This document shows, piece after piece, positions 1-37,939 of a stretch of DNA of 37,939 nucleotides; positions within the stretch are counted from its first letter, which is position 1; every line of letters starts with the position of its first letter. Position numbers and translations under genes: made by a program. This DNA comes from Gemmatimonadota bacterium (lineage in GTDB: Bacteria > Gemmatimonadota > Gemmatimonadetes > Gemmatimonadales > Gemmatimonadaceae). The notes under the pieces are model-generated. The model was not told the DNA's origin, made no database searches, and saw only the letters and a program-made list of their open reading frames with translations. The stretch lies in assembly GCA_031127085.1 (NCBI GenBank), contig JARIEY010000009.1, positions 1-37,939 on the forward strand, given 5' to 3'.

Positions 1-24
1 AAGCGCGCTTGGCCCAGTACGCCG

Positions 25-58
25 CGAGGGGCGCCGCGATGCTTCGCGGCGCCCCTCG
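25..58. terminator. Perfect 14-bp GC-rich stem-loop downstream of the malic enzyme gene
   Basis: CGAGGGGCGCCGCG-ATGCTT-CGCGGCGCCCCTCG read directly; lies just past the stop of the minus-strand CDS ending at 82. No U-tract. Confidence 0.6.
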
Positions 59-81
59 AGTGTCCGGCCGTCCGGCGAGTG

Positions 82-1797
82 CTACACGTACGCCTGATAC
101 GCGGGCTCGTACATCTGCGCCAGCACGTGGGCTGCGATGTCCGTGGGACGCGGCATGCTGGTGAGCTTGCGTGCGTAAATGACCTCGGCGACCTCTACGG
201 CAATCTTGGCCGAGACTTCGCGGATGCGATGCAGGTCGGGGTAGACGCTGCCGGAGGCGAGATCTTCTTCGGTCACGAGCGACGCCAAGGTCTTGGCGGC
301 GACGAAGAACATCTCGTCGGTGACGCGCGTGGATTCAGCCGCGATGACGCCGAGTCCGACGCCAGGGAAGATGTAGGAGTTGTTTCCCTGGCCAGAAACA
401 TGCGTCTTGCCGGCGAGCGTGAACGGCGCGAACGGGCTGCCGCTGGCAAAGATCGCGCGTCCTTCCGTCCAAGTGTACGCCTGCTCGGCCGTGCACTCGG
501 CCTTCGACGTGGGGTTTGAGAGCGCGAAGATGACGGGGCGCGCGTTCAGCCGTCCCATCGCCTTCACCACGTCCTCGGTGAACGCCTGCGGCGTACCCGA
601 CACGCCGATCAGCGCCGTCGGCTTGAGCGCCTCAACCGCAGCGAGCAGGTCGGGGACCGGCGCATGGTCGTGGGCGTACGGCAACTTGTGCTCCGCCAGA
701 TCGGTGCGGTGCTTGGTGACCAAGCCGTGTGAATCCACCAGCCAGCACTTGGCGCGCGCGTCGGCTTCACTCACCCCTTCGGCCATCAACGCCTGCACAA
801 TAAGGTCGCAGATCCCAACGCCGGCCTCGCCAGCGCCGAGGAAGAGGAACTTCTTGTCGGCGAGCTTGCCGCCCGTCAGGCGCAGTGACGAGTACAGGCC
901 GGCGACCGTGACGCCCGCCGTGCCCTGGATGTCGTCGTTGAACGTGCACACGCGGTCGCGGTACTTGCGCAGCATCCGGAACGCGTTGGTGTTGCCGAAG
1001 TCCTCAAACTGGATGCAGGCCCGCGGGAAGGTCTCGTGAACCGCCGTCACGAACTCCTCGACCAGCTCATCGTACGCCGGGCCGCGCAGGCGCTCCTGCG
1101 CGAGGCCGATATACAGCGGATCGTCGCGCAGAGCCTGGTTGTTGGTGCCCACATCGAGCATCACCGGGAGGCACTGTTCGGGCGGCAGGCCCGCGCACGC
1201 GGTGTAAAGCGACAGCTTGCCCACCGGAATGCCCATCCCGCATGAGCCCAGATCGCCGAGGCCGAGAATGCGCTCGCCGTCCGTGACGACGATCATCCGA
1301 ACATCGGCGTGTGGCCAGTTGGCGAGCAGCTCCTTGATGCGCCCGCGGTCCTGGCTCGAAATGAAGAGCCCCTGCGGGCGACGGAAAATGAGCGCGTACT
1401 TCTGGCACGCCTGACCCACGGTCGGCGTGTAGATGATCGGCATCATCTCCGAGAGATTGTCGATGACCACGCGATAGAACAGCGCGGCGTTGCGCTCCTG
1501 CAGCGACACCAGATACGTGTACTTGTCCAGATCGGTGGGCTTGCGACGGATGTTGTTCAGGATCTTGTCCACCTGCTGCGCCTGCGTCGTCACCTTCGGC
1601 GGGAGCAGCCCGCGCAGCCCGAGCGCATCGCGTTCGGTTTCGGTGAAGCTGGTGCCCTTGTTCAGCAGGGGATCGTGAAGGATGTCGGCGCCGCGCTTGC
1701 CTTCCAGCGTGGTTTGAACGGCGACGTGCGCGCCGCGATGCGGCAGCGGATGCGTGGTCGTGGCAACGCCTTCGTTGCCATCGATATGTGAGATCAT
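82..1797 (-). CDS. maeA: NAD-dependent malic enzyme
   Basis: ORF 82..1869; start probably MISHIDGNEG at 1797. Malic enzyme motifs YTPTVGQACQKYALIFRRPQGLFIS, VVTDGERILGLGDLG, FNDDIQGTAGVTVAGL, FLFLGAGEAGVGICDLI, FALSNPTSKAECTAEQAY. Confidence 0.95.
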   Translation of the reverse strand: MISHIDGNEGVATTTHPLPHRGAHVAVQTTLEGKRGADILHDPLLNKGTSFTETERDALGLRGLLPPKVTTQAQQVDKILNNIRRKPTDLDKYTYLVSLQERNAALFYRVVIDNLSEMMPIIYTPTVGQACQKYALIFRRPQGLFISSQDRGRIKELLANWPHADVRMIVVTDGERILGLGDLGSCGMGIPVGKLSLYTACAGLPPEQCLPVMLDVGTNNQALRDDPLYIGLAQERLRGPAYDELVEEFVTAVHETFPRACIQFEDFGNTNAFRMLRKYRDRVCTFNDDIQGTAGVTVAGLYSSLRLTGGKLADKKFLFLGAGEAGVGICDLIVQALMAEGVSEADARAKCWLVDSHGLVTKHRTDLAEHKLPYAHDHAPVPDLLAAVEALKPTALIGVSGTPQAFTEDVVKAMGRLNARPVIFALSNPTSKAECTAEQAYTWTEGRAIFASGSPFAPFTLAGKTHVSGQGNNSYIFPGVGLGVIAAESTRVTDEMFFVAAKTLASLVTEEDLASGSVYPDLHRIREVSAKIAVEVAEVIYARKLTSMPRPTDIAAHVLAQMYEPAYQAYV

Positions 1798-1933
1798 AGT
1801 CACGGCAGGGGTCTCCTGATCGGCGAAAGGCCAGCGCCTGCTGGCTGCTTCCAACCTACAGCGCCGCACGCGAGCGACTGTCGGGGAATTTCTTCAGAGT
1901 GCTTCCAATAGTTCCGACACGAGGATCAGCGTG

Positions 1934-1959
1934 AGGCGCGCCGACGCGCCGACGCGCCT
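1934..1959. terminator. Inverted repeat overlapping the amidohydrolase stop codon
   Basis: AGGCGCG ... CGCGCCT arms; also contains the short direct repeat GCGCCGAC. Confidence 0.25.
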
Positions 1960-3484
1960 ACGGCCGCTTGGGGAGCCGGCTCCGCCCCCAGAAACCGTCG
2001 GGCGTCTGCATCAGGGGCTCCAGTCCGCTGCGCCGAATGGCGGCGTTGGCCTCGCGCTCGGCGAAGGTGAGCACCGATTCCTCATTGACGCTCAGCACCC
2101 GTCGGTCGCGCATTAGCACGCGGCCGTTCACGAGCACCGTGCTCACATCGTTGCCGTTGGCAAAATAGGCAACGCGATACAGCGGCATGTTCATCGGCAC
2201 CATATGCGGACGGAACGCGTCGATCAGGATGACATCGGCTTTCTTGCCGGGCTCGAGCGAGCCGATCTCCCGCTCGAGGCCGAGCGCACGAGCGGCGTCG
2301 ATCGTCACCATCTCCAGCACTTTGCCTGCGGGGAGCACGTTGGTGTCGCGGAAGGCCGCCCGGTGATACCGCATCGCCTGGAACATGTGTCGGAACATGT
2401 CGTAGCTGCGGTCGGGCGCGACGCCATCGGAGCCGAGCATCACGGTGGCGCCGGCGTCGAGCAGTTCGATGAGCCGGAATGGCTCGCGCATCGCGGCGTT
2501 GGCGCTCGGGTTGTGCACGATCTTGGTGCCGGTGCGCGCCACGATGCCGATTTCCTCATCCGTCATGCCGGTGGCGTGTGAGAGCAGGACGTCGGGGCCG
2601 AGGATGCCCAGCTGCTCGTGCATCCACTTGATGGTGCCGCGCGAGTGTCCGTCTTCGGTGAACAGAACGCCGTAGCGGCGCGACAGCGCGCGTGCGGCAA
2701 GCGCTTGGGCCTTGATCTCCGCCACGGCGGCGCCCGTGTCGGGCATCGTCTCCGGGTGATGCGTGGGGAACATCACAGCCACGTGCAGGCGACCGGCGCC
2801 CGCCCCGTTCCACTGCTTGATCAGTGTCTCCGAGACTTCGAGCTGCCGCGCAAACGTGACAGCGTACTCGCGCGGACTTCCGGAGCTCCAGTCCGTGTAG
2901 GTGCGTGGAAAGGGCGGGCGCCGCGGCCCCACGGCGAGAATGAAGCGGAGTCCCACCGTATCGATCGCCGCCAGATAGGCGTCGCCGTAGCGCCGGTCGT
3001 CGGTGCGCACGACCATATCGCCACCACCAAAGAAGCTGAGCGCCGTGGTCACCCCGAATCGCACGCGCTCGACACCGGTGAGCAGCGCCTCGGCGCGCCA
3101 GAAGTCGACGGTGGAGCCGCGTGCGTATACGGTTTCGGTGGCACCGTACCACTGTTCGGTGTCCATGCCGAGCGTCTTCACGAGGCCGTGTCCGGCGTGG
3201 CCATGGCCGTCGATGAGACCCGGCATCACGATCTTGCGCGCGGCGTCGATGGTCTGGCGTGCCGTAAAGCGAGCCGACAATGCGGCGCTTGGCCCCACGG
3301 CGACGATGCGGTCGCCGCGAATGGCCACGGCGCCGTCTTCCAGCACCCGCCGTGCGGAGTCCATCGTGATGACCGTGCCCCGCGTGATCAGGATGTCGAC
3401 GGTCTCACGAGCCGGAGCGGGGCCGCGCGTGGGTGTCGGCAGGCTGAGGAGCGTGAGCGCGGGGAGAAGGGCGGCCAGTTTCAT
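1958..3484 (-). CDS. Secreted amidohydrolase (TRZ/ATZ-like metal-dependent hydrolase)
   Basis: Signal-like N-terminus MKLAALLPALTLLSLPT; VMPGLIDGHGHAGHG, LLSHATGMTDEE, IVHNPSANAAM, VMLGSDGVAPD, ALGLEREIGSLEPGKKADVILID. Confidence 0.88.
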   Translation of the reverse strand: MKLAALLPALTLLSLPTPTRGPAPARETVDILITRGTVITMDSARRVLEDGAVAIRGDRIVAVGPSAALSARFTARQTIDAARKIVMPGLIDGHGHAGHGLVKTLGMDTEQWYGATETVYARGSTVDFWRAEALLTGVERVRFGVTTALSFFGGGDMVVRTDDRRYGDAYLAAIDTVGLRFILAVGPRRPPFPRTYTDWSSGSPREYAVTFARQLEVSETLIKQWNGAGAGRLHVAVMFPTHHPETMPDTGAAVAEIKAQALAARALSRRYGVLFTEDGHSRGTIKWMHEQLGILGPDVLLSHATGMTDEEIGIVARTGTKIVHNPSANAAMREPFRLIELLDAGATVMLGSDGVAPDRSYDMFRHMFQAMRYHRAAFRDTNVLPAGKVLEMVTIDAARALGLEREIGSLEPGKKADVILIDAFRPHMVPMNMPLYRVAYFANGNDVSTVLVNGRVLMRDRRVLSVNEESVLTFAEREANAAIRRSGLEPLMQTPDGFWGRSRLPKRP

Positions 3485-3655
3485 GGCGGGTCCGGGCGAG
3501 TGGAGACGAGGCGGCTGCGATGTCTCGCCAAACCTACGCCCACTCGTGCCTCCGCGGCCATCGTGCGGTACCGCGCGGCCCTGGCGCCGCGGTGACCTTG
3601 CGGCAACTCCCGGCGGTTCGTATGCTCGCCTCTACCCTCGCCCGCGGAGCCCCCC

Positions 3656-4075
3656 GTGACTGCTGCACCCAAGTGGTTCGTTCCAACTGCCATCGTTGCC
3701 CTTCTGTGGAACCTGATCGGCTGTGCCGCCTACCTTAGCGACGTGATGCTGACTCCCGAGGACATCGCCAAACTCGGAGCGGCCGAGCAGGCCATGTACG
3801 CGGCGCGCCCTGCCTGGTCGGTGGCGGCAACGGCGATCGCGGTCTGGGGCGGCGCCGCCGGCTGCGTGGGGCTGCTGATGCGCCGGCGCTGGGCGACGCC
3901 GGTGTTGATGGCTTCGCTCGCCGGCCTCGTGGTGCAGGACATCTCGCTGATGATGGTGAGCGCGTCGACCGCGATGGATCCCACGGCGCTCGTACTGCAA
4001 AGCGTGGTGCTGCTGATCGGGGTCGGCCTGGTGGCACTCGCTCGCAAGGCAGTGGCGCAGGGGTGGATCGCCTGA
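3656..4075 (+). CDS. Small multi-pass membrane protein, function unknown
   Basis: 139 aa, GTG start, about four hydrophobic segments (VPTAIVALLWNLIGCAAYL, WSVAATAIAVWGGAAGCVGLL, VLMASLAGLVVQDISLMM, LVLQSVVLLIGVGLVAL). Confidence 0.75.
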   Translation: MTAAPKWFVPTAIVALLWNLIGCAAYLSDVMLTPEDIAKLGAAEQAMYAARPAWSVAATAIAVWGGAAGCVGLLMRRRWATPVLMASLAGLVVQDISLMMVSASTAMDPTALVLQSVVLLIGVGLVALARKAVAQGWIA

Positions 4076-4956
4076 CCCAGCCGCTCGTGCTCGGCGTGGG
4101 CGAGGTGCTCTGGGACGTGTATCCCGATGCCGAGCACTTTGGCGGCGCGCCGGCCAACGTGGCGCTGCATGCCGTGGCGTTGGGGGCGGCCGGCGCGCTC
4201 GTCAGCGCGGTGGGATGCGATGCGCGCGGCGCGGCCGCGCTGGCGCGGCTCGATGCCGCGGGCGTGGATCGCGCGGCCGTTGCGTCGCTCGCGGAGCACC
4301 CCACTGGCGCCGTCTCGGTCACGCTCGATGCGTCAGGACAGCCGGCGTACGCGTTCACCCCTCGCAGTGCGCGCGATTGCATTCCGTGGTCGGCCGCGGT
4401 GGCCGCAGTATCGGCGCGCGCCGATGCGGTCTGCTTTGGCTCCATCGCGCAGCGTCGCGATGTGTCGCGTGCCACGATTCAACGCGCGGTGGCAACGGCG
4501 CGAACGGCGCGCTGGCGGCTCTTCGACGTCAATCTGCGGCAGTCGTTTCACGATGCCGATGTCCTCACGGCCTCGTTGCGGCTAGCCAATGCGGTCAAGC
4601 TGAACGAGGAGGAACTCCCGGTCGTCGCGCGGCTTTGCGGGGCGGAGGGAAGCGCGCCAGCAGAGCAAGTCGCGTCGTTGCGCGCGCGCTTCGACTTGGC
4701 GCTCGCCGTGTTGACCCGCGGACCCGCTGGTGCCCTCATCGTCACGGAGACTTCGTGCGAGGAGGTCGCGGGAGTGCCGACATCGGTCGTGGATACGGTA
4801 GGCGCCGGGGATGCCTTCGCGGCGGCCTTGCTGGTGGGGCTGCTGCACGGCCGCCCCCTGACGGAAACGGCCGTGCACGCGAACCGCGTGGCGGCCTATG
4901 TCTGTTCGCAACCGGGGGCGACACCCCCGATTCCCAGGGAGTTGCAGTGGCATTGA
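4063..4956 (+). CDS. PfkB/ribokinase-family sugar kinase (fructokinase-like)
   Basis: VLGVGEVLWDVYPDAEHFGGAPANVALHA N-terminal signature and DTVGAGDAFAAALLVGLL C-terminal signature; overlaps the preceding CDS by 13 nt. Confidence 0.9.
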   Translation: MDRLTQPLVLGVGEVLWDVYPDAEHFGGAPANVALHAVALGAAGALVSAVGCDARGAAALARLDAAGVDRAAVASLAEHPTGAVSVTLDASGQPAYAFTPRSARDCIPWSAAVAAVSARADAVCFGSIAQRRDVSRATIQRAVATARTARWRLFDVNLRQSFHDADVLTASLRLANAVKLNEEELPVVARLCGAEGSAPAEQVASLRARFDLALAVLTRGPAGALIVTETSCEEVAGVPTSVVDTVGAGDAFAAALLVGLLHGRPLTETAVHANRVAAYVCSQPGATPPIPRELQWH

Positions 4957-6743
4957 ACCGAGCACTCCGCCGCGCACGGCAATGGGCACGGCTGACAACG
5001 CAGCTGTCGGTGACGGCGCTGTTGGCGTCGTGTGCGCCACCACACGCACCGCCGGTGTTGGACGCGCCGCGCGCCGTCGCGGTCGACGGCGAGCGCATTC
5101 GCGTGCTGGCGCTTTCTCCTGGTGTGACGGCGACCATCGTGGCGCCGGACCGGCTCGACGCGCGCCGTCCCGTGGAGGTCATTCTCTACGCGCTGCCGAA
5201 CGGCAACTCGACCGCCGAAACGATGGGGCGGCTGATGGGCGACAGCGTAGGGTGGCGGTACGACATTCAGCATATCGGCGCACAGACTCGCGCCCTGCGC
5301 GTGCGCGGGCTGTCGCAGGCCGTGGTGGTGTACCTTGAGGCCGAAACCAAGAGCTGGCCCGCCTGGCGAAGCCGGATGGGCTATGCCCGCGCGAACCGCC
5401 GTCTCGTCGAGCTCATCGAGCAGGTGCGCGTCGAGGTCGGCCGCCCCACGGAGCAGGCGGTGACGCTGGCCGGCCACAGTGGCGGCGGATCGCTGATGTT
5501 CGGGTTCATCGAAGCACAGGACGCGATTCCCGACTGGATTTCGCGCATCGTGTTTCTTGACGCGAACTACAACTTCACGGCGGCGCACGGCGACAAACTG
5601 GTGGCGTGGCTGCAGCGCGACGCGCGACACGTGCTGGGCGTCCTGGCGTATGACGATCGCGAGATCACGCTCGACGGCAAGAAGGTGGTGTCGGACTCGG
5701 GCGGGACGTGGCGCGCGACGGGGCGGATGATCGTACATCTGGGCCGCACGCTCACGTTGATCCGCGACACCCTCGCCGGATTTGAGCGGCTGCGCGCGCC
5801 ACAGGTAGAACTGCTGCGCCATCCGAATCCCGAGAACAGGATCCTGCACACGTCTATGATCGGCGACATGAACGGGTATATGCACGCCCTGCTCGTCGGT
5901 CGGCCGTCGTACGCGCAGGGTGCGCCGGTGCTGGGGCCGCCGCGCGCGTACGTGCCGTTCATCCGCGCCGCCCCCACGCTCCCGGAGGCAACGCCGCCGG
6001 CCATTCCCCCGCGCGCCCTCGGCGCGCCCACGGGGAGCGCGTTCATAGCATCCGTGGCGGGGCTGCCGCGCGAGGCGCGCGAAGCCGCCGTGCGTCGGGA
6101 GCTGATGGCTGGCAACATCCCGGTGTTCCTTCGCACACTGCGTTCCGTCACGGTGCGAGCGGCGGGGCCCGACGGCGTTCCGCACACCGTGACCTATGCG
6201 GTGATGCCGGATTACCTCGCTATCGGATCGGACGACGACTTTGTGCGCATGCCAATGGATCCGTACACGGCGCAGACCTTTTGCGATGCCTTCGGGTTCG
6301 TCTTGCCGACGCGCAAGATGGTCAACGATATCTGGACAGCGGCGACGGTTCGCGTCGAACCGCGGCCACTGGTGCAGGATCGCGATTCAGCGCGCACCTT
6401 CCTGCAGCACCATCGCCTCATCGAGGAGCAACTGGCCGGCCAGGGGCGTGGCGCACTGGTGGCCGGCATGAAGAAGGATGTGGTGGTGACCAACCGCCTG
6501 CAGGAACGCGCGAACCGCGTAGCGATCTACGGTTGGCACTACGTCCGCGGGGAGCCGATTCAACCGCTGTACACGGGACACGTCGACTGGTACGTGGACT
6601 ACAGCCACGGCATCCGCCCGGTGCGCCGCTGGATGCAGGTGGATGGCACGACCCGCACCTACGAGGCGATCCTGAATGACCCGCAGCTGGCGACCTTACT
6701 CAGCGACGAAGGGGTCATTCTGGCGCCGCGGTATGAGCGGTAG
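4947..6743 (+). CDS. Putative lipoprotein with alpha/beta-hydrolase-like module plus uncharacterized C-terminal module
   Basis: Frame of ORF 4215..6743. GTG at 4947 overlaps the kinase stop by 10 nt. N-terminus TALLASC (possible lipobox); nucleophile-elbow-like TLAGHSGGGSLMFG; C-terminal FVLPTRKMVNDIWTAATV and YGWHYVRGEPIQPLYTGHVDWYVDYSHGIRPV. Confidence 0.8.
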   Translation: MALNRALRRARQWARLTTQLSVTALLASCAPPHAPPVLDAPRAVAVDGERIRVLALSPGVTATIVAPDRLDARRPVEVILYALPNGNSTAETMGRLMGDSVGWRYDIQHIGAQTRALRVRGLSQAVVVYLEAETKSWPAWRSRMGYARANRRLVELIEQVRVEVGRPTEQAVTLAGHSGGGSLMFGFIEAQDAIPDWISRIVFLDANYNFTAAHGDKLVAWLQRDARHVLGVLAYDDREITLDGKKVVSDSGGTWRATGRMIVHLGRTLTLIRDTLAGFERLRAPQVELLRHPNPENRILHTSMIGDMNGYMHALLVGRPSYAQGAPVLGPPRAYVPFIRAAPTLPEATPPAIPPRALGAPTGSAFIASVAGLPREAREAAVRRELMAGNIPVFLRTLRSVTVRAAGPDGVPHTVTYAVMPDYLAIGSDDDFVRMPMDPYTAQTFCDAFGFVLPTRKMVNDIWTAATVRVEPRPLVQDRDSARTFLQHHRLIEEQLAGQGRGALVAGMKKDVVVTNRLQERANRVAIYGWHYVRGEPIQPLYTGHVDWYVDYSHGIRPVRRWMQVDGTTRTYEAILNDPQLATLLSDEGVILAPRYER

Positions 6744-6824
6744 CCTGGCGACGGCCTCACCGCTCCCGCCTGCCGCCGCGAGCCGCTCGCCGTATCTTTG
6801 TCGGACCCCCAGCCCCCTTTTCTG

Positions 6825-9800
6825 ATGACCCGCCTGCTTCGTCGCGCGCTGTCGCCCGTCGCGCTCGCCCTTTGTGCCGCGTCCGCGGCTGCCCAGGATG
6901 AACCCAAGCCGGGAACGCCGACCATCCCCGCCAAGTGGGATGTGCTGGCCAAACACGGCCCGTCAAAGGACCTGACCTTCGAGACCTCCGAAGGCACGTG
7001 GATGTCGGTCGACATCTCGCCCGACGGACGCACCCTCGTCTTCGATCTGCTCGGCGATCTCTACACGCTGCCGATCGAGGGCGGCAAAGCCGCGCTGCTG
7101 CGCGGCGGCCCGGCGTACGAGACGATGCCCCGTTGGTCGCCCGATGGCACGCGCATCGCGTTCACCTCGGATCGTGACGGCATCGAGAACCTGTGGACGA
7201 TGGCCGCCGATGGGAGCGATCTCCGGCAGGTGAGCAAGGAGAAGGAACGTCAGGTGTCCAACCCGGCGTGGACGCCAGACGGCCGCTTTCTCATCGGGCG
7301 CAAGCATTTCCGCAACACGCGCTCGCTGGGCTCCGGCGAAATGTGGCTGTACCACGTGGCAGGCGGTGCCGGCATCAAGCTGACCGACCGGCGCAACTGG
7401 GAGCAGAACGCCACCGAACCCACGGTTTCGCCGGATGGTCGCTACGTCTACTTCAGCGAAGACGTGTCGCCGGGCGGCGGCTTCCAGTACAACCGGAATC
7501 CGCATGCGGTGGTGTACGTGATTCAGCGACTCGACCGCGAGACGGGGGAGCGCACGACCTGGATTGGCGGCAATGGCGGCTCGCTGCGCCCCACGCTGTC
7601 GCCCAACGGCAAGACCTTGGCCTTTGTGCGTCGCGTCGGCATCAAGTCGGTGCTTACCCTCCACGATCAGGAAAGCGGCAAGGAACGCGCGCTGTGGGAC
7701 GGCCTGGACCACGATCAGCAGGAAGCGTGGGCCATCTTTGGCACCTACCCCGGCTTCGACTGGACCCCCGATGGGTCGGCGCTGGTGCTCTGGGCGCAGG
7801 GCAAGCTGTGGCGCGTGGATGCCGCGAGCGGCGCCACCCGCAACATTCCATTCACCGCATCGGTCACGCAGACGATCACCGAGGCCGTGCGCTTTCCGCA
7901 GGCGGTCGCACCTGACTCCTTCGATGTGAAGATGCTGCGCTGGGTTTCGGTGTCGCCCGATCAGCGGCAGGTGGCGTACACCGCGCTCGGCAAGCTGTAC
8001 GTCCGCACGCTTCCCGACGGTGCCCCTCGCAGGGTCACGACGGCTGCGCGCGGGCTTGAACTCTACCCGGCCTGGTCGCCGGACGGCCGCCGCCTCGTGT
8101 ACGCCTCGTACGACGAAGATTCGCTGGGGGCCATTCGCACCGTGGCCATCGATGGCAGCGCGCCCCGCCGGCTGACCACGCGCCCCGGGCACTACATCGC
8201 GCCGCAGTTCTCACCCGACGGTCAACGGGTGGTGTTCCGCCGCACGGGTGGCGACCAGCTGCGCAGCGTCGAACACAGCCGCGAGCAGGGGATCTACGTC
8301 GTGTCGGCAGACGGCGGCGACCCGGCCTTCGTGACGCGCGAGGGCAGCGACCCGCGGTTCATGCGCAGCGGCAACCGCCTCTTCCTCTCGTCGAGCGAAG
8401 GCGAGAAAGCGGCACTCATCTCCGTCAACCTCACAGGGGGCGAGCGGCGTGTGCACCTGGTGGCCGAGAACGCCACTGAGTTTGCGCCCTCACCGGACGA
8501 GCAGTACATCGCGTGGGCCGAGCGGTTCAACGCCTTCGTGGCGCCGTTTGCGGCGACTGGACGCGCCGTGAGCATCGGGCCGTCGACGACCGACATTCCC
8601 GTGCGCCGCGTCTCCCGCGATGCCGGCACCGATCTGCATTGGTCGGCGGACTCGAAGACGATGTTCTGGACGCTTGGTCCGCAGCTCTTCACCCGCGCGC
8701 TAAGCGAGACGTTCGCGTTCGAGACTGCCGACAGCGCCACCGTGCGCAAGGAGCCTGAGCCGAGCGGTCGGGCCATCAGCTTTCGGGCTCCCACGGCCAA
8801 GCCCACTGGCGTCGTGGCACTGACCGGCGGCACGGCGATCACGATGAACGGGCGTGAGGTGATTCGCAACGCGACCATCGTGGTGGACGGCAACCGCATT
8901 ACTGCCATCGGCGCCGCGGGGGCGGTGAAGGTGCCGGCGGGCGCCCGTCGCGTGGATGTGTCGGGCAAGTACATCGTCCCGGGCTTCGTCGACGCGCACG
9001 CGCACATTGGCACCGGCTCGGCGGGGATCACGGCGCTCCGCAATTCGCAGATGCTACAGGCCATGGCCTTCGGCGTGACGACGATGCACGATCCGTCGAA
9101 CGCGACGGACATGGTCTTCAGCGCGTCGGAAATGCAGAAGTCGGGCGCGCTTGCCGTCGCACCGCGGCTCTTCTCCACCGGCACCATCCTGTATGGCGCC
9201 GAAGGGAGCATCAAGGCGATCACGACGACGTTCGATGAAGCGCTCACGCACCTGCGACGCATGCAGGCCGTGGGGGCGTTCAGCGTGAAGAGCTACAACC
9301 AGCCGCGGCGCGATGCGCGGCAGCAAATCGTCGAAGCCGCACGCCAGCTCGGCATGGAGGTGGTGCCCGAGGGTGGCAGCACGTTCTTCTTCAACATGAC
9401 GCACGTGCTGGATGGCCATACCACGGTGGAGCACAACCTGCCGGTGGCGCCGCTGTACGGCGACGTGTTGAAGGTCTTTGCGGCGAGCAAAACCGGGTAC
9501 ACGCCCACGCTCATCGTCAACTACGGCGGACTGAGCGGCGAGTACTACTGGTATGCCTACGACGAAGTCTGGAAGGACGAGCGCCTGCGCCGTTTCATGT
9601 TCCCCGGCGCGCTTGAGGCGCGCGCGCGCCGGCGCGAGACGGCGGCGCAGGACGACTGGTCGTTTCAGGCGACATCGCGGGCGGCCAAGGCGCTCAATGA
9701 TCTGGGGGTGCGCGTGAACACGGGCGCGCATGGCCAGCTCCAGGGGTTGGGCCTGCATTGGGAGATGTGGATGCTGGCCCAGGGTGGCATGTCCCCGCAC

Positions 9801-10007
9801 AATGTGCTGCGCGCGGCGACGATCAACGGGGCCGAGTCGTTGGGGCTCGATGCGGACATTGGCTCGCTGGCCAAGGGGAAGCTGGCCGACCTGCTGGTGC
9901 TCGATCGCAATCCGCTGGAAAGCATCCGGCACAGCAGTGCGATCCGGTGGGTGATGGCCAACGGTCGGCTCTATGAGGCCGCCACGATGACGCCGGCCGG
10001 GCGGTAA
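6825..10007 (+). CDS. Secreted TolB-like beta-propeller (PD40) / amidohydrolase fusion protein
   Basis: Repeated propeller motifs (YETMPRWSPDGTRIAFTSDRDG, LYPAWSPDGRRLVYAS, IAPQFSPDGQRVVFRR) followed by IVPGFVDAHAHIGTG ... ESLGLDADIGSLAKGKLADLLVLDRNPLE. Likely start ATG at 6825 (signal peptide MTRLLRRALSPVALALCAASAAAQ). Confidence 0.92.
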   Translation: MTRLLRRALSPVALALCAASAAAQDEPKPGTPTIPAKWDVLAKHGPSKDLTFETSEGTWMSVDISPDGRTLVFDLLGDLYTLPIEGGKAALLRGGPAYETMPRWSPDGTRIAFTSDRDGIENLWTMAADGSDLRQVSKEKERQVSNPAWTPDGRFLIGRKHFRNTRSLGSGEMWLYHVAGGAGIKLTDRRNWEQNATEPTVSPDGRYVYFSEDVSPGGGFQYNRNPHAVVYVIQRLDRETGERTTWIGGNGGSLRPTLSPNGKTLAFVRRVGIKSVLTLHDQESGKERALWDGLDHDQQEAWAIFGTYPGFDWTPDGSALVLWAQGKLWRVDAASGATRNIPFTASVTQTITEAVRFPQAVAPDSFDVKMLRWVSVSPDQRQVAYTALGKLYVRTLPDGAPRRVTTAARGLELYPAWSPDGRRLVYASYDEDSLGAIRTVAIDGSAPRRLTTRPGHYIAPQFSPDGQRVVFRRTGGDQLRSVEHSREQGIYVVSADGGDPAFVTREGSDPRFMRSGNRLFLSSSEGEKAALISVNLTGGERRVHLVAENATEFAPSPDEQYIAWAERFNAFVAPFAATGRAVSIGPSTTDIPVRRVSRDAGTDLHWSADSKTMFWTLGPQLFTRALSETFAFETADSATVRKEPEPSGRAISFRAPTAKPTGVVALTGGTAITMNGREVIRNATIVVDGNRITAIGAAGAVKVPAGARRVDVSGKYIVPGFVDAHAHIGTGSAGITALRNSQMLQAMAFGVTTMHDPSNATDMVFSASEMQKSGALAVAPRLFSTGTILYGAEGSIKAITTTFDEALTHLRRMQAVGAFSVKSYNQPRRDARQQIVEAARQLGMEVVPEGGSTFFFNMTHVLDGHTTVEHNLPVAPLYGDVLKVFAASKTGYTPTLIVNYGGLSGEYYWYAYDEVWKDERLRRFMFPGALEARARRRETAAQDDWSFQATSRAAKALNDLGVRVNTGAHGQLQGLGLHWEMWMLAQGGMSPHNVLRAATINGAESLGLDADIGSLAKGKLADLLVLDRNPLESIRHSSAIRWVMANGRLYEAATMTPAGR

Positions 10008-10108
10008 CCGGAGCGGGTTGGGCTCGGGTGCATGCCCCGGGGCCGGGCCGCTGCGGGCACCTGCTCTCCGGAACTGCGGCTGCCCGTAGGACGTTACTGA
10101 GGGAGCCA

Positions 10109-10143
10109 ACGCCGGCGACGTCCACAACGGATGTCGCCGGTGT
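10109..10143. promoter_or_regulatory. Strong stem-loop in the leader of the terC-family gene
   Basis: ACGCCGGCGACGTCC-ACAAC-GGATGTCGCCGGTGT: 15-bp stem including two G:U pairs, 5-nt loop, 21 nt before the ATG at 10165. Confidence 0.4.
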
Positions 10144-10164
10144 CATATCTGCCTCTTCGGTCCC

Positions 10165-11127
10165 ATGGAACATACTGGCACGCCGATGCTTTATGCGGGC
10201 TTCACCGCGCTTGTTGTGGTGCTGCTCGCCGTCGATTTCCTGCTCCTGCGCGCGCAGGGGAGCCACAAGGTATCGGTCAAGGAAGCCGCCCTCTGGTCGG
10301 TGGTCTGGGTGTTCGCCGCGGCCGCCTTTGGCGGCTGGTTCTGGTGGCACCTGAACGGGACGTATGGCCCCACGGTGGCCAACGAGAAGACGCTCCAATA
10401 CGCGACGGGCTACCTCATCGAGAAGGGGCTCGCCATCGAGAACGTCTTCGTCTGGATTACGATCTTCTCCTACTTCGCTATTCCGGCCGAGCTCCAGAAG
10501 CGCGTCCTGCTCTGGGGCGTGGTGGGGGCGATCGCGATGCGGGCGGTGCTCATTTACCTGGGCGCGCTGCTCATTGAGCAGTTCACGTGGATCTTCTACG
10601 TGTTCGGCCTGTTCCTGATCGCGACGGGCATCAAGATGTTCTTCTTCACGGGCAAGAAGAGCGACCTCGGCACCAACCCGCTGCTGCGGTGGCTGCGTGG
10701 TCACCTGCGCATCACCGACACGCTGCACGGCGAGCAGTTCTCCGTGCTCGAGGCGGGCAAGCGCGCGCTGACGCCGCTGGCCCTGGTGCTGGTGCTGGTG
10801 GAAGTGAGCGACGTGATCTTCGCCGTGGACAGCATTCCCGCGATCTTCGCGGTGACGGGCGATCCGTTCGTCGTCTTCACTGCGAACACGTTCGCCATTC
10901 TCGGCCTGCGCGCGATGTACTTCATGCTGGCCGACATGGCGGATCACTTCCATCTGCTCGGCTACGGCTTGGCCGTGATCGTCACCCTGGTCGGCGTGAA
11001 GATGATGCTGATGGACATCTACAAGATCCCGATTCTGGCGATGCTCGGCACCGTGGGCGTCGTGCTGGTGCTGTCGGTCGTGGCGAGTTTGATGGTGAAG
11101 CCGCCGGCCGCCGCGCGCGGGGCGTAA
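10165..11127 (+). CDS. TerC family integral membrane protein (Alx/TerC)
   Basis: LVEVSDVIFAVDSIPAIFAVTGDPFVVFTANTFAILGLRAMYFMLADM, the TerC signature; multiple TM segments. Confidence 0.95.
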   Translation: MEHTGTPMLYAGFTALVVVLLAVDFLLLRAQGSHKVSVKEAALWSVVWVFAAAAFGGWFWWHLNGTYGPTVANEKTLQYATGYLIEKGLAIENVFVWITIFSYFAIPAELQKRVLLWGVVGAIAMRAVLIYLGALLIEQFTWIFYVFGLFLIATGIKMFFFTGKKSDLGTNPLLRWLRGHLRITDTLHGEQFSVLEAGKRALTPLALVLVLVEVSDVIFAVDSIPAIFAVTGDPFVVFTANTFAILGLRAMYFMLADMADHFHLLGYGLAVIVTLVGVKMMLMDIYKIPILAMLGTVGVVLVLSVVASLMVKPPAAARGA

Positions 11128-11153
11128 TCGCGCGCCGCTGGGTGGCGCGCGAT
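11127..11153. terminator. GC-rich hairpin starting at the terC stop codon
   Basis: ATCGCGCGCC-GCTGGGT-GGCGCGCGAT: 10-bp perfect stem, 7-nt loop. Confidence 0.5.
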
Positions 11154-11176
11154 GTGAGGGAACATCATGCGACGGA

Positions 11177-11200
11177 ACGCCGTGCGATTGCGCACGGCGT
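11177..11200. terminator. Second hairpin between terC and the CYTH gene (terminator or leader)
   Basis: ACGCCGTGCG-ATTG-CGCACGGCGT: 10-bp perfect stem, 4-nt loop, 23 nt upstream of the ATG at 11224. Confidence 0.4.
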
Positions 11201-11223
11201 CTCCTTGGCACCACTCTTTTCCC

Positions 11224-11742
11224 ATGCCACGCAACATTGAGATTAAGGCGCGCATCGCCAGCGTTGCCGCGCTGGTGCCGAGGGCCGCGGCGATCGCCAA
11301 TCAGGGACCGACGCAGATTGCGCAGGATGACACGTTCTTTCCCTGCGACGCGGGGCGACTGAAGTTGCGCGCCTTCAGCGATGGCAGCGGTGAGCTGATC
11401 TTCTACCGCCGTGCCGATCAGCAGGGGCCCAAGGAGTCATACTACCTGTTGTCGCGCACCGCCGATGCGGCCGCGCTGCGGGAGCTGATGACTCAGGCGT
11501 ACGGACAGCGTGGGCGCGTGGTGAAGCAGCGGACGCTCTTCCTGGCGCAGCGCACGCGCATCCATCTGGATGTGGTCGACGGGTTGGGCGACTTCCTCGA
11601 GTTGGAGGTCGTGCTCGAGGACCACGAATCGACGGCGACCGGCGTGGCCGTGGCCCACGAGGTGATGGCGTCGCTGGGCGTGGCGCCGTCGCAGTTGATC
11701 GACGGCGCATACGTGGATCTCCTCTCGGCGGGCTCGGCGTAG
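11224..11742 (+). CDS. CYTH-domain protein (class IV adenylate cyclase / triphosphate tunnel metalloenzyme family)
   Basis: MPRNIEIKARI (ExExK-type start), LKLRAFSDGSGELIFYRRAD, HLDVVDGLGDFLELEVVL. Confidence 0.9.
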   Translation: MPRNIEIKARIASVAALVPRAAAIANQGPTQIAQDDTFFPCDAGRLKLRAFSDGSGELIFYRRADQQGPKESYYLLSRTADAAALRELMTQAYGQRGRVVKQRTLFLAQRTRIHLDVVDGLGDFLELEVVLEDHESTATGVAVAHEVMASLGVAPSQLIDGAYVDLLSAGSA

Positions 11743-11760
11743 CCGGCGCGTGCCGCGCTG

Positions 11761-13581
11761 CTACAGTGCCGGACGCTTGAGGTGCACCGTGGTCGCTTCC
11801 TGGATCTGGTGCGCAACGCTCAGAAGCACATCGTCGTGGAAGAGTGCGCCGGTGATCACGCCCCCGATGGGCTGAGGCGAGAGTGTCGGACGCGCCCGCG
11901 TGGTGTCGGCGCGTTGGCCGGGGAACCCGAACTGCGGCACGTCGAACTTGTACGGGACTACGACGCACGGATGTCCCGTCTGCGCATTGGGCGCCACATC
12001 GGCCGTCGGCGCGCCGATGAAGCAGTCCAGGTCCCTCATGAACACGCCCCACGCCTGCACCAGCGCCAGCCGGCGGCGCTGGTTCTGCACGTACTCGAAA
12101 GCGCGCACCGCGCGGCCGGCCACGAAGCGCGGGTTCCAGTCGGCGGGTGCCATAGGGCTGGTAGAGGCTGGGGCATTGCCGAACGGCGCGGGGGCACGCC
12201 CCGGGATAGGGGCCGGAAGCGCATTGAGGTCGAGGCCTATCTCCTTTGCCTTGCGCTGCACATACGCGTCGAATGCCGCCGCATATTCCACGTTCAGGCT
12301 CCCCTGGCCGACGCCGGCCACCGTAGGCCGCGCACCAATCTCCCGTGGCTTTACGCCCAGCGACTTCAGCGTGTCGACCAATTCCTTGGGGGCGGCCGGG
12401 TCCACCCCGATGCGCAGCGTGGAGAGCTTCAGCGCGCGATCGAAGTGGAACGGCGTGGTGATCGTCGATGGATCCTTGTCATCGACGCCGTGGTAGGCGT
12501 TGAAGACCATCGCGCAGTCTTCTGCCGTGCGGCAGAGCGGTCCCACGCGATCCTGCGACCAGGCGAGCACCATCCCGCCGTGCCGTGTGGTGCGTCCAAA
12601 TGTTGGGCGCAGTGCGCTCAGCCCGCAGCGAATGGCTGGCGAGACGATGGAGCCCTGCGTCTCCGTGCCGATCGCGAATGCCACGCAGCCGGCGGCAGTC
12701 GCAGAGGCTGGGCCGGCCGATGATCCGCTTGAACCGATGCTGAGGTTCCACGGGTTGTTGGTGCGACCACCAAACCACTGGTCATTCTGCGCAAACAGCC
12801 CCGTGGAAAGCTTGGCCACGAGTACCGCACCGGCGTTGCGCAACCGCACGACGATCTCGGCGTCCTCGTCGATGACGCGGTCCTTGAAATCCGAGGCCCC
12901 CCACGTGGTGGGAACGCCGCCTCGCGTACTGAACAGGTCCTTGAGGCCATAGGGCAGGCCGTGCAGTGGACCGCGGTATTTGCCGGCAGCGATCTCCTGA
13001 TCGGCGCCTCGCGCCTCCTCGCGCGCCGACGCTTCCATGAGCGTCACCACACAGTTCAGCGTGGGGTTCAGCCGCTTCAGGCGTTCCAGGTAAATGTCGG
13101 TGAGCCGCACGGAGGTCAACTTGCGGGCCTTGATCAATGCGGCCTGACGGTGCGCCGGGAGGAACGCGATGTCCTCGTCACTCGCCGGCACCGCACCCTT
13201 GAAGGGACGCACGGTGAATGCGGTGCGCGCAAAGGCCGCCGCGCCACGCTCGCGGAGCAGCGTGTCCAACAGCGCGCCGGTCCCGCCAGGATAGGCCTGG
13301 AACTGGAGCGCCGGCGCCTCGCCATTGCCGAGTGGCAGCGGGGGCGTTCCCTGCGCGGGTGCCTGAGGCGGAGTGAACGAGGGATCGTCTGCCACGAGCG
13401 GATCGGGCACCGGCGCGCCCATGGCCCGCGCGGCCGATGCGCCGAAGGTGCTCGCCGCTGCCGCGGCCAGCGAATAGAGCATGAAATGTCTGCGGTCGAT
13501 GCCGCTCTCGGCTTCCAGTCGTTCCGCCATCGCGGCGATTCGGGGTTCCAGGGCGTCGAGGCGATCGTGATCGATGCTCAT
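11761..13581 (-). CDS. Amidase (amidase signature family) with Tat-like N-terminus
   Basis: PLHGLPYGLKDLFSTRG, WNLSIGSSGSSAGPASATAAGCVAFAIGTETQGSIVSPA (Ser-Ser-Lys type amidase signature); IDRRHFMLYSLAAAAAST leader; start MSIDHDRLD at 13581. Confidence 0.92.
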   Translation of the reverse strand: MSIDHDRLDALEPRIAAMAERLEAESGIDRRHFMLYSLAAAAASTFGASAARAMGAPVPDPLVADDPSFTPPQAPAQGTPPLPLGNGEAPALQFQAYPGGTGALLDTLLRERGAAAFARTAFTVRPFKGAVPASDEDIAFLPAHRQAALIKARKLTSVRLTDIYLERLKRLNPTLNCVVTLMEASAREEARGADQEIAAGKYRGPLHGLPYGLKDLFSTRGGVPTTWGASDFKDRVIDEDAEIVVRLRNAGAVLVAKLSTGLFAQNDQWFGGRTNNPWNLSIGSSGSSAGPASATAAGCVAFAIGTETQGSIVSPAIRCGLSALRPTFGRTTRHGGMVLAWSQDRVGPLCRTAEDCAMVFNAYHGVDDKDPSTITTPFHFDRALKLSTLRIGVDPAAPKELVDTLKSLGVKPREIGARPTVAGVGQGSLNVEYAAAFDAYVQRKAKEIGLDLNALPAPIPGRAPAPFGNAPASTSPMAPADWNPRFVAGRAVRAFEYVQNQRRRLALVQAWGVFMRDLDCFIGAPTADVAPNAQTGHPCVVVPYKFDVPQFGFPGQRADTTRARPTLSPQPIGGVITGALFHDDVLLSVAHQIQEATTVHLKRPAL

Positions 13582-13775
13582 TGCGGTCTCTGGTAGGGGC
13601 GGCTGGCGCAACAGACGTGCCCAGAGTTTATGCCCCCGCGCCTTCAAGCGGCAGAGCGGCGCAGATGGCGGCCGCCGGGCGTCGAGTCAGGGCGGCCGCG
13701 TTCGTGTCGGCGTCCTCCCTCGCGAACGGCGGCCCGTTCCTGCTAGCTTCCCCAGTCCCCCAACGAGCGAGTGCG

Positions 13776-14381
13776 ATGCGCTTTCCCTATCCGGTCGTGC
13801 TGAGTGCGCTCGTGGTCGCCTGCAGCGGCGGCGGAGATTCAACGGCCCCCGGCGACACGGCCGGCGTGGCGTCGGTTTCGCTCAATGTCACCTCCGCGCA
13901 GTTGGGGGTTGGGCAGACGCTCCAACTCTCGGCGACGCCGCTGACCAGCACGGGGACGGTTACGTCGGGCACGGCCTCGTGGAGTTCGAGTGCGCCGGCC
14001 GTGGCAACGGTGTCATCCACTGGGCTCGTCAGCGCGGTGGCCGCCGGTGTGTCGACGATCTCGGCGGCAGTCGGCGGCCGCACGGGGACGGCCACCGTCA
14101 CCGTAAGCGCCGCCGGGGGAGCGTATCCGCTGGCGGCGGAAGTCACGATGCCCGGCAATACGTTCTCGCCGTTTCTCACCACCATTGGTGTGGGCGGCAC
14201 CGTCACGTTCCGGTTCGGCTCCGTCGATCACAACGTGCTCTTCGCGGCCATCACCGGGCGGCCGGCCGACATCCAGATCACGCGCAACGTCAACGTCGCG
14301 CGCACGTTCAACGCGCGCGGCCTCTTCCCGTACGACTGCTCCGTGCATCCGGGGATGAGCGGGCAGGTGGAAGTGAAGTAG
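13776..14381 (+). CDS. Lipoprotein with Ig-like (Big2) domain fused to a C-terminal cupredoxin-like domain
   Basis: MRFPYPVVLSALVVACSGGGDSTAPG (lipobox VVAC); VASVSLNVTSAQLGVGQTLQLSATPL...WSSSAPAVATVSSTGLVSAVAAG (Big2); VTFRFGSVDHNV...FPYDCSVHPGMSGQVEVK (H, C-x2-H-x2-M copper-ligand pattern). Confidence 0.85.
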   Translation: MRFPYPVVLSALVVACSGGGDSTAPGDTAGVASVSLNVTSAQLGVGQTLQLSATPLTSTGTVTSGTASWSSSAPAVATVSSTGLVSAVAAGVSTISAAVGGRTGTATVTVSAAGGAYPLAAEVTMPGNTFSPFLTTIGVGGTVTFRFGSVDHNVLFAAITGRPADIQITRNVNVARTFNARGLFPYDCSVHPGMSGQVEVK

Positions 14382-14393
14382 CCCTCGCCTCGC

Positions 14394-15692
14394 CTACTTC
14401 GTGACGCCCTGGAACGTCGGGGTGTAGCCCGGGAAGATGAGGTCGAGGTTCGGGTTGCCCAGCCGGTTCTTCACGATCTCGGCGAGCACGTCGCGGTGAT
14501 CCACCGTCACCTTCACGTCCTGGCTGTCGGCCAGATTTTCCCGCGCCAGCGGCATCCAGTTCTTGGTGTGCACGCGGCCGCCGGCGATCTGCTTGCCCAT
14601 GACGAACATGCAGCTGCCGCGCCCGTGGTCCGTGCCCTGCGAGCCGTTCTCACGAACATTCCGGCCGAACTCCGACATCGCCACGACCGTCACGTTGTAG
14701 TTGCCGTTGCCCTGTAGCACGTCGGCCCAGAAGGCGCCCAGCCCGTTGGAGAAGTCGGTCATCAGCGTGGCCATCAGCCCCGACAGCGGATTCTGCGTCT
14801 GGTGCGTGTCCCAGCCGCCGATGTCCACCTGGATCGCCTCCACGCCCACGTCCGCCTTGATGAGCGCGGCCGCCGATCGCAGGCCGCGACCAAAGCTCGA
14901 GTTGGGATACGTGGCCCCGTTGGCCGGCGCGTAGGTGCTGATGTTGAGCGAGGCCAGCAGCGAGAGCGTGGCGGCGGCGTCGAGCGCGGCGCTGCGCACG
15001 GGTTCTTCGGTCAGCGCGTAGTTGGCGTTGAGCCAGGCCTGACGTGCCGTGCGCGTGGTGCTGCTGCCGGCCAGCACGTAGTTCGCGGGATCCGGGATGG
15101 GGAGCACTTTCGGGGCTCCCTCGAGTGCGTTGGGGAGTCCCTGCGACACCGACAGTGCGCGCAGCGTCGCGGCGGTGCTCATGGGCGGCACGGTGGCGAG
15201 GTGCCGGCCGAGCCAGCCGGTAGAAACCGAGGGATCAGCGGCCTTGCCGACTTCGATGAACCGTTGGGCATCGAAGTGCGACCGTGAGTTGTACGAGAGG
15301 CCAGCGCCCTGAATCACCAGCAACTGGCCGGCCTGATAGCTCGGCAGCAGACCGAGCATCGCGGGCGCAAAGCCCCACATCGTGCTGTCGAGCGCCGTCG
15401 CCTTGGCGGTGCCAGAGGCGTCGGGGCGCGGGATCGCGATGGTCGAGCGCCCTGTGTAGTAGTTGGTGTCGCCCCACGGGACGCACAACGACAGCCCGTC
15501 CGCACCGCCGCGCATGAACACGTGCACGATGATGTCGCGCGTGCTCGCGGTCGGAGCGAGGATGACCCGTGGGAGCCACTCAGGGACGGCGGCGGCGAAA
15601 ACCGACGCGCCCGCCGCGTTCATCACGAATCGGCGCCGCGAGAGCGCGGCGTATTCGTCGCAGCCGCAGGCTTCGTGTTCGCGATCGCTCAT
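14394..15692 (-). CDS. DUF1501 family protein with Tat-like leader
   Basis: LSRRRFVMNAAGASVFAAAVPEWLP leader; IIVHVFMRGGADGLSLCVPWGD, VQVDIGGWDTHQTQN, VVAMSEFGRNVRENGSQGTDHGRGSCMFVMG are DUF1501 hallmarks. Confidence 0.93.
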   Translation of the reverse strand: MSDREHEACGCDEYAALSRRRFVMNAAGASVFAAAVPEWLPRVILAPTASTRDIIVHVFMRGGADGLSLCVPWGDTNYYTGRSTIAIPRPDASGTAKATALDSTMWGFAPAMLGLLPSYQAGQLLVIQGAGLSYNSRSHFDAQRFIEVGKAADPSVSTGWLGRHLATVPPMSTAATLRALSVSQGLPNALEGAPKVLPIPDPANYVLAGSSTTRTARQAWLNANYALTEEPVRSAALDAAATLSLLASLNISTYAPANGATYPNSSFGRGLRSAAALIKADVGVEAIQVDIGGWDTHQTQNPLSGLMATLMTDFSNGLGAFWADVLQGNGNYNVTVVAMSEFGRNVRENGSQGTDHGRGSCMFVMGKQIAGGRVHTKNWMPLARENLADSQDVKVTVDHRDVLAEIVKNRLGNPNLDLIFPGYTPTFQGVTK

Positions 15693-15714
15693 CGCCGGCT
15701 CCGGGGGCTAGGGC

Positions 15715-17253
15715 TCAGTACCATTGGAAGGCGCTCGACGACAGGGCCAGGGCGAGCGTCTCACGGACGCGCGTGGCGTTGATGGTGCCGGCCGTGAGAT
15801 AGGTGGTCAGTTCGCCGCGCAGCGTCGCGTGCATTTCCCCGCCAAACGCCATGGCGTCAATCGTGTCGCAGATGGCCGCCGCGGTGGAACCGAACCGTGT
15901 GTACACGGCGTCCGACACGATGATCTGGCCGGAGGCGGAGTTGGCGATGGTCGACATCGAGTTCCATCGTGGCAGCACATTGCCCGACCAGTACTCCACG
16001 CGATCCGGGTACCCGTCCGGAGTCTCCCAGTCGAACATCACGTGCCCCATCTGCGAGAGCATGCCGCGCATCGTGCTGAGCGAGGCGGCGGGAATCAGCG
16101 CGCCGCTGCCGCGCAGGGCGCTGATCATCAGATGGTACGGGCGCTTGTATCGTGCGGGCGCGGCAACCAGCCAGCTCTGCGTGAAGACCACGCGCAACAT
16201 CGCCTTGATGTCGCCGCCGGTCTGCGTGTACGCGCTGGCCACGGCGGCCACCTGCTCGGCGGTGGGGTCGGGGCGCACGAAGAACTTCAGCAGCTTCGTG
16301 GCAATGAATGTCGCCGTGCTGGGGTGCGCGATCAGGACGTCGAGCATCTGCTCCATGTCCGTTTGCCCCTGCCCGCTGTTCGTCGCGCGCTGGGGAATGG
16401 TGACCCCGAGGACGGTCTTGGCATTGAAGTCGTGCAACGCAGCGTTGAAGACGAACGCGCCCTGCGCGTTGAGCGTCCAGCCGGTGAGGCAGCGGCTCAA
16501 CTCGGCAACATCGTTCTGCGTGTACCCACCGTCGACGCCCACCGAATGAAGCTCGAGGATCTCGCGCGCGTAGTTCTGATTGGGCGAGCCGTTCCGATTG
16601 ACGTTGTTGTCGAGGTACGCCAGCATCGCCGGGCTGTGTGCGCTGGCCTTGAGCAGCGTCCCGAAATTGCCCAGCGCGTTCTTGCGAATGACCTCGCGAT
16701 GGTCGGCCACCATCAGGTAGCCGACCTTGTTGAAGTAGATCGTAAAGTGGTCGTTCCAGAACTCGACCATCCGCTCGTGCAACTGCCGCGGCGACATCAC
16801 CTGGCGATAGATCGTGGCATCGGTCAGCTGCTGCAGGATGGTGCCCTGGTTGGCCTGCACCAGCTGCGTCGGGAGCTGGTTGACCATCGGCCAGTTGGTA
16901 GCCACCGCGCTCTCGACCGCCGTGTCGTCGAGCGCGGCGGTATTGAGCTGGTACTCCAGAAAGCCCTTGTATCCCAGCTTGAGGGCGCGCTGCGCTTCGG
17001 CTGGCGTGAGACCGAACGTGATGCGCCGTGCGAGGCGCAACGCGGGACGCGACCAGCTTTCGGTGGCGGCAACGGCGGCCGGCGCGCGGCGCGGGTGGAA
17101 CAGCTCGGCCGTACTCAGGGTCGCTCGCGTGTCTGGCTGCGCAGGGGCCGCGCCACGCCGGCGCTGCCCCTCGGCGGAGCGGGGCACGGCAAGCGCCGCG
17201 AGCGCCGCCGCGCCGGCGGCGATGGCAGAGCGACGGCTGGACGGTTCGGTCAT
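15715..17253 (-). CDS. DUF1800 family protein with Tat-like leader
   Basis: SSRRSAIAAGAAALAALAVPRSAEG leader; RRITFGLTPAEAQ, RMVEFWNDHFTIYFNK, NENYAREI-like NQNYAREILELHSVGVDGGYTQNDVAELSRCLTGW. Confidence 0.93.
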   Translation of the reverse strand: MTEPSSRRSAIAAGAAALAALAVPRSAEGQRRRGAAPAQPDTRATLSTAELFHPRRAPAAVAATESWSRPALRLARRITFGLTPAEAQRALKLGYKGFLEYQLNTAALDDTAVESAVATNWPMVNQLPTQLVQANQGTILQQLTDATIYRQVMSPRQLHERMVEFWNDHFTIYFNKVGYLMVADHREVIRKNALGNFGTLLKASAHSPAMLAYLDNNVNRNGSPNQNYAREILELHSVGVDGGYTQNDVAELSRCLTGWTLNAQGAFVFNAALHDFNAKTVLGVTIPQRATNSGQGQTDMEQMLDVLIAHPSTATFIATKLLKFFVRPDPTAEQVAAVASAYTQTGGDIKAMLRVVFTQSWLVAAPARYKRPYHLMISALRGSGALIPAASLSTMRGMLSQMGHVMFDWETPDGYPDRVEYWSGNVLPRWNSMSTIANSASGQIIVSDAVYTRFGSTAAAICDTIDAMAFGGEMHATLRGELTTYLTAGTINATRVRETLALALSSSAFQWY

Positions 17254-17308
17254 CGACGAAGTCTCCCGGTCACGAATCAGCCCCGTAGGGCGTCGCTCTT
17301 CCCCTCGC

Positions 17309-17330
17309 CACGAGATCCCGCGATATCGTG
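17309..17330. promoter_or_regulatory. Inverted repeat in the gspE / DUF1800 intergenic region
   Basis: CACGAGAT-CCCGCG-ATATCGTG: 8-bp arms with one mismatch; overlaps the near-palindrome CCCGCGATATCGTGGG (17317-17332). Could be an operator or gspE terminator. Confidence 0.3.
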
Positions 17331-17368
17331 GGTGCTACAAACTGCTAAACAAACGCACGTTTTGCACC

Positions 17369-18778
17369 TCACGCGGTGACGCGCATCACTTCCTCTGTCG
17401 CCGTCTCCCCCAACGCCACACGCCGCTCGCCGTCGGCGCGCAGGGTGCGCATGCCGTCGGCCAGTGCCATGCGGCGAAGCGTCGTCGTGTCGGCGCCGCG
17501 CTGAACCGCCTCGCGCAGCGCATCGGTCATTACGAGCAACTCGTGAATGCCGGCGCGGCCGCGATAGCCCGTCTGGCGGCACCCGTCGCACCCGGCGCCT
17601 CGGCAGTCGATGCAGATCGTACGTACCAGGCGCTGCGCCAGGACGGCCTCCACGGTACTGGCCACGAGATACGGTTCAACCCCCAGTTCCCGCAGCCGCG
17701 TCAGCGCGCCGGCCGCGTCGTTGGTGTGAAGGGTCGAGAGCACGAGGTGGCCCGTCAGGGCGGCCTGCGTGGCGATGGCCGCCGTTTCGCCGTCGCGGAT
17801 CTCGCCGACCAGCATGATGTCGGGGTCCTGGCGCAGCATGGCGCGCAACGCCGAGGCAAAGGTGACGCCCGCCTTTTCGTGCACGGGGACCTGCGGGACG
17901 CCGGCAAGTTCGTACTCCACCGGGTCCTCCACGGCCAGAATCTTCTCGCGTCCGGTGCGCAGCGCCTCCACGGCGGCGTACAGGGTGGTCGTCTTGCCGC
18001 TGCCAGTGGGACCGGTCACCAGCACGATGCCGTGCGGACGCGCAATCGCGGCACGAAAGCGCGCGAGCGTGTCGTCGGCCATACCCAGCGCGTCAAGTGC
18101 GAACCGCCCGCGTGAGGCATCGAGCAGTCGCAGCACCACGCTTTCGCCGTGCAGGGTCGGCACGGTCGAAACGCGCACGTCGACGCCGCGATCCTGGAGC
18201 CGCAGACGGATTCGCCCGTCCTGCGGCACGCGCCGCTCGGCGATGTCGAGCTCCGCCATGATCTTGATGCGGCTCACCACGGCCGGCGCCAGCTGGCGTG
18301 GCGGCGACGGCGCGTCTTGCAGCACGCCATCCACGCGGTAGCGGACCCGCAGTTCACCGGCGTAGGTCTCGAGATGCACGTCCGAGGCGCGGGCCTGCAA
18401 CGCCTCGAGGATGAGCAAGTTCACCAGTCGAATCACCGGTGCTTCATTGGCCTGCGCCACGAGGTCGTCGAGCGCACGCACCGGATCCGGACCGCCGCGC
18501 GCGTCGGCGCCGAGCGCGTCTATCATCCCCTGCGCGGTGCTCTCGGCGCCGTAGACGCGCTGAATGGCGCGCCGCAGCGCCGGTTCATCGCCGCGTTCCA
18601 CAACGACGCGCGCGCCGCACAGCAGCGCGAGGTCGTCGAGTGCCTGCGACGCCGGTGTGTCGAGCCAGCTGGCAACGCGCAGCACGCCATCGCGCAACTC
18701 GAGCGGCAGCACGCCGTGCTGCTCGAGGTACGCGGCAGACGGCGCCGGCACGACAGGGACGAGGGCGAGCAGATCCAC
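17369..18778 (-). CDS. gspE: Type II secretion ATPase GspE
   Basis: Walker A VTGPTGSGKTTTLYAAVEAL, PVHEKAGVTFASALRAMLRQDPDIMLVGEIRDGETA, TGHLVLSTLHTNDAAGALTRL, C-terminal CIDCRGAGCDGCRQTGYRGRAGIHELL. GTG start. Confidence 0.95.
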   Translation of the reverse strand: MDLLALVPVVPAPSAAYLEQHGVLPLELRDGVLRVASWLDTPASQALDDLALLCGARVVVERGDEPALRRAIQRVYGAESTAQGMIDALGADARGGPDPVRALDDLVAQANEAPVIRLVNLLILEALQARASDVHLETYAGELRVRYRVDGVLQDAPSPPRQLAPAVVSRIKIMAELDIAERRVPQDGRIRLRLQDRGVDVRVSTVPTLHGESVVLRLLDASRGRFALDALGMADDTLARFRAAIARPHGIVLVTGPTGSGKTTTLYAAVEALRTGREKILAVEDPVEYELAGVPQVPVHEKAGVTFASALRAMLRQDPDIMLVGEIRDGETAAIATQAALTGHLVLSTLHTNDAAGALTRLRELGVEPYLVASTVEAVLAQRLVRTICIDCRGAGCDGCRQTGYRGRAGIHELLVMTDALREAVQRGADTTTLRRMALADGMRTLRADGERRVALGETATEEVMRVTA

Positions 18779-18780
18779 GG

Positions 18781-20256
18781 CTATGGCTTGCGCGGGAGTA
18801 CCGGTGGATTCGCCGGAACGGCGTCGGCCGGGGTCTTTCGCTCCACCGCACCGCGAATGCGCTCAAGGTCCTCGTCGTTCGCAATGATATGCGGCGTGAG
18901 GAAGAGGAACAGCTCGCTGTTGGCGGTGGCGGTGCGCGTGCTGCCAAAGGCGCCGCCGATCCACGGCAGGCTGCTGAGCCCCGGAATGCCGGTGCGCGTC
19001 TTCTCCTGCGTGCGGTCCACCAGGCCACCGAGCACCGCGGTCTGACCGTCCTTCACAAAGAGGTGCGTCGTGGCCTCGCGCGTGCTGATGACGGGGGCGC
19101 CGAACTGCGTCTCGTTGGTCGCGGAGCTGACCTCCTGCGAGACCTGCAGCGACACGTAGCCGTCAGGGTTGATGGTCGGCAGGATGGCGAGCGTCGTGCC
19201 CACGTCACGGTACTGCACCACCTGATCGCGCACGCCGTTGTCGGTGGGCAGCGAGCGGAAGACCTGTACGAACGGCCGCTGGCTTCCCACGAGCATGCGC
19301 GCCTCGAGGTTGTTCTGGGCGAGCAACAGCGGCCGCGACAGCACGCGCACGTCGCCGCGCGTCGAGAGCGCGGCCAGCGCCACGTCCGCGCTGATGGTGC
19401 CGCCGCGCGCGAGGCGCAGCAGGAACGCGGCGGTGGAGGGCTCCTCGCCGCCCAGCGTGCCGCTGGTGCGTGTGTCGACGTCGGGCGATTTGGCAGCGCC
19501 GCCGCTCACGCGCACATCGAGATCGCGCGACTGCCGGACCTCGGCGATGAGCACCTCGATCATGACCTGCAGCGGGCGCAGGTCGAGCGCGGTGATGGCC
19601 TCCTGTACGAGCGCCCAGTCGGCGGGAAGCGCTCGCACGAGGAGCGAGTTGCTGGCTTCGTCAGGCACCACCTGCACGGGCCCCTTCAGTTCGGCACGCA
19701 GTCCCGCATCGGCCGGCGCCGCGGGGCCAGAGTCACCCGCGAGTATGGCGAGCCGCTGCGACTGCAGACGTTCCGTGAGTGTCGGCGTGGCAAGGCCCGT
19801 AGGTGCGGCGGGGCGCGCGCCGCCAAAAAGCGACTGCAGCGTGGCCGCGAGCGTCGCGGCGCGCACGTGTTTGAGCCGGTACACGTGCAGGCGGACGTCG
19901 CTGCCGCTCGCCGCAACCGGCGCCGGCGCGGTCGGGGCGAGCACGCGGAGCAGCGGGCCGTCCTGTTCCACGCGTAGTCCGCTGCCGGTGGCCAGGCTGC
20001 GAATCAGCGCGGCGACTTCGCTCGCGGGAATCGCCTCGCGCAGTCGGAGCGTCACGCGCCGGTCCGGCAGGTCGCCAAAGACGAGGTTCACCTTGCCGGC
20101 CTCGGCCAGCGCTGACAGCACCACGCGCAGGTCGGCATCCTGGAAGTCCACGATGACGCCGCTGTCCGTGGTGCGAACGCCCTGCTGGGCTCGCATCACG
20201 CACGGCGCAGCGGCGAGAAGAAGCGCACAGAGTGCGCACTGCCGGAACGAGATCAC
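18781..20256 (-). CDS. gspD: Type II secretion secretin GspD (short form)
   Basis: VDFQDADLRVVLSALAEAGKVNLVFGDLP (N0-like), VPDEASNSLLVRALPADWALVQEAITALDLRPLQVMIEVLIAEV, VGSQRPFVQVF, YRDVGTTLAILPTINPDGYVSLQVSQEVS, DGQTAVLGGLVDRTQEKTRTGIPGLSSLPWIGGAFG. GTG start at 20256, signal VISFRQCALCALLLAAAPCVMRA. Confidence 0.93.
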   Translation of the reverse strand: MISFRQCALCALLLAAAPCVMRAQQGVRTTDSGVIVDFQDADLRVVLSALAEAGKVNLVFGDLPDRRVTLRLREAIPASEVAALIRSLATGSGLRVEQDGPLLRVLAPTAPAPVAASGSDVRLHVYRLKHVRAATLAATLQSLFGGARPAAPTGLATPTLTERLQSQRLAILAGDSGPAAPADAGLRAELKGPVQVVPDEASNSLLVRALPADWALVQEAITALDLRPLQVMIEVLIAEVRQSRDLDVRVSGGAAKSPDVDTRTSGTLGGEEPSTAAFLLRLARGGTISADVALAALSTRGDVRVLSRPLLLAQNNLEARMLVGSQRPFVQVFRSLPTDNGVRDQVVQYRDVGTTLAILPTINPDGYVSLQVSQEVSSATNETQFGAPVISTREATTHLFVKDGQTAVLGGLVDRTQEKTRTGIPGLSSLPWIGGAFGSTRTATANSELFLFLTPHIIANDEDLERIRGAVERKTPADAVPANPPVLPRKP

Positions 20257-20257
20257 G

Positions 20258-20719
20258 TCAGTGTCCCAAGGGTGAAAGGCGAAGCTCGCGTTGCGCGCCT
20301 CCGCCGTCAATGAACAGGGCCCGCCCGGGCCACACCTGCTGCAGGCGCCAGCCGCCGAGCGTATCGCCCGGGTGCAGGATGCGCGGCGTGGCGTTCCCCA
20401 GCTGGCAGACGGCGGTGGGAGGCGTAGTTCCAGCGATGGTGCCGAGCAGCGCGAACGGCGCCGTCGGGGGCACCACGTCGGGCGCCGCCTCTGATTGGCG
20501 CTGTTCGGCAAAGGGATCGAGGGCCTCGAGATGTGCCGGTGCCACGGGCGCCAGGGGCAGTTCACCCGCTGGCGCCATTGCCGGCGTGGCGGCGTCTGAG
20601 GGCGGAATGACGACCGGACGCAGCGCCCATACCAGCACAGCGCCCGCGAGCGTCAGCGCACCGGCAACGAAGAGCGTGGCCAACCGCACACGCCGAGAGT
20701 GCCAGATGGTCCACGTCAT
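20258..20719 (-). CDS. GspC-like inner-membrane protein with HR domain (GspC/XpsN-type)
   Basis: Single N-terminal TM then FALLGTIAGTTPPTAVCQLGNATPRILHPGDTLGGWRLQQVWPGRALFIDGGGAQRELRL; position between gspM and gspD. Confidence 0.8.
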   Translation of the reverse strand: MTWTIWHSRRVRLATLFVAGALTLAGAVLVWALRPVVIPPSDAATPAMAPAGELPLAPVAPAHLEALDPFAEQRQSEAAPDVVPPTAPFALLGTIAGTTPPTAVCQLGNATPRILHPGDTLGGWRLQQVWPGRALFIDGGGAQRELRLSPLGH

Positions 20720-21270
20720 CGGTCACCCACCCGTGCCAGCGCGCGTACGGTGGCACTGACGGCGAGCCCGTTGTCTCCGTCCACCGCGATATCGAGCCGC
20801 TCGATCATCACCAGGCGTTCGCTGCGCTCGAGCGCGGCGAGCCACGCGGCGAGTGCGCGCGTCGACGCGCGCCCGCGAAGCTCCATCTGGAGCGCGAGCA
20901 GCCCGCCCGCCGGTGGCGTGGCCGGGGCGGATTCCACCCGAAAGTCCGTGAGGCCGGCACGCGACGCGGTGGAGCGGAGCGCCCCGATCAGCGCCTGCTG
21001 CGCGCCCACCGTGTCGTCGGCGACGAACAGGCGCGTGGTGACGCTGTCGAACTGACGACGCACCGCGGCGAGGCGAGCCGGAACCGCAGGGGCGTCGCGC
21101 AGGATTGCCTGTTCGCGCGCCAGCAGGGCGGCCGCGGCTTCCGCGCGGGCCTCAGCTTGGGCCGCAGAAGACGTGACCGGCAGAACGACGGCACGCCAGA
21201 GGAGCGCTGCGCTGAGTGTGATGGCGCCAAGCCAAAGCGCCCGACGATCGCGCGGGGTCAGAGCGCTCAT
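20716..21270 (-). CDS. GspM-like type II secretion protein
   Basis: N-terminal TM (RRALWLGAITLSAALLWRAVVLPV), coiled middle, ferredoxin-like tail (LLALQMELRGRASTRALAAWLAALERSERLVMIERLDIAVD); operon position. Confidence 0.78.
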   Translation of the reverse strand: MSALTPRDRRALWLGAITLSAALLWRAVVLPVTSSAAQAEARAEAAAALLAREQAILRDAPAVPARLAAVRRQFDSVTTRLFVADDTVGAQQALIGALRSTASRAGLTDFRVESAPATPPAGGLLALQMELRGRASTRALAAWLAALERSERLVMIERLDIAVDGDNGLAVSATVRALARVGDR

Positions 21271-22421
21271 GGCCGCACCGTCCGACCAAAATGGACGACG
21301 GCGGCGAAGGCGGGCAGGTCATCATCGGTCGCCGGAGGAGTTAGTGCCCGCACGGCCGCGCCGCGCACGCTGCGCAGCGCCGTGACAGCCGCCGCCGCGT
21401 CGTCGGCGCGTCCTTCCACGACCACGGAATCGCCGCTGCCGCGCACGACCGTGAAGTACGCGTCCTCCGGGAGCGCAGTCGCCAATGCATCGAGGCGCCG
21501 CAGCCACTTTGGCGCCGTGCGGTCGGCATCTCGCACCGCAGCAACGGACTCCGTAAGCTGCCACAACGAGTCGTGGGCAGCGAGCGGCGCCGCGAGCGTG
21601 GGGCGCAGCGCGGCACGCTGCGTCTCGATGGCATCCGCACGGTGCGTGGCGCCCCACCCATACAGGGCCGCCGCAGCGGTCAGTAGCCCGATTCCCAGCG
21701 CCACGAGTCGACGGGCGGCCTGCGTCGTTGCGCGCTCGCGGGCCGTCGCGACCCGCCTACTCTCGAACGTCGGCTCGAGACTGGAGGGCGCGTAACGGGC
21801 CGCCAGCGCCAGGGCGTCCGGGGCACCGGCCATCGCCTTCGTCAGTTCAGCGGTGCGCAGTCGTCGCAGGGCGGTGACGTACCCGCGATGCGCGCTTACG
21901 AGGGCTGCTTCTCCATCGACCGCAAAAGCGCGCGGGGCCGAACCGTCGACGGCCTGCGCCCACGCACCAACGGCCGGCACAATGCGAACGTCGGCGAACC
22001 CGGCCGCACGCCCTGCGCGCGCAATCGCGTCGAGCACAACGCCGTCGGCGTCGCACGCGAGCCAGGATCCTCGCGCCAGGACGCGCGCCGTCACCACCGG
22101 TTCGGCGCCGACGCGCGGAAAGTACCGCGCCGCGTCGCGCGCGAGCACGACGCGCGCCTCACGCAGAGTCATGGGCGGCAGCCCGAGAACCCGAGGTGCA
22201 CTCCACGGGGCGGCGAGCGCCACGTGCAGCGCACGCGCCTCCGGCACGTGTCGTCTCAGTCGCTCCAGCGCCTCGACGAGATTTATCTCATCGCCCGCTG
22301 CCAGCGCGGAGGCATTGAACACGAACGGCTCAAGACGGGGTGCCGTCGTGCCGCCGGCCTGCCAGCCCGCGAACACACCGCGGCCGTCGCCGAGTGAGAG
22401 CCCCGCGACCCGCGCCGTCAC
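21267..22421 (-). CDS. GspL-like type II secretion protein (actin-like plus PilN-like)
   Basis: GspL/PilM-like LGLPPMTLREARVVLARDAARYFPRVG; TM RRLVALGIGLLTAAAALYGWG; PilN-like WLRRLDALATALPEDAYFTVVRGSGDSVVVEGRADDAAAAVTAL. GTG at 22421 forms a GTGA overlap with gspK stop. Confidence 0.78.
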   Translation of the reverse strand: MTARVAGLSLGDGRGVFAGWQAGGTTAPRLEPFVFNASALAAGDEINLVEALERLRRHVPEARALHVALAAPWSAPRVLGLPPMTLREARVVLARDAARYFPRVGAEPVVTARVLARGSWLACDADGVVLDAIARAGRAAGFADVRIVPAVGAWAQAVDGSAPRAFAVDGEAALVSAHRGYVTALRRLRTAELTKAMAGAPDALALAARYAPSSLEPTFESRRVATARERATTQAARRLVALGIGLLTAAAALYGWGATHRADAIETQRAALRPTLAAPLAAHDSLWQLTESVAAVRDADRTAPKWLRRLDALATALPEDAYFTVVRGSGDSVVVEGRADDAAAAVTALRSVRGAAVRALTPPATDDDLPAFAAVVHFGRTVRP

Positions 22422-23335
22422 CGGAACACCCGCCACGCCGTGAATACCGAGCCGCCCGTCCGCCGCATCAAGGCCTCGGCTCGGATGCGCACGGGACTGC
22501 CCGCGACGGACGCCTCGCTGGCGACGCGCACTACATCCACGCGGTAGACGAGTTGGCGCTGCAGCGACTCGGCGTTCTGTTCCATTCCTGCACGATGTCC
22601 CGGAGGCACGACCGCCACCAGTTCCCGGAAGTCGCGCAGTCGTCCCCCGCGGCGCGCGGCCACGATGGCTGACGCACCCACAGCGTCGATTCCGGCCAGC
22701 GCCCGCAGCAGCGCCAGCGACGCAGTGTTTGGATTCACACGGGCCGCGCCGCCGGTGGAGAGCAACGGGCGCACGCACGCCCACGGGGCGACGGGGAGTT
22801 CCAGCACGTCGTCGAGTTCGGCCACGCGTGGCACGGCGCCGTCTCGTGGCACGGCGCGCGCACCGACGGCCAAATAGTCCGCGCGCTCCGCGCCGCGTGC
22901 GCGGCGCAGCTGGTCCGCGTCGATCCAGTCGGCGAGGCGCGCCGCCGCTTGCTCGGCCACTGGCAGGTCGGCGCCGCAGGCAACGAAGAGGCGCGCGAGC
23001 GAGGCTTCGTCGCTCGTGTTGACGTCCAGCGTCGAGGCGTCATCACGGACCGTGAAAGTGTACTGGGCGGCCCCGAGCGCGCTGCCGCCATCCATCGGCC
23101 AGCGCCAGGGATCGGCCAGCGCGTCATTCGCGGTGGGCCGCAGTGCCTGCACGAGTCGCGCGCGGGCGTGCTCCAGTCCCGACCGGGCGGCGGCGCGCGC
23201 CACCACGGCGTCCGCCGTGTTGGCCACCTGCAGCCGCCGAGCGCGCGCGAGCCACGAGACTTCGAGTGCGACCGCCGTGATGGCGACGACCAGCCAGACA
23301 CTGGCCACAAGGGCAAAGCCACGGCGCGCCGTCAT
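22418..23335 (-). CDS. gspK: Type II secretion minor pseudopilin GspK
   Basis: MTARRG|FALVASVWLVVAITAVALE prepilin leader lacking Glu5 as typical of GspK; ARVNPNTASLALLRALAGIDAVGASAIVAARRGGRLRDFRELVAV. ATG at 23335. Confidence 0.9.
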   Translation of the reverse strand: MTARRGFALVASVWLVVAITAVALEVSWLARARRLQVANTADAVVARAAARSGLEHARARLVQALRPTANDALADPWRWPMDGGSALGAAQYTFTVRDDASTLDVNTSDEASLARLFVACGADLPVAEQAAARLADWIDADQLRRARGAERADYLAVGARAVPRDGAVPRVAELDDVLELPVAPWACVRPLLSTGGAARVNPNTASLALLRALAGIDAVGASAIVAARRGGRLRDFRELVAVVPPGHRAGMEQNAESLQRQLVYRVDVVRVASEASVAGSPVRIRAEALMRRTGGSVFTAWRVFR

Positions 23336-23928
23336 AATCCGTTGGCCAGTGGCACGGTGATCGGCATAGTGAGCGCGACCGGCAACGGGGTCTCGGGCCG
23401 TGCATATAGGCGCACTTGAATAGCCGCCGGGAGGAGCGCCCCGCCCGCCCAGGTGCGGCGCCATTCTGCGCGCCCGAACGCCGTCGTGTAATACGAGACG
23501 CTGAGGCCGGCGACGTCGAACACCAGCGTCGTGCGCACCGCGGCTCCCGCGGTATCGGTCTGCTCGACCACCAGCGCGGGCCGCGCCGCCGCGCGGTCGA
23601 TAAACAGACGCAGTTGCCGCGTCTCGCCGTCCGCGGTGGTCACAAAGGCGAGCGTGTCGTCGTCCACAGGGCCGGCGGCTGAGCGAAGCAGCGCGTGCGT
23701 GCCCAGCAGCGCGTCGACGGTGCCGGGTTCGGCGCGCGCCTCCAGCAACCACGCCTCGAGGGCCTGTCGTACCCCCAAGGCGCGCGTCACCGCGTCGGCG
23801 TCGACTCTCGCCGCCGCGCGCTGGTCAACGAGTGTGGCGAAAGCCGCTCCACCGGCGGCCAGCGCCGCCCCGCCGACGGTGAGCGCGACGAGCAGCTCGA
23901 GCAGGGTGAAGCCGCGGCGTGCGCTCAT
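23332..23928 (-). CDS. gspJ: Type II secretion minor pseudopilin GspJ
   Basis: MSARRG|FTLLELLVALTVGGAALAAGG prepilin motif at 23928; operon position. Confidence 0.88.
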   Translation of the reverse strand: MSARRGFTLLELLVALTVGGAALAAGGAAFATLVDQRAAARVDADAVTRALGVRQALEAWLLEARAEPGTVDALLGTHALLRSAAGPVDDDTLAFVTTADGETRQLRLFIDRAAARPALVVEQTDTAGAAVRTTLVFDVAGLSVSYYTTAFGRAEWRRTWAGGALLPAAIQVRLYARPETPLPVALTMPITVPLANGL

Positions 23929-24308
23929 TGGCCACCCACCGGTGTGGCACGAAAGACGCGCGCTCCCACGCGATACGCGCCCGCTGCCCAGCGAACGTCC
24001 ACGGTGAGCGCGTAGAGGTCCGGCTCGTTGGGCACCGGCGAGACGTCGCCGTGCCACGTGTAGTCCTGTGCCCCGTCGCGCACAGTTCCAGTCCGCAGAG
24101 ACTCCGGCAGGGCACGCAACCGCGTGGCATCCAGAAGCTCAAGGCGCGCGAGCCGTTCACTGGCGAGCGCCACCGCCGGGGCAAGTTGGCGGCTGCGGAA
24201 GGCCGCGCGCGACTCGGCGGCGAATGCTTCGAGTGCGCCAATGGCGACCACGCCAACGAGTGCCAGCGCGACCGTGGCTTCGAGCAGCGTAAACCCTGTG
24301 CGCCTCAC
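23925..24308 (-). CDS. gspI: Type II secretion minor pseudopilin GspI
   Basis: VRRTG|FTLLEATVALALVGVVAIGALEAF; GTG start 24308 overlapping gspH stop. Confidence 0.85.
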   Translation of the reverse strand: MRRTGFTLLEATVALALVGVVAIGALEAFAAESRAAFRSRQLAPAVALASERLARLELLDATRLRALPESLRTGTVRDGAQDYTWHGDVSPVPNEPDLYALTVDVRWAAGAYRVGARVFRATPVGGQ

Positions 24309-24733
24309 GGGAGCGCCTCGAGGGTTGTGCGACCGGTGACCGCATCGATGGCGACGCGCACCCGCGCGGCGCCGCAGGCCACCGTGGGGAGCTGACCGCG
24401 TGTCGCACCGTCGGGGGCGACGTGCAGGACGGCGCGCGCTGGCCCGCGGAGCTGGCAGTCCGTGGGCAGGTCGAGCGTGAACGTGGTATCGCGCGGTCGC
24501 AGCCACACGCGCGCGCGCGCCGCATCGACCACGAGTTCGGCGGACCGGCCGCTGCCCAACGCGCGCGCCCGCGCGGCCTGCACAGCGCCGATGAGCTGCG
24601 TACTCGCGGCATCGATGGCGCTCGCCGGGCGCAGCGTCGCAAAGGCGGGGACGGCCACCGCGCCGGCCATCGCGAGGATGACGAGCACCACCGCGACTTC
24701 CAGCAGCGTGTAGCCGGCGCGGCGCGATCTCAT
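24305..24733 (-). CDS. gspH: Type II secretion minor pseudopilin GspH
   Basis: MRSRRAG|YTLLEVAVVLVILAMAGAVAVPAF prepilin motif; GspH-like RARALGSGRSAELVVD. Confidence 0.88.
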   Translation of the reverse strand: MRSRRAGYTLLEVAVVLVILAMAGAVAVPAFATLRPASAIDAASTQLIGAVQAARARALGSGRSAELVVDAARARVWLRPRDTTFTLDLPTDCQLRGPARAVLHVAPDGATRGQLPTVACGAARVRVAIDAVTGRTTLEALP

Positions 24734-25923
24734 CGCAACCCCGCCGGATTGATGCCGTAGATCGCCTGCAAGAGCGAGAGCGCTATGCCGCCTACGACTA
24801 CGCCGAAGGCGACGATCATCGCCGGTTCAGCGAGTGCCACCAGGCGCTGGGCGCCGCGTTCGGTGCGTTGCTCAAAGAAGTCGGCGGCGCGCTCGAGGAA
24901 ATCGACGAGCCGGCCGGCCTCTTCGCCGGTGGCAACGAGCGCGACGAAGATGTCGCTGAACAGGCCGTCGGCCTGCAGCGCGCCGTGCATCGTGCTTCCC
25001 GCGACGACGCGTACGCGCACCCCGCGCAGCGCCTCGGCGAGCAGCGGGTCGCTCGCCGCGTCCGCCGCGTCATCAAGCGCGCTCGACAGCGGCGCGCCGC
25101 CGCGCAGCAGAACACCGAGCGTGCGCGCGGCGCTGGCTGCGAGCAGGTCGCGCCGAAACGCCCCCACCAGCGGCAACGCCAGCAGGACGCGCGCCCTGAG
25201 CCGACGCCCCGGCGGCGTGGTGTGCAACCAGAGGGCCATCGCCACGGCGGCGGCCGCCAGCAGCACCAGCGCGATCCACTGCGCGCGCAGGAACGTGGCC
25301 AACGTCAGGAGCGCCGCCGTGCTGCGCGGCAGCGGCAATCCGGTGTCGGCCAGCAGCGTGGCAAAGCGCGGCAGGACGAAGAGCAGCAGCACCAAGACAG
25401 CGGCGCCGCCAGCGATGGCAAGGACGGCGGGATAGATCAGTGCCGACGTCAGCCGCGCGCGCAGCGCGTCGGCGCGCTCGAGCTGCGCGGCAAGCCGGTT
25501 GAATGCGCCGTCCAGATCACCCGCGCGCTCGCCCGCGCGAATGACGCCCACCGCGGCCGTGGAAAAAATGTCCGGATGCGCCGCCAGCGCCGCGGCCACG
25601 TGCTCGCCGCGTTCAATGCGGGCGCGCACGTCGTGAAGCACCGAGCCGAAGGCCGGCGGGGCGGTGCGCGCGGCAATGTCGAGTGCGCGGGCGATTGGGA
25701 GCCCTGCCGCGAGCAACGCGGCAACGGAGCGCACCGTGTCGGAGACGACGGCGCGCGGCAGGTGCGCCGCGCCGCTTGCGTGCGCCTCGCCGGCCGCCAC
25801 GTCCAGCACGGTGAGCCCGCGTGATTCGAGTTCGCGCACCATCGCGGGGGCGTCGGCGGCGGTGCCGCGCCCGCGTGCGCGCCGCCCGTCGGCGGTGATC
25901 GTCCGATACTCGAACGCGGGCAT
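24730..25923 (-). CDS. gspF: Type II secretion inner-membrane protein GspF
   Basis: MPAFEYRTITADGRRARGRGTAADA...VRELESRGLTVLDV; GERAGDLDGAFNRLAAQLERA; ATGEEAGRLVDFLERAADFFEQRTERGAQRLVALAEPAMIVAFGVVVGGIALSLLQAIYGI. Confidence 0.95.
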   Translation of the reverse strand: MPAFEYRTITADGRRARGRGTAADAPAMVRELESRGLTVLDVAAGEAHASGAAHLPRAVVSDTVRSVAALLAAGLPIARALDIAARTAPPAFGSVLHDVRARIERGEHVAAALAAHPDIFSTAAVGVIRAGERAGDLDGAFNRLAAQLERADALRARLTSALIYPAVLAIAGGAAVLVLLLFVLPRFATLLADTGLPLPRSTAALLTLATFLRAQWIALVLLAAAAVAMALWLHTTPPGRRLRARVLLALPLVGAFRRDLLAASAARTLGVLLRGGAPLSSALDDAADAASDPLLAEALRGVRVRVVAGSTMHGALQADGLFSDIFVALVATGEEAGRLVDFLERAADFFEQRTERGAQRLVALAEPAMIVAFGVVVGGIALSLLQAIYGINPAGLR

Positions 25924-25941
25924 CAGGGGGCGCTCAGCGTG

Positions 25942-26379
25942 CTACTTCCAGCCCAGGATGTCGGCGGCTTCGCCTTCGCCGCCGGGCTTCAGATCGCTGC
26001 CGTACGAGAGCAGGTCGTACCCGCTTCCCGATTGCTCACCCGGTGCGCGGTAGACGTACGCGCCACCCCACGGATCGGCCGGTACGCTTTTGCGGAGGTA
26101 CGGCCCGCGCCAGTTCATCGGGCGCGGGTCCGTGCTTGGCGTCTGCCAGAGCGCGGCGAGCCCCTGCTCCGTGCTGGGATACCGGCCATTGTCCAGGCGA
26201 TACGCATCGAGCGCGGCGCCGAGCATCTCCATCTGCGTGCGCGCCGTGGTTTCGCGCGCAGCACCCACGTGGCGAAAAACGTTGGGCGCCACCAAGGTGG
26301 CCAGCACCGCGAGCACGACGATGACGACGATGATCTCGATCAGCGTGAAGGCGCGGCGGGTGGGGCGCGAGGGGGTCAT
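25942..26379 (-). CDS. gspG: Type II secretion major pseudopilin GspG
   Basis: MTPSRPTRRA|FTLIEIIVVIVVLAVLATLVAPNV; YRLDNGRYPSTEQGLAALW; PADPWGGAYVYRAPGEQSGSGYDLLSYGSDLKPGGEGEAADILGWK. Start at 26379. Confidence 0.95.
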   Translation of the reverse strand: MTPSRPTRRAFTLIEIIVVIVVLAVLATLVAPNVFRHVGAARETTARTQMEMLGAALDAYRLDNGRYPSTEQGLAALWQTPSTDPRPMNWRGPYLRKSVPADPWGGAYVYRAPGEQSGSGYDLLSYGSDLKPGGEGEAADILGWK

Positions 26380-26454
26380 TGGGTGAAAATCGCTGGCGTC
26401 GACTGCCGCGGCTAGGGTGTGCCCACCCATCGCCGCGGCCCATCGGGGGGGGGC

Positions 26455-28200
26455 CTACGGGAGCCGCAGCCCCGGATCGGTCTTTCCGCTGCGTGACGCG
26501 CGCGCATCGGGGGCGCGCAGCGTGGCCACGGGGTCGCCGGGGGCGCCGGCGGCGATCGTGTTCCGAGTGGTAACCGTCCCCGTGGCGCCGTCCAGTTCGA
26601 CCACCGTCCAGAGCGTGCCGGGCAGCTGCGGCACCGAGTACGCCCCCATCTGCGTGGCGCCGCGGAAGATGCGCAGCTGCGCGCCCGACAGCATCAACGA
26701 GTTGTCGGTGGCCGAACTCGGCGTGTTGTAGTTGTGCACGTAAAAGCGGTACGTCCCCGTTCCCAACTGACTGATGGTGATGGTCTCTGGACCCGGCGCG
26801 GCGGCGGCATCGCGGTCGAGGCAGGCAAACGGAGCCACGCCACAGTTCCCGGGCTGCAGGAAGTAGACCTGCTGGCGCGTGCTGCCTGTGCCGGGGAGTG
26901 TGAGATAGAGGTCGAGATCGCGCGCCGCTGACACCCACGTCAGAACCGCACGCCACTGATTGGCATTCGCGTTCGCCGACAGCGTCAGGTCCGCGTTGGC
27001 GAGCGTTGCGCCGCCGGAGATCGCCACGGTGCGCGACGTCTGCGTATATCCGGCGCCGCGCATCACCAGCGTGTAGGTGCCGGCGGCTACGGCGGCCAGG
27101 GTGTAGCTGCCGTCTGCGGCCGTGGTCGTCGTCTGCAGAGCGAGTCCGGTGACGGCGTTCATTCCGTCGCGCAACTCCACCGCGATGCCCGTCGTGATGG
27201 CGGCATTGGTGCTCGCGTCGCGCGCGCGGCCGCTCACCCCGCCGCTGGCGGTGCTGGTGCGCACCAGCGGCACCGACTCCACCGCAAGCGGCGCCGACAG
27301 CGGCGTCGGCGCGACGAGCGTCGACACGTACCCTGTGGCGCTGACCGCGAACTGCACGTTGGTGCCGGCGGCGAGCCCGCTCAGCGTCCAGTTGCCGGTG
27401 GCGTCCGTAGTCGTGGTCGCCAGCACGGTGGCGTTGGCGTCCTGTGCGGTGACGCGCGCGCCAGCGATACCCGGCGCGCCGGCGGCCTCCACGACGCGGC
27501 CAGAGGCGGCAAAGGTGATGGCGCTATTGGGCGTTACGATGATCGTCGCGCTCCCGCTCTTTCCCTCCGACGTCGCCGTCACCGTGGTCGTGCCGGCATT
27601 CCCTGCGGTGACGAGTCCCGTGCCGCTCACCGTGGCCACCGTGGTATTTGCGGACGTCCACGTGACCGTGCGCCCCGTGAGGGCGGTGCCAGACGCGTCT
27701 TTCGGCGACGCCGTCAACTGGGCGGCCGATCCGAACGCGACACTCACTGTCGCGGGCGCGACGGTCACCGAGGCTACGGGAAGTGCGACCACGGTGATGG
27801 TTGCCGTCCCCGACTTGCCGTCGACGGTGGCGGTGATCGCGGCCGTGCCGGCGCCGACGCCGCGCACCAGCCCGGTCGCGTCGACGGTGGCGACCGTCGC
27901 GGCCGCCGTGCTCCACGTCGCCGTCTTGCCGGCGACCAGTGTGCCGGTGCTCGTTTTGGGCGCGGCGGCAAGCTGCTGGGAGGCGCCGACATTCACGGTC
28001 GCCGTGGCCGGGGTGACATCCACGATCGCGACCGTGCTTGTCGGTGACGTCGACCCGCCGTCACCGCCCCCGCACCCCTTCAGCGTGACCAGAGAGGTCA
28101 GCGCACACAACGCTATGATGCGAGAACGCACACGAAGTCCCGGAATGACGTCGCCGGCTGCGCCGGATGCCGTACAGCGGTCCAGATTGGCCACAAACAT
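26455..28200 (-). CDS. Modular surface lipoprotein: two Ig-like (Big2) repeats, carboxypeptidase-regulatory-like repeats, YfaP/DUF2135-like C-terminal domain
   Basis: Lipobox region RSRIIALCALTSLVTLKGCGGGDGG (GTG at 28131 is an alternative start); tandem VNVGASQQLAAAPKTSTGTL... and VAFGSAAQLTASPKDASGTAL...; GIAGARVTAQDANATVLATTTTDATGNWTLSGLAAG; C-terminal WRAVLTWVSAARDLDLYLTLPG...YRFYVHNYN. Confidence 0.85.
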   Translation of the reverse strand: MFVANLDRCTASGAAGDVIPGLRVRSRIIALCALTSLVTLKGCGGGDGGSTSPTSTVAIVDVTPATATVNVGASQQLAAAPKTSTGTLVAGKTATWSTAAATVATVDATGLVRGVGAGTAAITATVDGKSGTATITVVALPVASVTVAPATVSVAFGSAAQLTASPKDASGTALTGRTVTWTSANTTVATVSGTGLVTAGNAGTTTVTATSEGKSGSATIIVTPNSAITFAASGRVVEAAGAPGIAGARVTAQDANATVLATTTTDATGNWTLSGLAAGTNVQFAVSATGYVSTLVAPTPLSAPLAVESVPLVRTSTASGGVSGRARDASTNAAITTGIAVELRDGMNAVTGLALQTTTTAADGSYTLAAVAAGTYTLVMRGAGYTQTSRTVAISGGATLANADLTLSANANANQWRAVLTWVSAARDLDLYLTLPGTGSTRQQVYFLQPGNCGVAPFACLDRDAAAAPGPETITISQLGTGTYRFYVHNYNTPSSATDNSLMLSGAQLRIFRGATQMGAYSVPQLPGTLWTVVELDGATGTVTTRNTIAAGAPGDPVATLRAPDARASRSGKTDPGLRLP

Positions 28201-28339
28201 ACGGCTCCCGTCTCACGGCGGCGAGCGATCCGGAGCGGCCCTCCGTACGCCGCCTCGTCGCCGCGCCGCGGGCACCGCCTGGTCGACGGTGCCGACGACG
28301 GCGCGTAGAATGCACGGCATCTTCTGCTCGGAGTTTTCC

Positions 28340-30775
28340 ATGTGCCGTCGCGTCATTGCGGCTCGCACGCGCCGCTCGCTGGCCTGGTGCGCGATCGTTG
28401 CGGTGTGGCAGCTGCTCGCCGCCACGACGGCGCACGGACAGGTGACACTCTCGGCGGGCGCCCTCGCCCTCTCAGTCAATGCGCAGGGCGAGATCACCGC
28501 GTTGCGCAGCTCCGTGACGGGCAAGGATTACCGTTACGCCGGCATGCCGTCGCCCTTGATCACCGTGGTCCACGCGGGGGCGCGGCTGGCGCCCACCGCG
28601 ATGCAGCTCAGCACGGCGGGCGGCGTCAAGACGCTGGCGCTCCGCTATGCAGGTGGCGTGCGCGTCGGCGTGCGGGTGCGCGAGACTGCCGCATATCTCG
28701 CGCTCGAGATCGTGCGCGCCGAACCGTCCGCGAAGGTTGAGGCGGTGATCTGGGGGCCGTACGCCACCACCATCGGCCACACGGTGGGCGAAGTCGTGGG
28801 GGTCGTCCAAGACGGGGACGTCGCCCTTGGACTCCAAGTGCTCAACGCCAAGACGCTCGGCGGCGACCTGCCGAACCGCGAAGGGAGCACCTGGGCACGT
28901 GGCATCGCCGCACGGCAGCAGGCGTGGGGGAGCTTTCTGAACGCCTACGCCATCAACCGCGCGCGCGCGCGTACCGTGGACGGATGGGGCGGGGATTTCC
29001 CGAACATGCCAGTGTCGCCGATCGCTGGCGAGACGGTCGTCGGCAGCGCCATTGCGCTCTTCTTGACGCCGGCGGCTCAGGCGCTCGACGCGATGGAGCG
29101 CATCGAGGTCGCCGAGGGGCTGCCGCATCCGACGATCGACGGCGTCTGGTTCCGCAAGTCGCCACTGTTCGAACGCTCCTACATGATTTCCGATTTCGGT
29201 GAAGCCGAAGTGGACCAGATGATCGGTTACGCCACGCGATCGGGATTGTACTCGCTCTACCACGAGGGGCCGTTCAAGAACTGGGGACACTTTGTGCTCG
29301 ACAGCGCGCGCTGGCCGTCCGGGCGGCCCGGCCTCAAGGCGGCCGTGGCGAAGGCCCGCGCGGCGGGGCTGCACTTTGGTGTGCACACGCTCACCAACTT
29401 CATCAACACCAACGACCCGTACGTCACGCCCGTCCCCGACGAGCGGTTGGCGGTCACCGGCATCTCAGCCCTCGTGTCGGCGGTCGATACGCGGCAGACG
29501 GAGATCGAAGTGCGATCCCCCGAGTACTTCGCCAACGACAAGCACGACAACCTGCACACTGTGCGGATCGGCGCGGAGCTGATTCAGTATCGCGCGGTTA
29601 CGGCGACGGCGCCGTACCGATTGCTCGATTGTCAGCGCGGCGCATTCGGCACCACGCCCGCCGCACACGCGGCCAGCGCGACGGTGGGGAAGCTGCTCGA
29701 TCATCCGTACAAGGTCTTCTTTCCGAACTTCGCGATGCAGCGTGAGGTGGCGCGCAACCTCGCGGATTTCCTGAACGAGACCGGCGTGGACCACATCGAC
29801 TTCGATGGGCACGAGGGGGCGCTGGCGTCGGGGCAGGGCGACTACGCGTTGGCCGTCTTTGCCAGCGATGTCCTCTCGCAGGTGCGCCACGACCTCATCA
29901 ACGGAACGAGCATCAGCAAGACGTTCTATTGGCACATTGGCTCGTACTACAACTGGGGGGAGCCCTGGTACGGCGGCTTCGCCGAGTCGATGCAGCAGTA
30001 TCGCATCGACAATCAGGCGCTCTTCGCGCGCAACTTCATGCCGCATATGCTCGGGTGGTACCTGCTCACCGAGACGACGACGCGCGCCGAGATGGAGTGG
30101 ATGCTGGCGCGCGCGGCGGGGTACGGTGCCGGCTTTGCGATGGTTGCCCGCCCCAAGGCGTTGCGCGGCAACCCGCTCACGCCGCAGCTGCTCGACGCGA
30201 TTCGCGAGTGGGAGTCCGCGCGCACGAGTCGCGCGTTCGACAGTGCGCAGGTGGCGCGGCTCAAGGACCCCGCCCGCGAGTTTCACCTGGAGCGGGTCGC
30301 CGACGGCGCGTGGCGGCTGTACGAAATGGCGATGTCGCCCGCGTTTACGCGAACGCGGGTCGAGCGCCAGCCGGGTGAGCCCACGCACACCGAGTGGCGC
30401 TTTGACCAACCCTGGGACGAACAGCGGCTGCAGTTCCGCCTGCGTGTCTCCGGTGCGGCTGGCGTCCCCGAGACGGGCAGCGCTGCCAGCGTGGTGCGGG
30501 CTCTTCGCCTCACCGTCGACCGCTACGCGGCGCTGGAGCTCCCCGGTGAGCTCCGGCAGGGAGAAAGCCTAGTGGTGGATGGCACCGACGTCGTGCGAGT
30601 CTACGATGCGACCGGCAAACCGAAGGGACGCTTTACGCTGCGCGCGCTCCCCCCGATGCTGTCGCCCGGTGCGCATTCCTACCAGATGGAATCGGACTTT
30701 GCCGGCGATGGTCTGGCCATCGAGGTACAGTTTCGGGGGATGGGGGCCGCCGAGCCCGTGCGCGCGAGACGCTGA
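28340..30775 (+). CDS. Secreted putative glycoside hydrolase (TIM-barrel-like, family not assignable by eye)
   Basis: Frame of ORF 27122..30775. Signal MCRRVIAARTRRSLAWCAIVAVWQLLAATTAHG at ATG 28340; VDQMIGYATRSGLYSLYHEGPFKNWGHFVLD, GLHFGVHTLTNFINTNDPYVTPVPD, GVDHIDFDGHEGA, ISKTFYWHIGSYYNWGEPWYGGF. Confidence 0.75.
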   Translation: MCRRVIAARTRRSLAWCAIVAVWQLLAATTAHGQVTLSAGALALSVNAQGEITALRSSVTGKDYRYAGMPSPLITVVHAGARLAPTAMQLSTAGGVKTLALRYAGGVRVGVRVRETAAYLALEIVRAEPSAKVEAVIWGPYATTIGHTVGEVVGVVQDGDVALGLQVLNAKTLGGDLPNREGSTWARGIAARQQAWGSFLNAYAINRARARTVDGWGGDFPNMPVSPIAGETVVGSAIALFLTPAAQALDAMERIEVAEGLPHPTIDGVWFRKSPLFERSYMISDFGEAEVDQMIGYATRSGLYSLYHEGPFKNWGHFVLDSARWPSGRPGLKAAVAKARAAGLHFGVHTLTNFINTNDPYVTPVPDERLAVTGISALVSAVDTRQTEIEVRSPEYFANDKHDNLHTVRIGAELIQYRAVTATAPYRLLDCQRGAFGTTPAAHAASATVGKLLDHPYKVFFPNFAMQREVARNLADFLNETGVDHIDFDGHEGALASGQGDYALAVFASDVLSQVRHDLINGTSISKTFYWHIGSYYNWGEPWYGGFAESMQQYRIDNQALFARNFMPHMLGWYLLTETTTRAEMEWMLARAAGYGAGFAMVARPKALRGNPLTPQLLDAIREWESARTSRAFDSAQVARLKDPAREFHLERVADGAWRLYEMAMSPAFTRTRVERQPGEPTHTEWRFDQPWDEQRLQFRLRVSGAAGVPETGSAASVVRALRLTVDRYAALELPGELRQGESLVVDGTDVVRVYDATGKPKGRFTLRALPPMLSPGAHSYQMESDFAGDGLAIEVQFRGMGAAEPVRARR

Positions 30776-30790
30776 GTCGCGCTGCGGGCT

Positions 30791-30828
30791 GGCCCCCCGC
30801 ACGGGGCCGATGCGGGGAGCTGGGGGGC
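30791..30828. terminator. GC-rich region with mutually exclusive hairpin pairings upstream of pfk
   Basis: GGCCCC(30791-30796)/GGGGCC(30803-30808); CCCCGCA(30795-30801)/TGCGGGG(30811-30817); GCCCCCC(30792-30798)/GGGGGGC(30822-30828). Confidence 0.3.
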
Positions 30829-30920
30829 GGAGGTTCACCGCGCCGCCGCCGTTCTCTAAATTACGGGGACGCCGCGGGCATCGTCGCTTCGGCGTACCCT
30901 GAACTCGCAAGGAACACCCC

Positions 30921-32126
30921 ATGTCCAGCATCAATAGCGGCAAGAAGCGCATAGCGATCCTCACCGGCGGCGGCGACGTCCCGGGCCTCAACCCGGCCAT
31001 CCGGGCCGTCACCATTCGTGCGCTGCGCGAAGGGTGGGATGTCATTGGCCTGCGCCGTGGGTGGGCGGGTGTGATGGAAATCGTGCGCGACCATCTCTAC
31101 GACAACAGCAACAACTTCCAGTTCCTGTCGGAAGAGATCGTGAACCGCGCCGGCCGCACCGGCGGCACCTTCCTGCACACCTCGCGCACGCGCCCGAGCA
31201 GCGTGAAGGCCGACGACGTGCCGCAGCACCTGAAGGACAAGTACACGGCCCCGGTGAACGACCTCACCCCCGAGGTGCTCAAGAACCTCGACTGGCTGGG
31301 TGTCGACTACCTGATCCCGATCGGCGGGGACGACACGCTGAGCTACGGCATGCGGATGCATCAGGAGGGCGTGAAGGTCATCGCCATCCCGAAGACGATG
31401 GACAACGACGTGCCCGGCACGGACTACTGCATTGGCTTCAGCACCTGTGTGACGCGCACCATCGAGATGGCGCATCGGCTGCGCACCTCGGCGGGCTCGC
31501 ACGAGCGCCTGCTGGTGATGGAAGTCTTTGGGCGCTACGCGGGCTTTACGGCGATGCTGCCGACGATGGCCGGCGCGGCGACCCGCTGCGTGATTCCCGA
31601 GCACAAGTTCGACGTTGACGTGCTCACCGAGATGCTGATGTACGATCGCAACCGCAACCCGTCGAGGTACGCGGTGGCGCTCGTGTCGGAGGGCGCGGTG
31701 CCCCAGGGCGGCCAGATGGTCTGGCAGAGCGATGTGCAGGACGCGTTTGGCCACGCCAAGCTCGGCGGCATCGGCGACATCGTCTCCAACGAAGTGCAGA
31801 AGCGCACCGCGCAGTTCAATGGCGGCAAGGAAGTTCACATCATCAACCAGAAGCTCGGTTATTTGGTGCGCGGCGGCGATCCGGACGCCATGGATTCGAT
31901 CGTCCCGATGGCCTATGGCAACCTCGCGCTCGACCTCCTGCTGCAGGGCGTGCACGGCCGGCTCGTGGTGGTCAAGAACGGCTGCTACGGCAACATTCCG
32001 CTGGACGTGGTGACGAGCACCAAGAAGGTCGTGGACGTGGAGCGCTTCTACAACGTCGAGCGCTACCGGCCGTACTTCCACAGCTTCGAAATGGCGCCGC
32101 TCTTCATCATGACGAGCGAGGGGTAG
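30921..32126 (+). CDS. 6-phosphofructokinase, likely pyrophosphate-dependent
   Basis: AILTGGGDVPGLNPAIRAV, LIPIGGDDTLSYGMRM, IPKTMDNDVPGTDYCIGFSTC, VMEVFGRYAGFTAML. GGDD and PKTMDND are the residues associated with PPi rather than ATP as phosphoryl donor. Confidence 0.93.
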   Translation: MSSINSGKKRIAILTGGGDVPGLNPAIRAVTIRALREGWDVIGLRRGWAGVMEIVRDHLYDNSNNFQFLSEEIVNRAGRTGGTFLHTSRTRPSSVKADDVPQHLKDKYTAPVNDLTPEVLKNLDWLGVDYLIPIGGDDTLSYGMRMHQEGVKVIAIPKTMDNDVPGTDYCIGFSTCVTRTIEMAHRLRTSAGSHERLLVMEVFGRYAGFTAMLPTMAGAATRCVIPEHKFDVDVLTEMLMYDRNRNPSRYAVALVSEGAVPQGGQMVWQSDVQDAFGHAKLGGIGDIVSNEVQKRTAQFNGGKEVHIINQKLGYLVRGGDPDAMDSIVPMAYGNLALDLLLQGVHGRLVVVKNGCYGNIPLDVVTSTKKVVDVERFYNVERYRPYFHSFEMAPLFIMTSEG

Positions 32127-32134
32127 TCACACCG

Positions 32135-32162
32135 GCGGCGGCGCCACCTAGCGCCGCCGCCC
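32135..32162. terminator. GC-rich hairpin downstream of pfk
   Basis: GGCGGCGGCGC-CACCTA-GCGCCGCCGCC: 11-bp perfect stem, 8 nt after the stop codon, followed by CTCTC. Confidence 0.6.
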
Positions 32163-32253
32163 TCTCGCCGCAGGTCGCGGTCTTGGCGGGCCGATGGCAT
32201 CACCCGCCGGGGATGGCTCGCCGCGTGTCGTTGTGCGATTATCCAACGCCCCC

Positions 32254-34863
32254 ATGGACCGCCCCCTCACTGACGCGTTGACGCACGCCCTCGCCGACCG
32301 CTACGCGGTCGAGCGCGAGCTTGGGCGCGGTGGTATGGCCACCGTCTTCCTGGCGCGCGACCTCAAGCACGATCGTCGCGTCGCCATCAAGGTCCTTGAG
32401 CCCGAACTGGGGGCAGTGCTCGGCCACGAACGGTTCCAGGCCGAGATCAAGGTGACTGCGGCGCTGCAGCATCCCAACCTGCTTCCGCTGTTCGACAGCG
32501 GCGAGGCGGCCGGACAGCTGTTCTACGTAATGCCGTACGTGCAGGGCGAAACGCTGCGCGCGCGGCTGGAGCGAGAACGGCAACTCCCGGTGGACGAAGC
32601 GTTGCGGATCATCACGGCGATCGCCGGTGCGCTCGACTACGCCCACGGTCACGGCGTCATCCATCGCGACCTGAAGCCCGAGAACATCCTGCTGCAGGCG
32701 GGGCAGCCCGTGCTGGCGGACTTCGGCATTGCCCTGGCCGTGAGCAACGCGGGCGGGGCCCGCGTCACGCAGACGGGACTGTCGCTGGGTACGCCGCAGT
32801 ATATGTCGCCGGAGCAAGCCACCGGCGAACGGCAGCTCGATGCCCGGTCGGATCAGTATTCGCTCGCGGCGGTGGCGTACGAGCTGCTCGCGGGTGAACC
32901 GCCGCATACGGGCGGCACCGCGCAGATCATCCTCGCGCGGCTCCTCACCGAGGCGCCGCGCCCGGTGAACGCTACGCGCGCCAGTGTGCCGGCGCACATC
33001 AGCGCGGCGCTCGCGAAGGCTCTGAGCAAGGCGCCCGCCGATCGCTTCGCCACGACGAGCGCATTTGCCTTGGCGTTGGCGGCGCCGGCAGTCCGTCAGT
33101 CGGGCCCCGTGCCGCGATGGATGTTCCGCGCCCTCGTCGCGGCGGGTGTCATGGTGGCCGCTGCCGCTGGGCTCTGGTTCGCCCGCGACCGCCTCGCTGA
33201 CAAGCCACTCGACCAACGCGTGGTCCTTGTGCTGCCGACGGCGACGGGTGGCAACGCATCGCTGGCCGCGCACGCGGCGATGGTGGACGACGCGATTGCG
33301 CAACAGTTCTCGCAGCTCGCGTGGGTGCGCGTGCAATCGGCGAGGGCGGCACTGGCCACCGATGCCGACGCGGTGGCCGAGGCGCGTGCGGCGGGGGCGG
33401 CGACGGTGGCGGTGGCCGCACTGCTCGCCAACGGCGACGGAGCGCAGTTGCGGATGCGGCTCCTCGACGCGCACGCCGGCAACATACTGCGACAACTCTC
33501 CAGCGCGACGCTTGCGCGCGCGCCGTCGCCCCGCGAAGTGCAGGACGCGGTCAGCCCGTTGATCGTCGCCACTGGTTTCGCGACGAGTCCAAGCCTCGGA
33601 CCGGTCACCATGCCATCGGGCGAAATGCCGGCACTCTCGATCTTTCGCGAGTTCGAAGGTGCGCTTTCGAGCATTGGCCTCGTGCTGGGCACGACCGACT
33701 TTGAGGCGCGCGTGCTGCGTCCGCTGCAGCGCTGCGTGGAGGCCGACAGCACTTTTCTGCAGGCCAAGCTGTGGCTGGGATTCGAGTACGGATGGGGCCC
33801 CTACATCGCCCGCTCGGCCGGCGGCGCGCAGCGCTCCGACACGGTCGACCGCTGGGTGAGTGAGGCGCAGCGGCGAGGTACCGCCTACGAATCGGCCCTC
33901 GGACGCGTCGCCCAGTCGAACTATTCCGAACTCGGCGATGCGGTACTTGATCCGATCCGACAACTGCTGACGATCGACCCGAACTCGCCCCTGCAGGTTG
34001 TCTTTCCTACCCGGCTGCTCGAGTTGAACCGCCCGCAGGAAGCCTTGCGCGAGAAATACGCCACCTGGCGCAATGTGCTCGCCGCCGACACCGCCAACCC
34101 GCCGCGGCAGGCCGGGTTCTGGTCCGGTGTCGCCGAAGACTGGCACTACGTGGGACGCTACGATTCCGCGCTCGTCGCCGTAGGCCGTGCGCGGGCCATT
34201 CGTCCCACCGATGCCACCTTCCTGGGCCAGGAACTGCAGGCGCTGGCCGCGTTGGGCTGGCTCGACACGCTGCGCGTTCGGCTGCCCGAGGTGGAGTCGG
34301 CGGCGTCGAACGGCGCCCTGTTCGGTTTCGCGGGGAACACGTATCTCACCGTGGCCAGCGAGCTCGTCGCGCACGGGCATCCGGTTGAGGGCCGCGAGCT
34401 CGCGGAGCGCGCGCTGCGATGGTTCGAACAGAACGACGCGCAGGTGCGGCGATCCGTGAACATCTGGCTGCGTAAGGGCATTGTGCTCGTGATGCTGGGT
34501 CGCATCGACGACGCAGAACGCGAAATGCGCGGTGCCGCCGCGTCCGATACCGCCGATGTTCGGCCACACGGGATGCTCGGACGGATCTACGCGATGCAAG
34601 GGAAGGTGGCGTTGATGAACGCCGAACTCCGGTGGCTGGAAGCCAGGCCCGGTGAGCGACTGCAGGGCACTACGACCTACGAGCGGGCGGCGATCACGGT
34701 GAATCGCGGTCGCGAATACTGGCCCGAGGCGGTCTCTTTGCTCGACCTGTCGCTGCGCCAAGGTCAGGGCTTTGGCATCCGCCGCCGGCTACACTGGTTC
34801 GGTGACTGGCAGCCGCTTGCGGACTACCCGCCCTTCCGGCGACTGATCACGCCGGGCGGGTAG
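32254..34863 (+). CDS. Membrane Ser/Thr protein kinase with C-terminal TPR-like sensor region
   Basis: LGRGGMATVFLARDLKHDRRVAIKVL, VIHRDLKPENILL, LADFGIALA, GTPQYMSPEQATGERQLDARSDQYSLAAVAYELLAGEPP; TM MFRALVAAGVMVAAAAGLWFA; helical repeats after it. Start ATG 32254. Confidence 0.93.
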   Translation: MDRPLTDALTHALADRYAVERELGRGGMATVFLARDLKHDRRVAIKVLEPELGAVLGHERFQAEIKVTAALQHPNLLPLFDSGEAAGQLFYVMPYVQGETLRARLERERQLPVDEALRIITAIAGALDYAHGHGVIHRDLKPENILLQAGQPVLADFGIALAVSNAGGARVTQTGLSLGTPQYMSPEQATGERQLDARSDQYSLAAVAYELLAGEPPHTGGTAQIILARLLTEAPRPVNATRASVPAHISAALAKALSKAPADRFATTSAFALALAAPAVRQSGPVPRWMFRALVAAGVMVAAAAGLWFARDRLADKPLDQRVVLVLPTATGGNASLAAHAAMVDDAIAQQFSQLAWVRVQSARAALATDADAVAEARAAGAATVAVAALLANGDGAQLRMRLLDAHAGNILRQLSSATLARAPSPREVQDAVSPLIVATGFATSPSLGPVTMPSGEMPALSIFREFEGALSSIGLVLGTTDFEARVLRPLQRCVEADSTFLQAKLWLGFEYGWGPYIARSAGGAQRSDTVDRWVSEAQRRGTAYESALGRVAQSNYSELGDAVLDPIRQLLTIDPNSPLQVVFPTRLLELNRPQEALREKYATWRNVLAADTANPPRQAGFWSGVAEDWHYVGRYDSALVAVGRARAIRPTDATFLGQELQALAALGWLDTLRVRLPEVESAASNGALFGFAGNTYLTVASELVAHGHPVEGRELAERALRWFEQNDAQVRRSVNIWLRKGIVLVMLGRIDDAEREMRGAAASDTADVRPHGMLGRIYAMQGKVALMNAELRWLEARPGERLQGTTTYERAAITVNRGREYWPEAVSLLDLSLRQGQGFGIRRRLHWFGDWQPLADYPPFRRLITPGG

Positions 34864-34874
34864 CGGGCCACGGT

Positions 34875-34897
34875 CGCACCAGTGTGCGGGTATTTTT
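34875..34897 (+). terminator. Short hairpin with T-tract after the kinase gene
   Basis: CGCAC-CAGT-GTGCG followed by GGTATTTTTC; only 5 bp of stem. Confidence 0.35.
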
Positions 34898-34950
34898 CGT
34901 GATCGACGTGCGTCCTCCTCAGCCGCGATCTCCCGTCACGAGACACTGAC

Positions 34951-37218
34951 ATGACGTCCACGATGCTGCGTGCCTCGCGCGTTTGCGCACGCGTCGTTGC
35001 TCCGTGCCTGTTCATCGGCCTCGCCGCGACGGTTCGCGCACAGCCGCGACCGACATCCAACCTGCGTCTCGCTGCGCCCATCACGACGTGGGACGAGGCG
35101 ATCCCACTCGGCAACGGCCTCCTCGGCGGACTCGTCTGGGGCGGCGGCTCACGGATCAACCTGTCGCTCGACCGCGCCGACCTCTGGGATCTGCGTCCCG
35201 CGGCGCCGTACGGCACCGAAGGCTATCGCTGGGCGGATATCCAGCGGCTGGTCGCCGCGCGCGCGGAAGATTCACTGCACATGCGGTTCGACGATCCGTA
35301 CGAACAGGTGCCGCATCCCACCAAGCTCCCGGGCGGGCGCGTGGTGCTGACGCTGGAAGACGGCCGCTACATCCAGTCGTTCCTGCTCGACCTCGCCAGG
35401 GCGGAAGCGCAGGTGCAGCTCACCCGCGGCACGGTGCGCGGCTTCTTCGGCACCGCCGACAGCGTGGCACTGTTTGAGGTGCCGGCGTTGCGCCGTGTTG
35501 ACCTCGTGCGGCCCGCGTCGCTCGACAAGCTCGGCTACCCGCCGGCGACAGTGGGTGGCGACACCGTGGCCGGCGTGCGTACGCAGTGGATGCTGCAGCG
35601 CGCCGCGGAGGGGCTAACCTACGTGCTCGCGGTCAGCACACAGCGCACCGGCGATTCCTCGCTCGTCGCGGTGAGCATTGCCACCAGTGCCGACGGCGCA
35701 GACCCGCTGGCGATCGCCCGGCACCGTATCGCGGACGCGCTGACTCGCGGCTATCTGCTGTCGGCGCGGCGTCACGCCGCGTGGTGGGCGCGCTACTGGC
35801 GGTCGGTGGCCACGTTGACGGTGCCCGACACCGCGCTGCAGGCACATCTCGACCTTGTGCAGTACTACTACGCCGCCGCTGCGCGCCGCGGCACGCCGCC
35901 TATCCCGTTGCAGGGCGTTTGGACGGCCGACGCCAACACGCTTCCGCCGTGGAAGGGCGATCTGCACAACGACCTGAACACGCAGATGACCTATCTGGCC
36001 GCGCACGCCTCGGGGGCGGAGGAGGCCATGCGAGGCTGGCTCGACTACAACTGGAAGCTGCTTCCCACGTACCGCCGTTTCGCGCGCGACTTCTATGGTG
36101 TCGACGGCGCGGCGATTCCCGGCGTGATGGCGCTCGACGGGCGTGCGCTCGGCGGTTGGGGTCAGTACTCGCTGTCGCCCACGATGGGGCTGTGGGTCGC
36201 GCAGTCGTTCCATCTGGAGTGGCAGTACACGCGAGACGCCGACTTTCTGCGCGACCGGGCCTATCCCTTCGTGGCAGCGATCGGGCGTGCGGCGCGAGCG
36301 CTGCTGCAGGAGGGCCCCAACGGGCGCCTTCGCCTCCCGCTCTCGTCCAGTCCTGAACTGTACGACAACAGCTTGAAGGCGTGGCTGCCGCAGTCGTCAA
36401 ACTTCGATCTGGCGTTGCTGCACTGGGCCTTCGGCGCCCTCGATGAGATGGCAACCGCGCTTGGCGACACAACGGCGGGGCAGGGGTGGCGTGCCACGCG
36501 CACGCGGCTCGAACCGCTGGCCATCGATGCCGCCAGTGGCGCGCTCGCCGTGGCGGCGGGCCTGCCATTGGCCGAGTCACACCGCCACTTCTCCAACGCG
36601 ATGGCCATTCATCCGTTGGGATTGTTGACCGTGGACGCCCCTGTCGACACGCTCGTCGTGCAGCGCACGGTCAACCAGCTGCGCCAGTTCGGCACTGGTG
36701 AGTGGATGGGCTACAGCTACGCGTGGTACAGCGCGATGCTGGCCCGCAGCGGTCGTGGCGACGAGGCCCTGCGATATCTCGAGGATTATCGGCGCGGCTT
36801 TCTGCTGCGCAACGGCTTTCACGCCAACGGCGAGCAGACGCGCCTCGGTCTGTCGAACGCGCATTATCGGCCGGTGACGCTCGAGGGGAATTTTCTCGCG
36901 CTCCACGCCGCGCAGGAGATGCTGTTGCAAGGATGGGGCGGGGTGGTCCGCGTGTTCCCTGCACTTAGTGAGCGGTGGCGCGATGTGTCGTTCCGCGATT
37001 TGCGCGCCGAAGGCGGCTGGCGCGTGAGTGCGTGGCGCGAGCGCGGCGTTACCCAGCGGGTGCGGATTGAGAGCACGGCGGGTGGGCGGCTGCGTCTGCG
37101 CGATCCGTTCAACGGGGCCGTGGCCGAGTGGAATCGCGCCGACCTCAGGCGTGTCGGTGCCGAGTATGTGATCGATCTCCCCAAGGGGGCCGTTCTTACG
37201 GGGACGTTCCTGCGATAG
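34951..37218 (+). CDS. Secreted GH95-like glycoside hydrolase (alpha-L-fucosidase-like)
   Basis: WDEAIPLGNGLLGGLVWGGGSRINLSLDRADLWD, LQGVWTADANTLPPWKGDLHNDLNTQMTYLAAHASG, VTLEGNFLALHAAQEMLLQGWGGVVRVFPALSERWRDVSFRDLRAEGGWRVSAW; signal peptide. Confidence 0.8.
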   Translation: MTSTMLRASRVCARVVAPCLFIGLAATVRAQPRPTSNLRLAAPITTWDEAIPLGNGLLGGLVWGGGSRINLSLDRADLWDLRPAAPYGTEGYRWADIQRLVAARAEDSLHMRFDDPYEQVPHPTKLPGGRVVLTLEDGRYIQSFLLDLARAEAQVQLTRGTVRGFFGTADSVALFEVPALRRVDLVRPASLDKLGYPPATVGGDTVAGVRTQWMLQRAAEGLTYVLAVSTQRTGDSSLVAVSIATSADGADPLAIARHRIADALTRGYLLSARRHAAWWARYWRSVATLTVPDTALQAHLDLVQYYYAAAARRGTPPIPLQGVWTADANTLPPWKGDLHNDLNTQMTYLAAHASGAEEAMRGWLDYNWKLLPTYRRFARDFYGVDGAAIPGVMALDGRALGGWGQYSLSPTMGLWVAQSFHLEWQYTRDADFLRDRAYPFVAAIGRAARALLQEGPNGRLRLPLSSSPELYDNSLKAWLPQSSNFDLALLHWAFGALDEMATALGDTTAGQGWRATRTRLEPLAIDAASGALAVAAGLPLAESHRHFSNAMAIHPLGLLTVDAPVDTLVVQRTVNQLRQFGTGEWMGYSYAWYSAMLARSGRGDEALRYLEDYRRGFLLRNGFHANGEQTRLGLSNAHYRPVTLEGNFLALHAAQEMLLQGWGGVVRVFPALSERWRDVSFRDLRAEGGWRVSAWRERGVTQRVRIESTAGGRLRLRDPFNGAVAEWNRADLRRVGAEYVIDLPKGAVLTGTFLR

Positions 37219-37247
37219 GTCGGCGCCTCGTCTCGGTCGGGATGAAA

Positions 37248-37282
37248 GAACGCCGGCCGCCTCGTACAGGCGGCCGGCGTTC
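37248..37282. terminator. Perfect 15-bp bidirectional terminator-like hairpin between convergent GH genes
   Basis: GAACGCCGGCCGCCT-CGTAC-AGGCGGCCGGCGTTC, located between stops of the + CDS (37218) and - CDS (37299). Confidence 0.7.
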
Positions 37283-37298
37283 CACGTCGTAGGCCCGA

Positions 37299-37939
37299 TC
37301 AGCGCGTCGATGCTGGCCGGATGCGGATCGCCTGGCCCCCGCCCGGCGCGAGCGCGAGCGTGAGCATGCCCGCCGCGTTCACGTCGACGGTGCGGATCGC
37401 CACGGCGGTGGGGTTTGTGAGGAAGTGTGCGCCTGGTCCGTCGGCATACACTTCGGCCACGTACTTGGTCTTCGGGTCCAGAAAGTGCAGTGGCACGGTG
37501 AACGTCCGTGCTTCCTCGTCAGTGATCGCGCCAACAAACCACTCGTTCTTGTCCCGCGCCTTGCGGGCGACCACCACATAGTCGCCGATCTTGCCCTCGA
37601 GCACGCGCGTGGTATTCCAGTCCACGGCGACGTCGCGAATGAACTGAAAGGCCGGCTGCCCCTCGTAATTCTCGGGGAGGTCGGCCGCCATCTGGATGGG
37701 TGAATACAGTACGACATACAGCGCCAACTGCTTGGCGAGCGTCGTGCGCGGGCGCGACGCGTCCAGCGGGCGGGGCGTGCCGGTGGGGCGGGTAATGCTG
37801 ATGTCGAAGATCCCCGGCGTGAAGTCCATCGGGCCGCCGAGCATGCGCGTGAAGAACAGAATGGTCTCGTGCTCCGGTGGGTTGCCGCCGTCACCACCCC
37901 ACGCGTTGTACTCTTGCCCGCGCGCCCCTTCACGGCTGA
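37299..37939 (-). CDS. Glycoside hydrolase family 97 (SusB-like), partial, 5' part outside the window
   Basis: Frame stays open past 37844 to the window edge: SREGARGQEYNAWGGDGGNPPEHETILFFTRMLGGPMDFTPGIFDI...LAKQLALYVVLYSPIQMAADLPENYEGQPAFQFIRDVAVDWNTTRVLEGKIGDYVVVARK...NEWFVGAITDEEAR. Confidence 0.93.
   Translation of the reverse strand, partial: SREGARGQEYNAWGGDGGNPPEHETILFFTRMLGGPMDFTPGIFDISITRPTGTPRPLDASRPRTTLAKQLALYVVLYSPIQMAADLPENYEGQPAFQFIRDVAVDWNTTRVLEGKIGDYVVVARKARDKNEWFVGAITDEEARTFTVPLHFLDPKTKYVAEVYADGPGAHFLTNPTAVAIRTVDVNAAGMLTLALAPGGGQAIRIRPASTR

Follow-up and report, generated by a model that had tools for sequence, protein, structure and literature searches.

What kind of protein is encoded by a 598-codon reading frame in a Gemmatimonadota genome, and do its two halves, as a preliminary description of the DNA proposed, represent a hydrolase-like lipoprotein joined to an independent catalytic domain of no nameable family? 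The locus lies in a 37,939-nt stretch of contig JARIEY010000009.1 (hereafter the window), and its features are collected in Table 1.

Gene, cell location and module boundary

An ORF check of the window returned the limits described earlier (GTG at 4947, stop codon ending at 6743, 598 aa). Full-length orthologues without stop codons are present in four genomes of the same genus at 65–69% identity, and several phyla contribute 37 further loci of the same architecture; 4947–6743 is therefore a real gene rather than a chance reading frame. It is present in a single copy in its own genome. GGGAG is found approximately 6 nt 5′ of the GTG, and the overlap with the PfkB sugar kinase gene makes it probable that the two genes are co-transcribed. 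Neighboring genes of single genomes revealed no pathway. Directly 3′ of the gene, the window encodes a 1069-aa PD40 propeller fused to an amidohydrolase (6798–10007); adjoining DUF1501 and DUF1800 genes, a pair annotated without function, occupy 14394–17253 on the minus strand, and a small membrane protein lacking a Pfam match is encoded at 3656–4075.

Table 1 Features of the two-module locus, in window positions
Feature	Position	Strand	Remarks
PfkB sugar kinase gene	4063–4956	+	3′ end overlaps start of two-module gene by 10 nt
Two-module lipoprotein gene	4947–6743	+	598 aa, GTG start; orthologues in 4 same-genus genomes
Signal peptide with lipobox LLAS-C29	4947–5033	+	orthologues carry lipoboxes too
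N module, alpha/beta-hydrolase (predicted)	5085–6011	+	residues 47–355 including linker; Ser178, Asp236/237, His301
Nucleophile elbow GHSGGG (predicted)	5472–5489	+	residues 176–181; H, S, G and G invariant in 41 sequences
C module, undescribed domain	6012–6740	+	residues 356–598 (∼240 aa)
Proposed active-site stretch of C module	6471–6617	+	K509-K510-D511, W530, Q539, H545, D551-Y-S-H554, R557

The N terminus of the protein is positively charged and continues into a hydrophobic stretch and the lipobox, as is typical of a bacterial lipoprotein signal peptide, and lipoboxes are likewise present in stand-alone relatives. From these sequence features we infer a secreted, lipidated and membrane-tethered protein.

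The two modules are separable and meet at about residue 350, a division borne out by natural split forms. A same-genus genome carries the N module only, as a complete lipoprotein gene with its own lipobox that aligns to residues 21–352 (L007), while a same-family genome carries the C module only, behind a signal peptide and lipobox of its own, aligning to residues 352–590 at 49% identity (L008). Since these alignments end and begin at residue 352, the division near residue 340 suggested in the preliminary description was correct to within about 12 residues. A gene similar to the small membrane protein of the window is found upstream of L007. A further weak match (L009, E 3e-4) was located in an unrelated region and was dropped. 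AlphaFold modeling of the full-length protein from an alignment of 37 fused proteins gave a mean pLDDT of 93.8 and a pTM of 0.90.

The N module as a predicted esterase

Foldseek comparison of the full-length model yielded 117 PDB matches at E ≤ 1e-3 (best E 1.5e-6, probability 1.00), the leading entries for the N module being feruloyl esterases and PHB depolymerases. S178, D205 and H301 do not vary across 41 sequences, and D236/D237 hardly do. In the AlphaFold model, D236/D237 directly follow the last strand before the histidine region, which is where the acid of alpha/beta-hydrolases is usually found. The N module thus combines the fold match with a serine elbow, an acid and a histidine in the expected order, and the alpha/beta-hydrolase character previously assigned to this half is supported by both the fold match and the conserved residues. 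No Pfam family reached its gathering score; sub-threshold matches among N-module members were to Abhydrolase_6, Lipase_3 and Hydrolase_4 (best E 2.9e-4, Abhydrolase_6), and the N module of the window itself matched nothing in Pfam below E 0.05. The predicted model and the conservation pattern place the module among the alpha/beta-hydrolases; its triad appears intact, and it most likely acts as an esterase.

The C module in bacteria and giant phages

The predicted esterase is the ordinary part of the protein; interest attaches to the other half, a conserved and widespread domain common to bacterial lipoproteins and giant phages that belongs to no described family in the libraries searched. No match to the C module was obtained in Pfam (91 members searched), NCBIfam, PHROGs, PADLOC or PDB sequences, and no paper containing the motif DYSHG or treating an equivalent protein was found in the literature. 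The C-terminal stretches quoted in the preliminary description are present in the protein, its view that this half is independent and of no nameable family held, and no confident full-length match of the protein to a single described family emerged. The stand-alone C-terminal homologues it proposed to look for were found as both bacterial lipoproteins and phage proteins. A single scan of 84,980 species genomes located 383 C-module loci, and the 80 of these that were read fall in at least six phyla (Gemmatimonadota, Planctomycetota, Sumerlaeota, Bacteroidota, Armatimonadota and Neomarinimicrobiota). A search of plasmids for the C module gave no match. The domain is probably a widespread uncharacterized enzyme, as predicted from the residues considered below.

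The C module occurs in several architectures. Many Bacteroidota loci encode it alone as a short protein, and Chitinophaga cymbidii (L058) and Pontibacter indicus (L065) are among the bacteria with stand-alone relatives; one relative joins it to Golvesin_C (L067; E 1.6e-26), and others join it to lectin-like or EF-hand/dockerin-like stretches with weak profile support. In one further relative (L108:310–2208), the C module lies behind a multi-membrane-spanning, cysteine-rich N-terminal part. Two Phycisphaerae loci encode the N and C modules as neighboring genes, the N gene directly following the C gene on the same strand a few nucleotides apart in one (L046) and adjoining it convergently in the other (L042). 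Among 395 genomes of the window's phylum, the N module is present in 11, the C module in 23 and both in 8, as compared to approximately 0.6 expected if independent; the N module persists without the C module in three (G004, G091 and G196). On a midpoint-rooted tree, the fusion label requires five changes, so fusion or splitting occurred more than once or the fusion moved between lineages.

The C module was also detected in 35 viral contigs, many of 120–485 kb, and in the deposited 485-kb phage LR745208; N-module relatives sought in the viral contigs were not found. Phage C proteins are mostly stand-alone, 250–300 aa in length and, with few exceptions, devoid of a signal peptide, and their branches on the tree are long and diverse. 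Several phages encode a second, longer copy directly downstream; paired genes of this kind were seen in L149, L154, L155, L159, L160 and L165 (about 5.9–8.1 kb). Beside the C genes, reading by eye also showed a short gene similar to translation initiation factor IF-1 (L149:8006–8224, L155:7670–7882 and L165:7982–8197). A terminase profile (phrog_2) adds little, since besides 6 of 20 phage records it also matched bacterial controls. Among seven phages with PG_binding_1 (PF01471), the C gene lies within ∼4.2 kb in three; at a distance of 5 kb, a threshold chosen afterwards, p is about 0.003. One phage encodes an Amidase_2 endolysin near the C gene (L172). In most other phages, the surrounding genes, read by eye, are tail-fibre-like or concerned with nucleotide metabolism, and in most phages examined, e.g., the L149/L155 group, no lysis gene stands beside the C gene.

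Polar residues stand out in the conservation of this family. Almost every bacterial and first-copy phage sequence retains D422, T455, K510, D511, W530, Q539, H545, D551, Y552, H554 and R557, a near-invariant set that spans 91 bacterial and approximately 30 phage sequences at roughly 30–75% identity and looks like a putative active site. The earlier proposal that this half is catalytic is favored by these residues, with one correction: His531 of the motif YGWH is unlikely to be catalytic because it is replaced by Phe, Ile or Met in phages, and more plausible catalytic residues are K510, D511, W530, Q539, H545, D551, H554 and R557. A nucleophilic Cys or Ser is disfavored, since conserved Cys residues are lacking and S553 gives way to Ala in some sequences; acid/base or metal-dependent chemistry is therefore probable. 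Five of the six downstream phage copies replace D551 with Glu together with H554 by Thr or Ala. Paired loss of site residues is the pattern of pseudo-enzymes, and the second copies likely represent pseudo-enzyme partners whose site appears to have been released from selection.

AlphaFold predicted the fold of the C module with very high confidence (pLDDT 97.4, pTM 0.94). A Foldseek search with this model gave no PDB or viral model match at E < 1e-3, and the best matches were weak (E 0.035–0.65, TM ∼0.3). Seven of the eight best PDB matches are to Mtd (five times), OvsA and the aggrecan link module, entries which we take to contain C-type-lectin-type (CLec) folds. The segment TAQTFCDAFGFVLPTRKMVNDIW resembles the helix-pair motif A..xC...G..LPT of FGE and link proteins, and hhalign aligned exactly this segment with PF03781 (FGE-sulfatase), at a score of 18.2 (P about 0.1) that was exceeded by 4 of 60 column shuffles. 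The PF03781 profile matched none of 91 C-module members, nor did it match the genome in which the two-module gene sits. Homology to FGE/CLec domains, attractive by eye and by Foldseek rank, was not significant by hhalign, with shuffles scoring as high, and is kept only as a rival explanation.

Possible joint function and comparison with known systems

The reading we prefer, and to which we give about an even chance, is that the secreted, membrane-tethered lipoprotein holds two enzymes acting on the same extracellular or cell-wall polymer. The N module would be a serine esterase that removes ester-linked groups, its nearest solved folds being feruloyl esterases, PHB depolymerases and acetyl xylan esterase; the C module would cleave or modify the polymer so attacked, most likely a glycan or peptidoglycan, by an acid/base or metal-type site formed from K510, D511, Q539, H545, D551, H554 and R557. 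Consistent with two enzymes are the natural stand-alone halves, the N-module fold with its Ser-Asp-His order, the near-invariant C-module polar set and the joint loss of D551 and H554 in second phage copies; a functional link is indicated by the recurrent fusion, the two adjacent gene pairs and the excess of co-occurrence. The relatives with Golvesin_C and lectin-like or EF-hand-like parts, and the proximity to PG_binding_1 in three of seven phages, also count in its favor. Weighing against two cooperating enzymes, most phages examined have no lysis gene beside the C gene, bacterial neighborhoods are not conserved, the N module persists without the C module, its Pfam matches are sub-threshold, and the conserved C-module residues could bind rather than catalyze. 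That the modules do not cooperate, the protein being a secreted esterase of ordinary kind to which another domain happens to be attached, would fit the occurrence of each half alone and neighborhoods without a common pathway. Fusion and adjacency recurring across phyla speak against it, as do 8 co-occurrences where about 0.6 are expected, and we consider it very doubtful.

Binding rather than catalysis would follow if the C module were a far-diverged CLec fold targeting the esterase to its polymer, as the Foldseek ranking and the FGE/link likeness of TAQTFCDAFGFVLPTRKMVNDIW might suggest; this is rather unlikely in our estimation, given fold matches of E 0.035 or worse and an alignment score reached by shuffled columns. 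So many charged residues invariant from bacteria to phages are moreover rare in binding sites, and in phages with a stand-alone copy there is no partner module for it to direct. A more specific form of the two-enzyme reading has bacteria recruiting a phage-derived peptidoglycan hydrolase or amidase, the C module, as an envelope lipoprotein; it draws on the signal-less phage copies, their long and diverse branches, the peptidoglycan-binding genes nearby in three phages and the neighboring Amidase_2 endolysin. Such context is confined to a minority of phages, however, a midpoint-rooted tree gives no direction of transfer, and the C module matched no peptidoglycan enzyme in sequence or fold, leaving this form rather unlikely as well. 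Similarly tentative, and given low confidence, is the bolder proposal that the C module is the first member of a new family of enzymes that act on cell walls and whose fold has no solved counterpart; giant phages would employ it in lysis or entry, and bacteria of at least six phyla as a lipoprotein of the envelope, in many cases fused to an esterase suited to it.

The domain occurs in hundreds of bacterial species and many giant phages, yet none of four family libraries contains it and no related structure has been solved. Should it prove to be an enzyme, bacterial envelopes and phages would share an unassigned activity, and either half can be tested directly in the forms that occur split in nature. 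Compared with known systems, the N module resembles alpha/beta-hydrolase esterases (feruloyl esterase 8iy8, PHB depolymerase 8daj/9byu and acetyl xylan esterase 5x6s) in fold, nucleophile elbow and Ser-Asp-His order, but it differs from them in its ∼11% identity, in having no Pfam family at cut-off and in its fusion to an unrelated second domain. The C module, whose best though weak structural neighbors are C-type-lectin/FGE-type folds (Major tropism determinant, OvsA, the link module and PF03781) and which shares with them a helix-pair motif ending in LPT, is set apart by the lack of a significant fold or profile match, including to PF03781, and by other conserved residues. Whereas its second module falls in no described glycanase or binding family found, the 598-aa protein is reminiscent of multimodular esterase-glycan enzymes, e.g., CE1-type esterases joined to glycanases, in uniting a secreted, predicted esterase with a second module and in having relatives with lectin-like parts.
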